From: an uncultured Clostridia bacterium
Lineage (GTDB): Bacteria; Bacillota; Clostridia; Christensenellales; Borkfalkiaceae
NCBI GenBank assembly: GCA_944327465.1
Contig: CALVHH010000001.1
Location: 97,330-161,329 of the forward strand
Direction: 5' to 3'
DNA length: 64,000 nt
Shown here: one piece after another, positions 1 to 64,000 of the stretch
Layout of the letters: each line of letters starts with the position of its first letter
How positions within the stretch are numbered: the stretch's first letter is position 1
Made by a program: the position numbers and the translations under genes
The notes under the pieces: model-generated
Databases searched by the model: none
What the model saw: only the letters and a program-made list of their open reading frames with translations
Told to the model about the DNA's origin: nothing

Positions 1-60
1 CTCCTTCCCCCCGCGGTAAATGCCGCAGGCGCATAGCTGTCCCGCCGCTGTTAGCCCTGC

Positions 61-116
61 CATTTCGACTAAGCCGCGGCGGGCTCTGCCCGCCGCGGCG
101 CACGGAGAGATCTAAC
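61..116. repeat. Dispersed hairpin repeat, copy 1
   Basis: The copy begins with CATTTCGACTAA and ends with GAGAGATCTAAC. Between them is a perfect 12-bp GC-rich hairpin (arms 73-84 and 88-99). Closely matching copies lie at 36301-36353, 36725-36784 and 59886-59944. It sits directly upstream of rsmI. No transposase is linked to it in this window. Confidence 0.85.
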
Positions 117-127
117 AAATTTGCATT

Positions 128-931
128 ATGATATATTTCGTTTCAACGCCCATAGGCAACCTTAAGGACATCACGCTGCGCGCCATTGAAGTTTTGCAGT
201 CTGCCGACGTCATCTTCTGCGAAGATACCAGGCACTCTTTAAAGCTTTTGAACGCCTACGACATCAAAAAGCCCCTCCTCTCCTGCCACAAATTCAACGA
301 GCGCCGCGCCGCGGAGCGCATCATCGCCGAAGCGGCGCAGGGCAGGGAGGTGGCAATAATTTCAGATGCGGGCATGCCCGTCATCTCCGACCCCGGCAAC
401 ATAGTCTGCGCCGAACTCAGGGCGGCAGGTCTGCCCTACACGGTGGTGCCGGGCGCGAACGCTTTCCTGTCCGCGCTCATACTTTCGGCTCTGCCCGCCG
501 ACAGGTTTGCGTTTTTGGGCTTTTTGCCCGAAAAACAGGGCGAGCGCAGGCGCTTTTTGCAGCGCTATGCGGGGCTCGATCTAACGCTGTGCTTCCACGC
601 CGCTCCGCAGGATATCGACAGGTATACAGCCGATATGTTCGCCGTGTTCGGCGACCGCCGCGCCGCCGCCGTGCGCGAGATAACAAAGGTGCACGAAGAA
701 TGCGTCTTTTTCAGCCTCGCCGCGGGTCTGCCGGGCGAAAAACGGGGCGAATATGTGCTCGTCGTCGAGGGGGCAAAGCAGGAAGAGTGCGCCCTCAATT
801 CCCTCACCGTGCGCGAGCATGTAGAGCACTACATGGCTCAGGGCATGGATAAGCGCGACGCCGTAAAGCAGGCGGCAAAGGACAGGGGCGTGCCCAAAAA
901 CGAGGTGTACAGCCGGACGATAGATTTGTAA
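128..931 (+). CDS. rsmI: 16S rRNA 2'-O-ribose cytidine-1402 methyltransferase RsmI
   Basis: RsmI uses S-adenosylmethionine to 2'-O-methylate C1402 in the decoding centre of 16S rRNA. The 267-residue protein starts with the family hallmark STPIGNLKDITLRA and continues with EDTRHSLKLL and ISDAGMPVISDPG, which form the SAM-binding tetrapyrrole-methylase-like fold. Length is close to the usual 270-290. The C-terminal part ends in a short basic helix (KDRGVPKNEVY), as is common in the family. The start is the first ATG. The nearest purine-rich stretch (GGAGAG in the upstream repeat) is too far away to be a convincing ribosome binding site. The next gene follows 37 bases downstream. Confidence 0.95.
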   Translation: MIYFVSTPIGNLKDITLRAIEVLQSADVIFCEDTRHSLKLLNAYDIKKPLLSCHKFNERRAAERIIAEAAQGREVAIISDAGMPVISDPGNIVCAELRAAGLPYTVVPGANAFLSALILSALPADRFAFLGFLPEKQGERRRFLQRYAGLDLTLCFHAAPQDIDRYTADMFAVFGDRRAAAVREITKVHEECVFFSLAAGLPGEKRGEYVLVVEGAKQEECALNSLTVREHVEHYMAQGMDKRDAVKQAAKDRGVPKNEVYSRTIDL

Positions 932-934
932 CGC

Positions 935-949
935 CCGCCCTTTGGGCGG
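935..949. terminator. Short hairpin between rsmI and the next gene
   Basis: A 6-bp stem (CCGCCC/GGGCGG) with a TTT loop follows the rsmI stop by three bases. There is no real T-tract, so it may be a weak terminator or a processing or stability element. Confidence 0.4.
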
Positions 950-968
950 TTATTTACGGGAGAAAACA

Positions 969-1976
969 ATGGAAAACGACAAGAGAAAGGACAACGAAAA
1001 ACTCAGCATATACGACTACGAAGAAAAATATGTCCGCAGGCAAAATTCCCGCGGGGCAAGGCTGGTGCTGTTCGTGCTCGCGGGGCTCATCGCCGTCTTT
1101 TTGGTGTGGTGCCTGCTCTCCATAGTCATGCAGATATACGATCTCAACGTCTACGCGGGCTACGCGGCCGCCGCGGTCGCGGCAGCGGTGTTCATAGCCA
1201 TATATGTCGTGCCCGTCGTAAAGATTTGCCGTTCGGAATACTTTATAACAAACGTCAATTCCCGCCGCGCCGCGGGAGCAAAGCGCCACAACCGCCGCGC
1301 TCGCCGCAATATCGCCGCCCGCATGATAGATTTCAACAGCGGCGTCGACGGCGCGGGCTGGTACGACGACAAGCTCATCGGCGAAATGCAGTCGGCGCTC
1401 AAAGACAACGACGACCTCGCGCTAAAGGGCGCGCTCACTGCCATGTACAAGGGCAAAGTAAAGAGAACGGCGCAGGACATAATACTCAGGAGCTCATTAA
1501 AGTCGGCGGCGTACTCGGCGCTCTCGCAGAGCTCGCGCATAGACGCCGCCATAGTCGTCGTGGTCAATCTGCAGCTCGTAAAGGATATAGTCTTTCTTTA
1601 CGGCTTCCGCCCTTCGGAAGCCCGGCTGGTAAAGATATTCGCCGCAGTGGTGCAGAACGCGCTCATAGCCTACGGGCTGGGCTCGGTAAAGCTGGGCAAC
1701 GGCATAGTAAAGACTATGGGCGACGCCGCCAAGGGCATACCCTTTTTGGGCACCGCCATATCTGCCCTTGTGGATAGTTCGGTTCAGGGCCTCGCCAACG
1801 GCACCATGACGGCGGTGATAGGATTCCAGACCATAAAGTATCTGAATAAGGAGTACCGCCTGCAGAACATTCTGGACGGAATAGAGCTCAAAACCGATGA
1901 GGCTCTGCAGGAGACGTGCGCCGAGCTCGAGCGCGAACTGCGCCGGGCGCCCAAAAAGCAGCGAGCAGTGCAATAA
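969..1976 (+). CDS. Membrane protein with DUF697-like C-terminal domain
   Basis: About 335 residues. A charged N-terminus is followed by two hydrophobic segments (roughly residues 30-55 and 58-80). Next comes a basic region, then a helical C-terminal part with IPFLGTAISALVDSSVQGLANG-type sequence. That part resembles the DUF697/YcjF-type domain found with GTPases at the membrane, and the match is by recognition only. An in-frame TTG lies at 942, but the ATG at 969 is preceded by CGGGAG at good spacing and was chosen. The gene follows rsmI closely and may share its transcript. The precise function is unknown. Confidence 0.6.
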   Translation: MENDKRKDNEKLSIYDYEEKYVRRQNSRGARLVLFVLAGLIAVFLVWCLLSIVMQIYDLNVYAGYAAAAVAAAVFIAIYVVPVVKICRSEYFITNVNSRRAAGAKRHNRRARRNIAARMIDFNSGVDGAGWYDDKLIGEMQSALKDNDDLALKGALTAMYKGKVKRTAQDIILRSSLKSAAYSALSQSSRIDAAIVVVVNLQLVKDIVFLYGFRPSEARLVKIFAAVVQNALIAYGLGSVKLGNGIVKTMGDAAKGIPFLGTAISALVDSSVQGLANGTMTAVIGFQTIKYLNKEYRLQNILDGIELKTDEALQETCAELERELRRAPKKQRAVQ

Positions 1977-2034
1977 AATGAACTGAAAACTTCTTCGCTG
2001 TTTTCATGAATTCTCGGGCAAGCCCTCCATGAAT

Positions 2035-2055
2035 TTTAGCGGCTGTGCCGCTAAA
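2035..2055. terminator. Hairpin downstream of the DUF697-like gene
   Basis: A 9-bp stem TTTAGCGGC/GCCGCTAAA with loop TGT lies ~60 bases after the stop codon. The 3' side is AT-rich but has no long T-run. A second small stem (GAAAAC/GTTTTC) lies near 1985-2005. Confidence 0.4.
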
Positions 2056-2154
2056 TGAATTGCGCACTGCGGTGAAAATGATTAAAATTTATCGGCTGTC
2101 CGCGCACCGACAGCGTAAAAGCGCTGCGGCAATTTCGCGGAGCATAGTGCAGCG

Positions 2155-2345
2155 GAACGCTGCCTTTTGTCCGTCGCCGGTGCTGCGAGATTTCTCCACG
2201 CGCTCGGCTTACAGCCTCGCTTGGTCGAAATGACAAAATGGGGAGAAACGGCGGATAACAAAAGTGAAAAAATGCAGCCGGTCGACTCTCCCACCCTGTC
2301 ATTTCGAGCGCAGTCGAGAAATCTAACTGCATTGCCCGGTCGACC
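2155..2345. repeat. Dispersed repeat remnants (inverted long-type fragment plus short type)
   Basis: Bases ~2165-2240 are the reverse complement of parts of the long repeat at 42671-42854 and 54002-54185 (CGAGATTTCTCC and GTCGAAATGACA), with an internal deletion. Bases 2297-2330 are the short form: TGTCATTTCGAG, then a small TCGA-paired hairpin, then GAGAAATCTAAC. The 1977-2414 gap otherwise shows no gene. Confidence 0.7.
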
Positions 2346-2363
2346 ACGCAGGCGTAAAAGGCA

Positions 2364-2391
2364 AGCAAGCCGAGTTGTTACTCGGCTTGCT
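2364..2391 (-). terminator. Intrinsic terminator of tRNA-Arg
   Basis: A 12-bp stem (AGCAAGCCGAGT/ACTCGGCTTGCT) with loop TGTT. On the minus strand it is followed by a pyrimidine-rich TTGCCTTTT tail, just downstream of the tRNA-Arg gene. Confidence 0.75.
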
Positions 2392-2414
2392 GCAAAAGGC
2401 GCCTTGCGGCGCCG

Positions 2415-2491
2415 TGGTGCACCTGAATGGATTCGAACCATCGGCACCAGACGTCGGAGGTCTGTGCTCTATCCAACTGAGCTACAGGTGC
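2415..2491 (-). tRNA. tRNA-Arg (CCG)
   Basis: Reading the minus strand gives a 77-base cloverleaf. The acceptor is GCACCTG/CAGGTGC, the D-arm is TAGCTCAGTTGGATAGAGCA, and the anticodon stem is CAGAC/GTCTG around loop CTCCGAC (anticodon CCG). The T-loop is TTCGAAT and CCA is encoded at 2415-2417. Confidence 0.95.
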
Positions 2492-2595
2492 ATGTCGCGG
2501 GCGGAAATGCCGCCCGTTTTTTTGTGTTTTTAAAAGTTTGCGCCCTTTAAGCGTTTTGTAAAATTGCTGTCAAACGGCGCATATATGGTGGGATA

Positions 2596-3804
2596 TCACT
2601 TCACGAAGTGCGAAATTATCCCCAAAATTATCTTTACGGACTTCTGCATCACGGGCACGGGGATGAATTCGTTCCTGGCGTGCGCGTTGTGTCCGCCCGT
2701 GGCAATATTGGGGCAGGGCAGCCCCATAAACGAAAGGCTGCTGCCGTCGGTGCCGCCGCGCGTGGGCTCTATCCTCGGCTCAACGCCCTCCTCTCTCATC
2801 GCGTCGGCTGCCGCCTTGACTATGTACATGGCGGGCGCAATGACCATTGCGCAGTTATAGTATTGGTCGCGTATGTCAAACTTTATCCGCCCGGGGTATG
2901 CCGCGGCAAACGTATCGGCAATGTTTCGCGCAAACGCCTTGCGGCCGGCAAACGCGGCGCTGTCGTGGTCGCGCACTATGCCCGAAATCACGCACTTTTC
3001 CACATTGCCTTCAATTGAGTTGATAAAGTAATACCCCTCTCTGCCCTCGGTGGTCTCGGGGCGTTCGCTTGCGGGAAAGCGTGAAACTATCTCGCTGCCT
3101 ATCGTGACGGCGTTGACCATTTTGCCCTTTGCCGTGCCGGGGTGAATGTTTTTGCCCTCTATTTCAAACGTGAACGCCGCGCCGTTGAACGTCTCGTAGG
3201 AAAGTTCGCCTATCTCCTCGCCGTCCACTGTATATGCAAAGTCGCAGCCGAACGCCTTTACGTCGAACAGCTTTGCGCCGTGACCTATCTCCTCGTCGGG
3301 GGTAAAGGCTATGCCTATGTCGCCGTGCTTAAAGTCGGGGTGGCTCGTCACGTACTCCGCCATAGCCATTATTTCGGCAACGCCCGCCTTGTCGTCGGCG
3401 CCCAGCACCGTCGAGCCGTCCGAAGTGACAATGTCCATGCCCACGTAGTTTTTAAGCGCGGGGCAGTCCTTTTCGCGTATTTCGGCGCCGTTGCCTATAA
3501 CTATGTCGCCGCCCGTGTATTTGATCATCTTCGGCTTTACGCCGCAGCCCTTGGGCTCGCTTACGACGTCCATGTGCGCAATGAATCCCACCGCCGCCTT
3601 TGCTGGCGCGTTGGCGGGTATCTTGGCGTAAACATAGGCGTTGTCGGTCAGCGTTGCCTCTATGCCCATGCCCTTCAGCTCTTCATACAAAAGCTTTGCA
3701 AGCTCCTTTTGGCACTTGCTCGAAGGCGTTACGGCGGCGTTGGCCTCGTCGCTCGGCGTGTCCACCTTCACATATCTCAAAAATCTTTCAAGCACGTCGC
3801 ACAT
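2596..3804 (-). CDS. pepT: Peptidase T (tripeptide aminopeptidase)
   Basis: A cytoplasmic dizinc M20-family exopeptidase that removes N-terminal residues from tripeptides. At 402 residues it is typical in length. Metal and catalytic motifs are visible: GFIAHMDVV (His/Asp), LGADDKAGVAEIM (bridging Asp), TPDEEIGHGA (Glu-Glu) and a C-terminal GGHNAHARNEF (His). The PepT-specific TPSSKCQKELAKLLYEEL and RGGTDGSSLSFMGLPCPN stretches are also clear. The start codon lies downstream of an ACGAGGA site. The DUF4250 gene ends a few bases upstream, so the two are probably cotranscribed. Confidence 0.95.
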   Translation of the reverse strand: MCDVLERFLRYVKVDTPSDEANAAVTPSSKCQKELAKLLYEELKGMGIEATLTDNAYVYAKIPANAPAKAAVGFIAHMDVVSEPKGCGVKPKMIKYTGGDIVIGNGAEIREKDCPALKNYVGMDIVTSDGSTVLGADDKAGVAEIMAMAEYVTSHPDFKHGDIGIAFTPDEEIGHGAKLFDVKAFGCDFAYTVDGEEIGELSYETFNGAAFTFEIEGKNIHPGTAKGKMVNAVTIGSEIVSRFPASERPETTEGREGYYFINSIEGNVEKCVISGIVRDHDSAAFAGRKAFARNIADTFAAAYPGRIKFDIRDQYYNCAMVIAPAMYIVKAAADAMREEGVEPRIEPTRGGTDGSSLSFMGLPCPNIATGGHNAHARNEFIPVPVMQKSVKIILGIISHFVK

Positions 3805-3808
3805 TTCA

Positions 3809-3991
3809 TCATTTCCTCGTAAAAGTATTTTTGTCGCCGTCGTATTCGTAGCCTATATCCGCCATCCGCAGGCATATATCCCGCATGCAGACGTCGTTTT
3901 CAAGGCAGAACTCTTCAAGCGAGCAGTATTCGTCGCGCAGTTTTGTGTTCAGGTACGAAAGCGCGATAAAATCATCTTCGGGTAGCTGCAT
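3809..3991 (-). CDS. Small DUF4250 protein
   Basis: A 60-residue protein matching the DUF4250 pattern: LPEDDFIALSYLNTKLRDEY, SLEEFCLENDV and IGYEYDGDKN. This is a small protein of unknown function common in Clostridia. The frame stays open up to 4069, but the TATAAT box at 4058-4063 lies inside that extension. The internal ATG at 3991 is therefore the likely start. No strong ribosome binding site is seen before it. The 5' leader contains an 8-bp hairpin (4025-4043). Its stop lies just upstream of the pepT start, suggesting an operon. Confidence 0.8.
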   Translation of the reverse strand: MQLPEDDFIALSYLNTKLRDEYCSLEEFCLENDVCMRDICLRMADIGYEYDGDKNTFTRK

Positions 3992-4057
3992 AATTTTTGT
4001 GTCCGTTTTGTCTTTGGCGGCGCACTCGGGCGCACCGCCCGAGTTGAACTCTTCATT

Positions 4058-4085
4058 ATTATACCACATTTATTTTTAATTGCAA
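4058..4085 (-). promoter_or_regulatory. Promoter of DUF4250-pepT
   Basis: On the minus strand TTGCAA (4080-4085), a 16-bp spacer, then TATAAT (4063-4058). The -35 hexamer is palindromic and is also the -35 of the divergent mnmA promoter. Confidence 0.75.
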
Positions 4086-4108
4086 ACGGCAAAAGGTTGT
4101 GTTATAAT
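4080..4108 (+). promoter_or_regulatory. Promoter of mnmA, predicting a leaderless mRNA
   Basis: TTGCAA (4080-4085), a 17-bp spacer, then TATAAT (4103-4108). The mnmA ATG begins at 4115, only six bases after the -10 box, so transcription should begin at or next to the start codon. No ribosome binding site is present. Confidence 0.8.
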
Positions 4109-4114
4109 ATTTTT

Positions 4115-5185
4115 ATGGAAAAAAAGACTGTCGTTGTGGGCATGAGCGGCGGCGTAGACAGTTCCGTCGCCGCTCTGCTGCTTAAGCAACAGGGTTACAA
4201 CGTAATAGGTCTGTTCATGCTCAACTGGGAGGAGAGCGATATAAACGGCGCATGCACGTCCGAAAGCGACTTCGAGGACGTAAAGAGAGTGTGCTCGCTG
4301 CTCGGTATCCCCTACTATTCCGTCAACTTTGCAAAGCAGTACACGGACAGGGTGTTTGCCTACTTTCTTTCGGAATACGCCGCGGGCAGAACGCCAAATC
4401 CCGACGTGCTGTGCAACCGCGAAATAAAGTTCGGTCCCTTCCGCGAATACGCCCTCACAATGGGCGCCGACTATATCGCCACCGGTCACTACTGCGGCAT
4501 AGACCACAACGCCGACGGCAATCACTACCTTTTAAAGGCGGCGGACGCCGGCAAGGACCAGACCTATTTTTTGAACCAGGTCACGCAGCCCCAGCTCGAA
4601 CGCGTGCTCTTTCCCCTCGCTTCGCTCAAAAAGGACGAGGTGCGAAGGCTCGCCGAAGAGAACGGCTTATCCACCGCAAAAAAGAAGGATTCGACGGGCA
4701 TCTGTTTTATAGGCGAGCGCAACTTCCGCGCATTCCTATCGCAGTACCTGCCCAACAAGCCCGGCAAAATACTCACCCTGCAGGGCGAAGAGGTCGGCGA
4801 GCACATAGGGCTCATGCACTACACGCTGGGACAGCGCAGGGGCGTCAGTCTCGGCGGAAAGCAGGGCGAAAGCGGCAGGTGGTTCGTCGTAAAAAAAGAT
4901 GTTAAAAACAATATCCTCTACGTCTCGCACGGCGACGAAAGCCCCCTGTATACCCCCTGCTGCGAGGTGCAAAACCTCAATTGGATAGGCTATATGCCGC
5001 CTTCAACGCCCTTTGGCTGCCGCGCAAAGTTCCGCTACCGCCAGTCGGAGCAGGATGTAACGGTAACCCTGACCGAAAAAGGTGCGCACGTCGACTTCGC
5101 CGTGCCCCAGCGCGCAGTAACGCCCGGGCAGTACGCGGTGTTCTACGACGACACCCGCTGTCTCGGCGGCGGAGTTATAGTTTAA
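4115..5185 (+). CDS. mnmA: tRNA-specific 2-thiouridylase MnmA
   Basis: MnmA adenylates and thiolates U34 of tRNA-Lys, -Glu and -Gln. The 356-residue protein has the PP-loop GMSGGVDSSVAA at its N-terminus. Two catalytic cysteines are present in PNPDVLCNREIKFG (about residue 99) and DSTGICFIGERNFR (about residue 196). The C-terminal barrel domain ends with CLGGGVI. An upstream in-frame start at 4097 would overlap the -10 box, so the ATG at 4115 was chosen. The gene is divergent from DUF4250-pepT with overlapping promoters. A strong terminator follows. Confidence 0.95.
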   Translation: MEKKTVVVGMSGGVDSSVAALLLKQQGYNVIGLFMLNWEESDINGACTSESDFEDVKRVCSLLGIPYYSVNFAKQYTDRVFAYFLSEYAAGRTPNPDVLCNREIKFGPFREYALTMGADYIATGHYCGIDHNADGNHYLLKAADAGKDQTYFLNQVTQPQLERVLFPLASLKKDEVRRLAEENGLSTAKKKDSTGICFIGERNFRAFLSQYLPNKPGKILTLQGEEVGEHIGLMHYTLGQRRGVSLGGKQGESGRWFVVKKDVKNNILYVSHGDESPLYTPCCEVQNLNWIGYMPPSTPFGCRAKFRYRQSEQDVTVTLTEKGAHVDFAVPQRAVTPGQYAVFYDDTRCLGGGVIV

Positions 5186-5221
5186 CGCCTGTATGATTAT
5201 TGTTTAGCGCCTGTATGATTT
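5186..5221. repeat. Short direct duplication after mnmA
   Basis: CGCCTGTATGATT occurs twice, 24-25 bases apart, immediately after the mnmA stop codon. It looks like a small local duplication. Confidence 0.6.
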
Positions 5222-5232
5222 TAGTATACGGA

Positions 5233-5271
5233 CGGCGGGGACGCATTTCAATGCGTCCCCGCCGGTTTTTT
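5233..5271 (+). terminator. Intrinsic terminator of mnmA
   Basis: A 14-bp perfect stem (CGGCGGGGACGCAT and its complement) with a four-base loop, followed by G and a run of six T residues. Confidence 0.9.
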
Positions 5272-5288
5272 GTGTGGATTTAAATTGT

Positions 5289-7157
5289 TCAGGCGCCCTG
5301 CGAAACGCCGTCGTAAGTGTATGTGACGTTTGAATATTCCACGGTAATACCGCGGTTTGCAAACAGGCATATATACATATAGTCGTTGTCAACGGCGGTG
5401 AAGTCGAAGTCGGTGTATGTCTCGGTATAAGTCGTTCCGCCCTTTACTACCGTTACGGTGACGACCTGTCCCAATCTTTTTATGGTAAGTTCAAACACGT
5501 CGCCTTCGGCGGGTTCACCCGTCTTGTCGCCCTTTGTAAGTTTTGCGGGGTCGCTGCGGCTGAATATCGTCGTGCCGTCCATGATAACGCCTGCGGCAAC
5601 GTAGTTGCTGTTTACAAGCTTGGAGTTGACGTCGATATACATGTCGTCGCGCAGCATTATGCCCAGACCCGTCTGGTTGTTTCCGGCAGAGCCGGCTATG
5701 GATTTTAACGTAGCCGTTGCCGATATCGTAAAGTTATCGTCCTTGCTTACGCGCATAAACGCGGCGGTCATGCCGTCGGTTTTAGAGGCAAACTTGCCGT
5801 TTGTTCCGCCGGGATTGCTGACGGTGAATACGCCGTCTGCATATGTGGTGCTGAAGTTTGGCAACTTATCGTTGCCGCCTATGTCGCCCATGGTCGTCTT
5901 GTACCATACGCTCTCGTTTTCACCGCTGCCGATGGTGGCAATGGCTGTCATGTTGTCAAGGTCGGGTGCAATGTAGTCGGCTTTTTCAAAATCTTCGTCA
6001 ATGGCTATGGTCCAATCGGTGGGTGCGGCTATGCCGTCCTTCACGTGCGCCGCAAGCGAATTGTCAGTTTCAAGCAGGGCGGCGGCAAGTTCGTATGCCA
6101 CCATCTGCGCGCCATATTTGTTTATATGCGTGGTGTCTATGCCCGCGGGCGTTTCGTCGGGCTTTTCGCCCTCGTACGAGGTGTGCGCGTGGTACATGGC
6201 GGCGCCTTCGTTATCGGCAAGGTACACCGCCTTTGTCAGTTCGGTCAAATCTATCACCGTAGTGCCTGTGGCTTCGCCCAGCTCCCTTATCGCCTCGGGA
6301 TAGTCTCCTATGTCGGTTATGTGCGCCTCGCTGCCGGTATAGTCGCCGTCTGCGGCATATCTTACAATGGGCGTGCACAGTATGGGCGTGGCGCCGGCGT
6401 CCTTGGCGAGCTTTACGTAGTTTTGGTACAGCGTGTATTGGAACGAAGGTCCGTCCGCCGTGCTGTCGTCCGTGTAGCTCTTGTTGGGGTTGGTGTAGCG
6501 GGCTGCGTCGTCATCCTTTTCGTCGTTGTGCCCGAATCCTATAATCAGGTAGTCGCCATCGGATATGGAATTTTTAAGTTCGGTGTACTCGTCCTCCTGC
6601 AAAAAGCTCAAAGAGCTCCTGCCCGAAAGCGCAAGGTTTACAACCTGTTCGCTCGTCACGTTGAAGTATTCAACGATCTGCGTGCCGTAGCCGTAGCGGG
6701 GCATGTAGTAGTTGTCAAGGCGCCCCTGTTTGAGCTCGTAGTCGCACACCGTAGAATCGCCCACAACGTATATCTTGTTTTCTGCGGGCAGCGGGGTAGA
6801 AACATGTTCGGGCTCTTCGGGGTCTTCGGGGGTCTGTCCGCCCTGTTCGCCGTCGTCGGGGTCCTCGGGGGTCTGCCCGCCCTGTTCGCCGTCGTCGGGG
6901 TCCTCGGGGGTCTGCCCGCCCTGTTCGCCGTCGTCGGGCTCTTCGGGGGTCTGCCCGCCCTGTTCGCCGTCGTCGGGCTCTTCGGGGGTCTGCCCGCCCT
7001 GTTCGCCGTCGTCGGGCTCTTCGGGGGTCTGTCCGCTATGCTCGCCGTCCGGCGCCTTGTCCGGCGTTGCGCATGCCGACATCGCCATGCACGACAGCGC
7101 CACAAATACGCTCACGCCGGCTGCCAGCAGTTTCTGTAAAAGTTTTTTGCCTTTCAT
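5289..7157 (-). CDS. Secreted SGNH-hydrolase lipoprotein, rhamnogalacturonan acetylesterase-like
   Basis: 622 residues. The N-terminus MKGKKLLQKLL plus a hydrophobic stretch ends in a lipobox-like MSACA, so it is probably membrane-anchored outside the cell. Residues ~35-115 are a low-complexity linker with five near-perfect copies of the 13-mer PEEPDDGEQGGQT or its PED variant. The catalytic domain (~125-370) has SGNH blocks: YVVGDSTVCDY (Ser), ALSGRSS, GFGHNDEKDDD (Asn) and GIDTTHINKYG (Asp/His). The C-terminal ~200 residues look like a beta-sandwich and are homologous to the C-terminus of the protein encoded at 52237-53694. Likely role is deacetylation of plant pectin or other acetylated glycans; substrate is inferred from family only. 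RBS AAGGAGAAAGG precedes the ATG. Confidence 0.85.
   Translation of the reverse strand: MKGKKLLQKLLAAGVSVFVALSCMAMSACATPDKAPDGEHSGQTPEEPDDGEQGGQTPEEPDDGEQGGQTPEEPDDGEQGGQTPEDPDDGEQGGQTPEDPDDGEQGGQTPEDPEEPEHVSTPLPAENKIYVVGDSTVCDYELKQGRLDNYYMPRYGYGTQIVEYFNVTSEQVVNLALSGRSSLSFLQEDEYTELKNSISDGDYLIIGFGHNDEKDDDAARYTNPNKSYTDDSTADGPSFQYTLYQNYVKLAKDAGATPILCTPIVRYAADGDYTGSEAHITDIGDYPEAIRELGEATGTTVIDLTELTKAVYLADNEGAAMYHAHTSYEGEKPDETPAGIDTTHINKYGAQMVAYELAAALLETDNSLAAHVKDGIAAPTDWTIAIDEDFEKADYIAPDLDNMTAIATIGSGENESVWYKTTMGDIGGNDKLPNFSTTYADGVFTVSNPGGTNGKFASKTDGMTAAFMRVSKDDNFTISATATLKSIAGSAGNNQTGLGIMLRDDMYIDVNSKLVNSNYVAAGVIMDGTTIFSRSDPAKLTKGDKTGEPAEGDVFELTIKRLGQVVTVTVVKGGTTYTETYTDFDFTAVDNDYMYICLFANRGITVEYSNVTYTYDGVSQGA
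6830..7035. repeat. 39-bp tandem repeats coding the PEEPDDGEQGGQT linker
   Basis: Five tandem 39-bp units, nearly identical at DNA level, with partial units at both ends. Two units encode PED and three PEE at the start. The array is in frame and should vary in copy number by slippage or recombination. Confidence 0.9.
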
Positions 7158-7218
7158 TATCCTTTCTCCTTGTTAGCAATATGTCGCTGACTGTTCTTTG
7201 TCAGTCGCAGGCAAATAT

Positions 7219-7247
7219 ATTTTATCATCTGCAATTTGCAAAGTCAA
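7219..7247 (-). promoter_or_regulatory. Promoter of the SGNH lipoprotein gene
   Basis: Minus strand TTGACT (7242-7247), a 17-bp spacer, then TAAAAT (7219-7224). The ~55-base leader contains a CTGAC/GTCAG stem. Confidence 0.7.
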
Positions 7248-7304
7248 CACATTCTGTGTAAAACGTGCAAAAACTGAGCATTGTTTTCATAAGGCATGTG
7301 TATC

Positions 7305-7346
7305 GGCGAGCGGCGCACCACAATATGTTGTGGTGCGCCGCTCGCC
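7305..7346. repeat. Orphan 19-bp perfect inverted repeat
   Basis: GGCGAGCGGCGCACCACAA pairs perfectly with 7328-7346 around loop TATG. It has no T-tract on either side. It lies between the lipoprotein promoter and the tRNA promoter, with no upstream gene to terminate. Confidence 0.7.
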
Positions 7347-7400
7347 CAAATATTGTTGCCTCATCAAATAAAAAAAATTTAAATTTCCTATAAAAAATGC

Positions 7401-7429
7401 TTGCATTTTGCGCTTTTATTTGGTATATT
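7401..7429 (+). promoter_or_regulatory. Promoter of the tRNA Val-Gly-Cys cluster
   Basis: TTGCAT, a 17-bp spacer and TATATT, with the first tRNA starting 14 bases after the -10 box. Confidence 0.7.
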
Positions 7430-7442
7430 ATTAAAGCGTTAC

Positions 7443-7518
7443 GGGAGCTTAGCTCAGTTGGGAGAGCAACTGCCCTACAAGCAGTGGGTCACAGGTTCGA
7501 GCCCTGTAGCTCCCACCA
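7443..7518 (+). tRNA. tRNA-Val (TAC)
   Basis: Acceptor GGGAGCT/AGCTCCC, D-arm TAGCTCAGTTGGGAGAGC, anticodon loop CCTACAA (anticodon TAC), T-loop TTCGAGC. Discriminator A and CCA are encoded. Confidence 0.95.
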
Positions 7519-7542
7519 ATAAATAGTGCGTATGAATATCAT

Positions 7543-7617
7543 GCGGGAATGGCTCAGTGGTAGAGCGTCACCTTGCCAAGGTGAATGTCGCGGGTTCGAA
7601 TCTCGTTTCCCGCTCCA
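7543..7617 (+). tRNA. tRNA-Gly (GCC)
   Basis: Acceptor GCGGGAA/TTCCCGC, anticodon loop TTGCCAA (GCC), T-loop TTCGAAT. The encoded CCA at 7615-7617 is followed directly by a second CCA (7618-7620). Confidence 0.95.
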
Positions 7618-7713
7618 CCAATTCAACCGCACTATTTTTTTATTGCAACGCCGCAACAGCAGCCGGATGGCTTGAGCGGGTGCAGCCTTCACTTTCAAAC
7701 AAGTGAAGTTCTC

Positions 7714-7788
7714 GGCGCTATAGCCAAGAGGTAAGGCATGGGCCTGCAAAGCCCTGACTCCCCGGTTCAAATCCGGGTGGCGCCTCCA
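7714..7788 (+). tRNA. tRNA-Cys (GCA)
   Basis: Acceptor GGCGCTA/TGGCGCC, short D-arm TAGCCAAGAGGTAAGGCA, anticodon loop CTGCAAA (GCA), T-loop TTCAAAT, encoded CCA. Confidence 0.95.
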
Positions 7789-7814
7789 TATCGCCGCAGG
7801 GCGGATCCATGACA

Positions 7815-7844
7815 AGCCGAGAGCACTATGTGCTCACGGCTTTT
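7815..7844 (+). terminator. Terminator of the tRNA cluster
   Basis: AGCCG and GAGCAC pair with GTGCTC and CGGCT around TAT, with one mismatch, followed by TTTT. Confidence 0.8.
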
Positions 7845-7893
7845 CTGCTTTTTGCCTCTTGCCGCCGTCGGACGGCAGTAAAACAGGAATGCC

Positions 7894-8340
7894 ATGGAAA
7901 TTATTAAAATAACTCAAAACAGGGAGCGGTATCTCCCCCTGCTGCTGCTCGCCGACGAGCAGTACGACATGCTTTTAAAATACCTGCACCGCGGCGACAT
8001 GTACGCCATGCATGAAGGCGGCGCCGCGGTCGCGGTGTGCATAGTCACCGACGAGGGCGGCGGCGCAGCCGAAATAAAGAATCTTGCCGTCGCGCCCAAG
8101 TATCGGCGCACGGGCTGCGGCAGGCGCATGGTCGAGTTCATAAAGGGTGTATGCCGCGGCACGCACTCCCGCCTGCAGGTCGGCACGGGCGACAGCCCGC
8201 TCACCGTGCCATTCTACGAAGCCTGCGGCTTCAGGCGGGCACGGGTGGTAAAGGATTTTTTCACGCAGAACTACGACCACCCCATAACCGAAGGCGGAGT
8301 GCTGCTAAGGGACATGGTGTATTTTGAACTTGAGCTGTAA
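7894..8340 (+). CDS. GNAT-family N-acetyltransferase
   Basis: 148 residues with the GNAT fold. Motif A reads IKNLAVAPKYRRTGCGRRMVEFI, containing the acetyl-CoA pyrophosphate-binding RxxGxGxx loop. VPFYEACGFRRARV is motif B. The substrate cannot be told from sequence. The RBS is AGGA just before the ATG. It stands alone and converges on tsf, sharing a bidirectional hairpin. Confidence 0.85.
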   Translation: MEIIKITQNRERYLPLLLLADEQYDMLLKYLHRGDMYAMHEGGAAVAVCIVTDEGGGAAEIKNLAVAPKYRRTGCGRRMVEFIKGVCRGTHSRLQVGTGDSPLTVPFYEACGFRRARVVKDFFTQNYDHPITEGGVLLRDMVYFELEL

Positions 8341-8382
8341 AGCCCCCTGTATATGTTTAGTCAAACGGCGTGCAAAGCAAAT

Positions 8383-8409
8383 GCCGCCGCGCACTGTGTG
8401 CGCGGCGGC
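8383..8409. terminator. Bidirectional terminator between the GNAT gene and tsf
   Basis: A 12-bp GC-rich stem GCCGCCGCGCAC/GTGCGCGGCGGC with loop TGT between convergent genes. T-rich sequence follows on the plus side. Confidence 0.75.
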
Positions 8410-8428
8410 TTCATTTATTTGGTGTTTT

Positions 8429-9325
8429 TTAGTTCTTCTTCATTGCGGCGACCTGCTTGGCAACTTCTTCCGAAAGGTCCTCGCTCTTCTTTTCAATGCC
8501 GGAACCCATCTCCCAGCGAACAAAGTGCGCAACCTTGAACTTGTTGCCCACCACCTGCGAAACCTTCAGGCTGTCGTCCTTTACAAAGGGCTGCTCCATG
8601 AGGCAGTTTTCCGAATAGAACTTGCCCATCTTGCCCATTACTATCTTTTCAAGAATGTTCTGGGGCTTGTTGGCGTTCTTGGGGTCGTTCTGCATCTGAA
8701 CGAGCATTATTTCCTTTTCCTTTTCAAGCACGGAAGCGGGAACGTCGGCTTCGTTTACGTATCCGGGGTTGGAAGCGGCTATCTGCAGCGCAATGTCGTG
8801 CAGCGTCTCTTCGGAACCTTCGGTAAAGTTTTCGGCCTGGACCATGACGCCCACTTTGCCGCCCATGTGTATATAGGTCTCTATCTTGCCGGAGGTGTAA
8901 ATTTCAAAGCGGCGGATAGATATCTTTTCGCCTATAACTGCGGTGTTGCTCGTTATATATTCCTTTACGGTCTCGCTGCCTATTTTGCACTCGTTGAGTT
9001 CATCAAGGTTTGCGGGCTTGTTTTCTGCAATTACCTTTGCAACGCTGTCCACTATGCCGTGGAACTTTTCGCCCTTGGATACGAAGTCGGATTCGCAGTT
9101 GATTTCAAGCAGCACGCCGCAGTCTGCGCCGATATATGCGCCTACGGCGCCCTCTGCCGCTATTCTCGATTCCTTCTTCACAGCCTTTGCAATGCCCCTT
9201 TCGCGGAGCAGTTCGGCTGCCTTTTCCATATCGCCGTCTGCATCGGTGAGCGCCTTTTTGCAGTCCAGCATGCCTGCGCCGCTCTTGTCGCGCAGCGCCA
9301 TAACGTCCTTTGCGGTGAAAGCCAT
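8429..9325 (-). CDS. tsf: Translation elongation factor Ts
   Basis: EF-Ts exchanges GDP for GTP on EF-Tu. The 298-residue protein begins with the UBA-like helix AFTAKDVMALRDKSGAGMLDCKKALTDADGD. It continues with ERGIAKAVKKESRIAAEGAV and ENCLMEQPFVKDDSLKV, all classic EF-Ts sequence. It is the second gene of an rpsB-tsf operon, 56 bases after rpsB. A bidirectional terminator follows. Confidence 0.97.
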   Translation of the reverse strand: MAFTAKDVMALRDKSGAGMLDCKKALTDADGDMEKAAELLRERGIAKAVKKESRIAAEGAVGAYIGADCGVLLEINCESDFVSKGEKFHGIVDSVAKVIAENKPANLDELNECKIGSETVKEYITSNTAVIGEKISIRRFEIYTSGKIETYIHMGGKVGVMVQAENFTEGSEETLHDIALQIAASNPGYVNEADVPASVLEKEKEIMLVQMQNDPKNANKPQNILEKIVMGKMGKFYSENCLMEQPFVKDDSLKVSQVVGNKFKVAHFVRWEMGSGIEKKSEDLSEEVAKQVAAMKKN

Positions 9326-9381
9326 GTTAATACCTCTCAGTTTATTGATTTTATTAAAACAAGTTATGCGTCTTCAAAAAA

Positions 9382-10173
9382 TTATTCTGCGGACTGCACT
9401 TCTTCAGCCTCGGCAACTTCCTCTATGGATTGGGGCTGAGCAAGCTGTTCTTCGGCTTTTTCTTCAAGCGCACCCTCGGCTACGGGGGTCTCGCCCTGGT
9501 TTGCCTCTATAACGGCGTTGGCTATGACGCCGGAAATGAGCTTGATGGCGCGTATCGCGTCGTCGTTGCCGGGGATGACGTAGTCGATGAGGTCGGGGTC
9601 GCAGTTGGTATCGGTAATCGCAATGACGGGAATGCCCAGCTTGCGCGCTTCGGATACGGCTATGTCCTCGTTATGGGGGTCAACAATGAACATTGCGCCG
9701 GGCATCTTGTTCATATCCTTTATGCCGCCCAGGTTGGTCTGCAGCTTGTTCATCTCTTCCTTGAGCTTGGCAACTTCCTTTTTGGGCAGAAGGTCGAACT
9801 CGCCGCTCTCTTCCATCTTTTCAAGCTTGACCATTCTGTCTATCCTCGAGCGTATGGTCTTAAAGTTGGTCAGCGTGCCGCCCAGCCAGCGCGAATTTAC
9901 ATAGAACATGCCGCAGCGCTCTGCCTCTTCCTTGATCGCCTCCTGCGCCTGCTTTTTGGTGCCGACGAAGAGTATGGACTTGCCCTCCTTTACCGTTTCG
10001 ACGACGAACTTGTAAGCCTCTTCGATGAGTCCTACGGTGAGCTGAAGGTCGATGATGTGGATATCGTTGCGTGCCGCATAGATATACTTGCTCATCTTGG
10101 GATTCCACTTTCTGGTCTGATGGCCGAAGTGAACGCCCGCTTCGAGGAGCTGCTTCATAGTGATAACTGCCAT
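9382..10173 (-). CDS. rpsB: 30S ribosomal protein S2
   Basis: 263 residues starting [27 protein letters not shown], with [28 protein letters not shown] and [15 protein letters not shown]. The reading frame is open to an ATG at 10290, but the ATG at 10173 has a perfect GGAGG site and gives the conserved S2 N-terminus. The acidic C-terminal tail is about 40 residues. First gene of the rpsB-tsf operon, with a ~115-base leader. Confidence 0.97.
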
Positions 10174-10287
10174 TTTAATTCCTCCGTTTTTCCTCCCCGC
10201 AAGCACAGTTTGTATGACGATTATTGCGGAATTGAAAAAATTTTTCCGCCACGGGTCGCCTGCCTTACGGGTGTGAATTTTTACAGC
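10174..10287 (-). promoter_or_regulatory. rpsB 5' leader
   Basis: About 115 bases between the predicted start site and rpsB. A GCGGAA/TTCCGC stem with an A/T-rich interior is visible. Autoregulation by S2 is known in other bacteria, but no known S2 leader motif is recognised here. Confidence 0.35.
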
Positions 10288-10293
10288 CATGAT

Positions 10294-10322
10294 ATTTTAT
10301 CAAAAAAAATGCGCGTTGTAAA
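10294..10322 (-). promoter_or_regulatory. Promoter of rpsB-tsf
   Basis: Minus strand TTTACA (10317-10322), a 17-bp spacer, then TAAAAT (10294-10299). Confidence 0.7.
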
Positions 10323-10371
10323 GCGATTGCGCGGCATTTTGCCCGATTTTATGCCCATTTTTATGCAAAAA

Positions 10372-10417
10372 CGCCGCGGAGGGCGCACCCCGAAAAAGGG
10401 GTGCGCCCTCCGCGGCG
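10372..10417 (-). terminator. Strong terminator of the 10428 lipoprotein gene
   Basis: A perfect 20-bp stem with a GAAAAA loop; on the minus strand it is followed by TTTTT. Confidence 0.9.
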
Positions 10418-10427
10418 CAAAAGCGCC

Positions 10428-10829
10428 TTACGCCATGGCGTACGTCATCACAATGTGTCCGCCCGGTCCCTGCATGGTAGTGGTCAGCATGTCGCCCGAT
10501 ATTTCAAACACCCTGCCGAACTCGTTCTCGCCCGGGGCGTCTATCTTCAGCGTGTCCTCCTCTATGGCATACGCATACGTCTCGCCGCCCATCTCCACGG
10601 TGCCGTCGTCCGAAAACACCATTTTAACGTCGTAATATATCGTGCGGTTGGACTGCACCAGCAGGTCCAGCACCTGCTTCTGTCCCTCTTCGGCATCGTC
10701 GTCGTACACTGCCTGTATGTCGCTGAAGATATACTTTTTGCCCGAAAGCCTGTCGCCGCAGCCCGCAAACGCCAGCGCGAGCAGCACGGCAGCCATGACC
10801 GAACAAACGATTGTAACAAATTTTTTCAT
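10428..10829 (-). CDS. Small predicted lipoprotein, unknown function
   Basis: 133 residues. A signal peptide MKKFVTIVCSVMAAVLLALAF ends in the lipobox FAGC, so the mature protein should be lipid-anchored at Cys24. The rest is a small beta-rich domain (KMVFSDDGTVEMGG, YAYAIEEDTLKID). This resembles the lipocalin-like or DUF-type small lipoproteins frequent in Clostridia, but no family is recognised. The 10981-11394 neighbour has a similar design. RBS GGGAG lies before the ATG. Confidence 0.75.
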   Translation of the reverse strand: MKKFVTIVCSVMAAVLLALAFAGCGDRLSGKKYIFSDIQAVYDDDAEEGQKQVLDLLVQSNRTIYYDVKMVFSDDGTVEMGGETYAYAIEEDTLKIDAPGENEFGRVFEISGDMLTTTMQGPGGHIVMTYAMA

Positions 10830-10878
10830 GTCATGCTCCCTTAAAGCGGCGGCGCGAGCGCACCGCCAAAGTGCGATA

Positions 10879-10907
10879 ATTATACATCATTGCGCGGCGC
10901 TTGTCAA
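10879..10907 (-). promoter_or_regulatory. Consensus promoter of the 10428 lipoprotein gene
   Basis: Perfect TTGACA (10902-10907), a 17-bp spacer, perfect TATAAT (10879-10884), minus strand. Confidence 0.85.
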
Positions 10908-10930
10908 TTATCGGCGGGCGCCGAACAATA

Positions 10931-10964
10931 AAAAAGCGCGGCGGGCGTCTGCCGCCCGCCGCGC
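10931..10964 (-). terminator. Terminator of the 10981 lipoprotein gene
   Basis: A 12-bp stem GCGCGGCGGGCG/CGCCCGCCGCGC followed on the minus strand by TTTTTT. Confidence 0.9.
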
Positions 10965-10980
10965 ACCGCCCTGCGGCGCG

Positions 10981-11394
10981 TCATTGCTTTGTAAAAGTTA
11001 TCGAAGCCGACATGCCTTCTACGTCCGATGAAAGTATAAAATTTTTGCCGTCCAGCTTGCCGCTCTGCGATACGCCGCTGTCGTCCGTCAGCGTCACGGT
11101 GCTGCCTTCTGCGCTCCATTCGCCCTCGGTCACGTCGGTGCTGCCGCCAAAATTTACGCTCATCGTCCAGGTGTTGTCGTCCTTGAGTTCGAGCACGAAC
11201 GCGTCCTCGGTAATGGTCATACCCATAAACGCTTCGCCTGCGGTGACTGAAACTTTCATGCCGCCCATATCCACTTCCATCGACGAAAACTTGTATGTAC
11301 CCGTCGCGTTGCCGCACGCGGCAAAGCTTATAGCCAGCACTACCGTCGCTATCGCCGCACACAGTGCGGTGAACATTTTGTGTATTCTTTTCAT
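10981..11394 (-). CDS. Small predicted lipoprotein, lipocalin-like
   Basis: 137 residues. A signal peptide starts MKRIHKMFTALCAAIATVVLA and ends in the lipobox SFAAC. The mature part reads GTYKFSSMEVDMGGMKVSV, then DAFVLELKDDNTWTMSVNFG, EGEWSAEGSTVTLTDDSG and KLDGKNFILSS. This is the pattern of repeated beta-strands seen in lipocalin-like lipoproteins of Clostridia. The ATG at 11394 is preceded by AAAGGAG. The frame extends to 11481 but lacks support there. Function unknown. Confidence 0.75.
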   Translation of the reverse strand: MKRIHKMFTALCAAIATVVLAISFAACGNATGTYKFSSMEVDMGGMKVSVTAGEAFMGMTITEDAFVLELKDDNTWTMSVNFGGSTDVTEGEWSAEGSTVTLTDDSGVSQSGKLDGKNFILSSDVEGMSASITFTKQ

Positions 11395-11452
11395 AAACTT
11401 CTCCTTTGCGGTCGCCCGCATAAATTGTTCGGGTCGCCCGACCCTCAAAGAT

Positions 11453-11481
11453 ATTATACACAATGTTTCATAATTTGTCAA
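11453..11481 (-). promoter_or_regulatory. Consensus promoter of the 10981 lipoprotein gene
   Basis: Perfect TTGACA (11476-11481) and TATAAT (11453-11458) with a 17-bp spacer on the minus strand. Confidence 0.85.
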
Positions 11482-11516
11482 TGGCTGACAAAAAATTTGT
11501 CTATTTTAAAAAATAC

Positions 11517-11543
11517 GCGGCGCGGACGTCCCGTCCGCGCCGC
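11517..11543 (-). terminator. Terminator of ruvX-DUF1292
   Basis: A 12-bp GC stem (GCGGCGCGGACG and its complement) with a 3-base loop, followed on the minus strand by TATTTTTT. Confidence 0.85.
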
Positions 11544-11552
11544 ACATGCGCA

Positions 11553-11840
11553 TCAGTTGCTTTCTTCCTCTTCCGTTTCGCTCTGGTAGAATTCAAACAC
11601 TTCCTCCAGCAGCGCCTCGTCCTCTATGGGTTCCAGCGTCTCTTCTGCCTCGTTGTAGCGGAATATTACCACTTCGTCCTCGGCTATCTCCTCGTTGGGC
11701 TCGGCGGCGAGCAGCAGCGTGTACTTCTGCCCCTTGTATTCGGTCACGTCCAGCAGTCTGAAGTTGATTATGTTTCCTTCGTCGTCAATAAGCTCTATCA
11801 GCTCTTCGCCCTCTTCGTTGATGTTCTGTTCGTCCTTCAT
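11553..11840 (-). CDS. DUF1292 protein (YrzB-like)
   Basis: 95 very acidic residues. The DUF1292 pattern is clear: ELIDDEGNIINFRLLDVTEYKGQKYTLL followed by an aliphatic strand and IFRYNEAEETLEPIEDEALLEEVFEFY. Function unknown. Its start codon overlaps the ruvX stop (TAATG), implying translational coupling. The ruvX-yrzB neighbourhood is conserved in Bacillota. Confidence 0.9.
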   Translation of the reverse strand: MKDEQNINEEGEELIELIDDEGNIINFRLLDVTEYKGQKYTLLLAAEPNEEIAEDEVVIFRYNEAEETLEPIEDEALLEEVFEFYQSETEEEESN

Positions 11841-12277
11841 TATCCGTTCTCCTGTCCTTTTGCTTTATTTATTTTATTCAGATATCCGTCAAGAATGTTG
11901 GCTGCGGCAAGGGCGTCCACGTAATTTTTGCGTTTTTCGCGCCGCATGCCCTCGGAAATGAGCACTTCGTGCGCCATCATCGTCGTGAACCGCTCGTCCT
12001 CGCATATCACGGGTATATCCACCGCCTCCTTCAACGCGGCAATGAACGCCGCCGTCTTGTGCGTCTGCACGCCCTCGGAGCCGTCAAAGTTTACGGGCAG
12101 CCCGCATATTATCGCGGTGGCGCCCTTCTGCGCGGCTATCTGCGCGAGCGCGGCTACGTCGGCTTTGAATCCCCTGCGGAAATAGGTCTGCGAAGGCAGC
12201 GCGTACGTATTGAACGGGTCGGAAACCGCCACGCCTATGCGCTTGTCGCCTATATCGAATGCAACATATCTTTCCAT
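11840..12277 (-). CDS. ruvX: Putative pre-16S rRNA nuclease / Holliday junction resolvase-like RuvX (YqgF)
   Basis: 145 residues with an RNase H-like fold: RYVAFDIGDKRIGVAVSDP (first acidic residue), ICGLPVNFDGSEG, VICEDERFTTMMA (second acidic residue) and KNYVDALAAANILDGYL (third). The family matures the 16S 5' end or acts on recombination junctions. The frame is open to 12415. The ATG at 12277 gives the conserved N-terminus and lies just after a promoter -10 box, leaving only a 4-5-base leader. Cotranscribed with the DUF1292 gene. Confidence 0.93.
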   Translation of the reverse strand: MERYVAFDIGDKRIGVAVSDPFNTYALPSQTYFRRGFKADVAALAQIAAQKGATAIICGLPVNFDGSEGVQTHKTAAFIAALKEAVDIPVICEDERFTTMMAHEVLISEGMRREKRKNYVDALAAANILDGYLNKINKAKGQENG

Positions 12278-12288
12278 ATCCTGAAAGA

Positions 12289-12318
12289 AGTATACCACAC
12301 CCCGCCCGCCGCCGTCAA
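12289..12318 (-). promoter_or_regulatory. Promoter of ruvX-DUF1292
   Basis: Minus strand TTGACG (12313-12318), an 18-bp spacer, TATACT (12289-12294). The start codon is 11 bases after the -10 box, so the leader should be very short. Confidence 0.7.
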
Positions 12319-12474
12319 TAAAAATCAGCCCAAAGCCTGCGGCGGCGGCACGCCCGCGTGCCGCCGCCCCATAAAAAAGCGCCGCAAACCGACAATTTGC
12401 GACGCCTTCCGCCATTTATCCCGCGCATTTTAAGCGCAGCATAAAAGTAGGATAGAGCAAAAAGGAGAAACATC

Positions 12475-12924
12475 ATGCATCTTTCAAAACTGTATTCCCT
12501 CCCCGTCGAGCGCGTGGACGGCAGGCGGCGGGGCTATGTGCTTTCGGCGATATGTTCGGGCGGCGCCATAGCCGCGCTGTTCTGCGCCGACGAAAACGAG
12601 CGCGAATTTTACGTCGTCCCCCAAGATATCGTGCGCACGTCCGACTGCATACTCTACCGCGCCGAAAGCAGGCAAAAGGTGCGCGGCACGGCGCTCAGGC
12701 TCAACCTGCCCGCCTACGACTGCCGCGGCAGATTTTTGGGCCATGCCGAGGACTACACCGTAAAAAAATTTGTGCTCGGCAGCTGCCTGATATCGGGCAG
12801 GAGCTATTCCGTCCGCAGGCTGAGCATAGGCGACGCCGTCATCGTCGGCTGCCGCGACGGCGCGGCAGCCGCAATTGCCGCCAAGGACATGTTCCTGCAG
12901 GCGGTGGTGGGCGGGACTCAGTAG
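12475..12924 (+). CDS. PRC-barrel-like protein with two related halves
   Basis: 149 residues. The first half begins LSKLYSLPVERVDGRRRGYVLSAIC and runs to EFYVVPQDIV. The second reads ALRLNLPAYDCRGRFLGHAEDY and runs to a C-terminal valine-rich end. Both have the ..LP.YD..G..LG spacing seen in PRC-barrel proteins such as the YlmC/YmxH sporulation family. Function unknown. RBS AAAAAGGAGA precedes the ATG. The 3' end overlaps the convergent gene at 12918 by seven bases. Confidence 0.55.
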   Translation: MHLSKLYSLPVERVDGRRRGYVLSAICSGGAIAALFCADENEREFYVVPQDIVRTSDCILYRAESRQKVRGTALRLNLPAYDCRGRFLGHAEDYTVKKFVLGSCLISGRSYSVRRLSIGDAVIVGCRDGAAAAIAAKDMFLQAVVGGTQ

Positions 12925-13523
12925 CCGTACCTCGCCATCAGCTTTATCAGCGAGGCAAAGTCGGCGTTGACCGCCTCGCCCTCGGCGGGCGACATCGCTC
13001 CCCCCGCCTGCAAGGACGCAAGCGCCCTCTTTATGCGCTCCAGCTCCTCCCTGTCCGCCCGCGAAAGCTCCTTCAAAAGCAGCTTGTCGGCTATCGACAG
13101 CGCGTGCTCCAGCTTGACGCCGCTCTTGGCGGCGGGCAGGTCCGCCCCCCGCTTTGCGGGTCGGGGCGGAGCGTATGAAGGCTTCGCCTGCCAGGGGATC
13201 ACCGCGGGGCGCGGTCGGGTGAGCGCGCACAGCGCGCCGTACATAAGGTATCCCGCCAGCCAGAACACCGCCGTCCAGAACAGCGCCTGCTCTGTGTCCG
13301 CGCCCGTCAGCATCACTGCCATAAAGAGCGCGGTAAACGCGTTTACAAAGTGCATGAGCGGCCGCTTGTCCATCGCCCTCACCCTGCGCGACAGCGCGCA
13401 CAGCGCCGCGAACAGCGCCATGCACCCGCCGAATGCGCCCAGCGCGGCGGCAACCAGCCCCGCAAAAGACAGTTCCGAAATCGCACGGAGCGCCCTTTCA
13501 ATAAAATCGTGTACGATATCCAT
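12918..13523 (-). CDS. Membrane protein of unknown function with helical tail
   Basis: 201 residues from the ATG at 13523 (MDIVHDFIERALRAISE). Three hydrophobic segments occupy roughly residues 20-45, 60-80 and 88-105. A proline/basic linker (TRPRPAVIPWQAKPSYAPPRPAKRG) leads to a charged helical cytoplasmic tail (LSIADKLLLKELSRADREELERIKRAL). No family recognised. The frame remains open to 13577, but that would run into the inverted repeat. It lies after addA and may be cotranscribed with it. Confidence 0.6.
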   Translation of the reverse strand: MDIVHDFIERALRAISELSFAGLVAAALGAFGGCMALFAALCALSRRVRAMDKRPLMHFVNAFTALFMAVMLTGADTEQALFWTAVFWLAGYLMYGALCALTRPRPAVIPWQAKPSYAPPRPAKRGADLPAAKSGVKLEHALSIADKLLLKELSRADREELERIKRALASLQAGGAMSPAEGEAVNADFASLIKLMARYGY

Positions 13524-13532
13524 AGTAATGAA

Positions 13533-13570
13533 ATTATATCCCCCTTGAAGTAAAATAAGGGGGATATAAT
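13533..13570. repeat. 14-bp perfect inverted repeat between addA and the membrane gene
   Basis: ATTATATCCCCCTT pairs perfectly with 13557-13570 around a 10-base loop. Each arm carries a TATAAT-like hexamer pointing outward. It could be a terminator of addBA, an operator, or paired -10 elements. It has no T-tract and no good -35. Confidence 0.65.
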
Positions 13571-13587
13571 GTCGCAATCGGGCGTAT

Positions 13588-16500
13588 TTACAGGTAAAAC
13601 TCCCGCCGTCTCTTCAGATCCACCAGGCAGACGGCTATCGTGCTCTCGTCCACGCCCTCTATCATCCCCACCGCCTTTTTGTACAGTTCAAGCTGCCGCG
13701 TATACTTTTTGAGCATCGCCTCCTGCGGCATGCTCACGTACTTGTAGTCTACTATCGTCAGACCTTCGCGGCTCTCCGCCAGCAGGTCTATGGCGCCCTG
13801 CACCAGCACCTTGTCCGTCGCGGCGGTATCCAGCACGTCGCGGGCGGGCAGGGCGCACAGGAACTCCCTCTCGCGGAATATCCTTGCCCCCGCCAGCCGC
13901 GCAAACACGGGCATGGCGAGTATGCCTGCAAGCCTGTCCGCAGAGAGCATGTCCCGCTGCTCGGGGCTCAGCTTTCCCCCGGCGGTCAGCCTGTCCAGTT
14001 CGCGCAGTATGCCCTCTTCGTCCCGCACGGTCAGGTCGCACAGCTCAAGATAGCGGTGGTATGCGGTGCCCGCCTCCCTGCCTCCGGGCTCCTCGTCCCC
14101 GTACTCGTCGTCGAACAGATAGTGCGCGGCGTACGCCTCGGGTTGGGTGCGCTCGCTCTCGCGCATGAGCTGCGAAGCCGAAGTCTTTACGGGCAGCTCC
14201 ACGCTGACGGCGTGGGGATATTGCCTGCCGAACAGCTCGTCGACGCCCGCGGCGGCGCCCTTTGCCGAAATTATCGGCGGCGTCCGGACGGCGTCTTCGA
14301 AGTCCTTTGGCGCTTCGGCGTATTCGGGCGAATATTTTGTCACGTCGAACATCTTTGCGTAGCAGTCCGCCTCGTACCACGCGGCGGGGTCGTAGGCGGG
14401 CGGCTCGCCGCACAGAACATACAGGTTGCACATCGCCCGCGTGCACGCCACGTAGAACAGGTTGAGCTCGTTCTTTATCTCCTCGCGGCGGGCGCGGCGC
14501 AGGCACAGCTCGCGCAGCACGTTGGAGCGCACCAGCTTGTTCTCCCTGTCGAACGTGCGCGGGCAGAAGGCGTACTCGTCGTCGAACGGCATCTCTTCGA
14601 GCTCCTCCTTGCGGAAGCGGCGGGCTATGTCCGCCACTATCACTACGGGGAACTCCAGCCCCTTTGAAGAGTGCATCGTCATCACCTTTATGCTGTCCGC
14701 CGAAGACCGCGGCGCCGCCTTTATGCTGCTGCCCGCGCACTTTATTCGCGTTAAAAAGGCGTTTAATTGCAGTTCGCCCGTGCCCGTGAATGCCTCCTGC
14801 TTCAGCCTGCGCACGGCGGCAAGCTTTGCGCCGCCGTCCGCGGCGTACCTCGCCGCCAGCCCTGTGTCAGAAAGTATCCTGTCGATCAGCGCCGCCGCGC
14901 CCAGAATGTCCGAAAGCCTGCGGTATGCGTTTATCTTTGCAAAGAACGCCCCCGCCTTGGCGGCGGTGTCGTCGCGCATGTACTTGTAATACGCCACCAG
15001 GCAGTCGCGGAACGTCATGCCGGGCGCGCCGTTCTGCGCTATCCTTATCCTTGCGAGCTCGTCGTGCGTAAATCCGCCGACGGGCGATAGCATGGCTGTG
15101 GTCAGCGGTATGTCCTGCTGGCAGTTGTCTATCAGCGAAAGTATGTCCAAGAGCTGTTTTATTTCGGGTCTGTTCAAAAGGTTGCCGTCGCCCGCGCCAT
15201 CCACGCCGTAGCCGGCGTCTGTCAGAGCCCGCACTATCCCAAGCGTGCTGTCGCCGGCGTTTTTGCGCGTAAGTATGCATATATCCCCGGGCTGAGTGTC
15301 CACCATGCACCCCTTTTCGGGCGAATAGTGCCTGCCCGAAAGTTCGCGGCGCACTATTTCGAGCACCGCCAGCCCCTCGCGGGTATGGCCCGCCTTGCCG
15401 CCGCCGTGATCAAGCACCGAATACACCCCCTCGGCGGCGGGGGCGCGCCGCTCGTCTTTGCCGAATACTACAATGCCCGCTCTGCCGTAGCCTTCGGGGA
15501 ACTTGCCGCCGCGGTGCATAACGCCGTCGGCGGCGTAGTCTATGCCGCAGGACAGCGGCGTCATTATGTCGCCGAACAGCCTGTTGACAAAGCCGAGCAC
15601 GCCGTCGGAAGAGCGGAAGTTTACCGAAAGTTTCTTTGCTCCCCGCTCAAGCAGCATGTCGGCATACTTCTGCGAAAAGAATACCGACTTCGAGCCCCTG
15701 AACCCGTATATCGCCTGCTTTACGTCGCCTACGGTGAATACGTCGGCGGCGCCGACGAGGGTGAGTATGCGCTCCTGCACGGGGTTGACGTCCTGATATT
15801 CGTCGACGAACACGTGCCTGTACCGCTCGTTCACGCCCCTTTTTATGTTTTCGTCGGCAAGCAGTTTTAGCGTAATGTGCTCCAGGTCGGGGCAGTCCAG
15901 CTTGTTCTCTTCGCGCTTTACGGCGGTATACTGCTCGTCGAACAGCAGTACCAGCCGCGAAAACGCCGCCGCCAGCTTTCCGCACTCAATAAACGCTGCG
16001 TACTCCGTCTGCCTGTCGGCAATGTCGCCGCGCAGCCTGTCGTACCTGTCCTTCAGCTTCTTGCGGTAGGCGTCGAACTGCGCCGCGGCTGCCTTTTCGC
16101 CGTCGTCCTTTGCGGTCGGGCGCCTGACGGGCGAAAGGGGGGGCAGGGGCGCAAATATATCCGTCTCCGCCGCCTGCGCCAGCGCGGCGCGTATGCCTTC
16201 GGCTACGGCGTCCAGCTTTTGCGCGTATGCGGGCGGCGCGTCGAGCGCGGCGTAAAACTGGTCGAACGCCGCCGCCAGCGCGGCGCACTTGCGCGAAGTG
16301 AACGCCGCCAGCGCGGCGCACACCCTGTCAAAGCCCTCGCGGCAGAACACCGAGGGCGAATTTTTGAGCATTTGCTCGTAGCCCGCGGTGTTTCGCGCCT
16401 TTTCAAGCGCTTCGGCTATCAGTTTGCGCACGCCTGCGTCTGTGCGCTTGCGGCGCAGCCTGTCCAGCACGAATATCAGGTCGCCGTCCTCTTCGGCGTA

Positions 16501-16932
16501 CAGCCTGTCGAACAGCTCGTCCATCGCCCGCTCCTTCAGCTCGGCGAGCTTTGCTTCGTCCACGACTATCTCGAACGAACGGTCGACGCCCGCCGCGTAG
16601 AAGTGCGTGCGTATGAGCCGCGCGCAGAATGAATGTATGGTCGATATGTCCGCCGAAGGTATCAGCGAAAGCTGCCGCTTTATGTTTGCCCGCTCCTCGC
16701 CGTCCGCCGCGGCAAGGCGGGCGATCAGCGTCTTGCGCAGCTTGTCCTTTATCTGCGCGGCTGCCTTTTTTGTGAATGTTACGGCGAGCACCGATGTCAG
16801 GTCGCCCCCCGACTGCAGCAGGTCGCATATCTTCTGTATCATGACGAACGTCTTGCCCGAGCCTGCCGAAGCCGAAACTATTATCTTTCCCTGCGCGGCT
16901 ATCGCGTCGCGCTGTTCGGGTGTGCAATTCAT
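13588..16932 (-). CDS. addA: Helicase-nuclease subunit AddA
   Basis: 1114 residues. The UvrD-like helicase domain has Walker A in SASAGSGKTFVMIQ (residues 19-27), FSTIHSFCARLI-type motif Ia sequence (DISTIHSFCARLI), VFVDEYQDVNPVQ (Walker B) and VMTMHSSKGLEFPVVIV (motif V). The C-terminal RecB-family nuclease motif LTIVDYKYVSM lies near residue 1060. AddAB processes double-strand breaks and loads RecA. The first four bases overlap the end of addB, so translation is probably coupled. Confidence 0.96.
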   Translation of the reverse strand: MNCTPEQRDAIAAQGKIIVSASAGSGKTFVMIQKICDLLQSGGDLTSVLAVTFTKKAAAQIKDKLRKTLIARLAAADGEERANIKRQLSLIPSADISTIHSFCARLIRTHFYAAGVDRSFEIVVDEAKLAELKERAMDELFDRLYAEEDGDLIFVLDRLRRKRTDAGVRKLIAEALEKARNTAGYEQMLKNSPSVFCREGFDRVCAALAAFTSRKCAALAAAFDQFYAALDAPPAYAQKLDAVAEGIRAALAQAAETDIFAPLPPLSPVRRPTAKDDGEKAAAAQFDAYRKKLKDRYDRLRGDIADRQTEYAAFIECGKLAAAFSRLVLLFDEQYTAVKREENKLDCPDLEHITLKLLADENIKRGVNERYRHVFVDEYQDVNPVQERILTLVGAADVFTVGDVKQAIYGFRGSKSVFFSQKYADMLLERGAKKLSVNFRSSDGVLGFVNRLFGDIMTPLSCGIDYAADGVMHRGGKFPEGYGRAGIVVFGKDERRAPAAEGVYSVLDHGGGKAGHTREGLAVLEIVRRELSGRHYSPEKGCMVDTQPGDICILTRKNAGDSTLGIVRALTDAGYGVDGAGDGNLLNRPEIKQLLDILSLIDNCQQDIPLTTAMLSPVGGFTHDELARIRIAQNGAPGMTFRDCLVAYYKYMRDDTAAKAGAFFAKINAYRRLSDILGAAALIDRILSDTGLAARYAADGGAKLAAVRRLKQEAFTGTGELQLNAFLTRIKCAGSSIKAAPRSSADSIKVMTMHSSKGLEFPVVIVADIARRFRKEELEEMPFDDEYAFCPRTFDRENKLVRSNVLRELCLRRARREEIKNELNLFYVACTRAMCNLYVLCGEPPAYDPAAWYEADCYAKMFDVTKYSPEYAEAPKDFEDAVRTPPIISAKGAAAGVDELFGRQYPHAVSVELPVKTSASQLMRESERTQPEAYAAHYLFDDEYGDEEPGGREAGTAYHRYLELCDLTVRDEEGILRELDRLTAGGKLSPEQRDMLSADRLAGILAMPVFARLAGARIFREREFLCALPARDVLDTAATDKVLVQGAIDLLAESREGLTIVDYKYVSMPQEAMLKKYTRQLELYKKAVGMIEGVDESTIAVCLVDLKRRREFYL

Positions 16933-19900
16933 TCCTCATCCCCCCTTTCGCGCCGTACTATCCCGGCAATTCCGCGGCAGTTGACCGATATCTTTTCGCG
17001 GTATTCGCCGTTTATGCCCGCGGCAAAGCCGCAGCTGCCCGCCAGTGCGCAGAAGGCGCACGCTTCGGGCGCGGGCGAGGGCGCCACGTTGCCCTCCTTC
17101 ATCTCCGCCGCGCCCCGTCGCGCCACCAGCGAAGAATACTTCAAAAAGTCGCCGAACTCCTGTTCGGGCAGTGCGCTGTCTATGCTCTGCCCGCGGTAGT
17201 AGGCGTTAACGTATATGCTCTTCTGCCTTTCGGCTATCTCCTTTTGCGTGCTCAGCATGACCTCGTCGCTGCAATCCATGTACCCGCTCAGCCTGAACAC
17301 GCCGTCGCGCTCGCTCTCGTAGGTCACCGAGGCGGGGAAGTAATACGCCCCCACCGCCCTCCTGCCCTTTGCGGCGGCAAGCAGGTATATGGGCAGCTGC
17401 AGCTTGAGTCCCATGTAGTACAGCGGCGCGGCGCTGTCTGCCGAGCCCGTCTTGTAGTCTATTATGCGCACCATGTCGCCGCTCGCGTCAACGCGGTCTA
17501 TCCTGCCGTACAGGCTCAGCCCGCCGTCCAGCGGCAGCTTGCACACCCTTTCGGTCTCCTCCACGGAAAAGTTGGAATTTTTAAGCTGTTCGAACGCTCC
17601 CGCGCATATTCCCGCGCACTCCTCGATCAGCGCCCGCGCCGCGTATTCGCCGCGCTTGTCGGCGGAAAGCGCCGAATACTTCGGCTCCTTCAGCAGCCGC
17701 TCGGCGGCGTCTTTTGCCTTCGCCGCCAGCTTGTCGGCGTCCGTCAGGCAATTCACGTCGGGCGAAAACACGCTCTGCAGTACGGCGTGTATAAAGTTGC
17801 CGCTGTCAAGCGGTCTCATCACGCCCTCCTCGCGCTCGGCAAGCCTGAGCCCGCGCATCATAAAGCACTTGTACGGGCAGGAAAAGTAGCTCTCGAGCAC
17901 GGTGGGCGAAAAGCTCGTGCCGTACAGCTTTGCGCCGCAGTCTATGCGCTTTGCCCCGCTCTCCGCTGCCAGCGCCCCGTTCGCTCCGTCGGCGAATCCG
18001 TTGTCGCACAGCATCGAATATATAGCCGAGCGCACCGCGGGCGAGGGCGAAGCCGCCATCTGCCGGAGCGCGGGCGCGGGCCGGGAGCACAGGTATTTGA
18101 GCATCGAAGGGTCGCGCAGCATGTCCCTGCCCGTCAGCGGCGAAAGCGGCGCGCCCGAAGGCGAAGCAAACAGTGCGCACACATAGTCGAGCATTGGGCT
18201 GGCGCCCGTCTCCTCGCCGCCGCTGCGCAGGGGTCGGCTGAGGTGCAGCGCCCTTTCAAAGGCGCACAGGTTGAGTCCCGCCGTCTCGCGGCGGCGCGTG
18301 TCCACTTCGGCTATCTTTGGCGATATCTTTATGTCCAGCCCCTCCAGCGAGGCAAGGTCTCTGTCCGTCAGCACGGCGGTGTCGTCGCCCGCGGCGGGCA
18401 CGCCGTCGGTCAGCCCCACGGCAAACACCACCTCGCTGCCGGTGTTGGCGCAGGCGGTCAGATCTCCCGCGAACACTGCGTCCTGCTTGGGCGGTATCAG
18501 CGAAAGTTCGGCGGCGGCAAATCCGCTTTTCAATATGCCTGCAAAGTCGCGCACGGCAAGGCGGGTGCCGGCGGTCAGTTTTTCCGCCTCGTCCAGGACG
18601 GCGCATACGGCGTCGTAAGCCCTGCCGCAGAACGCCGCCTCGGCGGGGTAGTCTGCGGCAAATTCAGCGCTCATGCCCTCAAGCCTTTCGCGGCAGCAAA
18701 ACTGCTCCAAGATCCCGCGCAGCGCCGCGCAGTACTCGGCGCCCGTGCCGTTCGCGGGTATGCCTTTGAGCGCCTTCAAAAAGGGCGTGCGTATGCGTTC
18801 AACGGCACATATATCCAGTTTAAGCGCATCCAACACCTCTTTTTTTGGCGTGCGCTTTACTCCGCCGCGGTACCCCGCAAGGCGCAGCACGTAGTTTGCG
18901 AACAGATCCTTGTCCTTGCGCCTTTCGCCCTCGCCCGCGGGCTTTGCTCCCCCGCCCGCCACAAAGAACAGCGGCGACGACACCGCCGCCATCACCGACT
19001 GCGCCGTGCAGCCGTCGGCGGCGCAGCTCAAAAACGCCGCTAAAAACGTGCACACGGGGTGTTCCGAAAGGCGGTAGCGCCTGTCAAGGTAAAATGGTAT
19101 GCCGTATTCGCCGAACACCCGCGCAAGCGCGGGCGCGTACTTTGCCGTGTCGGGCAACATTACGGATATCGAGCGGTAGCGCACGCCCTCTTCGAACACG
19201 TACCTGATTATGTTTGCGGCTACATACTCCATCTCCTCGTCCTCGTCGGCGCCGCAGAACAGCTTTACCGCCGATGTGGGCGCGGGCGCCGCGGTGTGAA
19301 AGGTCTGCGGGTCGAATATGTGCGTGCGTATGCTCTCCGCCTCTGGGCGGAGCGTGCTCTTGAGCACGGCGGTGTTGGCGCCGCCGAACGCCTTCGCCAC
19401 GCCCGAAAAGTACGCCGGAGCCTGGTTGGTGTACACGTCCTCCGCGCCGCCTATAAATATGCCCGTCACGTTCTTCGCCGCCTCCATGCATGCGGCGGCG
19501 CACTCTGCCACCGAGCACGTGAACGCCTGAAATCCCAAAAATATGACGTCGGCGCCGCGTACTTCGGGCGATGTCGTTATCACTTCGGGCAGCAGCGCCA
19601 TATATCTGTTTCTGTCCACGCTTCCGCTGTCTTCAAGAAATCGCACGTACTCGGCGTACAAAAATGCAAGGTCTTCCAGCTTTGCCCTCAGCACGGGGTC
19701 GGGGCAGTTCGCCGCGGCAATGTCTTCGGGCGTCACGCGCGAAGAGTACAGCAGCGCTATCGTATCGTAGATGTCCTGCGCGGCGGTGGCGGAAGACAGC
19801 TTTTTAAACGCCGTCAGCCTGTCGCGGTTGTTCTGTATCAGCGAGCGCACTATCATGGCTGAGCCCTGCCTTGTCAGCAGCCCGTCCTGCTTGCCCCTTT

Positions 19901-20105
19901 GCTGCGCCAGGAAGCGGGCAAACGTGCACACGTTTACCGTAAAGCTCCCGCCCACGGCGGCGCACACCGTGCGCTCGGCGGCAAGGGTCAGCCTGTCCTC
20001 GCAAAAAATGAGCGTGCGCGCCCCCCTTTCGCAGTTGGCTTTTACCAGCTCGCTTAGTTTTTTGAGCGCCGTATTTAAAACGGGCGCGATGAACGAGTTT
20101 ATCAT
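16929..20105 (-). CDS. addB: Helicase-nuclease subunit AddB
   Basis: 1058 residues from the ATG at 20105. The inactivated helicase-like N-terminus lacks a GxxGxGKT Walker A. The expected place reads ARTLIFCEDRLTLAAER, resembling RexB-type partners more than B. subtilis AddB. The nuclease motif VRIIDYKTGSAD sits at ~885. Four cysteines of an iron-sulfur staple are present: FSCPYKC? region near 743 (first Cys) and ACAFCALAGSC near 1021. A start at 20114 would lie on top of the TATAAT box, so the ATG three codons downstream was preferred. It begins a two-gene operon with addA. Confidence 0.93.
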   Translation of the reverse strand: MINSFIAPVLNTALKKLSELVKANCERGARTLIFCEDRLTLAAERTVCAAVGGSFTVNVCTFARFLAQQRGKQDGLLTRQGSAMIVRSLIQNNRDRLTAFKKLSSATAAQDIYDTIALLYSSRVTPEDIAAANCPDPVLRAKLEDLAFLYAEYVRFLEDSGSVDRNRYMALLPEVITTSPEVRGADVIFLGFQAFTCSVAECAAACMEAAKNVTGIFIGGAEDVYTNQAPAYFSGVAKAFGGANTAVLKSTLRPEAESIRTHIFDPQTFHTAAPAPTSAVKLFCGADEDEEMEYVAANIIRYVFEEGVRYRSISVMLPDTAKYAPALARVFGEYGIPFYLDRRYRLSEHPVCTFLAAFLSCAADGCTAQSVMAAVSSPLFFVAGGGAKPAGEGERRKDKDLFANYVLRLAGYRGGVKRTPKKEVLDALKLDICAVERIRTPFLKALKGIPANGTGAEYCAALRGILEQFCCRERLEGMSAEFAADYPAEAAFCGRAYDAVCAVLDEAEKLTAGTRLAVRDFAGILKSGFAAAELSLIPPKQDAVFAGDLTACANTGSEVVFAVGLTDGVPAAGDDTAVLTDRDLASLEGLDIKISPKIAEVDTRRRETAGLNLCAFERALHLSRPLRSGGEETGASPMLDYVCALFASPSGAPLSPLTGRDMLRDPSMLKYLCSRPAPALRQMAASPSPAVRSAIYSMLCDNGFADGANGALAAESGAKRIDCGAKLYGTSFSPTVLESYFSCPYKCFMMRGLRLAEREEGVMRPLDSGNFIHAVLQSVFSPDVNCLTDADKLAAKAKDAAERLLKEPKYSALSADKRGEYAARALIEECAGICAGAFEQLKNSNFSVEETERVCKLPLDGGLSLYGRIDRVDASGDMVRIIDYKTGSADSAAPLYYMGLKLQLPIYLLAAAKGRRAVGAYYFPASVTYESERDGVFRLSGYMDCSDEVMLSTQKEIAERQKSIYVNAYYRGQSIDSALPEQEFGDFLKYSSLVARRGAAEMKEGNVAPSPAPEACAFCALAGSCGFAAGINGEYREKISVNCRGIAGIVRRERGDEE

Positions 20106-20112
20106 AGCTGTC

Positions 20113-20141
20113 ATTATACCATATTGCGCACAATTTTTAAA
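20113..20141 (-). promoter_or_regulatory. Promoter of addBA, predicting a leaderless mRNA
   Basis: Minus strand TTTAAA (20136-20141), a 17-bp spacer, TATAAT (20113-20118). The chosen ATG at 20105 is seven bases after the -10 box. The upstream ATG overlaps the box itself. Confidence 0.65.
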
Positions 20142-20161
20142 GATTTTATGGCGTAAAAGTT

Positions 20162-20190
20162 TTTACTTTTTATTATTTGTATGCTATAAT
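20162..20190 (+). promoter_or_regulatory. Promoter of the 20198 lipoprotein gene, leaderless
   Basis: TTTACT (20162-20167), a 17-bp spacer, TATAAT (20185-20190). The start codon at 20198 is seven bases after the -10 box and no ribosome binding site exists. Confidence 0.7.
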
Positions 20191-20197
20191 AGCGAAT

Positions 20198-21319
20198 ATG
20201 AAAAAATCGGTTAAAATACTTGCTTTGGCTGCGTGCGCGGCATGCACGTTTACGCTCTCCGCCTGCGGCGGGTGCGGCGGCTGCGCGGGCGCCACGACAT
20301 ACACCATAACCACTTCGCCCAACTGGCTCATCAGGGGCGGCTCTGCCGACGAGCTCGACGCCTCGTCATACCTGCTCGCAAGCAAGGAGGTGGCAACCTA
20401 CTCCATAAGCTCTTCGGGCGGCGCCAACGACTCCTATTCCGCCGAGTATTCAAAAGACGGCAGCTACACCGCCACGCTCTATGCCGAAGAGTACGACTGG
20501 AACTCCCCTTCCATTCCCCAGTCGCTGCGTGTCGAAAACAAGACGGGCTACGTCTACGTCTACGAAACCGTGCTCGAACAGCCCGGCGCCTTCGTCATGG
20601 GCGGCGAGCGCCACGAATTCATAAACAAAGTCACCACAAAGAGCTGTTTTCTTTCGGCGGGCAACAGCCTTCGCCCCGTATATTCGCTACAGGACGTGGA
20701 GTGCACCACCCCCAATTCGCTGCAGCCCGCCTCGCTTGAGACGAGCTTCGTAGTAATGGACGGCAGGTACGAAACCTTCTACAGCTACGACGGCGTCTCC
20801 GCGCAGACAACTTATTCGGCGGTGATAACCTATCCCGACTCCGTATCCGAAATTTCGGGCGCCTATACCCCCTCGGTCGCAACCGAGTACACCCTCTTCG
20901 ACGCGGCGTCCCTGCCCGTCGCGCTCAGGTCCATGACGCAGAGCGGCACGCACGTATTCGACGTATACGTACCCGTAAACGGACTCAGCGCAAGGTACCA
21001 GGCGGCGTGGGGCAGCGCTTCGGCAATCACCGATGACGGCTGGGCGGACGTCATATCCGTGCTCGACGCAGCCACCGACTCGGGCTATCTCATTGCAGGT
21101 CTCAACGAGGACGGCGAACGCGCCTACAGCGTCACCCCCGTCACGGTCAGCCTTGTTTCGGCAATGACGGGTCCCTCGTCCACTTATTATTTCGCTTCGG
21201 TCACCGACCCCGACCTCAACGCCTGCCGCGCCCTGCCCGTGCGCATAGACGAAGTGGTGCCCTTCAACCTCGGCACGATAACCTATACTCTCAACGGCAT
21301 AAGTTTGATCGGCAAATAA
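20198..21319 (+). CDS. Predicted lipoprotein of unknown function
   Basis: 373 residues. The signal peptide MKKSVKILALAACAACTF runs into the lipobox LSACG. A Gly/Cys-rich segment (GGCGGCAGA) follows the anchor cysteine. The mature part is rich in Ser, Thr, Tyr and Asp and looks beta-rich. No catalytic motif is recognised. It starts with a leaderless promoter and ends before a strong terminator. It is divergent from addB. Confidence 0.75.
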   Translation: MKKSVKILALAACAACTFTLSACGGCGGCAGATTYTITTSPNWLIRGGSADELDASSYLLASKEVATYSISSSGGANDSYSAEYSKDGSYTATLYAEEYDWNSPSIPQSLRVENKTGYVYVYETVLEQPGAFVMGGERHEFINKVTTKSCFLSAGNSLRPVYSLQDVECTTPNSLQPASLETSFVVMDGRYETFYSYDGVSAQTTYSAVITYPDSVSEISGAYTPSVATEYTLFDAASLPVALRSMTQSGTHVFDVYVPVNGLSARYQAAWGSASAITDDGWADVISVLDAATDSGYLIAGLNEDGERAYSVTPVTVSLVSAMTGPSSTYYFASVTDPDLNACRALPVRIDEVVPFNLGTITYTLNGISLIGK

Positions 21320-21328
21320 ACTGCCTTC

Positions 21329-21357
21329 GGGCGGCGCGGCGTGCAGCCGCGCCGCCC
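21329..21357 (+). terminator. Terminator of the 20198 lipoprotein gene
   Basis: A 12-bp stem GGGCGGCGCGGC/GCCGCGCCGCCC with loop GTGCA, followed by TTTAAAATT. Confidence 0.8.
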
Positions 21358-21517
21358 TTTAAAATTGCCTTCGCCATTTATTTTTTCGCACATTCAACAA
21401 ATTGTGCCCCTTCACTATTGACATCACTAAATATATGTGTTATAATGCTATCAAATAGAAAGGGAAATTTTTCCTCTCTTTACATTTTTAGTCATTATAT
21501 ACCATATTTTGGCTTTT

Positions 21518-21690
21518 TTAAATTTGACGACCCCTACACTTTTTTATTACTCCTTATTTGATATTCCGGCACAGCCCCGTCCGCTTCTCCTTCAGAGAGG
21601 GAATATCTTATAAATTAAATTTGACGACCCCTACACTTTTTTATTACTCCTTATTTGATATTCTGGCATGCCCCGTCCGCTTCTCCTGCG
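21518..21690. repeat. Two direct repeats of ~75 bp, 97-bp period
   Basis: Both copies begin TTAAATTTGACGACCCCTAC and continue through TTATTTGATATTC to CCCCGTCCGCTTCTCCT (copy 1 from about 21518, copy 2 from about 21615). They are almost identical over ~73 bases with one substitution and one or two indels near GGCA. The gap 21320-21775 has no gene. Confidence 0.85.
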
Positions 21691-21698
21691 GACGGGGC
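21670..21698. terminator. Hairpin completing the second direct repeat
   Basis: GCCCCGTCCGC pairs with GCGGACGGGGC around TTCTCCT. Only the second repeat copy has the matching arm; copy 1 has an AGAGAGGG sequence instead. Confidence 0.55.
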
Positions 21699-21713
21699 AT
21701 TGTCGTAAATTTG

Positions 21714-21751
21714 TGCTGCGTGCGGCAGACAAAAGTCTGTCGCACGCAGCA
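21714..21751 (-). terminator. Probable terminator of the exporter operon
   Basis: A 17-bp stem with one G-T pair (TGCTGCGTGCGGCAGAC and partner) and an AAAA loop, 25 bases past the end of the second ABC gene. No long T-run. Confidence 0.55.
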
Positions 21752-21775
21752 TTTAAAAATGGTTTGCAAAATTTT

Positions 21776-23578
21776 TCAGTAACTTTCAAACTGCGAGCGG
21801 TAAAGTTTGTAGTACATTCCCTTTTTTGCCAGCAGCTCCTCGTGCGTGCCCTGCTCGGCAACGTCGCCGCCGTCCATCACGAGTATCTTGTCGGCGTTCC
21901 TTATCGTCGACAGCCTGTGCGCAATGACAAAGCACGTTCTGCCCTCCATAAGCTTGGTCATCGCCTGCTGAATGATGTGTTCGGTGCGCGTGTCCACGTT
22001 GGACGTCGCCTCGTCGAGTATCAGCATGGGGCTGTCCAAAAGCATTGCGCGGGCTATGGTCAAAAGCTGTTTCTGTCCCTTCGATATATTGACTGCGTTG
22101 TCCGAAAGGTATGTGTCGTAGCCGTTGGGCAGCCTCGCAATGAACGAATGGATCTTTGCCGCTCGGCACACTCTTTCCACTTCCTCACGCGTGGCGTTCT
22201 CCTTTCCGTAGGCAATGTTTTCGTACACCGTGCCGGCAAACAGCCAGGTATCCTGCAGCACCATCGTAAAGCATCCGCGCAGCCCTGCGCGGGTATACCC
22301 GGCTATATCCCTGCCGTCCAGCATTATCCTGCCCGAGTCGGGGTCGTAAAACCTCATCAGCAGGTTTATCACCGTCGTCTTTCCTGCGCCCGTCTTTCCC
22401 ACGATCGCCACCACGTTGCCCTTGTGCGCCTCTATCGAAAGGTCGTGCAGCACCTCGCGTCCCTTTATATATCCGAACGAAACGTGCTCAAAAGCCACGT
22501 CGCCGCGTATGTTTTCGGGCGCTATGGCGCCCTCGGGGTCGGGAGCTTCGGGCTGCTCTTCCAGGACGCGGAATACGCGTTCGGCGGCGGCTATTGCCGA
22601 CTGAAACTCGCCGAACACATTGGCTATCTCGTTTATCGGCCCCGAAAACTTTCTTGAATACAGCACGAACGAAGCTATCTGCCCCACCCTCGTTATGCCG
22701 CCGAACGAATACATGTACATCAGCGCCCCCAGCACCGAAATGAGCGTCATCGCCAGGTTGTTCATAAAGTTGTTGGTGGGACCCGTCATCGTGGATATGT
22801 ACTCAGCCCGGGCATAGGCTTCCACCGCCTGAGTGTTCTTGGCTTCAAATTTTTGTATCATCGCCTCTTCGCAGCCGTACGCCTTAGTCGTCTTCTGCCC
22901 GGCTATCATCTCCTCGACGAACCCGTTCAGCTCGCCCAGCTTTGCGCTGCGCCTGCGGAACAGCGGCTGCACTCTCTTGGCTATAAACCTCGTCAGCAGC
23001 ACGGAAATGGGTATGGTGACGACGAACACCACCACGAGCAGCGGCGATATCGTCAGCATCATTATGAACGACCCGGCTATCATGACCACGCTGTTTATTA
23101 CGAGCACGACGTCGTTGGCAAGCGATTCGCCCACGGTGTCTATGTCGTAGGACAGCACGGATATTATGTCGCCCGCCTGGCGGCTGTCAAAGTAGCTTAC
23201 GGGCAGCGATATCAGCTTGTTAAAGGTATCTTCGCGCATTCTGCACGCCACCTTTTTTGCCACGTACGCCATGCCCACCGTCGAAAGGTAGCTCAGCACG
23301 CCCGAAAGCGCATATATTCCCGCAAGCAGTGCGCAGCAGTAGTACACGGCGTCCATGTCGGTTGAGCCGTCGGACTTTATCATGTCTATCGCGTCGCCGC
23401 TCAGCTTCGGTCCCGTCAGCGACAGCACCACCGAGGCTATGTTGGCTATAAACAGCAGCACGAACACCGCCATCCACGGCTTGAGATATCTTATCAGGTT
23501 TATCAGCACATAGCCCGTATCTGCCTTCCGCTTTCCAAGGTCGCGGTGGTCCGAAAGGTGCATTCTCGGTTCTTTCAT
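21776..23578 (-). CDS. ABC exporter half-transporter (second subunit)
   Basis: 600 residues: six-helix ABC-transporter type 1 membrane domain (~30-330) then an ATPase domain. Walker A is VGKTGAGKTTVINLL and Walker B LILDEATSNVDTRTE is canonical with catalytic Glu. The signature is VNISKGQKQL, with Lys where Gly is usual. Together with the 23596 protein it should form a heterodimeric drug or peptide exporter with one degenerate ATP site. The start codon follows the previous gene by 17 bases. Confidence 0.9.
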   Translation of the reverse strand: MKEPRMHLSDHRDLGKRKADTGYVLINLIRYLKPWMAVFVLLFIANIASVVLSLTGPKLSGDAIDMIKSDGSTDMDAVYYCCALLAGIYALSGVLSYLSTVGMAYVAKKVACRMREDTFNKLISLPVSYFDSRQAGDIISVLSYDIDTVGESLANDVVLVINSVVMIAGSFIMMLTISPLLVVVFVVTIPISVLLTRFIAKRVQPLFRRRSAKLGELNGFVEEMIAGQKTTKAYGCEEAMIQKFEAKNTQAVEAYARAEYISTMTGPTNNFMNNLAMTLISVLGALMYMYSFGGITRVGQIASFVLYSRKFSGPINEIANVFGEFQSAIAAAERVFRVLEEQPEAPDPEGAIAPENIRGDVAFEHVSFGYIKGREVLHDLSIEAHKGNVVAIVGKTGAGKTTVINLLMRFYDPDSGRIMLDGRDIAGYTRAGLRGCFTMVLQDTWLFAGTVYENIAYGKENATREEVERVCRAAKIHSFIARLPNGYDTYLSDNAVNISKGQKQLLTIARAMLLDSPMLILDEATSNVDTRTEHIIQQAMTKLMEGRTCFVIAHRLSTIRNADKILVMDGGDVAEQGTHEELLAKKGMYYKLYRSQFESY

Positions 23579-23595
23579 GATATCTTCCTCACCCC

Positions 23596-25293
23596 CTACA
23601 CGTCCTCGCCCATCTGGGCGCGGTATATCTGCGCGTATTCGGGGCAGGTGCGCAGCAGCTCTTCGTGCGTGCCCAGCCCTATCTGCCGTCCGTCGTCCAG
23701 CACCAATATCATGTCGGCGCCCCTCACCGAGCTCACCCGCTGCGCCACTATCACCTTGGTCGTCTGCGGATACTTGTCGGCAAGCTCCCGCCTCAGTGCG
23801 GCGTCCGTCTCGTAGTCGAGCGCCGATGACGCATCGTCAAGAATGAGTATGCGCGGCTGTCCCGCCAGCGCCCTCGCCACGGTCAGGCGCTGTTTCTGCC
23901 CGCCCGAAAGATTGGCTGCCTTCTGGGCGAGGTCGTAGTCCAGCCCGCCGTGCAGCTTTGCAACGAACTCTTCCGCCTGCGCGCTCTTCGCTGCGCCGAG
24001 TATGCTGTCCTCGGGCAGCGCCCTGCCGTAGTCTATGTTTTCGCGCACCGACCCCGCCATCAGGAAGTCGTTCTGGAACGCCGCGCCGAAGTACTTTCTC
24101 ACCTCCTCGGGCGGCATCGAGCGCACGTTTCTGCCGTCTATGTACACGTCGCCGCTGTCGGCGTCGTAAAAGCGCATCATCAGGTTTACTATCGTCGATT
24201 TCCCGCTGCCCGTGGCGCCTATTATGCCCAGCGTTCCGCCGTGCGGCAGCGCAAAATTGATGTCGGTAAGGTTGTTTTCCACGCCGTTGTACGAAAAGCA
24301 CACGTCTTTGAACTGCACCGCGTATTCGCCGCAGCCCTCCGCCAGCTCCTCGGCGGGCTGCGCCGTGTCCATTTTAAGCACCCGCTCTATGCGCTCGGCC
24401 GAAGCTATGCCCTGCGACAGCACCACGAATATCTTCGAAAGCCCCAGCATGCCGTTGAGTATCATCGTAAAGTACGTCAGCACCGCCAGCACGCTGCCCG
24501 CGCCGTCGGACATCAGTGCGCCCACTATTATTACGACCACCAGCCCGAGGTTGAGTATGAGCGTCGCCAGCGGGTTGGTCAGCGACATTATCCTCTTAGC
24601 CGCCAGGTCGGTGTCGCCCAGGCGGTCGGATATGCCGCGGAACTTTTCCGTTTCGTACCCGCCCTTCGAAAGCGCCTTTACTATGCGCACGCCCGAAATG
24701 TTTTCCTGCATCGCCCGCACCATGTCGTCGCTGTTCGCCTGCTTTTTGGCGTAGTAGGGTATGGATTTTTTTGTTATCACCGCCACGGCGGCTATTACGA
24801 ACGGCACGCAGCCGAGCAGCACAGACGCAAGATAGGCGTCTACTATAAAGGTCATTATTATGCCGCCCACTAAAAGTATGGGGGCGCGCACGCCCAGCCT
24901 CAGCGTCCTCGCCACCATCTGGTTTACGTAGTAGCTGTCCGAAGTCAGCCTCGATACCAGCGAAGGCACCGTAACTTCGTCCACCTGCTCGCTCTTCAAA
25001 TAGGATATCTTTTTGAACAGGTCGTACCTCAAATCGTGCGTCATCTTCGCCGCCGCCGACACCGAAAGTCTGTTCGCCCATATGTTTCCAAACATGGCGA
25101 TCAGTGAAAACGCCAGCATGAGCAGCCCCGCCCACAGCACGGGCACAATGTCCTTCAGCGGCACTATCTCGTCTATTATATAGTCGAGCAGCAGCGGCAA
25201 AAACAGTTCGGCTATCGAACCTATGAACTTTATCGTCACCCCCCACGCGGCAATGCCGCCGTAGGGGCGCAGATACTTCAAAGTCCCCTTCAC
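23596..25293 (-). CDS. ABC exporter half-transporter (first subunit)
   Basis: 565 residues with a type 1 exporter membrane domain and ATPase domain. Walker A IGATGSGKSTIVNLM and signature ANLSGGQKQRLTVARAL are canonical. Walker B ends ILILDDASSALDYETD, with Asp replacing the catalytic Glu. This is the mark of the non-hydrolytic site in heterodimeric exporters. Its start overlaps the MarR stop (ATGA), so expression is coupled to the regulator. Confidence 0.9.
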   Translation of the reverse strand: MKGTLKYLRPYGGIAAWGVTIKFIGSIAELFLPLLLDYIIDEIVPLKDIVPVLWAGLLMLAFSLIAMFGNIWANRLSVSAAAKMTHDLRYDLFKKISYLKSEQVDEVTVPSLVSRLTSDSYYVNQMVARTLRLGVRAPILLVGGIIMTFIVDAYLASVLLGCVPFVIAAVAVITKKSIPYYAKKQANSDDMVRAMQENISGVRIVKALSKGGYETEKFRGISDRLGDTDLAAKRIMSLTNPLATLILNLGLVVVIIVGALMSDGAGSVLAVLTYFTMILNGMLGLSKIFVVLSQGIASAERIERVLKMDTAQPAEELAEGCGEYAVQFKDVCFSYNGVENNLTDINFALPHGGTLGIIGATGSGKSTIVNLMMRFYDADSGDVYIDGRNVRSMPPEEVRKYFGAAFQNDFLMAGSVRENIDYGRALPEDSILGAAKSAQAEEFVAKLHGGLDYDLAQKAANLSGGQKQRLTVARALAGQPRILILDDASSALDYETDAALRRELADKYPQTTKVIVAQRVSSVRGADMILVLDDGRQIGLGTHEELLRTCPEYAQIYRAQMGEDV

Positions 25294-25718
25294 CTGCGCT
25301 CCTCCCCGTATTTTTTGGCGTTGTTCACCAGCTTTTCCAGCACTTCGCCCAGCTTTTCAATGTCTTCCCGGCTCAGCCCCGCGCATATCAGCTCCTTCCA
25401 CTCGTCGTTCACGGCGCGTATCGTCGGCATCAGCTCCTCCGCCTTCGCGGTCGGGTATATCCTGTACACCCTCTTGTCCTCCGCCGCCTGCTCGCGGCGC
25501 ACCAGCCCCGCCCTCTCAAGCGCGGCTATCTGCCTCGTCACGTTGGATTTGTTTACGAACAGCGCCCGCGCAAGCTCATCCTGCGAAACTCCGCGGTTGT
25601 TGCATACGTTGAACAGGTACTTCACCTGGTATCCCGATATGCCGTATCTTTTTAGTTTGTCGTCGCGGAACAGCGTTGTGCCCCGCGAAATGGCGTTCAG
25701 ATCCTTTAAAAAAGCCAT
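25290..25718 (-). CDS. MarR-family transcriptional regulator of the exporter operon
   Basis: 142 residues with a winged helix: GISGYQVKYLFNVCNNRGVSQDELARALFVNKSNVTRQIAALERAGLVRREQAAEDKRVYRIYPTAKAEEL is the MarR DNA-binding and wing region. MarR repressors are typically released by drugs or phenolics. First gene of a marR-ABC-ABC operon. RBS GAGGAGG. The promoter overlaps a GTTGC-N4-GCAAC inverted repeat, so autorepression is likely. Confidence 0.92.
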   Translation of the reverse strand: MAFLKDLNAISRGTTLFRDDKLKRYGISGYQVKYLFNVCNNRGVSQDELARALFVNKSNVTRQIAALERAGLVRREQAAEDKRVYRIYPTAKAEELMPTIRAVNDEWKELICAGLSREDIEKLGEVLEKLVNNAKKYGEERR

Positions 25719-25738
25719 GCCTCTGCCTCCTCAAATTA

Positions 25739-25752
25739 GTTGCATGCGCAAC
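25739..25752 (-). promoter_or_regulatory. Predicted MarR operator
   Basis: GTTGCATGCGCAAC: 5-bp inverted arms separated by four bases. It starts about at the predicted transcription start (+1 to +14) of the marR promoter, a position suited to repression. Confidence 0.65.
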
Positions 25753-25759
25753 CAATTAC

Positions 25760-25788
25760 ATTATATGCCGCCTTGCTCCGCGTGTCAA
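25760..25788 (-). promoter_or_regulatory. Consensus promoter of marR-ABC-ABC
   Basis: Minus strand perfect TTGACA (25783-25788), a 17-bp spacer, TATAAT (25760-25765). Confidence 0.85.
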
Positions 25789-25797
25789 GGCAAAATA

Positions 25798-25827
25798 AAA
25801 AAATAGTTGCGGCTGCAACTATTTTTT
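25798..25827 (-). terminator. Terminator of the two-component operon, sharing the MarR-site core
   Basis: A 13-bp stem AAAAAATAGTTGC/GCAACTATTTTTT with loop GGCT, T-tailed on both strands, just after the kinase stop. Its centre (25806-25819) repeats the GTTGC-N4-GCAAC pattern of the MarR operator. Confidence 0.8.
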
Positions 25828-25859
25828 ATTTTGCATATGTCGTCATGCGAACGCATTTA

Positions 25860-26888
25860 TTATAGAACAACGGTAAATTTCGAACCCGCGCCGAGCCGGC
25901 TCGAAACGCTTATCTCCCCGCCCGCCAGCGTGCATATCCGCTTGCATATGGCAAGTCCCAGCCCGTTGCCGTTGCCGGGCGTCACCTGGTAGTACTTATC
26001 GAACACCTTGTTCAGCGCATCTTCGGGGATGCCGGTGCCGCTGTCGGCAATGCACACCTTTGCCCTGCCGTCCGCGGCGCTCAAAGTTATCGCAATGTCT
26101 CCGCCCGCGGGCGTAAACTTTATCGCGTTTGATAAAAGGTTGAGCCACACCTGTTTTATCATATCCTCGTCGCCCGTATAGGTGACGGGCCCGAGCTCGG
26201 TGGATATGTTCAGCTCCTTCTTTTCCCAATCGCGCTGCAACAGCACTATGCAGTCTTTTAGCTGCACGTCCAGGCGGTAAGTTTTGCTTTCGCCTATGAA
26301 CTGCTGGCTCTCCAGCCGCGAAAGCGTCAGCACCGTTTCGGAAAGTTTCGAAAGCCTTGCCGACTCGTCGGCTATCACGGCAATGATCTTGCGCTCCTCT
26401 TCGGCGGTCAGCCCGCCCTCCAAAAGCAGGTTTGCAAAGCCGTTTATCGAAGCTATCGGCGTCTTGAACTCGTGCGAAAAATCGTGCACAAAGTCCTCGC
26501 GCAGCGCCTTTACGCTCTTGAGCTCGTCGGTCATCTTGTTGAAGTTTTCGTACACGGCGTTGAACCCGTCCAGGCTGCGGTAGGGTATTTTGGCGTTATA
26601 GTCGCCCGAAGCCACCTTGTTCAGCCCCTCTATCAGCTTGTTCGAAGTCTGCAGCGAGCGGTGGTTGATATATATCACCACGCACACGCACACTGCCGAA
26701 AGCGCGGGTATTATATATTGCGTTATCAGCAGCGCGTCGTCGGCTATGTGGTTTATGTTGTTGAAGTACTGGAACACCGCCACCACTATCTCGCCCACGG
26801 TCAGCGCCAGTATAAAGCTTATAACGGCAAGCACCCAGGCGTGGGCGTTTATCATGCGCTTTTTCTTTTTTACGGTATGCTTTTTCAT
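25860..26888 (-). CDS. Sensor histidine kinase with two close membrane helices
   Basis: 342 residues. Helices at ~17-41 and ~56-76 leave only a ~15-residue outside loop, typical of intramembrane-sensing kinases. A HAMP-like linker (HRSLQTSNKLIEGLNKVASGDYNAKI) follows. The HisKA box DFVHDFSHEFKTPIASI carries the phospho-acceptor His139. The ATPase domain has QVWLNLLSNAIKFTP (N box), IADSGTGIPE (G1) and GNGLGLAICKRI (G2). Its start overlaps the response-regulator stop. The signal is unknown. Proximity to a drug exporter suggests envelope or antibiotic stress, an inference only. Confidence 0.92.
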   Translation of the reverse strand: MKKHTVKKKKRMINAHAWVLAVISFILALTVGEIVVAVFQYFNNINHIADDALLITQYIIPALSAVCVCVVIYINHRSLQTSNKLIEGLNKVASGDYNAKIPYRSLDGFNAVYENFNKMTDELKSVKALREDFVHDFSHEFKTPIASINGFANLLLEGGLTAEEERKIIAVIADESARLSKLSETVLTLSRLESQQFIGESKTYRLDVQLKDCIVLLQRDWEKKELNISTELGPVTYTGDEDMIKQVWLNLLSNAIKFTPAGGDIAITLSAADGRAKVCIADSGTGIPEDALNKVFDKYYQVTPGNGNGLGLAICKRICTLAGGEISVSSRLGAGSKFTVVL

Positions 26889-27556
26889 TTTCGTATCACC
26901 GCCTTGTATCCCACGCCGCGAATGGTGACTATTTCAAACTCGGCAAAATTTTCAAACTTGTTGCGCAGCCTGTTTATGTGCGTGCGCACGGTGAACTCGT
27001 CGCTCTCCGAAGAATACCCCCACACGCTGTCTAAAATATTCTCCTTGGTGAATATCTTGCCGGGGTAGGACAGCAGCAGGTACAACAGCTGAAATTCCTT
27101 TGTCGGCAGTTCGTAAACTTCCTGCCCGCGGGTGACGGTGAACGACTGCTTGTCCACCACCACGTCGCCTATCGTTATTTTGCCCTCGTTGGCTATTTTG
27201 CTGCGTCTTAAGAGCGCGTCTATGCGCCAGGTCAGCTCTTCAAAGTTGACGGGCTTGGTCATGTAGTCGTCGGTGCCGGCTGCAAATCCCCTGCCCTTGT
27301 CGTTCATCCCGTCCTTTGCGGTCAGCATTATGACGGGCGTGTAGCAGCCCATCGAGCGTATGCTCTCCACCAGCGCATAGCCGTCCAGCCCGGGCATCAT
27401 CAGGTCGGTCACTATAAGGTCTATGCCGCCGTTTTCAAATATTTCAAGCGCGGCTCTTCCGTCGGCTGCCGCCGCCACTTCGTACTTGCTCTTCAGCCGC
27501 ATCGTCATCAGCATGCGCAGGTTTGCGTCGTCTTCGACAATGAGTATCTTTGCCAT
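26885..27556 (-). CDS. OmpR-family response regulator
   Basis: 223 residues. The receiver domain starts MAKILIVEDDANLRML and has the phospho-acceptor Asp in DLIVTDLMMPGLDG, with the T/K residues in MLTAKDG and MTKPVNFEEL. The C-terminal winged helix (KEFQLLYLLLSYPGKIFTKENIL ... TVRTHINRLRNKFE) binds DNA. First gene of the two-gene system with the kinase. RBS GGGGAGA lies before the ATG. Confidence 0.94.
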   Translation of the reverse strand: MAKILIVEDDANLRMLMTMRLKSKYEVAAAADGRAALEIFENGGIDLIVTDLMMPGLDGYALVESIRSMGCYTPVIMLTAKDGMNDKGRGFAAGTDDYMTKPVNFEELTWRIDALLRRSKIANEGKITIGDVVVDKQSFTVTRGQEVYELPTKEFQLLYLLLSYPGKIFTKENILDSVWGYSSESDEFTVRTHINRLRNKFENFAEFEIVTIRGVGYKAVIRK

Positions 27557-27599
27557 AAAATCTCCCCGGGCGCTGCGCCCGCAACTTTATCTGCCTATG

Positions 27600-27628
27600 A
27601 TTATACACTATCCCGCCGCGAAAATCAA
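27600..27628 (-). promoter_or_regulatory. Promoter of the two-component operon
   Basis: Minus strand TTGATT (27623-27628), a 17-bp spacer, TATAAT (27600-27605). Confidence 0.65.
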
Positions 27629-27693
27629 TCATTAAGTTTATAATCAATTTACTTTGGTGTCGTAAACTATGGCTAAATAAAAGGGGTTATTTT

Positions 27694-28857
27694 ATGGTTA
27701 TAGCAATAGTAAACGACCTTATCGACAACAAGACAAACGGCTCGGTCATCACCGCCATCCGCTTTGCCGAAGGCCTGCGCTCCCGCGGACACGAGGTGCG
27801 CATTATTGCCATAGGTGCCGAAGGCGAGCACGACTGCCCGGTAAAGGAGCGCTATGTGCCCCTTGTCACCGAAGTTTCGGCAAAGAACCAGGTAAAGTTT
27901 GCCAAGTTCGAAAAAAAGCGCATTGCAAAGGCGTTTGAAGGCGTCGACCTCGTGCACTTCATCTTTCCGTTCAAGTTCGAAAAGAAGTGCAAAGAGCTTG
28001 CCGACGAAATGGGCATACCCACCACGGCGGCGTTCCACGTCCAGCCCGAAAACATTTCGTACAACGCCCACCTCAACTGGATAAAGCCCTTCAATTCGTT
28101 TGTGTATTTCTACTTCCGCCAAAAGTTTTACAGGCATTTCAGGCGCGTGCACTGCCCTTCGGCGTTCATAGCCGGGCAGCTCGCGGCGCACGGCTACAAA
28201 AACGAGCTGTATGTCATATCCAACGGCTACGACCCCGCCTTCGTGCCCGCGCAAGCCGATAAGCCGAAAAACGAAAAGTTCGAAATAATAATGACGGGCA
28301 GGCTCGCGCCCGAAAAGAACCAGCAGGTGCTCATAAAGGCGGTGGCGCTTTCAAAGCACGCCGGCAGTATACACCTCACCCTCCTCGGCAACGGTCCCAA
28401 AAAGAAGTCGCTGCAAAAGCTCGCCGCAAAGCTGGGCGTCGACGTCACGTTCGACTTTTTAAAGAAGGAGGACCTCATTAAAAAGCTGCAGTCGGGCGAC
28501 CTCTACGTGCACGCCGCCACCGTGGAGATAGAGGCGATAGCCGCGCTCGAAGCGATAGCCTGCGGGCTCGTGCCCGTCATAGCCGACAGCAAGGTTTCGG
28601 CAACGCCGCAGTTCGCCCTCGACGAGCGCTCGCTGTTTAAAGACAACGATGAGTGTTCGCTCGCCGAAAAGATAGATTACTGGTACGAACGCGACGACGA
28701 GCGCCGCAGAATGGGCGGTGTGTATGCACGTTCGGCGTACAAATACAGTCTGGAAAAGTCGCTCGAAAAGGCAGAAAGGATGTTTGCAGACGAAATAATG
28801 GACCACTCGGAGCGCTCGGGCGAATTCGCCCTTGTGCCCGCCGCGCAGAAAAATTGA
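27694..28857 (+). CDS. GT4-family glycosyltransferase
   Basis: 387 residues, two-domain GT-B fold. The N-terminal domain begins MVIAIVNDLIDNKTNGSVIT. The C-terminal domain has EIIMTGRLAPEKNQQVLIKAV and the E-x7-E motif in VEIEAIAALEAIACGLVPV. Related enzymes transfer glucose from a nucleotide sugar to diacylglycerol or cell-wall precursors. The acceptor here is not known. AAAGGGG precedes the ATG. It is divergent from the two-component system and stands alone. Confidence 0.85.
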   Translation: MVIAIVNDLIDNKTNGSVITAIRFAEGLRSRGHEVRIIAIGAEGEHDCPVKERYVPLVTEVSAKNQVKFAKFEKKRIAKAFEGVDLVHFIFPFKFEKKCKELADEMGIPTTAAFHVQPENISYNAHLNWIKPFNSFVYFYFRQKFYRHFRRVHCPSAFIAGQLAAHGYKNELYVISNGYDPAFVPAQADKPKNEKFEIIMTGRLAPEKNQQVLIKAVALSKHAGSIHLTLLGNGPKKKSLQKLAAKLGVDVTFDFLKKEDLIKKLQSGDLYVHAATVEIEAIAALEAIACGLVPVIADSKVSATPQFALDERSLFKDNDECSLAEKIDYWYERDDERRRMGGVYARSAYKYSLEKSLEKAERMFADEIMDHSERSGEFALVPAAQKN

Positions 28858-28908
28858 AGATGGATGCGGCGGCGGAAGCAGCGCTGCGTCCGCCGCCGCT
28901 CATGCCGC

Positions 28909-28958
28909 AAACATATCGCCCCCTCACGAAAAATTTTTCGTGAGGGGGCGATATGTTT
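28909..28958. terminator. Perfect 50-bp palindrome, bidirectional terminator
   Basis: Two 25-base arms with no loop, centred at A5T5 (28929-28938), with TTT tails on both strands. It separates the convergent glycosyltransferase and the 28961 gene. Confidence 0.85.
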
Positions 28959-28960
28959 TA

Positions 28961-29323
28961 TTATTTTACTTCTTTAAATACCAGTTTGCACTTGGTGCCG
29001 TTTGCGTCGAGAGGCAGCAAAAACCACGCCTCGTCGCCGTTGAGTTTGCATTCGCCGTAGTCCTTTACGTCCTTAATTACCACCGTTTCGCCCTGCACGC
29101 TGTAGGTGCCTTCGGCAGGCTTGCGCGAGCCCTTGCCGTAAGTTACCGTAACTTTGTCGCCGGCGCCGAATTCCACCGTCGAGCCCTTGCCGAACTCATC
29201 TGCCATTGCCAAAAAGAATATAGCCGTCGCCTTTTCCTTTTCGCTCATTTCGGGCGCATATTCATATATATCCGCCGAAACATAGGCATATTTTTTGCCT
29301 GCTAAATTAATTGGTGTGCTCAT
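28961..29323 (-). CDS. Small beta-rich protein of unknown function
   Basis: 120 residues from the ATG at 29323 (MSTPINLAGKKYAYVS), which follows an AAGGAGG site. The frame extends to 29368 without support. The sequence alternates strands (KVTVTYGKGSRKPAEGTYSVQGETVVIKDVKDYGECKLNGDEAWFLLP), like the lipocalin-type lipoproteins at 10.4-11.4 kb but without a signal peptide. No family recognised. Confidence 0.65.
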   Translation of the reverse strand: MSTPINLAGKKYAYVSADIYEYAPEMSEKEKATAIFFLAMADEFGKGSTVEFGAGDKVTVTYGKGSRKPAEGTYSVQGETVVIKDVKDYGECKLNGDEAWFLLPLDANGTKCKLVFKEVK

Positions 29324-29442
29324 TGTTTTCCTCCTTGCGCGGGCGCACCGCAATTTGTGGGACAGCATGGCTGCCTTTTGTACATTATAGCATATTCGTC
29401 ACGGCAGGTCAAGTGTTGGCAATAAATGAATAAAAGAACGTC

Positions 29443-29484
29443 AAAAGCGGCAGCGGCGGGAGATATCCAGCCGCTGCCGCTTTT
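29443..29484. terminator. Bidirectional terminator near 29.46 kb
   Basis: A 15-bp stem AAAAGCGGCAGCGGC/GCCGCTGCCGCTTTT with a 12-base loop, downstream of the 29506 gene. Confidence 0.8.
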
Positions 29485-29505
29485 TGCATATGTCGGCGCA
29501 AAATT

Positions 29506-30063
29506 TCACGCCCTTTGCGCGTATGCCTGTATGTTCAGCAGCCCTTCGGCGTTGGCGGCAAACAGTGCGCATACCTCCTCCGTCCAGCCGAGCTCGACGG
29601 CGGCGGTATATGTGAACAGCCCGCTTTCGGGCAGTTCGGACTCGGTAACAAATGTCAGCCTGCAGCCGAACCCCTCGCCGCTGCACTCTACGGCTGCCGC
29701 GGCGCCGTCGATTGTGCACGCCGCCCCTCTCAGCGCATATGCTGCGGCGTCGGCGTCGCCCGCGGCGGAGGGCATATAGCTTATTGTGGTCACTATCTTT
29801 GCATCCGCGCCCGCCTGCTTTTTGAGCGCCGCGCAGTCTATCGTGTAGCTTATTTCAAGCGGCGAACAGCCGTTCTCGTCGCCCGCAGGCTCCTTTACGG
29901 CAATCGAAAGGTATGTTTCGGCTATGTTCGTGCCTGCGGACAGCACCGGTATATCCGTGCCTGCGGCAAGCACCGCGGTGTATGCGGCAAAGCATGCGGC
30001 GGTCAGCGCCAGGCATACCGCCAGCGCACAGGCTACGGGTTTTATCTTATTCATGTGGAGCAT
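29506..30063 (-). CDS. Secreted protein of unknown function
   Basis: 185 residues from the ATG at 30063, which has a GGAGG site. The N-terminus MNKIKPVACALAVCLALTAACFAAYTAVLAAG is a signal peptide or anchor. The remainder (IAETYLSIAVKEPAGDENGCSPLEISYTIDCAALKK...) is beta-rich with several cysteines. The position and look resemble camelysin/TasA-type secreted proteins, but the match is not firm. Preceded by a TTGCAC/TATAAT promoter and a long leader. Confidence 0.6.
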   Translation of the reverse strand: MLHMNKIKPVACALAVCLALTAACFAAYTAVLAAGTDIPVLSAGTNIAETYLSIAVKEPAGDENGCSPLEISYTIDCAALKKQAGADAKIVTTISYMPSAAGDADAAAYALRGAACTIDGAAAAVECSGEGFGCRLTFVTESELPESGLFTYTAAVELGWTEEVCALFAANAEGLLNIQAYAQRA

Positions 30064-30156
30064 CGTGCCTCCGTCGTCTTTAAGTTTTCTCCGCGGTCGG
30101 GCGTCTACGGGACCGCAGCGTCGGTATCTGCATTGTAATTTGGTTCCGATGCTGTA

Positions 30157-30186
30157 ATTATAACATTTCGCCCGCGTGCGGTGCAA
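30157..30186 (-). promoter_or_regulatory. Promoter of the 29506 gene
   Basis: Minus strand TTGCAC (30181-30186), an 18-bp spacer, TATAAT (30157-30162). Predicts an ~85-base leader. Confidence 0.6.
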
Positions 30187-30305
30187 TAGTTTGCGCCGCC
30201 GTTTGTATACATTTTTATGTAATTTTTGCGGATAACTGCACAGTTATGGCAAAAAATCAAGATAACTTGTTTAAAACAACATATTCCTTCCGCTTCCCAA
30301 ATGTT

Positions 30306-30338
30306 AACCCGTCCCCCAAAATCCCCGGCGGACGGGTT
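30306..30338 (-). terminator. Hairpin after the 30348 gene
   Basis: AACCCGTCC pairs with GGACGGGTT around a C-rich loop, ten bases past the stop codon. Confidence 0.6.
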
Positions 30339-30347
30339 TAGTTCTAA

Positions 30348-30836
30348 TTACCTTTTTATAAGCTTCAAGTCCTCCTCGCGGACGGGCACGGCGGCAAAAT
30401 CGGCGCCTGTTTCGTCGGAAAAATAGACCTGCCAGCAGCCGCGTATTTTTTCGGGATTTAAAATCGTGCCGCACATGCCTTTATGCACGCCTTCGTCGGC
30501 ATATTCTTTCCGATCAACGGTGAGCTCTACAAAGTCATATTCCTGCAACTCCGTCTTAGAGAACGATAGCTTTTTCGCAGGATCCTGGGTTTTTAAAAAT
30601 GCAATAAATTCATCAAGAAAATATTCGTCGTGTTTGCCGTAAAAGTCCAGGTTGTTATTTTCTACCCATGCAAAAGCATAGTCGCCGATATCTTTTTTAT
30701 TAAAAAACAACACAAGGCTTTTATCTTCGCCATATTGAACTATTGCACCTCTGCAACCTTTATGAATACCTCGGTCGCTCAGCTCTTCAAGCTCCGCATT
30801 TAACAGAACATAGTCATAAAGTTCAAATTTCCTCAT
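30348..30836 (-). CDS. Protein with two tandem SH3-like repeats, unknown function
   Basis: 162 residues. Two related blocks are visible: YDYVLLNAELEELSDRGIHKGCRGAIVQYGEDKSLVLFFN (N-terminal) and YDFVELTVDRKEYADEGVHKGMCGTILNPEKIRGCWQVYFS (C-terminal). Both share the D-x-V-x-L ... GIHKG-x-x-G-x-I core of DUF4926-like small barrels. The gene is AT-richer than its surroundings and sits just downstream of hipBA, 46 bases from hipA. It may belong to the same mobile or accessory block. Confidence 0.65.
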   Translation of the reverse strand: MRKFELYDYVLLNAELEELSDRGIHKGCRGAIVQYGEDKSLVLFFNKKDIGDYAFAWVENNNLDFYGKHDEYFLDEFIAFLKTQDPAKKLSFSKTELQEYDFVELTVDRKEYADEGVHKGMCGTILNPEKIRGCWQVYFSDETGADFAAVPVREEDLKLIKR

Positions 30837-30882
30837 ACTACCCCCGAAAATACCGTTGTGCAGGTTATCTTGCCTAGCGGAT

Positions 30883-31980
30883 TTAATTAATATTTAAAAC
30901 TTCCTTGACATTCATAATAATCTTTTTGCACTTATCAATATCCAGAGCCGTCTGGCGGGCGACTTCCGGCAAATCCTTCTCCGTGGGATTGCCGCTGCCG
31001 GCTGCAGTCATCTCATGCTCGGCTTTATCGGGCGTACGAGTTATATCGTAGAATGGAGACAGCTTGTAGCCGTCCAACTTCTCGTCGAAAAGGAAGGCAA
31101 AATTCTTGCCATGGTCGTCCTTGTTGCCGTAAAATACGTTGAAACACATTCTGCCGAAAGCCTCGTAGCAATCGCGTTCATCGGCACATATACGCTGGGT
31201 AACCTTAATTAAGTGGATATAATCAAGGTTGGGAATTCTGTGCGAAGTCTCTAAAAGCGAGGAGAGCGAAATGGTGTGCACACGCCTTTCGGGCGTTCTG
31301 TCAAACCTCTTTGCGCCGAAATAACCCGAACAGCTTTCCGAAGGAAACAGTCGGCACTCATTGACATTCAGTCCGCACCTTTTGGCGGCAAGATTGGCTT
31401 TATACTCTTCCTCGCCTATATCAGGCGGGTCAAGGCGACAAGGGAATTTTACTATCCATTCCTCTCCGTCAATTTTAATGTGCGCCTTGGGGCGGGCGCC
31501 GCCGCTCGAACCGCCGAGGCGGTAAATTTCGTCCAGCGTTGCACTGTCGGCGTCGTCGTTTAAAATGTCGTTTACTTCCCTGCATATCCGGTCGAGCTCG
31601 ACCGTCTGCGCATAGTCCGGCTCGCCCTGATTGGGTTCAAAAGTAAGCCCGCCCAGCCCCTGACCGCTTATCAGCGTGAGCTTTGTGAGCGGAGACAGGC
31701 GGCTGTAATTTATGCCGCGCTTTGCAAGCATTCTGACGACGAGGAGCTCGCCCCAACCGTCGGGCAGACAGTCGGCGAAAACACCATACAGCCCCCCGAA
31801 TATATCCTTTCTATTGATAAAAACCCTGTCTTCGAGCGGCAGAGAAAATGGGGATATGTTGAAGCCGTTTTTCAGCCACTTTTCGTCATACTGAAAGGCG
31901 ATGCCCTCGTCAAGTTGAGCGAGATAGCCGACGATTTTGCCGTTGTATTTTACGGTGAGTTTTTTAATATCGGTAATCAT
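30883..31980 (-). CDS. HipA-like serine/threonine kinase toxin
   Basis: 365 residues. HipA hallmarks: N-terminal couple domain (YNGKIVGYLAQLDEGIAFQYDEKWL), PFSLPLEDRV and the Gly-rich loop GGSSGGARPKA (~157). The kinase core has FNVFYGNKDDHGKNFAFLF (catalytic Asp, His, Asn at ~285) and LSPFYDIT (metal-binding Asp). HipA kinases phosphorylate tRNA synthetases or other targets and cause growth arrest. Its stop-start overlap (ATGA) with the upstream HTH gene makes an operon of antitoxin then toxin. Confidence 0.9.
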   Translation of the reverse strand: MITDIKKLTVKYNGKIVGYLAQLDEGIAFQYDEKWLKNGFNISPFSLPLEDRVFINRKDIFGGLYGVFADCLPDGWGELLVVRMLAKRGINYSRLSPLTKLTLISGQGLGGLTFEPNQGEPDYAQTVELDRICREVNDILNDDADSATLDEIYRLGGSSGGARPKAHIKIDGEEWIVKFPCRLDPPDIGEEEYKANLAAKRCGLNVNECRLFPSESCSGYFGAKRFDRTPERRVHTISLSSLLETSHRIPNLDYIHLIKVTQRICADERDCYEAFGRMCFNVFYGNKDDHGKNFAFLFDEKLDGYKLSPFYDITRTPDKAEHEMTAAGSGNPTEKDLPEVARQTALDIDKCKKIIMNVKEVLNIN

Positions 31981-32270
31981 AATTTCAAGTCCCTGATGTT
32001 GGTGACGAGCGGCTTTTTGAAGAGTTCGTTGAAGTCTTCAAGGCAGTCGAGCGCGTTGGCGATTTTTACGAGCGAAAGGAGAGATATTTCGCCCGTCTGC
32101 TCAAACCTGCGTATCGAGCCATAGCTCACGCCCGTGCGCTCGGCAAGCTGCCTTTGGGTGAGCTTTTTTGCCTTCCTTGCCGCCTTTTCGCGCTTGACAA
32201 GCTCATATACCGTGCCCGTCAGCGACTGCGCCGGCACAAAATCGGATATATCGAAAGTGTTCTTAATCAT
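31977..32270 (-). CDS. HipB-like HTH antitoxin
   Basis: 97 residues with an Xre-type helix-turn-helix: KAARKAKKLTQRQLAERTGVSYGSIRRFEQTGEISLLSLVKIANAL. It should neutralise HipA and repress the operon. The ATG is nine bases after the -10 box. Two inverted repeats in the promoter are candidate operators. Confidence 0.9.
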   Translation of the reverse strand: MIKNTFDISDFVPAQSLTGTVYELVKREKAARKAKKLTQRQLAERTGVSYGSIRRFEQTGEISLLSLVKIANALDCLEDFNELFKKPLVTNIRDLKL

Positions 32271-32272
32271 AG

Positions 32273-32329
32273 TACTAATATTTTAGCAATAATTCTTCAT
32301 CTTGTCAACATATTGCCAAAATTTTAGCA
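32273..32329 (-). promoter_or_regulatory. hipBA promoter with paired operators
   Basis: Minus strand TTGACA (32303-32308), a 17-bp spacer, TAAAAT (32280-32285). TACTAATATTTTAGCA (32273-32288) covers the -10. TGCCAAAATTTTAGCA (32314-32329) lies just upstream of the -35. The two share TTTTAGCA and their centres are 41 bp apart, about four helical turns. Confidence 0.7.
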
Positions 32330-32431
32330 GTCTTAAACTTGTATTTCTGTAAAAACGCTGCTCATGTAATATCTGTGCGTTTTAGCGGAGCATTGCTGCG
32401 TTAGCGCGGCTGCAAGTTAAAAAAACGCAAA

Positions 32432-32454
32432 AAAGCACCCGTCAAGGGTGCTTT
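32432..32454 (-). terminator. Terminator of tRNA-Leu
   Basis: AAAGCACCC/GGGTGCTTT with loop GTCAA; on the minus strand followed by a T-rich tail. Confidence 0.85.
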
Positions 32455-32540
32455 GGTGCCGCTGACCGGAGTCGAACCGGTACGCCTTTTACAGCTCAGG
32501 ATTTTAAGTCCTGTGCGTCTGCCTATTCCGCCACAGCGGC
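32454..32540 (-). tRNA. tRNA-Leu (TAA)
   Basis: Acceptor GCCGCTG/CAGCGGC, D-arm TGGCGGAATAGGCAGACGC, anticodon stem CAGGA/TCCTG with loop CTTAAAA (TAA). Long class II variable arm, T-loop TTCGACT, encoded CCA. Confidence 0.95.
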
Positions 32541-32610
32541 ATATGTTTTTGAAGTTTTCAAAAGGATAAACGGCGGCATGCGGAGCTTGCGCCGCCGCTC
32601 CACAGCTGAT

Positions 32611-32639
32611 AGCATAACACTTTTGCCGCCGTTTGTCAA
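32611..32639 (-). promoter_or_regulatory. Promoter of tRNA-Leu
   Basis: Minus strand TTGACA (32634-32639), a 17-bp spacer, TATGCT (32611-32616). The ~65-base pre-tRNA leader carries a GGCGGC/GCCGCC stem. Confidence 0.7.
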
Positions 32640-32793
32640 TAATTTGTGTGGTCTTGCCGTTGTCCGCCGCGTTTTTTTGCCCGGATTTTCAGCGCGCGGC
32701 GCCGCCCGCCCGGCGGCTGCGGCTGCATAAAAGAATAAAATGCGGTCAGTTTGCCCGATTTTATGTAAAATCAAAAAATTTTATGCAAAACGC

Positions 32794-32822
32794 TTGCAAA
32801 TTTTTGCGGCGTGCGTTATAAT
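32794..32822 (+). promoter_or_regulatory. Promoter of the asnB-asnS operon
   Basis: TTGCAA (32794-32799), a 17-bp spacer, TATAAT (32817-32822). Predicts a transcript start near 32829, just before the T-box leader. Confidence 0.75.
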
Positions 32823-32849
32823 CATAAAAAATCGTCGAAAATTTATTTT

Positions 32850-33117
32850 TTCGGCTACCATGATTGCGATGAACGAGCGAGTAGCTTTGGAATGCTGCTT
32901 TCAGCGAGCGGATGACGGTGTGAGTTCCGCGGCAAGCGCCTCTGTGAAGAACCCTCGGGAGCAAGTCATCCGAACCTCGTGCGGCGGGCAGTAGGATGTC
33001 CGTCCGGCAGTACGATAACTTGCTCTCAAAGTGACTGCTTTGCAGTAATTTAGGTGGCACCACGGACAGTAAATTTTGCCCTGTTCGTCCTAATTCGGTT
33101 GGGACGGACGGGGCTTT
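32850..33117 (+). ncRNA. T-box leader, asparagine-specific
   Basis: The T-box sequence AATTTAGGTGGCACCACGG occupies 33048-33065. It is followed by a terminator hairpin (GCCCTGTTCGTCC with GGACGGACGGGGC, then TTTT, ~33078-33117). Upstream is a Stem I-like region. The codon AAC at 32950-32952 in GTGAAGAACCC is a plausible specifier. Asn specificity agrees with the downstream asnB and asnS. Uncharged tRNA-Asn should disrupt the terminator. Confidence 0.9.
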
Positions 33118-33196
33118 TCATATTTGCCGTTTTTGTGCAAAAAAATCCGTTCGCGCGGCAATATGCCGCGGTCAATACAGATAAGGAGGCAGAAAA

Positions 33197-34786
33197 ATGT
33201 GTTCGATAATAGCATATGAAGGCAGGGATATCTCTCTGCAGCAGCTGGACGAAGCCTTTTCGCGCTCATACATGCGCGGACCTGACGCCAGGTGCATCCA
33301 GACGCTCGCCGGCGGATATATAGGCTTCAACCGCCTTGCGATAATGGGTCTCTCGTCGCTGGGCATGCAGCCCTTTTCGCTCAAGGGCAACCAGGTGGTG
33401 TGCAACGGCGAAATATTCGGCTTCCGCGCCATCCGCCGTCAGCTCATAGAGCAGGGCTACGAGTTCCGCTCCAATTCCGACTGCGAAGTGCTCCTGCCAC
33501 TGTACGAAGAGTACGGCGTGGATATGTTCGGCATGCTCGATGCCGAATTTGCCATAATCATCTACGACAGGCCTTCGGGCAAATTTGTGGCTGCCCGCGA
33601 CCCCATAGGCATCCGCCCGCTCTTTTATGCCTATTCAAAGAGCGGCAACATAATGTTCGCATCCGAAGCAAAGGTGCTCATGCCCCTTGCCGAAAAGGTA
33701 TATCCCTTCCCTCCCGGGCACTACTATAAGGACGGCGAGTTCGTCTGCTACAGCGATATCGCCGCCGTCGATAAATATCTCGACGACAGCCACGAGGAGA
33801 TTTATAAAAACATAAACCGCCTGCTCACCCAAGGCGTCGTAAAGAGGCTCGAATCCGACTCTCCCGTCGGCTTTCTGCTCTCGGGCGGGCTCGACAGCTC
33901 CCTCGTCTGCGCCATTGCCGCCCGGGAATACAAAAAACAGGGCAAAAAGATACGCACCTTCGCCGTGGGCATGAGCGAGGACGCCATAGATTTAAAATAC
34001 GCCCGCGTGGTCGCCGACTACATCGGCAGCGAACACACCGAAGTTTATATCAACAAACAGCTCGTGCTCGACAGTCTTGAAGAGGTAATAAAGACGCTCG
34101 AAACCTTCGATATAACCACGATCCGCGCCTCCATGGGCATGTACCTCATCTGCAAAGCCATACACGAGCAGACGGATATCCGCGTGCTGCTCACGGGCGA
34201 AATTTCCGACGAGCTCTTCGGCTATAAGTATACCGACTACGCCCCCGACGCCGAAGAGTTCCAAAAGGAGAGCCAAAAGCGCATAAGGGAGCTGTATATG
34301 TACGACGTGCTCCGCGCCGACAGGTGCATTTCGGAAAATTCCCTCGAAGCCCGCGTTCCCTTCGGCGATTTGGCGTTCGTCAAATACGTCATGGCGATAG
34401 ATCCGAACAAAAAGCTCAACACCTACAACATGGGCAAGTACCTTTTAAGGAAGGCGTTCGAAGGCGACTATCTGCCCCGCGACATATTGTACCGCCAGAA
34501 GGCGGCGTTTTCCGACGCCGTCGGGCACTCGATGGTTGACTACTTAAAGGAGTATGCCGAGGGCGTGTATACGGACGAACAGTTCCGCACTCTCAGCAAA
34601 AAGTATGACCACGCCGCGCCGTTCACAAAGGAATCGCTTTTGTACCGCGAGATATTCGAAAAGTACTATCCCGGTCAGGGTCACCTGATAAAGGACTTCT
34701 GGATGCCCAACAAAAACTGGGAAAACTGCGATGTCAACGACCCTTCCGCCCGCGTGCTCAAAAACTACGGCGCAAGCGGCATCTGA
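33197..34786 (+). CDS. asnB: Asparagine synthase (glutamine-hydrolysing)
   Basis: 529 residues. Mature Cys2 is the glutaminase nucleophile (MCSIIAYEG). RLAIMG, CNGEIFGFR and ARDPIGIRPLFY belong to the Ntn domain. The synthetase domain has the PP-loop FLLSGGLDSSLVCAIA near residue 229 and LTGEISDELFGYKYTDYAP. It makes asparagine from aspartate and glutamine with ATP. RBS AAGGAGG. First gene of the T-box operon. Confidence 0.96.
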   Translation: MCSIIAYEGRDISLQQLDEAFSRSYMRGPDARCIQTLAGGYIGFNRLAIMGLSSLGMQPFSLKGNQVVCNGEIFGFRAIRRQLIEQGYEFRSNSDCEVLLPLYEEYGVDMFGMLDAEFAIIIYDRPSGKFVAARDPIGIRPLFYAYSKSGNIMFASEAKVLMPLAEKVYPFPPGHYYKDGEFVCYSDIAAVDKYLDDSHEEIYKNINRLLTQGVVKRLESDSPVGFLLSGGLDSSLVCAIAAREYKKQGKKIRTFAVGMSEDAIDLKYARVVADYIGSEHTEVYINKQLVLDSLEEVIKTLETFDITTIRASMGMYLICKAIHEQTDIRVLLTGEISDELFGYKYTDYAPDAEEFQKESQKRIRELYMYDVLRADRCISENSLEARVPFGDLAFVKYVMAIDPNKKLNTYNMGKYLLRKAFEGDYLPRDILYRQKAAFSDAVGHSMVDYLKEYAEGVYTDEQFRTLSKKYDHAAPFTKESLLYREIFEKYYPGQGHLIKDFWMPNKNWENCDVNDPSARVLKNYGASGI

Positions 34787-34843
34787 GCAATTGCCCCGCA
34801 CATATGTGCCGTTCAATCAAGTAAAAATCAAAGGAGTTATACC

Positions 34844-36223
34844 ATGAAACATATCGATATCAGACAAATTTTGACCTCGCCCGAAAGCTTTTTCGAAAAG
34901 CCCGTAACCGTCTGCGGCTGGATACGCCTCTGCCGCGACAGCAAAAACATGGCGTTCATCGCCCTGAACGACGGCACCTGTCTCGGGCACCTGCAGATCG
35001 TCATCGACAAATCAAAAGTCACCCTGCCCGAAGGCGCTTCACGCGTCGGCTCTTCCGTCATGGTCAAGGGCACCGCCGTAAGATCCTTCAACAAAAACCA
35101 GGCTGTCGAAGTCAACGCCGACTCCGTCGTCCTGCTCGGCGACTGCCCCTTGGACTACCCCATCCAGAAAGCCAAGACCTCGCTCGATTACCTGCGCACC
35201 CTTCCCCACCTCCGCGTGCGCACAAACACTTTCAGCGCTGTTTTCCGCATTCGTTCAAGGATATCCGCCGCCATACACCGCTATTTCCAGTCCAACGGCT
35301 ACATCTACGCCCACACCCCCATCATCACGGGCAGCGACTGCGAAGGCGCCGGCGAAATATTCCAGGTCACCGCTCTCGGCTACGCCCCCGAATACAAATC
35401 GGCTGAAGAATACTACGCCGCCGACTTCTTCGGCAGGCGCGCAGGGCTCACGGTGTCCGGTCAGCTCGAAGGCGAGGTCATGGCAATGGCTTTCGGCAAG
35501 ATCTACACGTTCGGTCCCACCTTCCGCGCCGAAAATTCCAACACCACCCGCCACGCCGCCGAATTCTGGCAGATTGAGCCCGAAGTCGCATTCGCCGACA
35601 TCGACGACATAATCGAAATCGCCACCCAATTCATCAAATATATAATCAAAGCCGTCCTCGACGAGTGTCCCGAAGAGCTCGCCCTGTTAGAGCGCTTCTA
35701 CGAACCCGGGCTCTCGGCAAAGCTACAAAAGGTCGTCGACGACGATTTTGTCAGGATAGACTACACAGAAGCCGTCGACATACTCAAAAAGAGCGGCAAG
35801 GACTTCGTCTATCCCGTCGAATGGGGTCTCGCGCTGCAGACCGAGCACGAGCGCTACCTCACCGACGAGGTATTCAACCGCCCCGTGTTCGTCGTCAACT
35901 ACCCAAAGGACATCAAGTCCTTCTACATGAAGCTCAACCCCGACGGCAAAACCGTCGCCGCGACCGACCTTCTCGTCCCCGGCGTCGGCGAGATCATCGG
36001 CTGTTCCGAGCGCGAAGCCGACTACGATAAGCTCGTAAAAGTCATCGAAGAGCGCGGCATGAAGATGAGCGATTATTCAAACTATCTCGACCTGCGCAAG
36101 TACGGTTCGGTGCCCCACAGCGGCTTCGGACTGGGGCTCGAACGCATACTCATGTACGTCACCGGCATGGGTAACATCCGCGATACAATAGTGTTCCCTC
36201 GCGCCAAGGGCGAACTTCGTTAA
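34844..36223 (+). CDS. asnS: Asparaginyl-tRNA synthetase
   Basis: 459 residues, class IIb. The N-terminal OB-fold has VTVCGWIRLCRDSKNMAFIALNDGT. The core has motif 2 GPTFRAENSNTTRHAAEFWQIEPE and motif 3 HSGFGLGLERILMYVTGMGNIRDTIVFPR. RBS AAAGGAG. Cotranscribed with asnB, so both asparagine synthesis and its charging answer to tRNA-Asn levels. Confidence 0.96.
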   Translation: MKHIDIRQILTSPESFFEKPVTVCGWIRLCRDSKNMAFIALNDGTCLGHLQIVIDKSKVTLPEGASRVGSSVMVKGTAVRSFNKNQAVEVNADSVVLLGDCPLDYPIQKAKTSLDYLRTLPHLRVRTNTFSAVFRIRSRISAAIHRYFQSNGYIYAHTPIITGSDCEGAGEIFQVTALGYAPEYKSAEEYYAADFFGRRAGLTVSGQLEGEVMAMAFGKIYTFGPTFRAENSNTTRHAAEFWQIEPEVAFADIDDIIEIATQFIKYIIKAVLDECPEELALLERFYEPGLSAKLQKVVDDDFVRIDYTEAVDILKKSGKDFVYPVEWGLALQTEHERYLTDEVFNRPVFVVNYPKDIKSFYMKLNPDGKTVAATDLLVPGVGEIIGCSEREADYDKLVKVIEERGMKMSDYSNYLDLRKYGSVPHSGFGLGLERILMYVTGMGNIRDTIVFPRAKGELR

Positions 36224-36242
36224 AATTGCCGTACATGCGGCA

Positions 36243-36268
36243 ATATGCCGCGATCAACGGCATATTTT
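36243..36268 (+). terminator. Terminator of the asn operon
   Basis: ATATGCCG/CGGCATAT with a 7-base loop followed by TTT; a second stem TTGCCG/CGGCAA precedes it. Confidence 0.65.
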
Positions 36269-36300
36269 GCCCCATATATTGCCGCAAAAACGCCGAATTT

Positions 36301-36784
36301 CAAGCTGCGCCGCGGCGGGCTCCCGCCCGCCGCGGCGCACGGGGAAATCTAACAATAAAGCTTGGTCGACCGCTTTTGTCGGGCACTACGTGCCCGGATT
36401 TCTCCACGTTGGTCGAAATGACAAAAGCTCGGTCGACTGCGGGTCTCCCTTTAGCAAATGGAGGCGGTTTACAAAGCGCAGCGCAGTAAACCGGTAGGAT
36501 TTGCCCCCACTGATATGCGGTCGGATTATTGGAATTGCTGCTTTCGGATAAGCTTACCTTATCTCTTAATGGCAACTCTCAGCCCATATGCGCGCACGCG
36601 TGCGCGTGTGTATGCGCACATATATTTTTTCATTATTATATAATAAAAGATGCCCGCGCACGTTCGGTTTCCCCCACCCCGACATTTCGACTAAACCGTA
36701 GTGCACGTTCGGCTTTCTCCACCCTGTCATTTCGACTAAGCCGCGGCGGGCTCCCGCCCGCCGCGGCGCACGGAGAAATCTAAC
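36301..36784. repeat. Dispersed repeat cluster (four fragments)
   Basis: Full hairpin copies at 36301-36353 and 36725-36784 share GCCGCGGCGGGC-loop-GCCCGCCGCGGC and the GAAATCTAAC end. Between them are partial or inverted fragments (~36361-36425 and ~36668-36705). The 36224-37061 gap contains no gene. Confidence 0.85.
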
Positions 36785-37061
36785 TACATGCTGCGGTCGA
36801 CCTGTCAACGCCGTCATTCTGACATGCGGCCGGGGTTTAAAAAATGCCGCTTTCAGATGATCTTACCTTATCTTAACGGCAAAGCCCCTTTTCAATTCAT
36901 GCCGAGGGCGGCGATTCCGTCGCGCCTAAACAGTTAAGTTTTGCCAATTGTTGATGCAATTTGTACCTTCACAACCAAAAATGCAACAAATTCACCATAT
37001 TCTGTTAATTTGTCATTCAATTGTTGATAACTTTTTGGAAAAAAATAGTAAGTTAAAATAG

Positions 37062-37276
37062 TTGACAAACAGGAATAAATGCGATAAGATTATAATCACT
37101 AAGGTGAATATGTGCCTTTTGCGGTCTTTTTTCCGGGGAATAACCATGCCTCGGGCAAAATCATTCCAAAAAAGGCGGTATAAGCCCTAAAAAAAGTCGC
37201 AGTTTGCCGGTGGACGAAGCGCCGGCGGGCAGGCGGCAAAAATAAAATAATAAATTATTTAAATAAGGAGAAAAAA
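37062..37276 (+). promoter_or_regulatory. Promoter and long leader of the CxxC lipoprotein gene
   Basis: TTGACA (37062-37067), a 17-bp spacer, TAAGAT (37085-37090), with an overlapping TATAAT four bases on. The leader is ~180 bases. It has pairing segments (TTTGCCGG, CGCCGGC and CGGCAAA around 37202-37245) that could form alternative stems. No known riboswitch was recognised. Confidence 0.5.
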
Positions 37277-40200
37277 ATGCAATCAAGAAAATCATTGTTA
37301 GCAAAGATTTTCGGGGTTCTCTGCGCACTTTGCTGTGTTGTAGCCCTCGCGTTCGGCGTAGCCGCTTGCGATAGCAATACCGACACCACAAAAAGCGTAG
37401 TCAACGTGAGCGTTGTGGATGGTCAGCTCGTCATAGACTATTCCGATGGCTCTAAGGAAGAAATCGACCTCGGGGATCTTAAGGGCGAACAGGGTCCCGC
37501 AGGTGATGACGGCGACAAGGGCGAACAGGGCGAACAGGGTCCTGCCGGCGTTGGCATCACTTCCGTAACTTGGGATGAAACCAAGCAGTGCCTCGTTATA
37601 ACTTATACCGACGGCAAGAAACAGGAAGTTAAGGTCGAAGGCCTTGGCTGCGAATGCCCCGAACCTTGCGAGCACGAAAACATCAGCTCGTGGATACTCA
37701 GCGATACATACGGTTATGACGCTGCAACCCAGAAGTGGACCGGCACCATCCTTGATGTCTGCGACGACTGCGGTTATGCATGGCTCATCACCGATGCAGA
37801 ACATCACCACACCATAAAGACCGGCGACAAGGCTGCAACCTGCACCGAAGACGGTATTAAGGGTGGCGAATACTGCGAAGTCTGCGGTTACGTAGTTCCC
37901 AATTCCGGCGAAGTTGTTCCCGCTCTCAACCATCCTGAAGCAAACAGGTCGACCCACATCGTCGAAGTTGAAGGCAAGGATCTCTGCACCGAAGGCGGTC
38001 TGTCCGTAACCATATGCGACCTCTGCGACGAAGTCATCGACTATACTCTTGCTCCCGCTCAGGGTCACAAGGTGTCCAAGTGGCTCACCGAAGGCACTCT
38101 CGGCTCAGGCGAAGCTCAGGTTGTTGCCGAGGCTCCCACCACTACCGAAAAGGGTCTTGCGATCGGCACCTGCCCCGTATGCGGCGACTATGTAACCAAG
38201 GAGCTTCCTGCATTCCTCAATGCAGACGGCACCGTTAACTCCGCATACACCCGCAAGGATGTATTACCCGCAGTTGACTGCGCTGATCAGGCTACCGTAG
38301 ACCTCACCATATCTCTCGATGTATGGGATGCCGAAGGCGTACAGGGCACTCAGGCGATTACCTTCACGAATATCGTACTTCCCGCTGTTGGTCATACCCT
38401 CGACGGCAAGAAGTTCCCTCCCGAAGGCGTTGGCACTGCTGCTAATCCTATAGTTCTCGATTCCGCAACTTACGACGAGGCTACCAAGACCTACGAGAGC
38501 GAATACGGCACCATAAAGGTCGATACCGAAACCGAACCTACCTGCGAAGATGACGGTATCGTTGCTTACTTCCTCTGCGACGTATGCGACCACCTCGTTC
38601 CCGTACAGGTAAGGGTTGAGCATATCGCTCCCGAAAACGAAGGCGTCAATGTGACCGAATATAATACGGTTGAAGAACTTGAAGCTTGGGTAGCTACCAT
38701 AGATAAGGAAACCCTTGCAGGTGTTGAAAAGGATCATCTCTACATCGTAGAACCTACCTGCACCGAAGACGGCAAGGAATACTTCATCTGCGACGAGTGC
38801 GGCGAACTCAGCTCCATAGTACTTGAAAAGACCGGTCATACCATAAAGTATAAGGCAGAAATCGATGATAAGAACACTCCCGCTACTGACGACGACGTTC
38901 TTACCCTCACTCCTTACTGCGCTACCTGCGGCGAGACCGATGAAACCAAGCTCAATGCAAAGAAGGTTTCTCTCACCGACTTCACTGTAACCACTGTAGA
39001 AGGCGATCCTTCCTGCCAGGAAGCAGGCACCATAACCTATAAGGGTACATACGAAGGCGTTGAATACACCGTTACCGAAACCATCCCCGTCAAAAACCAC
39101 ACGTTTGGCGGCAGGGAATGGGTACCCGGCAATAGCTACAACTACGACGAAGTTCGCGAGTATGTAAAGCTTGAAGTCAGCACCACCGATGAAGAAGACA
39201 TCAGCTGCGCCGACGGCAAGACTCTTGCAGGCGTCGTATGCGAAAAGTGCGACCAGCTCGTCCTTGTATATGTAGTTGTTCCTCACACCGCACCTAAGGT
39301 TGAAGAAAATACCGAAGTTACCTCCGAAACTCTTGATGAAGTCATAGCACTTCTCAAGGATACCGCAAACCAGGGTAAGGTTTACGAAAAGGCTGCAACC
39401 TGCACCGAAGCCGGTTACATAGCTTACTACTGCGCAGAATGCAAGAACGTTGTAGTAGTTGCCGGTTCTTCCAAGCTCGTTCCCGCAGAAGATGAACAGG
39501 TTGAAGGCGTTGTATACGAAGTTGATACTGCTTATGCAGCAACCGGACACAAGGCTGCCAACACCCTTGTTTACAACGATGAAAACGGCAATGGCGTCAA
39601 GGACGCTAATGAAGATTGGTATCTCGTTACCTACTGCGCTAACGAAGTGACCGATACTTCTGCCGCAGCTCTCCTCAAGCTTGCCGATGCAGACATGGGC
39701 AAGGATGAAAACAACAAGCTCAAGTACAACGAAGACGGCATCAACTACAAGGGCGTTGTCGAAGGCGTTGTAAAGGTTGAAGACGATCCTCGCAACCAGG
39801 AAGCTACCTGCACTACCGTAGGTAAGCAGGTTTACAAGTACACCAAGGATGGCGTCACCGCTGAAGTCATCGTAGACGTCCCTGCAATCTATCACTTCTA
39901 TCAGGATGGAGAAGGTCACAAGTATTCCTACATAGCTAATTCCGCTGTAGATGAAAACGGTGACCCCTACAGAGTTGGCGAGCCCGGTATCTACCAGGTA
40001 GTTGGCGAAGTTCCCGCTTGCAACGAAGATAAGGAACCCGCTACTGCAGGTATCATCTGCTCCGGCTGCGGACAGCTCGTCCTCATCAAGGTTATAGATG
40101 AACACACCCCCGTTGCTAACGCAACCGCAGATAGCGAAACTTACACCTCCTACGAAGCCCTCAAGGCAGCTGTAGATGCAGAAAACGCTAAGGCTCCCGA

Positions 40201-41224
40201 AGAAGCAGCTGCGCTTGACATCAACAAGGTTTATGTTGTTGCCACCGCTTGCGACGCTCCCGAATACGAAGCTCGTTACTGCACCGTATGCCATGATTGG
40301 TACGTAGACCTCACCAAGGAAGCAGGCAAGCACACCCTTGCAGTTGACTACACCACCCTTGCTAAGCAGGCTGATGGTTCCTACACTGTAACCGTTGAGT
40401 GCACCGCTTGCGACTACAAGCAGGAAAAAGTAGCAGTTGCTAAGCCTACCGAAGCTATGCTCGATAAGGAAGCAAGCGTTGCTGCAACCTGCCAGCTTGA
40501 AGGTATCAATGTATACAACGTACCCGTAAAGGTTGCCGGTCAGGACATCGTTGTTGTCATCAATGAAACGGCTGCAAAGGTTGACCATGCACTCGGCACT
40601 ATCGAGTACACCTGGGATACCGAAGAAACTATCGAAGGCGTTGATTACGTTATCACCTACAAGGGCAAACTTTGCTCGACCTGCAACAAGCTTATCGCTG
40701 AAGAAGTTGTCAGGGTTGAAGTTAAGGATCCCGATGAAGGCGAAGAAGGCGGCGATACTCCCGTAGTTCCCGCTGAGCCCGTAGAATACACCTACGATTT
40801 CTCAACTCTCACCGGTTCTGAAACAGCTACCGATCTTAACACTGTACTTGGTTCTACTAACGTAACTTTCGAAGGTACTCTTGGTACTTCCGATACGGAT
40901 CTCAGGCTGGCAAAAGGTCATCTTAAGTTTTCGGGTAATGCAGGCAAGGTTATCGTTACCCTTGACAACGTAAAAGCTGGTCAGACTGTTGAACTTACCA
41001 TAGTTGGTAAGAGTGGTTCTAAGGGTAACCCCGCTGAACTTGCAATCGCTGCAACCAACGCAACCACTACTGACACTGTTCCCGTTGTATATGCTGCAGG
41101 AGCTGACTACGTAACCACTACCGTTACCTATACCGCAACCGCAGATGGTTCTGTAGTTCTTACTTTCAACCGCAACACCGGCAAGACTGTTCAGCTCCAG
41201 AAGCTCACGGTAGTAGTTGAATAA
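37277..41224 (+). CDS. Giant surface lipoprotein with collagen-like segment and CxxC repeats
   Basis: 1315 residues. The signal peptide ends in a lipobox (FGVAAC, Cys31). Residues ~70-93 form eight collagen-like Gly-x-y triplets. About ten repeating modules follow, built on a TCTEDG-type start and a paired C-x2-C (CEVCGYVVP, CDVCDHLVPV, CDECGELSS, CEKCDQLVL, CAECKNVVV, CSGCGQLVL, CTVCHDWYV). The last ~140 residues (YTYDFSTLTGSETATDLN...) look like a beta-sandwich. No LPXTG is present. Its coding sequence looks lower in GC than neighbouring genes. Likely an envelope adhesin or metal- or glycan-binding protein; function unknown. RBS AAGGAG. Confidence 0.85.
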   Translation: MQSRKSLLAKIFGVLCALCCVVALAFGVAACDSNTDTTKSVVNVSVVDGQLVIDYSDGSKEEIDLGDLKGEQGPAGDDGDKGEQGEQGPAGVGITSVTWDETKQCLVITYTDGKKQEVKVEGLGCECPEPCEHENISSWILSDTYGYDAATQKWTGTILDVCDDCGYAWLITDAEHHHTIKTGDKAATCTEDGIKGGEYCEVCGYVVPNSGEVVPALNHPEANRSTHIVEVEGKDLCTEGGLSVTICDLCDEVIDYTLAPAQGHKVSKWLTEGTLGSGEAQVVAEAPTTTEKGLAIGTCPVCGDYVTKELPAFLNADGTVNSAYTRKDVLPAVDCADQATVDLTISLDVWDAEGVQGTQAITFTNIVLPAVGHTLDGKKFPPEGVGTAANPIVLDSATYDEATKTYESEYGTIKVDTETEPTCEDDGIVAYFLCDVCDHLVPVQVRVEHIAPENEGVNVTEYNTVEELEAWVATIDKETLAGVEKDHLYIVEPTCTEDGKEYFICDECGELSSIVLEKTGHTIKYKAEIDDKNTPATDDDVLTLTPYCATCGETDETKLNAKKVSLTDFTVTTVEGDPSCQEAGTITYKGTYEGVEYTVTETIPVKNHTFGGREWVPGNSYNYDEVREYVKLEVSTTDEEDISCADGKTLAGVVCEKCDQLVLVYVVVPHTAPKVEENTEVTSETLDEVIALLKDTANQGKVYEKAATCTEAGYIAYYCAECKNVVVVAGSSKLVPAEDEQVEGVVYEVDTAYAATGHKAANTLVYNDENGNGVKDANEDWYLVTYCANEVTDTSAAALLKLADADMGKDENNKLKYNEDGINYKGVVEGVVKVEDDPRNQEATCTTVGKQVYKYTKDGVTAEVIVDVPAIYHFYQDGEGHKYSYIANSAVDENGDPYRVGEPGIYQVVGEVPACNEDKEPATAGIICSGCGQLVLIKVIDEHTPVANATADSETYTSYEALKAAVDAENAKAPEEAAALDINKVYVVATACDAPEYEARYCTVCHDWYVDLTKEAGKHTLAVDYTTLAKQADGSYTVTVECTACDYKQEKVAVAKPTEAMLDKEASVAATCQLEGINVYNVPVKVAGQDIVVVINETAAKVDHALGTIEYTWDTEETIEGVDYVITYKGKLCSTCNKLIAEEVVRVEVKDPDEGEEGGDTPVVPAEPVEYTYDFSTLTGSETATDLNTVLGSTNVTFEGTLGTSDTDLRLAKGHLKFSGNAGKVIVTLDNVKAGQTVELTIVGKSGSKGNPAELAIAATNATTTDTVPVVYAAGADYVTTTVTYTATADGSVVLTFNRNTGKTVQLQKLTVVVE

Positions 41225-41258
41225 TCACAACTCAAATGCAAGCAATTGCATGAACTAT

Positions 41259-41289
41259 AAAAAAGGTATCCCCCGCGGATACCTTTTTT
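41259..41289 (+). terminator. Terminator of the CxxC lipoprotein gene
   Basis: AAAAAAGGTATCC/GGATACCTTTTTT with loop CCCGC. Confidence 0.9.
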
Positions 41290-41312
41290 ATTTCGCCCGA
41301 CTACGAGCCCCC

Positions 41313-41412
41313 TTCGGTCGACCGCAGTATATAGTCAGATTTCTCGACTGCGCTCGAAATGACAGGTGGGGCGAACGGGCTGCCGCCCGCCGCGGCGCAG
41401 TCGAAATGACGG
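41313..41412. repeat. Dispersed repeat, inverted copies
   Basis: CAGATTTCTCGACTGCGCTCGAAATGACAG (read in two halves) is the short form in inverse orientation. A GCCGCCCGCCGCGGCGCAGTCGAAATGAC fragment follows. Confidence 0.75.
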
Positions 41413-41457
41413 CGCGGGACGGCTGCAAAAATTTTGCAATAAACCTTGTCAAATTCT

Positions 41458-41486
41458 TTGCAATGGCGGGCGCGGTATGATATCAT
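41458..41486 (+). promoter_or_regulatory. Promoter of the yitT-like gene
   Basis: TTGCAA (41458-41463), a 17-bp spacer, TATCAT (41481-41486); a 35-base leader with a CGGAG site follows. Confidence 0.65.
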
Positions 41487-41520
41487 AAAGTCGCTTAAAT
41501 AATAATCTTCGGAGCAGAAT

Positions 41521-42387
41521 ATGGCAGACGGCAAAAAAATCTTTGCTCAGGTCAAATACTGGGCGGTGCTCAACGTGGGCACATTGGCACTCGCGGCGGG
41601 CGTATACTTCTTCAAGTCGCCCAACCACTTCGCCACCGGCGGCGTCAGCGGTCTTTCGATCATCCTTGAACCGCTCATTCCCTTTTTAAGCCAGTCCGAG
41701 CTGCTAATGATCATCAACGCATTGATGCTCGTTCTCGGCTTTATCTTCCTCGGCAAGGGCTGCACCTTTAAAACAATTTATTGCAGCGCGGTCTACTCGC
41801 TCGAAAACTTCGCGTTCGAAAAGCTTGTCCGCCTTTCGGGACCCCTCACCGACCAGCCACTTTTGGAGCTTACATTCGCCATCTTGCTCACGGGCGTGGG
41901 CAGCGCCATAATCTTCAACTGCGGCGCCTCGTCCGGCGGCACCGATATAGTGGCGCTCATACTCAAAAAATTCACTTCCATTCACGTCGGCAGGGCGCTG
42001 CTCATCACCGATACGCTCATCGCCGCGTCGTCCTTCTTCGTTTTCGATGTAAAGGCGGGGCTGTTCTCCATGCTCGGTCTTTTCGCCAAGGCGTTCCTGA
42101 TCGACGGCGTCATCGAAGACATCGGCAAGAGCAAGTATGTCACCGTCATCACCGACAGGATCGGCGCCGTGGGCGAATACATAATCAACGTAATGCACCG
42201 CGACTACACCACCTACATAGCGCAGGGCGGCTACACGGGCAACCAAAAGCACGTTTTAATAGTCGTCTGCAGCCGCCCCGAAGCCCGCAAACTGAGGGCA
42301 AAGACCAAGGAGCTCGACCCCGCGTCGTTCATCATAGTTTCGGACGCCACCGAAATACTCGGCAAGGGCTTCCGCGACCCGGGCTGA
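41521..42387 (+). CDS. YitT-family membrane protein
   Basis: 288 residues. Five hydrophobic helices are visible, with the family motif SPNHFATGGVSGLSIIL and NCGASSGGTDIVALIL. A cytoplasmic DUF2179 domain follows (SKYVTVITDRIGAVGEYIINVMHRDYTTYIAQGGYTGNQKHVLIVVCSRPE). Physiological role of the family is unclear. The gene has its own promoter. Confidence 0.9.
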   Translation: MADGKKIFAQVKYWAVLNVGTLALAAGVYFFKSPNHFATGGVSGLSIILEPLIPFLSQSELLMIINALMLVLGFIFLGKGCTFKTIYCSAVYSLENFAFEKLVRLSGPLTDQPLLELTFAILLTGVGSAIIFNCGASSGGTDIVALILKKFTSIHVGRALLITDTLIAASSFFVFDVKAGLFSMLGLFAKAFLIDGVIEDIGKSKYVTVITDRIGAVGEYIINVMHRDYTTYIAQGGYTGNQKHVLIVVCSRPEARKLRAKTKELDPASFIIVSDATEILGKGFRDPG

Positions 42388-42414
42388 TGTTCTTGATCAT
42401 TTCGTTGACCGCGG

Positions 42415-42635
42415 CAAACTGTTAGATTTCTCCATGCGCCGCGGCGGGCAGAGCCCGCCGCGGCTTAGTCGAAATGACAGGGAGGGGGCGAACGGGCTCT
42501 GCCCGCCGCGGCTTAGTCGAAATGACAGGTTTAGTAGGTTGACCTACCCTCTACGAGCCCCCCTTTAGCAAAGGGAGCCTCATTGCCGACCGAGGGTTAC
42601 CGTTAGATTTCTCGACTGCGCTCGAAATGACAGGG
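42415..42635. repeat. Dispersed repeat cluster
   Basis: Two full inverse-orientation copies carry GC hairpins (GCCGCGGCGGGC and GGGCTCTGCCC near 42440-42500), plus one short form at about 42603-42635. The gap 42388-42963 holds only repeats. Confidence 0.8.
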
Positions 42636-42670
42636 CTTTTTCTTGCGACCGGACTACGAGCCCCCCTTTT

Positions 42671-42854
42671 TGTCATTTCGACCAAAGCGTAGTTTTCTCC
42701 CTAGCACTCGCGCAAAACCGTGGCTTTTGCGCGAAAGATGAGCGGCAACGAAGAGAAGTTGCAAGGCGCGTTTACGCGGCTTGCTTAGAGCGCAGTTTGC
42801 CGCGCCGAGCGCGTGGAGAAATCTCGGAGCGTCAGCGACGGACAAAAGGGGAGC
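42671..42854. repeat. Long dispersed repeat, copy A
   Basis: ~184 bp from TGTCATTTCGACCAAAGCGT to GACGGACAAAAGGGGAGC, with an internal CGCGCAAAA/TTTTGCGCG stem and a GAAATCTCGGAGCG segment. It is ~85-90% identical by eye to 54002-54185. Confidence 0.85.
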
Positions 42855-42963
42855 CTATCTGCCGGCGACTGCGTCGAAGGCGTTGTATTCGATACAAAAA
42901 TAACAAATATCGCATATATTCAAATTTATTGTCAAATATTTTGCACGAATGCCCCTCATACGG

Positions 42964-42992
42964 TTGACAGTCGGCGCAAATGGGTCTAAAAT
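42964..42992 (+). promoter_or_regulatory. Consensus promoter upstream of the atp operon
   Basis: TTGACA (42964-42969), a 17-bp spacer, TAAAAT (42987-42992). An ATG at 43002, in frame with atpB, is nine bases after the -10 box. Confidence 0.75.
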
Positions 42993-42999
42993 GAACTTG

Positions 43000-43187
43000 A
43001 TATGAAAGGCGGGGGATGCGCACTATTTTGTGCGCAATGCTTGGGCGACGATTTTCGGCGCACGGTATGTCCCGCGCACGAAAATTCAGACGGAGACAAT
43101 CCGTTCACGGTCGCCCGGCTCACCGCCGGGCGTTTTTTATGTGCGGCGTGCCGCGCAGACAATGTTGCACAGTTCAATGGCAGTATC
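43000..43187 (+). promoter_or_regulatory. atp operon leader with internal terminator
   Basis: A ~190-base leader with stems GCGCAC/GTGCGC (~43016-43035) and CGGA/TCCG. An intrinsic terminator (CGCCCGGC/GCCGGGCG, 43112-43132, then six T) lies 50 bases before atpB. An open frame from 43002 runs in frame through the terminator into atpB and encodes a cysteine-rich 62-residue segment. This could be an attenuator, a small RNA, or a translated extension. Confidence 0.55.
43112..43138 (+). terminator. Intrinsic terminator in the atp leader
   Basis: An 8-bp perfect GC stem with loop TCACC followed by six T residues. Confidence 0.85.
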
Positions 43188-44036
43188 ATGAAAACAGTAA
43201 ACAAATCATCAGGCAAAAAGTGGATAGTCGTCGGCGTGCTCATAGCAGTGCTGGCTGCGCTGCTCGTCGGCGCAATACTCATAGGCGCACCCCGCAAGGG
43301 CGAGCTTTCGGGCGAGCTTTCGGACGCCGTTCTGCACGAAGAAAAGCGCATAGATCTCTTTGGCATGAGCGTCAACCCCGCGCTCATCTCGGCGTTCGTC
43401 GTCACGGCGGTGCTGCTGCTGTTTGCGCTCTGCGTGCGCATCTTCGCCATACCCCGCTTTAAAGAAGTGCCCAACAGGTTCCAGCTCGTCATCGAGCAGC
43501 TCGTGTCCTTCTTCAACAACATGGCAAAGAGCGGCAGTCCCGAGCACAACTCCTTCCTCGGCGGCTACATCTTCGCCGCAGGCTGCTACATATTCGTCGG
43601 CACGGTGTTTGAATTGTTCGGCATACAGCTCGTCACAATTTCCGGTCATTCCGTCAGCATGCCCGCGCCCCTTTCGGATATCAACGCCGCAATAGCCATG
43701 GGCTTTATGTCCTATTTCGTCATACTCGGCGGCGGCATTGCAACCAACGGCGTCAGGGGGCTGGGCAGGGCGCTCAAAGAATTCTCGCTGCCCGTATCCA
43801 TGAGCTTCCGTCTGTTCGGCGCTCTGCTTTCGGGGCTGCTCGTAACCGAGCTCGTATACTACGCGCTCTTCCTTTCGGTGGGCGTGCCCGTAATAGTCGG
43901 CGTGCTCTTCACGCTGCTGCACGCAATAATACAGACGTACGTGCTGACCATGCTGACCGCCACATACTTCGGCGAAGTCACCGAGCCCCCCAAGCCCAAG
44001 GCAAAAAAAGTAAAAAAGTCCGCCGCGGCGGCATGA
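43188..44036 (+). CDS. atpB: ATP synthase F0 subunit a
   Basis: 282 residues from the ATG at 43188. Integral membrane protein forming the proton half-channels. The MSFRLFGALLSGLLVTELVYYAL helix carries the essential Arg. NAAIAMGFMSYFVILGGGI and a hydrophobic C-terminus (HAIIQTYVLTMLTATYFGEVTE) are typical. A Lys-rich tail follows. There is no good ribosome binding site before this ATG, so a start at 43002 with a 62-residue extension cannot be excluded. First structural gene of the operon; no atpI seen. Confidence 0.9.
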   Translation: MKTVNKSSGKKWIVVGVLIAVLAALLVGAILIGAPRKGELSGELSDAVLHEEKRIDLFGMSVNPALISAFVVTAVLLLFALCVRIFAIPRFKEVPNRFQLVIEQLVSFFNNMAKSGSPEHNSFLGGYIFAAGCYIFVGTVFELFGIQLVTISGHSVSMPAPLSDINAAIAMGFMSYFVILGGGIATNGVRGLGRALKEFSLPVSMSFRLFGALLSGLLVTELVYYALFLSVGVPVIVGVLFTLLHAIIQTYVLTMLTATYFGEVTEPPKPKAKKVKKSAAAA

Positions 44037-44076
44037 TAATATATTATTCAACAAAAGTTTTCCGGAGGAAATTATT

Positions 44077-44505
44077 ATGAAACTGACAAAAAAGATAATG
44101 GCGGTATCGGCAGCCGTGCTTCTCGCGGCGCTGGCACTTATTGCAGTGGCTGCGCTTGCGCAGCCGGCGGCGGCAACGCCCGTAATGGCAGACAGCGCAA
44201 TTGAAAGCGTTGCCGTGCTCGACGAAGCTTCGGACGTTCAGCCCGAAGAGGAACAGCCCGCCGAAGAGTCCGCCGAAGAAGGCTCTTCCATGACTGCCAT
44301 CGGCGCAGCGGTCGCCATAGGACTCGCCGCAATAGGCGGCGCCATAGCAATGGGCATGGCTATATCCAAGGCAATGGAGGGCATCGCCCGCCAGCCCGAA
44401 GCCGACGGCAAGATACGCAGCTCGCTCATGCTCGGTCTCGTGTTCATAGAGACGGTAGTCATCTATGCGCTCATCGTGGCAATACTCATAATGTTCGTCG
44501 TTTAA
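44077..44505 (+). CDS. atpE: ATP synthase F0 subunit c with N-terminal extension
   Basis: 142 residues where most c subunits have 70-90. Residues 1-40 look like a signal peptide (MKLTKKIMAVSAAVLLAAL ... AQPAAATPVMADS). Residues 45-70 are an acidic Glu/Ala/Ser linker. The c-hairpin is residues ~72-142, with loop ARQPEADGKI and the ion-binding Glu125 in LVFIETVVIYALIV. The Na+-binding Gln of helix 1 is replaced by Met92, which does not favour a classic Na+ site. RBS CCGGAGGA. Confidence 0.92.
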   Translation: MKLTKKIMAVSAAVLLAALALIAVAALAQPAAATPVMADSAIESVAVLDEASDVQPEEEQPAEESAEEGSSMTAIGAAVAIGLAAIGGAIAMGMAISKAMEGIARQPEADGKIRSSLMLGLVFIETVVIYALIVAILIMFVV

Positions 44506-44551
44506 AAGCTAAAACATACCCGCCGCGCAATGCGGCAAAAGAGGTGCAATA

Positions 44552-45238
44552 ATGCCGCTCAACATAGATTGGCAGCAGATACTGCTGCACGCATTTAACT
44601 TTATAATACTTGCCGCAGGCCTCACGTTTTTGCTGTTCAAGCCCGTAAAAAAGTTCATGGCTGCCCGCGAGGAGAGCTATAAAAAGGCTGCCGAAGAACA
44701 CAGGCAGAAGCTTGACGAGCTTGAATCGCTCGAAAAGGAGAGGCAGGCAAAGATAGCCGCCCTCGACGGCGAGCTCGCCGAGCGCGAGCAAAAGGCTGTG
44801 GCTGCCGCCGACGCGCACTCCAAGCGCATTGTAGCCGAAGCAAGGGACGAGGCTGAAAAGATAATTTCCGACGGCAAAAAGCGCGCCGCCGTCGAGCGCG
44901 AAAAGTACATAGCCGGCGCCGGCGACGAGATAACGTCGCTCATAGTCCGCTCGGCAGAAAAGCTGCTCGCCGCCGAAAGTAACGCCGCCACCGACGGCGC
45001 CCTGTACGACAGGTATCTTTCGCTTGCGCAGTCGCAGCAGCCGCTCCCGCCCGAGCGCCGCGACGAAATGTCCGCCGCCGCCCAAAACGGCGGCTCCGGT
45101 CAGGTGCTCCGCCGCTCGGATATAGCCGACATCCTCGGCGACGCCGCGGCGTCTGCAATAATGTCGCAGGGCGCCGAAAGCGACAACGTCGTGTACGACC
45201 GTTTCTTAAGCGAGGTCAACAAGAATGACGGCAACTGA
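44552..45238 (+). CDS. atpF: ATP synthase F0 subunit b with long C-terminal extension
   Basis: 228 residues. One membrane helix (~9-29, LLHAFNFIILAAGLTFLLFKPV) is followed by a long charged coiled coil (~35-145). Where typical b ends (~160), an extra ~80 residues follow. They contain two related motifs, ALYDRYLSLAQ and VVYDRFLSEVN, separated by a Gln/Gly-rich linker and RRSDIADILGDAAASA. Its last codons overlap the atpA start. RBS AGAGGTG. Confidence 0.9.
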   Translation: MPLNIDWQQILLHAFNFIILAAGLTFLLFKPVKKFMAAREESYKKAAEEHRQKLDELESLEKERQAKIAALDGELAEREQKAVAAADAHSKRIVAEARDEAEKIISDGKKRAAVEREKYIAGAGDEITSLIVRSAEKLLAAESNAATDGALYDRYLSLAQSQQPLPPERRDEMSAAAQNGGSGQVLRRSDIADILGDAAASAIMSQGAESDNVVYDRFLSEVNKNDGN

Positions 45239-47198
45239 TAAAACTGCAAAACTATACTGCGTCACCCCGCCCGACGAGCGCCAGATCGAAGGCTTTAAAG
45301 ACTTTCTCGAGCGCACCTTCGGCGTGCGCCCGCAGCTCGAGATAGTTCGCGATAACTCGCTGATAGGCGGCTTCCGCCTCGAATACGGCGACAATATATA
45401 CGACTGGTCGGCAAAGGGACGCATCGAAAAGTTCATACCCGCTTCCGCCGCTCCGTCGGCACGGCTGTACTGCGTCACCCCGCCCGATGAGGTCCGCTTA
45501 AAGGGCTTTGCCGACTTTGTAAAGCGCACTTACGGCGACGGCGTAAAGCTGGAAGTAATACGCGACCCCTCGCTGATAGGCGGCTTCCGCCTCGAATACG
45601 GCGACAACGTGTACGACTGGTCGGCAAAGAGCAGGATAGAGCGCTTCCGCAGCGACATAAAGAACTCTTCCGCCAAGGGCGTGACCTCGCTTTTGAGGGA
45701 GTCGATCGACAGCTTAAAGGACACCATCGAAGGCTGGAGCATGGACGCCGCCGTCCGCGAGACGGGCAAGGTGGTCACCGTCGGCGACGGCATAGCCCGC
45801 GTCAGCGGACTCGACAGGGCAGAGTACGGCGAGATCCTGCAGTTTGAATGCGGAATAAAGGGCATGGTGCTCGAGCTCGCTCCCGACGGCGCAGGCTGCA
45901 TAATATTCGGCAACGACAGCGAGATAGAGTCGGGCTCGTCGGTCTTCCGCACCGGCAAGACGGCGGGCGTGCCCGTCGGCGAAGGCATGATAGGCAGGGT
46001 GGTGGACGCGCTCGGTTCGCCCATAGACGGCGACGGCGCCATAACTGCCGCCGCGTATATGCCCATAGAAGCGCCCGCGCCCGGCATAATCGACCGTCAG
46101 CCCGTAAACACGCCGCTGCGCACGGGCATACTTACAATCGACAGCATGTTCCCCATCGGCCGCGGTCAGCGCGAACTTATAATAGGCGACCGCCAGACGG
46201 GCAAGACCGCCGTCGCCACCGATACCATACTCAACCAGAAGGGACAGGGCGTAATCTGCATATACGTAGCCATCGGTCAGAAGGCGAGCTCGGTAGCCCA
46301 CCTTGTGGAAGGGCTCAAAAAGCGGGGGGCGATGGAGTACACCATAGTCGTCTCCTCAACGGCGGGCGACCCCGCTTCGCTGCAGTATATAGCCCCCTAC
46401 GCCGGCTGCGCCATAGCCGAATACTTCATGAACTCGGGCAGGGACGTGCTCATCGTATACGACGACCTTTCAAAGCACGCCGTGGCATACAGGGCGCTTT
46501 CGCTCCTTCTGGGTCGTTCGCCCGGGCGCGAAGCCTATCCCGGCGACGTCTTCTATCTGCATTCAAGACTGCTCGAGCGCGCCGCGCATCTCTCAGATGA
46601 GCGGGGAGGCGGCTCCATGACCGCCCTGCCCATAGTCGAAACTCAGGCGGGCGACATTTCGGCATATATCCCCACAAACATAATCTCCATAACCGACGGT
46701 CAGATATTCCTTTCGGGCGACTTGTTCTATTCGGGGCAGCGCCCCGCCGTAAACGTCGGCATATCCGTCTCGCGTGTGGGCGGCGACGCCCAGACCAAGG
46801 CGATGAAGACCGCCGCGGGCACCATAAGGCTCAACCTTGCGCAGTACAGGGAGATGGAAGTGTTCATGCAGTTCTCTTCCGACCTCGACGAGACGACAAA
46901 GAGGACGCTCGACTACGGCAGGAGCTTAATGAACCTTTTGCGCCAGCCGCAGTACAGCCCCCTGCCCGAATACAGGCAGGTAATACTGCTTGTATCCGCC
47001 ATGGGGCATGCCTTCTCGGCGATATCCCCCGACGACATACCCTCGATAAAGTTAAAGCTTTTGGAACATTTCGATGACGCCCGTCCCGACCTCGTTGAAG
47101 AGGTCAAAAAGGGCGCGGCGCTCACCCCCGAAGTCAGGGCGGCGATAGTCGGCGAAACCAAGACCTATCTCGCCTCCATTGCCTCGCAGCAGGCATGA
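45225..47198 (+). CDS. atpA: ATP synthase F1 subunit alpha with two N-terminal delta-C-like modules
   Basis: 657 residues; usual alpha is ~505. The alpha core begins ~150 (LLRESIDSLKDTIEGW ... VVTVGDGIARVSGL). Walker A GDRQTGKT is at 321-328. The first ~145 residues carry two tandem copies (9-70 and 80-141) of LYCVTPPDE ... SLIGGFRLEYGDNxYDWSAKxRIExF. This resembles the delta-subunit C-terminal domain (E. coli SVMAGVIIRAGDMVIDGS-type pattern). No separate atpH exists. The repeats are nearly identical in DNA for the second half. The start overlaps atpF by 14 bases. Confidence 0.93.
   Translation: MTATDKTAKLYCVTPPDERQIEGFKDFLERTFGVRPQLEIVRDNSLIGGFRLEYGDNIYDWSAKGRIEKFIPASAAPSARLYCVTPPDEVRLKGFADFVKRTYGDGVKLEVIRDPSLIGGFRLEYGDNVYDWSAKSRIERFRSDIKNSSAKGVTSLLRESIDSLKDTIEGWSMDAAVRETGKVVTVGDGIARVSGLDRAEYGEILQFECGIKGMVLELAPDGAGCIIFGNDSEIESGSSVFRTGKTAGVPVGEGMIGRVVDALGSPIDGDGAITAAAYMPIEAPAPGIIDRQPVNTPLRTGILTIDSMFPIGRGQRELIIGDRQTGKTAVATDTILNQKGQGVICIYVAIGQKASSVAHLVEGLKKRGAMEYTIVVSSTAGDPASLQYIAPYAGCAIAEYFMNSGRDVLIVYDDLSKHAVAYRALSLLLGRSPGREAYPGDVFYLHSRLLERAAHLSDERGGGSMTALPIVETQAGDISAYIPTNIISITDGQIFLSGDLFYSGQRPAVNVGISVSRVGGDAQTKAMKTAAGTIRLNLAQYREMEVFMQFSSDLDETTKRTLDYGRSLMNLLRQPQYSPLPEYRQVILLVSAMGHAFSAISPDDIPSIKLKLLEHFDDARPDLVEEVKKGAALTPEVRAAIVGETKTYLASIASQQA
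45249..45647 (+). repeat. Tandem delta-C-like coding repeats in atpA
   Basis: Two units with a 213-bp period. The segments coding SLIGGFRLEYGD and YDWSAK are almost identical in DNA (near 45357-45417 and 45570-45630), implying recent duplication or gene conversion. Confidence 0.9.
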
Positions 47199-47289
47199 CC
47201 CGGAAAAGGCAGGGGTGCCCTTAAGAGATAAGGCAGGGTTATCTGAAAACAGTATTTCTAATGATCCGACCGCAATGCGCACGCAGTGC

Positions 47290-47362
47290 GCTCCGTCGAC
47301 CGAGCAATATAGTTAGATTTCTCCATGCGTTCGCTTCGCTCGCTTAGCCGAAAGGACAGTGG
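47290..47362. repeat. Dispersed repeat inside the atp operon
   Basis: GTTAGATTTCTCCATGCG then CTTAGCCGAAAGGACAG, the inverse-orientation repeat with a shortened centre. It lies in the 184-bp gap between atpA and atpG. Confidence 0.75.
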
Positions 47363-47382
47363 TGATATAGAGCAAATAAAAG

Positions 47383-49676
<2,294 letters not shown>

Positions 49677-49680
49677 ACAG

Positions 49681-50100
49681 ATGAATACATTCAAGCTGCA
49701 CCTTCTGGGCGCCGGCAGGCTCTTTTACGAGGGCGACTGTTTAAGCGTGTCCGTGCCCGCGGTAGACGGGCAGTACGGCGTGCTGGCGCACCATTCCAAC
49801 CTCATAACCGCAATCGTCCCCGGCGAACTGACCTTCACCACCCCGGGCGAGCATCCCTATTCCGCCACCGTTGCGGTGGCGGGCGGAATAATGCGTGTGG
49901 AGGACAACGACGTCCTCATACTTGTAGACTACGTTCTCCGCCCCGAGGAGATAGATGCCGACCGCGCCCGCGAGGAGGCTGCCGCAGCAAAGGAGGCGCT
50001 GCTCCAGCGCCGCAGCATACAGGCATACCGCTCGGCACAGGCGCAGCTCGCCCGCGCCGTCACCAAACTCAAAGTCCGCCGCAAGGGCAGCGGCAAATAG
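49681..50100 (+). CDS. atpC: ATP synthase F1 subunit epsilon
   Basis: 139 residues. The N-terminal beta-sandwich reads FKLHLLGAGRLFYEGDCLSVSVPAVDGQYGVLAHHSNLITAIVPGEL. The helical C-terminal hairpin (EEIDADRAREEAAAAKEALLQRRS) is the regulatory part. Last gene of the operon, four bases after atpD. Confidence 0.95.
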   Translation: MNTFKLHLLGAGRLFYEGDCLSVSVPAVDGQYGVLAHHSNLITAIVPGELTFTTPGEHPYSATVAVAGGIMRVEDNDVLILVDYVLRPEEIDADRAREEAAAAKEALLQRRSIQAYRSAQAQLARAVTKLKVRRKGSGK

Positions 50101-50110
50101 ACCGTCTTTT

Positions 50111-50158
50111 GAATACCGCCGCCGCGGGCGCATGCATGCGCCCGCGGCGGCGGTATTC
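50111..50158. terminator. Perfect 48-bp palindrome after atpC
   Basis: Two 24-base arms meet at CATG|CATG with no loop. GC-rich, eleven bases past the atpC stop, no T-tract. Probably the operon's 3' end. Confidence 0.65.
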
Positions 50159-50195
50159 CGTTGCTTCGTTCGGGCGGAAAAATTTTAAAAAAATG

Positions 50196-50224
50196 CTGGC
50201 GTCCGCGCCTTTTTGTGCTATAAT
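50196..50224 (+). promoter_or_regulatory. Promoter of recG, leaderless
   Basis: Weak CTGGCG (50196-50201), a 17-bp spacer, TATAAT (50219-50224). ATG at 50234 is nine bases after the box; no ribosome binding site. Confidence 0.6.
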
Positions 50225-50233
50225 ATAGTCGTA

Positions 50234-52240
50234 ATGAAGCTCACCGATTTAAAGTACGTCTCCGAAAAGCGCGAGAAGGATTTCAACAAACTCAATATAT
50301 TTTCGGTTGAAGACCTTATCCGTCACTTTCCCAGGGCGTACCTCGACCTCACCCGCACCGATACGATCGCCTCGGCATACCACAACGACGTCATTTTAAC
50401 GCTGTGCGAGGTGGTCAACGTAGAGTTCAACCGCTATTCCAGGCGCCCCTACGTAAGGGCGCTCTGCCGGCAGGGCGACTATCTCTTTTCGGCGGTGTGG
50501 TTCAATCAGCCATATGTCGCAGGCAAACTCGGCTGCGGGCAGTATCTCTTCTACGGCAGGGTGCAAAACAAGCTCGGTCTGGGCGCTTCAATGGTCAACC
50601 CCACGTTCGAACGCGCCGACAGCAACCTGCGCTTAAAGGGATTCGTGCCCGTCTATCCGCTTGCGGGCTCGCTCACCCAGGGCGCCGTGCGCATGGCGGT
50701 AAAGCAGGCGCTCGAGCGCGTAAGCATATGCAGCGCCATTCCTTATGCGCTGCAAAAAAAGTATGCCCTCGCCGACCTCAAGTCGGCATACGCCGGCGTT
50801 CACCTGCCCGTAAATGCAGACTGTGCGCTCGCTTCGGCGGAGCGCATAGCCATAGAGGAGTACTTTTTGCTCATTTCGGCGTTCAAGATAATAAAGGGCG
50901 ACAGCCGCACGGCGCGCACGGTCTTCTATCCCGTCACCGCGGCGGAAGTAAAGTCATTCTGCTCGCGCTTTCCCTTCGAGTTGACCGCGGGTCAGCGCGA
51001 AGCGGTCAACGATGTCTTTTCCGACCTCAGATCTCCCACGCCGATGAACAGGCTAATCCAGGGCGACGTGGGCAGCGGCAAGACCGCCGTGGCGCTTGCG
51101 GGCATATATATGGCGGTCAAATCGGGGCATCAGGCAGCCATGCTCGCTCCCACCGAAGTGCTTGCGCGGCAGAACGCCGCAATAATCCAAAGATATTTTC
51201 CCGACTACCCTTCGGCATTTCTTTCGGGCTCGACGCCCGCGGCGCAAAAGCGCGCCATAAAGGCGGGGCTGGGCGACGGCAGCCTACGCATAGTCTGCGG
51301 CACGCACGCCCTGCTTCAGGGCGACGTCGAGTTTGCCGACCTCTCGTTCGTCGTCTGCGATGAACAGCACCGCTTCGGCGTCGGTCAGCGCGCCGCGCTC
51401 ACGGGCAAGGGCGGCACGGCGGATACGCTCGTAATGTCCGCAACGCCCATCCCCCGCACGCTCACGCTCATATTCTACGGCGACCTCGACGTAACCACCA
51501 TCAAGGATAAGCCCGCCTCGCGGCAGGAGATATCCACCTCGATAATTCCCGAACGCAGGTATGGCGACATGCTCGCCTACATCTCGTCCGAGGTAAAAAA
51601 GGGCACGCAGGCGTACTTTGTCTGCCCCAAGATAGAGGGTGACGAGGAGGGCTCGGTCATGTCAGTCACCGAGCTCTACGAAGAGCTCTCGCAAAAGATG
51701 CCGGGCGTGCGGCTGGGGCTCATGCACGGCAGGCTCAAGGATAAGCAAAAGGACGAAGTCATGTCGGCGTTCAGGGCGGGGGAGTACGACGTGCTCGTCT
51801 CCACCACCGTTATAGAAGTGGGCGTCGACGTGCCCAACGCCACGATAATGGTCATATGTTCCGCCGAACGCTTCGGGTTGTCCCAGCTCCACCAGCTGCG
51901 CGGCAGAGTGGGCAGGGGGGATAAAAAGAGCTACTGCTTCCTGCTCATGGGCAGCGACAGCGATGAGGCGCGGCAGCGCCTTGCCGTGCTCAAAAACAAT
52001 TCCGACGGCTTTGCTATAGCCGAAAGCGATTTAAAGCTGCGCGGCGGCGGCGACTTCATGGGCACCCGCCAGAGCGGCAGGTCGGCGGGCGACATAAAGA
52101 ACTTAAACTTCCCCGTCTCGGCAATATTCACGGCAAAGAGCATTTCGGACGACGCCTTTTCGGGCGGCTTTTACACCGCCTCGCTCAGGGAGGCGGCAAT
52201 GCGCAAATACAATAAATTAAAGGACGTTATACTCAATTGA
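50234..52240 (+). CDS. recG: ATP-dependent DNA helicase RecG
   Basis: 668 residues. The N-terminal wedge (OB) domain carries DVILTLCEVVNVEFNRYSRRPYVRAL. Walker A is IQGDVGSGKTAVAL and the DExH box reads VVCDEQHRFGVGQR. Further motifs are MSATPIPRTL, TTVIEVGVDVPNATIM and QLHQLRGRVGRG. RecG remodels stalled forks and Holliday junctions. An upstream frame extends to 50213 but overlaps the -10 box. The next gene starts inside the stop codon. Confidence 0.96.
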   Translation: MKLTDLKYVSEKREKDFNKLNIFSVEDLIRHFPRAYLDLTRTDTIASAYHNDVILTLCEVVNVEFNRYSRRPYVRALCRQGDYLFSAVWFNQPYVAGKLGCGQYLFYGRVQNKLGLGASMVNPTFERADSNLRLKGFVPVYPLAGSLTQGAVRMAVKQALERVSICSAIPYALQKKYALADLKSAYAGVHLPVNADCALASAERIAIEEYFLLISAFKIIKGDSRTARTVFYPVTAAEVKSFCSRFPFELTAGQREAVNDVFSDLRSPTPMNRLIQGDVGSGKTAVALAGIYMAVKSGHQAAMLAPTEVLARQNAAIIQRYFPDYPSAFLSGSTPAAQKRAIKAGLGDGSLRIVCGTHALLQGDVEFADLSFVVCDEQHRFGVGQRAALTGKGGTADTLVMSATPIPRTLTLIFYGDLDVTTIKDKPASRQEISTSIIPERRYGDMLAYISSEVKKGTQAYFVCPKIEGDEEGSVMSVTELYEELSQKMPGVRLGLMHGRLKDKQKDEVMSAFRAGEYDVLVSTTVIEVGVDVPNATIMVICSAERFGLSQLHQLRGRVGRGDKKSYCFLLMGSDSDEARQRLAVLKNNSDGFAIAESDLKLRGGGDFMGTRQSGRSAGDIKNLNFPVSAIFTAKSISDDAFSGGFYTASLREAAMRKYNKLKDVILN

Positions 52241-53694
52241 CGCACTCATCTCTTCCCACCGTGTACGTCGTCGGCGACAGCACGGTCTGCAGTTTTCCCG
52301 CCGCCGGCTACCAGCCCAAATTCGGCTACGGCACCCGCCTTTCGCGCTATCTCGCGCAGGGCGTCGCAGTCAAAAACCTTGCGCTCTCGGGCAGGAGCTC
52401 CAAAAGTTTCCTCACCGAGCCGCAGTATGCCGAGCTATGCCGCAGCCTGTCTTCGGGCGACTACCTCGTCATAGGCTTCGGGCACAACGACGAAAAGCGC
52501 GAAGAGGAGCGCTATACAAATGCCAATCTGCCCTATACCTGTGCGGATACCTCCCTCGGGCTGTCGTTTGCATATAATCTGTACGCAAACTATATAACCC
52601 TCGCCCGCGACCGCGGCGCAACGCCCATACTCTGCACGCCCATAGTGCGCCTCTCCGAAAGCGACGATTACTCGGGCGTGTGCGGTCACATAACCGCATC
52701 CGCGGGCGGCTACGAGGGCGGCGACTATCCCGCCGCCATCCGCCGCCTGGGCAGGGACGCGGGCGTCACCGTCATCGATCTCACCCGCGCCTCCATGGAG
52801 CGCTATCTGCGCCTCGGTCACGCCTCGGCAGCCCGCTTTCACGCATACGCCGCCACGAGCGGCGGGCGCCCCGTCGGGCTGGACGGCACCCACCTCAACT
52901 CCTTCGGCGCGGCGTGGACGGCTTACGACTGGGCTTGCCTGCTGGCTGAAAGCGATTGCCCGCTGAAAAATTTTCTCGCCTCCCCGCTTCTGCCGCCCGC
53001 CGACGAAGAATACGCCCTCGCCGCCGATCCTTCATACGTCGAGCCCGTCTATCGCCCCTTTGACGCCGCCGCCGCGGCGGGGCTGCACTTCAAACTGCCC
53101 GCGCCCCTGTACGGCTCGGTCATGGGCGACTTCGGCGGCGCCGAGCACGTCGGCGAGTTCGAAATTTACGACAGGGGCGACGATATAGTCGTCGGCAACA
53201 TGAGCACGGTGCCCCGCGGCAAGATATCCTCTTCGGCAGACGGCTTTGCCGCGGCGTTCATCCGCCTGCCCGCCGATGCAAACTTCAGGGCGAGCGCCGT
53301 GTGTACGGTGCTCGGAGTGGGGGAGGAGGCGGATGGTCAGTCGGCGTTCGGCATGATGCTGCGCGACGACATATATGCCGATGAATACTTCCCCGCGCTC
53401 GCTTCAAACTATGTGGCTGCGGGCAGCGGCGGCACGTTCTGCCGCTTAAACGGTAAGCTCTGCGGCTGCTCCCCCTTTGCCGCCGCCGCGGGCGATACGT
53501 TTACTCTGTCGATAGAGCGCATAAATCAGCAGATACGCGCCCGCGTCAACGACCGTTCGCAATCGTGGTACGATTTCGACCTCGCCGCCGTAGACGCCCA
53601 AAGCGACTATCTCTGCCTGTTTGCCGCCCGCCACGTGCTGGTCAGGTTTTCGGGCATAAAATTTGAATTGACGGGCAAGTCGGTGCGGGCATAG
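52237..53694 (+). CDS. SGNH hydrolase, rhamnogalacturonan acetylesterase-like, no signal peptide
   Basis: 485 residues from a TTG that overlaps the recG stop (TTGA); AAGGA lies upstream. SGNH blocks are intact: VYVVGDSTVCSF (Ser), ALSGRSS, GFGHNDEKR (Asn) and GLDGTHLNSFG (Asp/His). The C-terminal ~200 residues match the C-terminus of the secreted 5289-7157 paralogue: MGDFGG ... FGMMLRDDIYADEYFP ... SNYVAAG. Unlike that paralogue it has no signal peptide or repeat linker, so it likely acts in the cytoplasm on imported oligosaccharides. This is inferred. Confidence 0.85.
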   Translation: MTHSSLPTVYVVGDSTVCSFPAAGYQPKFGYGTRLSRYLAQGVAVKNLALSGRSSKSFLTEPQYAELCRSLSSGDYLVIGFGHNDEKREEERYTNANLPYTCADTSLGLSFAYNLYANYITLARDRGATPILCTPIVRLSESDDYSGVCGHITASAGGYEGGDYPAAIRRLGRDAGVTVIDLTRASMERYLRLGHASAARFHAYAATSGGRPVGLDGTHLNSFGAAWTAYDWACLLAESDCPLKNFLASPLLPPADEEYALAADPSYVEPVYRPFDAAAAAGLHFKLPAPLYGSVMGDFGGAEHVGEFEIYDRGDDIVVGNMSTVPRGKISSSADGFAAAFIRLPADANFRASAVCTVLGVGEEADGQSAFGMMLRDDIYADEYFPALASNYVAAGSGGTFCRLNGKLCGCSPFAAAAGDTFTLSIERINQQIRARVNDRSQSWYDFDLAAVDAQSDYLCLFAARHVLVRFSGIKFELTGKSVRA

Positions 53695-53720
53695 CGCACT
53701 GCAATATACTGTAAATTTGA

Positions 53721-53770
53721 CCGCGTTTTTGCGCAAAAGCTGTGTTTTTTGCGCAAAAACGCGGCTTTTT
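53721..53770 (+). terminator. Terminator of the recG-esterase operon
   Basis: A perfect 18-bp stem (CCGCGTTTTTGCGCAAAA and partner) with an 8-base loop, then CTTTTTT. Confidence 0.9.
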
Positions 53771-53791
53771 TAAAAATGTGCGTCCATTTTG

Positions 53792-53820
53792 TTGACAATT
53801 TAAAAGCGGTTTGTTAGAAT
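53792..53820 (+). promoter_or_regulatory. Candidate str-operon promoter
   Basis: TTGACA (53792-53797), a 17-bp spacer, TAGAAT (53815-53820). It is the best promoter before rpsL but lies ~635 bases upstream with repeats between. Confidence 0.6.
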
Positions 53821-54001
53821 AGCTTTTGCTGTTAATGTTTAGTTTGGGTCGTTATGTAGAGCGACCGCTCTATTGCGGGCAGCGTTCCGCTGCACCACGC
53901 TCCGCTAACTTGCCGAAGGACACTGTTATCTAATAAATGTTCAACGCAATGCGCACATAGTGCTCTCTCTTTTGTCATTTCGACTTCACTTTCCCCCTTT
54001 T

Positions 54002-54240
54002 GTCATTTCGACCGAAGCATAGTTTTCTCCTTAGCACTCGCGCAAAACCGTGGCTTTTGCGCGAAAGAGGAGCGGCAACGGAGTGAAGTTGCAAGCCGCG
54101 TAAACGCGGCTTGCTTAGAGCGCAGTTTGGCGCGACGAGCGGAGCGGAGAAATCTCGGAGCGTAAGCGACGGACAAAGGGGAAGCGACCGCGCTTTATAG
54201 TTAGATTTCTCGACTGCGCTCGAAATGACAGAGCTTTATA
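54002..54240. repeat. Long dispersed repeat, copy B, plus short copy
   Basis: 54002-54185 matches copy A (42671-42854) including the CGCGCAAAA hairpin and GCTTGCTTAGAGCGCAGTTTG block. A short inverse form follows at ~54201-54235. Another CGCGCAAAA-type hairpin lies near 54250-54285. No gene in 53821-54454. Confidence 0.85.
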
Positions 54241-54454
54241 TTTCGACCACACATATTCGCGCAAAACTGTAGTATTTGCGCGAAAGAGGCAGCGCCCTCA
54301 GCTAACGGCGTATCGGCGCATATCCTCTTATGCGCAATACGCGTTAAATATCCTTTCGCTCTTCCGATTTGCATTTAAGGGTATGCAGGTCAGAGATATA
54401 TTCCACAGGCCGCAGGTTCCGCCTGCAGCCGAGTAACACAAGGAGGAACAAAAA

Positions 54455-54829
54455 ATGCCCACTATCAACCAGCTCATCAAGCACGGCAGGGAAAAGCAGC
54501 TCTACAAGAGTAAGTCGCCCATTCTGGACAACTGCCCTCAGAAGCGCGGAGTCTGCATTTCGGTTACGACCACCACGCCTAAAAAGCCCAACTCGGCTAT
54601 CCGTAAGATCGCCAGGGTAAGGCTCACCAACAAGCAGGAAGGTACGGTCTACATTCCCGGCGAAGGTCACAACCTTCAGGAACACTCGTCCGTGCTCATC
54701 CGCGGCGGCAGGGTCAAGGACCTTCCCGGCGTCCGCTATCACATCATCCGCGGCGCTCTGGATACCGCAGGCGTCTCCAAGAGAAGGCGCAGCCGTTCGC
54801 TGTATGGCGCAAAGCGTCCCAAGAACTAA
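54455..54829 (+). CDS. rpsL: 30S ribosomal protein S12
   Basis: 124 residues: [68 protein letters not shown] normal decoding-centre S12. RBS AAGGAGG. First gene of the str operon, but the next gene lies 481 bases away. Confidence 0.97.
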
Positions 54830-55310
54830 TTTTCGTCCATAAGCGTCGCATTTCGGTGTCGCGCTGCGGCAACTTTCGGTCATGTACGTCTGTGTACACT
54901 CCCTTAAGTTTTCCTCGCGCTTCCGGAACTGCTTGCTTCTGAACAAAAATTAAACTGTTTATCGGCAAACAATGCGTCGCAATACTTTGTTGAGCTTGCG
55001 CTCGACACGTCTTGCCCGCACGTTTACATCACATTCACAAATTTCATGAACAAGCCTATTCTTGTCGGGAATATATCTACCCTTTAACCGATGATGAATA
55101 CGCAGTATTCACGGCGTCGCCGTGGAGAAGATTTGCTACTGTACTGCTTAATGCAAAGTTTTGAATGATCGATGGCGCAAGCCGAATCCATTTCGACGAT
55201 AAGCGCTGTCGCACCGCGACTTTTGCAAAAACGGCGGCGCAGCAAGCAATAGCTTATTTAAAAGTTAGGGTCAGACCCTTAAATACAAATTTAAAAGGAG
55301 GATAACATAC
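54830..55310. other. Large rpsL-rpsG gap with possible gene remnant
   Basis: 481 bases where S12 and S7 are usually nearly adjacent. Short open stretches exist in shifted frames (for example YFVELALDTSCPHVYITFTN, then DDEYAVFTASPWRRFATV), reminiscent of a decayed gene, but no family is recognised. A GTCAGACCC segment precedes rpsG. Confidence 0.35.
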
Positions 55311-55781
55311 ATGCCCAGAAGAGGTAATGTCCCCAAAAGGGACGTATTGCCCGATCCCGTGTACAATTCCAAGGTTGTAACCAAGCTCATCAACCAGATA
55401 ATGTACGACGGCAAACGCGGTACAGCTCAGGCGATCGTATACGACGCATTTAAAATAGCGAGCGAAAAGCTCGGACAGGACCCCATGGATATCTTCAATC
55501 AGGCAATGAACAACATCATGCCCGTTTTGGAGGTAAAAGCAAGGAGAGTGGGCGGCGCCAACTATCAGGTGCCCATCGAAATAAGACCCGAAAGGCGTCA
55601 GACCCTTGCCATCCGCTGGCTGGTCATCAACACCCGCAAGCGTTCTGAAAGAGAGATGTGCAACAAGCTTGCAGCAGAGCTCATGGACGCATACAACAAC
55701 ACCGGCGGCTCTGTAAAGAAGAAGGAAGATACTCACAGAATGGCAGAAGCCAACAAGGCTTTCGCGCATTTCAGATTCTGA
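55311..55781 (+). CDS. rpsG: 30S ribosomal protein S7
   Basis: 156 residues: [69 protein letters not shown] and [27 protein letters not shown]. The fusA start follows after 14 bases. Confidence 0.97.
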
Positions 55782-55795
55782 GCGGAGCGTGAACT

Positions 55796-57904
55796 ATGGC
55801 AAGAGAATACGATTTAGCGCATACAAGAAATATCGGCATCATGGCTCACATCGACGCCGGCAAGACTACTACAACCGAACGTATCCTTTACTATACCGGT
55901 ATCAACCACAAGATAGGCGAAACGCACGACGGCACAGCCACGATGGACTGGATGGTGCAGGAGCAGGAGAGGGGTATAACCATCACCTCCGCCGCAACCA
56001 CCTGCCACTGGACCCGCTCGGGCAAGACCAAGGCGGATGAATGCAGAATAAACATCATCGACACCCCGGGTCACGTCGACTTCACCGTAGAAGTCGAGCG
56101 TTCGCTGCGCGTTCTCGACGGCGCCGTGGCTACGTTCTGCGCCAAGGGCGGCGTAGAACCCCAGTCCGAAACGGTATGGCGCCAGGCGGATAAGTACAAG
56201 GTACCCCGCATAGCGTACGTCAACAAGATGGATATCAACGGCGCAAACTTCGAACGCGCCGTAAAGATGATGAAGGACAGGCTCAACGCTAATCCCGTTC
56301 CCATCGAACTGCCCATCGGCAAGGAAGATACCTTCAAGGGCATCGTCGACCTCATTGAAATGAACGCCGAAGTTTACGATTCGGACGACGGCAAGCAGTA
56401 CCACAAGGCAGAGATCCCCGCAGATATGCAGGATGCCGCCGAAGAAGCCCACATGGCTGTAATGGAAGCGGCTGCCGAAGGCGACGACGAGCTCATGGAA
56501 AAATTCCTTGAGACCATGGAACTCACCCCCGACGAGATCCGCAGGGGTCTCAGAAAGGCTACCATAGCCATGAAGTGCACGCCCGTGCTCTGCGGTTCCA
56601 GCTACAAGAACAAGGGCGTCCAGATGCTTCTGGACGCAGTCGTAGACTTCCTTCCCTCCCCCATAGATATCGACCACGTAAAGGGCGTCAACCCCGATAC
56701 GGGCGACGAAGAGGAGAGAAAGACTTCGGACGACGAACCCTTCTCCGGTCTTGCATTCAAAATAGCCACCGACCCCTTCGTAGGCCGCCTGGCATATTTC
56801 AGAGCATACTCCGGCGTGCTCGAGTCGGGCTCCTATGTATACAACTCCACCAAGGGCAAAAGGGAGCGCGTAGGCCGTCTCGTTCAGATGCACGCAAACT
56901 CCCGTATGGAGATATCCAAGATATACTCGGGCGACATCTGCGCCATCGTCGGCTTAAAGGACACCACCACCGGCGATACGCTGTGCGATGAACATCATCC
57001 CATCGTCCTCGAGCAGATGACCTTCTCCGACCCCGTCATTCAGCTCTCCATCGAGCCCAAGACCAAGGCAGGTCAGGAAAAGATGACCCTCGCCCTCGTA
57101 AAGCTCGCAGAAGAGGATCCCACCTTCAAGACCTACACCGACCAGGAGACCGGTCAGACCATAATCGCCGGTATGGGCGAACTTCACCTCGACATCATCG
57201 TCGACAGACTGCTGCGCGAATTCAAGGTAGAAGCCAACGTGGGCGCGCCCCAGGTCGCCTATCGCGAGACCATTCGCCAGGCATGCGACGCCGAAGGCCT
57301 TTACAAGAGGCAGTCTGGCGGTAAAGGTCAGTACGGTCACTGCAAGATACACCTTCTTCCCGGCGAACCCGGTTCGGGCTACGTATTCGAAGACCTCACC
57401 GTCGGCGGCTCCATTCCCAAGGAATATATTCCCGCGATCGACAAGGGTATTCAGGGCGCAGCCAAGAACGGCTTCCTTGCCGGCTACGAAGTTGTAGACT
57501 TCAAGGTCCAGGTATACGACGGCTCCTTCCACGAAGTCGACTCGTCCGAAATGGCGTTCCAGATCGCCGGCTCCATGGCATTCAAGGACGGTATGTCCAA
57601 AGCCAAGCCCGTACTCTTAGAGCCCATCATGAAGGTAGAAGTCATCACTCCCGATGACTACTTCGGCGACATCATGGGCAACGTCACCGCCCGCCGCGGT
57701 ACCATAGTATCCACCGATGACCGTGCAGGCGCAAAGGTAGTCGATGCCGAAGTTCCCCTTTCGGAGATGTTCGGCTACGCCACCGACCTTCGTTCGCGCA
57801 CCCAGGGCCGTGGTCAGTTCACAATGCAGTTTGACCACTATGCCGAAGTTCCCAAGTCGGTAGCCGAAAAGGTAATAGGCGAGAGAGCTAAGAAAAACGG
57901 CTAA
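55796..57904 (+). CDS. fusA: Elongation factor G
   Basis: 702 residues. G1 [20 protein letters not shown]2 [12 protein letters not shown]3 [18 protein letters not shown]4 NKMD. C-terminal domains IV-V include [16 protein letters not shown] and [23 protein letters not shown]. Drives ribosomal translocation. Its last 57 bases are copied again downstream. Confidence 0.97.
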
Positions 57905-58254
57905 CAGCCGTTTGGGCTCCGAGCTCTATTTCGGCGCAGTGGGTTCAGCGCGAGCGAAAGCGAGACGCTGTCCACTCAAATTGGTTCCCAAGTCGGTAGC
58001 CGAAAAGGTAATAGGCGAGAGAGCCAAGAAAAACGGCTAAGTTTTTTGGTTGCTGTCCGCGCATCGTGCCGTGCAATGAAATGCGGTGTGTTCGCGGAAC
58101 CCGGCAGCGGCGGCTCGCCGTGCGAGAGAGCCAAGAAGAACGGCTAAGTTTTTTGGTTGCTGTCCGCGCATCGTGCCGTGCAATGAAATGCGGTGTGTTC
58201 GCGGAACCCGGCAGCGGCGGCTCGCCGTGCGAGAGAGCCAAGAAAAACGGCTAA
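57848..58254 (+). repeat. Duplicated fusA tail and 107-bp tandem repeat
   Basis: The fusA 3' end (57848-57904, GTTCCCAAGTCGG... to GGCTAA) is repeated at 57984-58040 with one base change. Then come two tandem 107-bp units (58041-58147 and 58148-58254), each ending in the last ~26 bases of fusA (GCGAGAGAGCCAAGAARAAC then GGCTAA). Confidence 0.9.
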
Positions 58255-58362
58255 GTTTATGGTTAATATGGGTCGGCAGTGGGCTGGCGCACACTGCCGA
58301 CAATAAAATATACGCCCATAGCGTTTAGGCGGTAAAAATTTGTAAAAAACATTAAAATTTAT

Positions 58363-58391
58363 TTGTGTTTTTTCAAAAGTTAAGCTATAAT
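58363..58391 (+). promoter_or_regulatory. Promoter of tuf
   Basis: TTGTGT (58363-58368), a 17-bp spacer, TATAAT (58386-58391), within an AT-rich stretch. Gives tuf an independent start. Confidence 0.6.
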
Positions 58392-58508
58392 ATTTATACG
58401 CGTTAAAGGCGAAAGTTAATGCAGCGTTCAAGACAATGATAGATAGCTGCGACGCCGAAAGGCGTAAGTTATCATTTTTATAAAAAATTTTTATAGGAGA
58501 AACAAAAA

Positions 58509-59729
<1,221 letters not shown>

Positions 59730-59743
59730 TTGATTCAAGCAAT

Positions 59744-59775
59744 AAAAAGCTTGCCGAATTTTCGGCAAGCTTTTT
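59744..59775 (+). terminator. Terminator of tuf
   Basis: A 15-bp stem AAAAAGCTTGCCGAA/TTCGGCAAGCTTTTT with loop TT. Confidence 0.92.
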
Positions 59776-59885
59776 TAATTGCTCAACATTATGCGCTTCC
59801 CTTTTGTCCTTCGCGCCCCGTCTCCCATTTGGCATTTCGTCCAAGCTTTACAGCCCCACAGAAATGCGGTCGAAAGAAAAAACTC

Positions 59886-59944
59886 TGTCATTTCGACTAA
59901 GCCGCGGCGGGCTCAGCCCGCCGCGGCGCACGGAGAAATCTAAC
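59886..59944. repeat. Dispersed hairpin repeat
   Basis: TGTCATTTCGACTAA, GC hairpin with loop TCA, then CACGGAGAAATCTAAC: a near-exact copy of 36725-36784. Confidence 0.85.
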
Positions 59945-60028
59945 TATAAAAATCGGTCGACGACGAGCCTCCCCTTAGCAAGGACGAGCACGGAATTTTC
60001 AAAACAGCGCATGAGTGCTGTTTTCAAT

Positions 60029-60649
60029 TCATCTGCCGTTATAATATTCGCACCACGTCTTCAGCGTGCAGTTTGCGCAGTCTGGGCGCTGCGAATGGCA
60101 CACCCTTCTGCCGTGGAATATCAGCCAGTGGTGCGCCCGCGACCACATATCCTTGGGGATGGCGGCGTTGAGCTGCAGCTCGGTCTTTTCGGGCGTTGTT
60201 GCGTGCGCCAGCCCCAGTCGGTTAGAGACGCGGAACACGTGCGTATCCACGGCTATCGCATCGCCGCCGAACGCTACGGCGTACACCACGTTGGCGGTCT
60301 TTTGCCCCACTCCCGCAAGAGTCTTGAGCGCGGCGTGGTCGGCAGGCACCTGCCCGCCGAATTTTTCTATTATGTCGCGGCTGGCAGAAAGTATGTGCGC
60401 CGCCTTGTTGCGGTAAAATCCGCAGCTGAAGATGCGCTTTTCCAGCTCCTGCTGCGAAAGCGTCAACATCTTTTGCGGGGTGTTATACTCTTTGAACAGC
60501 TCGGCGGTCACTTTGTTGACCCGTTCGTCGGTGCATTGCGCCGAGAGGATGACTGCCACAAGCAGTTCGTAGGTGCTGTTAAAGTGCAGCGCGGGCGCTG
60601 CCTGCGGATAAAGTTTTTCAAGTTCGCACAGAATTTCTCTTTCGTTCAT
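60029..60649 (-). CDS. nth: Endonuclease III
   Basis: 206 residues. The HhH motif LAGVGQKTANVVYAVAFGGDAIAVDTHVFRVSNRLG has the catalytic Lys and Asp. The iron-sulfur loop C-x6-C-x2-C-x5-C is in CHSQRPDCANCTLKTWC. Removes oxidised pyrimidines from DNA. The ATG is six bases after a TAAAAT box, without ribosome binding site. Confidence 0.96.
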   Translation of the reverse strand: MNEREILCELEKLYPQAAPALHFNSTYELLVAVILSAQCTDERVNKVTAELFKEYNTPQKMLTLSQQELEKRIFSCGFYRNKAAHILSASRDIIEKFGGQVPADHAALKTLAGVGQKTANVVYAVAFGGDAIAVDTHVFRVSNRLGLAHATTPEKTELQLNAAIPKDMWSRAHHWLIFHGRRVCHSQRPDCANCTLKTWCEYYNGR

Positions 60650-60655
60650 GTCTGT

Positions 60656-60684
60656 ATTTTAACACTGCGGCGGGCGCGGCGCAA
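60656..60684 (-). promoter_or_regulatory. Promoter of nth, leaderless
   Basis: Minus strand TTGCGC (60679-60684), a 17-bp spacer, TAAAAT (60656-60661), then six bases to the ATG. Overlaps one arm of the hairpin at 60667. Confidence 0.55.
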
Positions 60685-60707
60685 CTGTTTTGCGCCGCGC
60701 CCGCCGC
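60667..60707 (-). terminator. Terminator hairpin between the DUF3343 gene and nth
   Basis: A perfect 18-bp stem GCGGCGGGCGCGGCGCAA and partner with loop CTGTT. It follows the DUF3343 stop; T-run is on the opposite strand. Confidence 0.65.
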
Positions 60708-60719
60708 CAAAATTTTTGT

Positions 60720-60941
60720 TCAAGCCGTTATATATCCGTAAAAAGCCGTGTACGCCGCGTGCGAAATCAAATTTTTCGCCCGCCTGTAGCTGCTGTATCT
60801 GAACCTGACGCTCAGTCCGCACCCCAGCCCGAGCGCGGCGGGCGTGGCGGTTATCTCTGCCCATATCCCTGCGCGGGCGAGCGCGTTTTTGCAGTCTATC
60901 GCCTGTGAACGGCTCCTGAATACGGCAATGCAGTATGTCAT
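60720..60941 (-). CDS. Small DUF3343 protein (putative Se/S carrier-like)
   Basis: 73 residues. DUF3343 pattern: CIAVFRSRSQAIDCKNALARAGIWAEITATPAALGLGCGLSVRF. The conserved Gly-Cys-Gly is present; the family is thought to carry sulfur or selenium and occurs near cysteine desulfurases and SirA-like proteins. Divergent from the NifS-like gene. RBS GAGGAG. Confidence 0.85.
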   Translation of the reverse strand: MTYCIAVFRSRSQAIDCKNALARAGIWAEITATPAALGLGCGLSVRFRYSSYRRAKNLISHAAYTAFYGYITA

Positions 60942-61011
60942 AAATTTTCTCCTCGGTAAGTATAAATATGTATGGCGGGGCGCATACGCCCGGCAGGGGA
61001 GGACAGGTCAT

Positions 61012-62127
61012 ATGATATATTTCGATAATGCGGCAACGGGCGGCGTAAAGCCCGAAAACGTCGTCGGCGCAGCCGCCGCCGCAATGCGCGCATGCGCAAA
61101 TCCCGGCAGGAGCGGACATGCGCTGTCGCTCGCGTGCGCCGAGCGTGTGCAAAAGGTGCGCGGCCTGCTTTGCGAATTTTTCGGCGCGCCCTCGTCGGAC
61201 AGGGTGGTATTCACCAAAAACTGCACCGAAGCGCTCAATATAGCGCTTCTCGGCTGCATAAAAGAGGGCGACAAAGTCGTCACCACTGTGGCGGAGCACA
61301 ACTCGGTGCTGCGCCCCTTAAAGCATCTCGAAAGTTCGGGTGTCGCCGTGCGCTACGCGCCGCTCACAAGGGGCGGCGGCATAGATATCCGCGCGCTCTC
61401 CGCCATGGCGCAGGGCGCCTGCGCGGTGGTCGTCACTTTGGCGTCCAACGTCACGGGCGCCGCTCCGGATATCGCTGCTGTCAGACAGGCAATACCTGCC
61501 GACGCGCTGCTCATCTGCGACGGCGCCCAGGCGTGCGGACATCAGAAAATAGATATCTCCGCGCTGGGCATCGACGCCCTCGCCGTGGCCGGGCACAAGG
61601 GTATGATGGGCATCCAGGGCAGCGGCGCACTCATAATGTCGGCGCGCTGTCATCCCCGTCCCCTCATGTTCGGCGGCACGGGCAGCGCAAGTTACGACCT
61701 CGACATGCCCGACTTCTATCCCGACCGCCTCGAGGCGGGCACGCTGTCCTATCCCGCAATAGTCTCTCTCGGCGAAGGCGTGCTGTGGCTGAGCACGCGC
61801 CTGTACGAAAACCGCGACTATCTCGTCTATCTCACCGATAAACTGCTGCACGGGCTCGAAGAAATACCCTTCATCACGCTATATTCCCGCACCAATCCCT
61901 TCGGCATAGTTGCCTTCGACGTGCGCGGCATGCCCTCGGAGGAGGTGGCAGAACGGCTCTCGCGCGAGCACGGCATATGCGTGCGCGGCGGTCTGCACTG
62001 TGCGCCGCTCATGCACGGCGCCCTCGGCACTTCGGGTCTGGTTCGCGCATCGCTTTCGCCCTTCAACACCGCGGGAGAGGTCGAATATTTCCTGAAAGCC
62101 GTGCGCGGTCTGCATGCTTGCGCATGA
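61012..62127 (+). CDS. NifS-like class V aminotransferase, probable cysteine desulfurase
   Basis: 371 residues from the ATG at 61012 (MIYFDNAATGGVKPENVV), chosen for its GGGGAGG site; the frame extends to 60844. PLP-enzyme features: EHNSVLRP (His), CDGAQACGHQKIDIS (Asp/Gln), AVAGHKGMMGIQGSGAL (PLP Lys) and HGICVRGGLHCAPLMH (catalytic Cys). It would supply persulfide sulfur (or act on selenocysteine). Partner or acceptor may be the adjacent DUF3343 protein. Confidence 0.88.
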   Translation: MIYFDNAATGGVKPENVVGAAAAAMRACANPGRSGHALSLACAERVQKVRGLLCEFFGAPSSDRVVFTKNCTEALNIALLGCIKEGDKVVTTVAEHNSVLRPLKHLESSGVAVRYAPLTRGGGIDIRALSAMAQGACAVVVTLASNVTGAAPDIAAVRQAIPADALLICDGAQACGHQKIDISALGIDALAVAGHKGMMGIQGSGALIMSARCHPRPLMFGGTGSASYDLDMPDFYPDRLEAGTLSYPAIVSLGEGVLWLSTRLYENRDYLVYLTDKLLHGLEEIPFITLYSRTNPFGIVAFDVRGMPSEEVAERLSREHGICVRGGLHCAPLMHGALGTSGLVRASLSPFNTAGEVEYFLKAVRGLHACA

Positions 62128-62128
62128 C

Positions 62129-62160
62129 GGCGCAGCCGCAGCACATGCTGCGGCTGCGCC
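62129..62160. terminator. Bidirectional terminator
   Basis: A 15-bp stem GGCGCAGCCGCAGCA and partner with loop CA between convergent genes ending at 62127 and 62164. Confidence 0.75.
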
Positions 62161-62163
62161 CCT

Positions 62164-62448
62164 TTAAATGGCTTTAAGTTTGGCTATCACCTGCTGCAGC
62201 TTGCGCCGCTTGAACGAATCCAGCAGCGGCGCCACCGTCCTGTAAAAATTGTCCAGGTCGGCGTTGCTCAGCGTTCCGTCGCGCTTACCCTGCTCAGCCT
62301 GGGCAATTATAGTTGCAAGAATCTGCCCCTCGCTCTTGCCTGCAAACGCCTTTGCCATTGCCGCCGCAAGGTTGACTGCCTGCCTCTCGTCTCCGGCCGC
62401 CCCGCTCTTGCCCGCTTCGTCCCGTCTGTAACTTTTAAAATCGCCCAT
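62164..62448 (-). CDS. Small helical protein of unknown function
   Basis: 94 residues starting MGDFKSYRRDEAGK at 62448 with an AGGAG site; the frame is open to 62745 but that part is antisense to the next gene. Core: AVNLAAAMAKAFAGKSEGQILATIIAQAEQGKRDGTLSNADLDNFYRTVAPLLDSFKRRKLQQVI. No family recognised; the (A/T)EQGK(R)DGTLSNADLDNFY segment looks conserved-family-like. Confidence 0.6.
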   Translation of the reverse strand: MGDFKSYRRDEAGKSGAAGDERQAVNLAAAMAKAFAGKSEGQILATIIAQAEQGKRDGTLSNADLDNFYRTVAPLLDSFKRRKLQQVIAKLKAI

Positions 62449-62503
62449 TGCGCTTCTCCTTGCATATAATGTTATAGTACAGTCTATGTTCAAAGGAGAT
62501 TTT

Positions 62504-62785
62504 ATGCAACTCATCCTGTTAATGCTGCTACTGCTGTCTGGCAAAACGGATATCGGCGCCGTGGTACCGCTGATAGAGCAGGTGGCGGGCGGCGAAGGCA
62601 AGGCGCTCATAGACGAGGTAACCGGCGTCGCCCAAGCCGTTAAGGCACTTTCGCCCGCTCCTGCCGCCGAATGCGCCGCCCCCGCCGAAGGGGCGGGGGC
62701 GGCGTTCCCGCTGTCGCCCGTCGCAGGGCTCGCCGATGCCGACATAGCCGGCGCGCTCTCCGCCTACATAGCGTCGGGGCAATAA
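62504..62785 (+). CDS. Small Ala-rich protein of unknown function
   Basis: 93 residues. Hydrophobic start MQLILLMLLLLSG, then KTDIGAVVPLIEQVAGGEGKALIDEV and an Ala/Pro-rich stretch. Divergent from the 62164 gene across 55 bases; RBS AAAGGAG at correct spacing before 62504 rather than the ATG at 62486. Function unknown. Confidence 0.55.
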   Translation: MQLILLMLLLLSGKTDIGAVVPLIEQVAGGEGKALIDEVTGVAQAVKALSPAPAAECAAPAEGAGAAFPLSPVAGLADADIAGALSAYIASGQ

Positions 62786-62800
62786 ATTTTAACGCCGCTA

Positions 62801-62829
62801 TTGCAATTTGCCGCCGCCTGTGATATAAT
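62801..62829 (+). promoter_or_regulatory. Promoter of the TIM-barrel gene, leaderless
   Basis: TTGCAA (62801-62806), a 17-bp spacer, TATAAT (62824-62829). ATG at 62836 is six bases later. Confidence 0.75.
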
Positions 62830-62835
62830 GTGACC

Positions 62836-63624
62836 ATGCAGGTAGGTATATCCACGGCGTCACTCTTTCCGCGGTTCGCCACCGAGGACGCGCTCGATGC
62901 TATAATTTCGCTCGGCGCCGACTGTGCGGAGGTATTTTTTTCGACATTCTACGAATACCGCCCCGAATTTTCCAAGTCGGTTGCGGGCAGGCTCAACGGC
63001 TTTGCTGTCAACTCCGTCCACGTCAACGGGCTCAATTTCGAAGGCAACTTCTTCAACCCCTCGCGCAGGGTGCGCGGCGACGGCATGTACTGGCTCGACC
63101 AGTTATTGCGCAGCGCCCAACTTTTGGGCTGCAAAAATTATACATTTCACGGCTTTCACCGCTCCGGTTCGGGCGGTGGCGCGGGCTGGGATGAAATTGC
63201 CTCCCGCCTGGCGGAAGTCGTCTACTTCGCCCAGGCCGGCGGCGTCAGTCTGTGCCTCGAAAACGTGTCGTGGTCGATCTATGACCGTCCGGGCGTGTTC
63301 CGCGAACTCAAAAACCGCATACCTCCCCTGCAGGGCGTGCTCGATATCAAACAGGCGCGTCGTTCGCACTTCCCCTGGCAGGCTTATGTAAAGGATATGT
63401 CGGGCTCAATCGCCTACGTTCACCTCTCCGATATAAATTCCGAAGGCAAAATGTGCCTGCCCGGCGAGGGCGCCTTTGATTTCAAAGAACTCTTCAAAGC
63501 GCTTGTCGGCGAAGGCTTTTCGGGCGCCGCTCTCATCGAAGTCTACGGCAGCGACTACAACGACGTTTCGCAGCTCGCACGCTCGGTCGGGTATGTAAAG
63601 GACGTCATCGCCGGCATAGGGTAA
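62836..63624 (+). CDS. Sugar phosphate isomerase/epimerase-like TIM-barrel protein
   Basis: 262 residues of the AP-endonuclease-2-like family. Features: GISTASLFPRFATEDALDAIISLGADCAEVF (first strand-helix), NYTFHGFHRSG, VSLCLENVSWSIYDRPG (metal Glu), GVLDIKQARRS, YVHLSDINSEG (His/Asp) and AALIEVYG (Glu). Substrate unknown. A GTG at 62830 sits against the -10 box; the ATG is preferred. Confidence 0.85.
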   Translation: MQVGISTASLFPRFATEDALDAIISLGADCAEVFFSTFYEYRPEFSKSVAGRLNGFAVNSVHVNGLNFEGNFFNPSRRVRGDGMYWLDQLLRSAQLLGCKNYTFHGFHRSGSGGGAGWDEIASRLAEVVYFAQAGGVSLCLENVSWSIYDRPGVFRELKNRIPPLQGVLDIKQARRSHFPWQAYVKDMSGSIAYVHLSDINSEGKMCLPGEGAFDFKELFKALVGEGFSGAALIEVYGSDYNDVSQLARSVGYVKDVIAGIG

Positions 63625-63645
63625 AATGACTTTCAAAGCATAAGT

Positions 63646-63683
63646 GTGCCGTGCGGCGAAAAATTTTTTTCGCCGCACGGCAC
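63646..63683 (+). terminator. Terminator of the TIM-barrel gene
   Basis: A 15-18-bp stem (GTGCCGTGCGGCGAA and partner) with A/T core, then TTTTT. Confidence 0.9.
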
Positions 63684-63826
63684 TTTTTCTGACCCGTGAT
63701 AATATATAATATGGCAGTGCCGTCCCCGCATTTAGTGTCGGCATTTTTTGTCGGCACAACATATGACCGGCGCCCCGTTTTTGCATAAAAAAATTGCAAA
63801 TTGCCCGAAATTTTTTTAAAATTTGC

Positions 63827-64000
63827 TTGACTTATTGCCGCCCTTTTGATATCATATAAAAGCTGTCACGAAGACGGCGGGCTTTAATGCCCAAAATCAC
63901 CCGGCTTTTGCTCGGGTTCGCGAAGATTGACAACTGCATAGAGAAGAGATATAAAGTACAAAAGGCAATTCAAGAAGATTAATTTTTGGTTAATGCGAAT
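63827..64000 (+). promoter_or_regulatory. Probable rRNA operon promoter and 16S leader (partial)
   Basis: TTGACT (63827-63832), a 17-bp spacer, TATCAT (63850-63855). Downstream sequence such as GATTGACAACTGCATAGAGAAG and CAATTCAAGAAGATTAATTTT is typical of Bacillota precursor-16S leaders. The 16S gene itself would begin beyond the window. Confidence 0.6.

Follow-up and report, generated by a model that had tools for sequence, protein, structure and literature searches.

ATP synthase is held to have a single stator stalk, with its H+/ATP ratio set by the c-ring. The locus described here raises the question of how many stalks an enzyme might have, and how these would be held, when its operon has no delta gene and its alpha subunit begins with two tandem copies of what looks like the C-terminal part of delta. 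The window, that is, the whole stretch of 64,000 nucleotides that was analysed, from an uncultured member of the Clostridia, holds on its + strand an operon in the order a-c-b-alpha-gamma-beta-epsilon, without atpH; the stretch from b to epsilon and the missing delta gene had already been read from the sequence alone, and ORFs and Pfam profiles confirm both. The genes are atpB (a subunit, 43002..44036, PF00119, start codon uncertain), atpE (c, 44077..44505, with ~70 extra N-terminal residues and PF00137 at 75-138), atpF (b, 44552..45238), atpA (alpha, 45225..47198, whose first 14 nt overlap the end of the b ORF), atpG (gamma, 47383..48270, PF00231), atpD (beta, 48267..49676) and atpC (epsilon, 49681..50100, both domains, PF02823 and PF00401). 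The a, c, b, gamma and epsilon subunits all have Pfam matches above cut-off, and beta was assigned from its ORF sequence, which has a weaker similarity to the alpha frames.

The alpha subunit is encoded by an ORF of 657 aa, of which the stretch from residue 159 on is recognised by the atpA equivalog model TIGR00962 (716 bits, cut-off 484) and the core, consisting of beta-barrel, nucleotide-binding and C-terminal domains (45741..47195), by PF02874, PF00006 and PF00306. It is preceded by module 1 (residues 8-70, 45246..45434), an 8-residue linker (45435..45458), module 2 (residues 79-144, 45459..45656) and the region of the alpha N-terminal helix (about residues 150-172, 45672..45740), placed by alignment and by a low-confidence AF2 helix at 153-170. 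The sequence-only reading had seen two N-terminal copies of 62 residues; there are indeed two, and the size was nearly right, since our own profile gives 63-66 aa each with a period of 71 residues (in DNA, 2 x 176 nt, 77% identical, 213 nt apart). What these repeats are is clear from three kinds of evidence. PF00213 (OSCP) matches the first 147 aa of AtpA in two stretches (E 1e-20, 75 bits, cut-off 22.3), both of them confined to the C-terminal region of the model and beginning at its position 103 or later. The closest PDB sequences are Bacillus PS3 delta (6n2y, E 1.5e-6, covering PS3 delta residues 108-175, with module 2 giving a PDB match of this kind) and a delta-alpha fusion chain (9jc1). 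An AF2 model of residues 1-185 (24 rows), weak as a whole, has two beta-alpha-beta-beta-beta units (73-86 pLDDT over most of each module, overall mean 67, pTM 0.36), and a Foldseek search with it returned only ATP synthase entry chains at ranks 1-45, rank 46 being the first that was not. The AtpA repeats are therefore the delta/OSCP C-terminal domain by profile, PDB sequence and fold, as had been proposed.

No trace of the rest of delta was found. A PF00213 search at E up to 10 of the window's own genome (1.44 Mb, 92.3% complete) found no delta N-terminal domain and no match at all outside AtpA, so that a separate delta gene elsewhere, which had been named as the finding that would overturn the fusion, was not found by this search, which supports the earlier view of a lost N-terminal bundle and a C-terminal domain covalently placed on alpha, although an N-domain could still lie in the part of the genome that the assembly does not cover. 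Nor is the N-domain hidden on b, which has no PF00213 match and whose extra sequence copies its own tail (see below). The same genome has a single atpA match and no A/V-type catalytic subunit was found in it, the F-type ATP synthase being the sole rotary ATPase found there.

This architecture belongs to a genus. A PF00213 match over cut-off occurs in 14 of 46 genus genomes, with two modules in a single alpha frame in 13 of them and one module in G015; an A/V-type catalytic subunit occurs in 23 others, never in those 14, and in nine genomes neither is found. Named genomes, when scanned, yielded 27 loci, 23 of which (L213-L235) group with the window, and these Coproplasma-like loci, some of which are the same contigs as in the 46 genus genomes, have two modules in 20 cases and one in three (L233-L235). 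The genomes compared are mostly metagenome-assembled. An assembly artefact is ruled out by the recurrence of the same architecture in 13/46 genus genomes and 20/23 Coproplasma-like loci.

Relatives had been proposed as a place to look for the same fusion, and the order answers generously. In a sample of 248 genomes, atpA was found in 125 and a PF00213 match in 125 (by eye the same genomes), from which 131 operons were assembled: the window plus 130 stretches, from the 124 other matching genomes, of which G059 has two operons, and from five more genus members. Weak single PF00213 matches in G059, G096 and G150 (E 0.006-0.009) were excluded, and G664, of the same genus as G151, gave no match. 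Delta is full in 19 of the 131 operons, a separate minimal delta-C protein, its gene lying between those of b and alpha, in 33 (counting G145 as minimal, although the tally had dropped it as too short), a separate two-module protein in one (G161), a single delta-C fusion to alpha in 72 and a double fusion in six, all six from the window's genus. Across these operons and the named loci, the double-module alpha is seen only in that genus. Of the 78 fusions, 77 have their first module beginning no later than residue 33, the exception being G227, in which 173 residues of unclear kind and without a PF00213 match precede it; leaving G227 out, the delta N-domain is absent in 111/131 operons. Operons without it are thus common in this order, no rarity, and fused delta-C occurs in other families of the class too (among the matches listed, 47 weaker-match genomes being examined).

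The other side of the joint is duplicated as well, an aspect unremarked earlier that bears directly on the role of the second module. The C-terminal end of b is established to bind the C-terminal end of delta/OSCP (PMC6131620), and in the 228-residue b of the window (PF00430) this docking tail is present twice by profile and alignments: tail 1 at residues about 144-161 (44981..45034, motif ALYDRYL; alignment, profile and model) and tail 2 at residues about 188-223 (45113..45220, motif VVYDRFL). With a profile built on 119 single-tail b proteins (C-terminal 60 residues of each), tail 2 of the window comes up as a second domain (188-224, 11.8 bits), and its score exceeds all 1040 shuffles. For tail 2 of 26 doubled b proteins (24 of the genus plus G151 and G164), the scores are 10.6-41.8 bits against a maximum of 8.0 for 1040 shuffles, a margin flattered by the motif-based picking of these proteins; however, the alignments of seven of the 26 extend well past the motif. 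When the two tails are aligned directly, the score is above all 500 shuffles in six of seven proteins, and for L233 it is equalled by 2.4% of shuffles. By these profile scores and alignments, tail 2 is a copy of tail 1. The motifs Y-D-x-Y-L and Y-D-x-F-L are invariant in 24/24 aligned b, and the window and all 23 Coproplasma-like loci have a b of at least 228 aa with two tail copies. An AF2 model of b shows a helix-break-helix at both tails (with low confidence for tail 2, 47-59 pLDDT), separated by a loose stretch of ~26 residues.

Doubled tails and doubled modules go together, if not strictly. Among the b proteins of the 131 operons, a second tail was also found in the distant lineage G133 (48 bits), which has a single module on alpha and which the first doubled-tail motif missed (three of 148 b proteins, G133 included, were dropped there by length); a weak second match in G269 (9.3 bits, directly adjoining) was not counted as a second tail, and the second tail of G001 falls below the 8-bit mark in the scan of 131 operons while scoring 10.6 bits alone. 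Doubled b tails thus occur in 10/78 operons with fused delta-C and in 0/53 others, counts made over rows that are related to one another. Within fused forms, doubled modules are found only alongside a doubled b (6/6 operons, 20/20 named loci). A doubled b does occur with a single module, in three of the 23 Coproplasma-like loci and in G151, G164 and G133, and in G161 a small separate protein with two modules goes with an ordinary b. The numbers of tails and modules therefore do not always match, and a strict one-to-one coupling is ruled out. A doubled b may perhaps be useful to a single fusion too.

Are these duplications simply neutral leftovers without function? The existence of single-module lineages inside the genus (L233; G015 and L234) indicates that the second module is evolutionarily dispensable, which speaks for such a view. 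Yet in 21 double-module alphas (210 pairs; rough values, uncorrected and with synonymous sites near saturation), the modules have pN/pS values of 0.39 (module 1) and 0.35 (module 2), with 0.52 for the helix following module 2 and 0.26 for the core, as compared to 0.92 for the linker between modules (199 pairs), a value that indicates free evolution; the corresponding values in b are 0.40 (tail 1), 0.43 (tail 2) and 0.43 (stalk), as compared to 0.83 for the linker between tails. By these ratios, both modules and both tails are under purifying selection and far more conserved than the linkers. Since, in addition, the motif residues are invariant and the tails have doubled again in the distant fused lineage G133, neutrality is the least probable of all the explanations we considered, and we give it hardly any credence.

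The history of the duplications can be sketched from trees. In the alpha tree the genus forms one clade (100/100) with two halves: in the window's half the single-module L233 is at the base (90/84), and in the other the single-module G015 and L234 are nested within. The module tree, which has few columns and many open forks, places both modules of the window's clade together with L233 outside (95/87 and 98/95). This suggests separate module duplications in the two clades, on an already doubled b, whereas one duplication followed by gene conversion could give the same tree, an alternative kept alive by exact DNA tracts of up to 48 nt common to the two copies within one genome. For the b tail, a single origin of the duplication for Coproplasma and G151/G164 is not rejected (p-AU 0.287, in a tree without G133). 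In the alpha-core tree, rooted on a full-delta operon, the sample's full-delta operons lie outside a clade of all others (support 0.929, or 0.994 without G269), within which separate and fused delta forms are intermixed; Lachnospiraceae L237 and L239 (full delta) and L236 (full delta-alpha fusion) also fall inside it. Under that root, the N-domain would have been lost before fusion, and fusion or fission would have occurred several times.

What this means for the number of stalks is best approached from a designed enzyme that in 2025 broke the one-stalk rule, a single delta-N-less delta-alpha fusion engineered in Bacillus PS3 (Nat Commun 2025, PMC12229609). According to its authors, it forms as many as three peripheral stalks, every one with its own a subunit, and has an H+/ATP of 5.8 vs 3.0; the delta N-domain is what limits the number of stalks to one (PMC12229609). 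They consider natural multi-stalk enzymes likely, name natural single fusions (Acidaminococcus fermentans, UniProt G4Q3K6 and A0A1I2C5T3) and see a need for versions with stably F1-bound stalks (PMC12229609). Two elements of the sequence-only reading have to be given up in this light. A single fusion is not novel, having been engineered, noted in Acidaminococcus fermentans (PMC12229609) and found here to be common in the order. Likewise, a single stalk surrounded by six modules is not what one would expect by default, because without the delta N-domain up to three stalks form (PMC12229609). The single fusion and its likely consequence are already published; what is new, by the literature found, is the doubled form.

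In this enzyme, delta has been (i) cut down to its b-binding C-terminal domain, (ii) fused onto the N-terminus of alpha and (iii) duplicated. The N-domain that is gone is the part that otherwise occupies the three-fold axis and restricts the enzyme to one stalk; without it, each of the three alphas would have its own stalk anchor. We propose that the enzyme has more than one b2/a stalk, up to three, and would thereby move more ions per ATP and be able to make ATP even when the driving force is low. Most likely, module and tail duplicates then pair up as a further delta-C/b-tail joint next to the original one, both on a single stalk, and this double joint would hold the stalk tighter, at what is the weak point of the engineered single fusion, its loss of stalks. 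A natural multi-stalk ATP synthase in which each stalk is held by two delta-C/b-tail joints has, in our estimate, an even chance of being the right description; the anatomy of the modules and tails is established by the sequences, and its stalk number, module-tail pairing and H+/ATP are what we infer from the genes.

The main competitor is one ordinary stalk, in which the modules of one alpha bind one b2 and those of the others are spare, the fusion being a covalent substitute for delta and the duplications a gain in avidity. Classical enzymes do have one stalk, and engineered fusion particles with zero, one, two and three stalks amount to 15, 51, 26 and 8%, so that one is the commonest number and three is reached by only 8% (PMC12229609). 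Against it, removal of the delta N-domain and fusion allowed several stalks in PS3 (PMC12229609), and the PF00213 search of the window's genome (92% complete) brought up no N-domain. On these grounds we consider one stalk rather unlikely, if worth keeping in mind.

A single stalk could also result if an internal start or proteolysis yielded plain alpha besides the fused form. There is a candidate start, since a Met (alpha residue 173, after W171) is shared by all 24 aligned sequences and in the window has GAAGG 7 nt ahead of it, but the purine-rich stretch before it is not conserved across the genus loci (it is absent in e.g. L213, L225 and L230, the pattern having picked another stretch in 3/24 rows), initiation there would delete the alpha N-terminal helix and the genome has a single atpA match. 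Such a mixture of alphas is very improbable. Only a shade less so is a cap in which each alpha uses its module 1 to hold the second tail on a neighbouring stalk, so that the stalks would form a ring over F1. The loose ~26-residue stretch between the b tails in the model, and the intermodule linkers of the other Coproplasma clade, which are 17-25 residues long, would give it some reach, which the 8-11 residue linkers of the window's clade hardly offer. In the window the modules lie only 8 residues apart, a distance that we take to be too short for module 1 to engage an adjacent stalk, and we therefore prefer to pair both modules with the two tails of one stalk.

A cluster of ORFs in the same genome matches, one after another, the Rnf subunits C, D, E, A and B (E-values below 1e-50); C and E pass a curated cut-off, D, A and B stay somewhat below it, and an ORF without a match lies between D and E. 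It is plausible that this is a low-yield ion pump that works with such an enzyme, which would fit a low-energy anaerobe.

The preferred multi-stalk reading has a stronger version, which we put forward tentatively and think more likely to fail than to hold: a natural triple-stalk enzyme (three b2, three a), with each stalk double-locked and a high fixed number of ions per ATP, adapted to the very small ion-motive force of Rnf. If true, evolution would have arrived by itself at a stabilised counterpart of the engineered multi-stalk design.

Among known systems, the mycobacterial b-delta fusion keeps the delta N-domain. Delta is covalently joined there to a neighbouring subunit, as in the window (PMC5709465, and the names of PDB chains), but it sits on b, whereas the b of the window has no PF00213 match; the b-delta model PRK13428 reaches 18.9 bits (cut-off 328). 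N-ATPases, like the window, have no delta gene and a longer b (PMC5706428), and their b model matches the window modules weakly (E 8.5e-4). The window alpha scores 615.7 bits with TIGR03324 (alternate-F1F0/N-ATPase alpha), under the cut-off of 750.5, and their operons have beta-epsilon ahead of a-c-b-alpha-gamma, unlike the window (PMC5709465). Closer to home, the stand-alone minimal delta-C proteins of 33/131 operons share with the window a delta reduced to its C-terminal domain, but unfused, and the natural single fusions (72/131 operons) share delta-C on alpha without the N-domain, but have one module and, with the exception of G015, G151, G164 and G133, no doubled b. In the literature found, delta-alpha fusion is treated by PMC12229609 alone, and no account of a doubled alpha module or doubled b tail was found, in a search whose scope did not extend to preprints and most subscription papers.

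The closest relative by design remains the engineered PS3 fusion (PDB 9jc1, 'Engineering of ATP synthase'), in which, as in the window, delta-C precedes alpha and the N-domain is absent, and in which b2 is bound via delta-C, as is predicted for the window. The differences are that PS3 has one module and the window two, and that stalk number and H+/ATP have been measured in PS3, the window being known from its genes. The window's lineage combines the predicted fusion with duplications that match each other on either side of the joint, all conserved at genus level, and is thus a concrete natural test case for multi-stalk enzymes and a source of parts for them.

Within the 46 genomes sampled from the window's genus, an alpha subunit carrying delta modules and an A/V-type ATPase are mutually exclusive: the former is found in 14 genomes and the latter in 23, none has both and the remaining nine have neither.

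Fusion to alpha also involves the whole of delta, N-domain included, as seen in one locus at positions 5752-7779 (L236) and likewise in two others (L192 and L195, 1402-3402). A 679-aa frame of this full delta-alpha kind occurs in six genomes of one family (f48), the fusions that were read being those of two of these six genomes plus L236. Such an architecture would place three N-domains on each F1, competing for a single site on the axis.

In a distant lineage (G133, L153), the tail of the 223-aa b subunit is very clearly and independently doubled, next to an alpha with one fused module. Another genome (G161, L073) has doubled modules without fusion, in the form of a separate 131-aa delta protein consisting of two delta-C modules, the first of which is missing its C-terminal end, while b is ordinary.

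Subunit c of the window (44077-44505) has approximately 70 additional N-terminal residues, a hydrophobic signal-like stretch followed by an acidic linker, ahead of the c hairpin. The protein is 125-161 aa long in the 23 Coproplasma-like loci grouped with the window, and 72-94 aa in eight of nine compared loci outside the genus, the ninth (G029) having 139. The residues by which Na+-binding c subunits hold the ion include a Q, and because this Q seems to be replaced by M in the window's c, its sequence would suggest H+ as the candidate ion.

As for the surroundings of the operon, the atpA-atpG spacer (47199-47382) contains pieces of a dispersed repeat, parts of it being matched at 29 other places in the genome (E up to 1e-5). 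Upstream of the operon lies a 1315-aa ORF (37277-41224) with many CxxC pairs, the product of which is, by its look, putatively secreted.

Finally, one genome (G059) encodes two ATP synthases (L058 and L160). In one of them delta is complete and of the classical type, in the other delta-C is fused to alpha, so that the pair might offer a natural comparison of both delta forms side by side.
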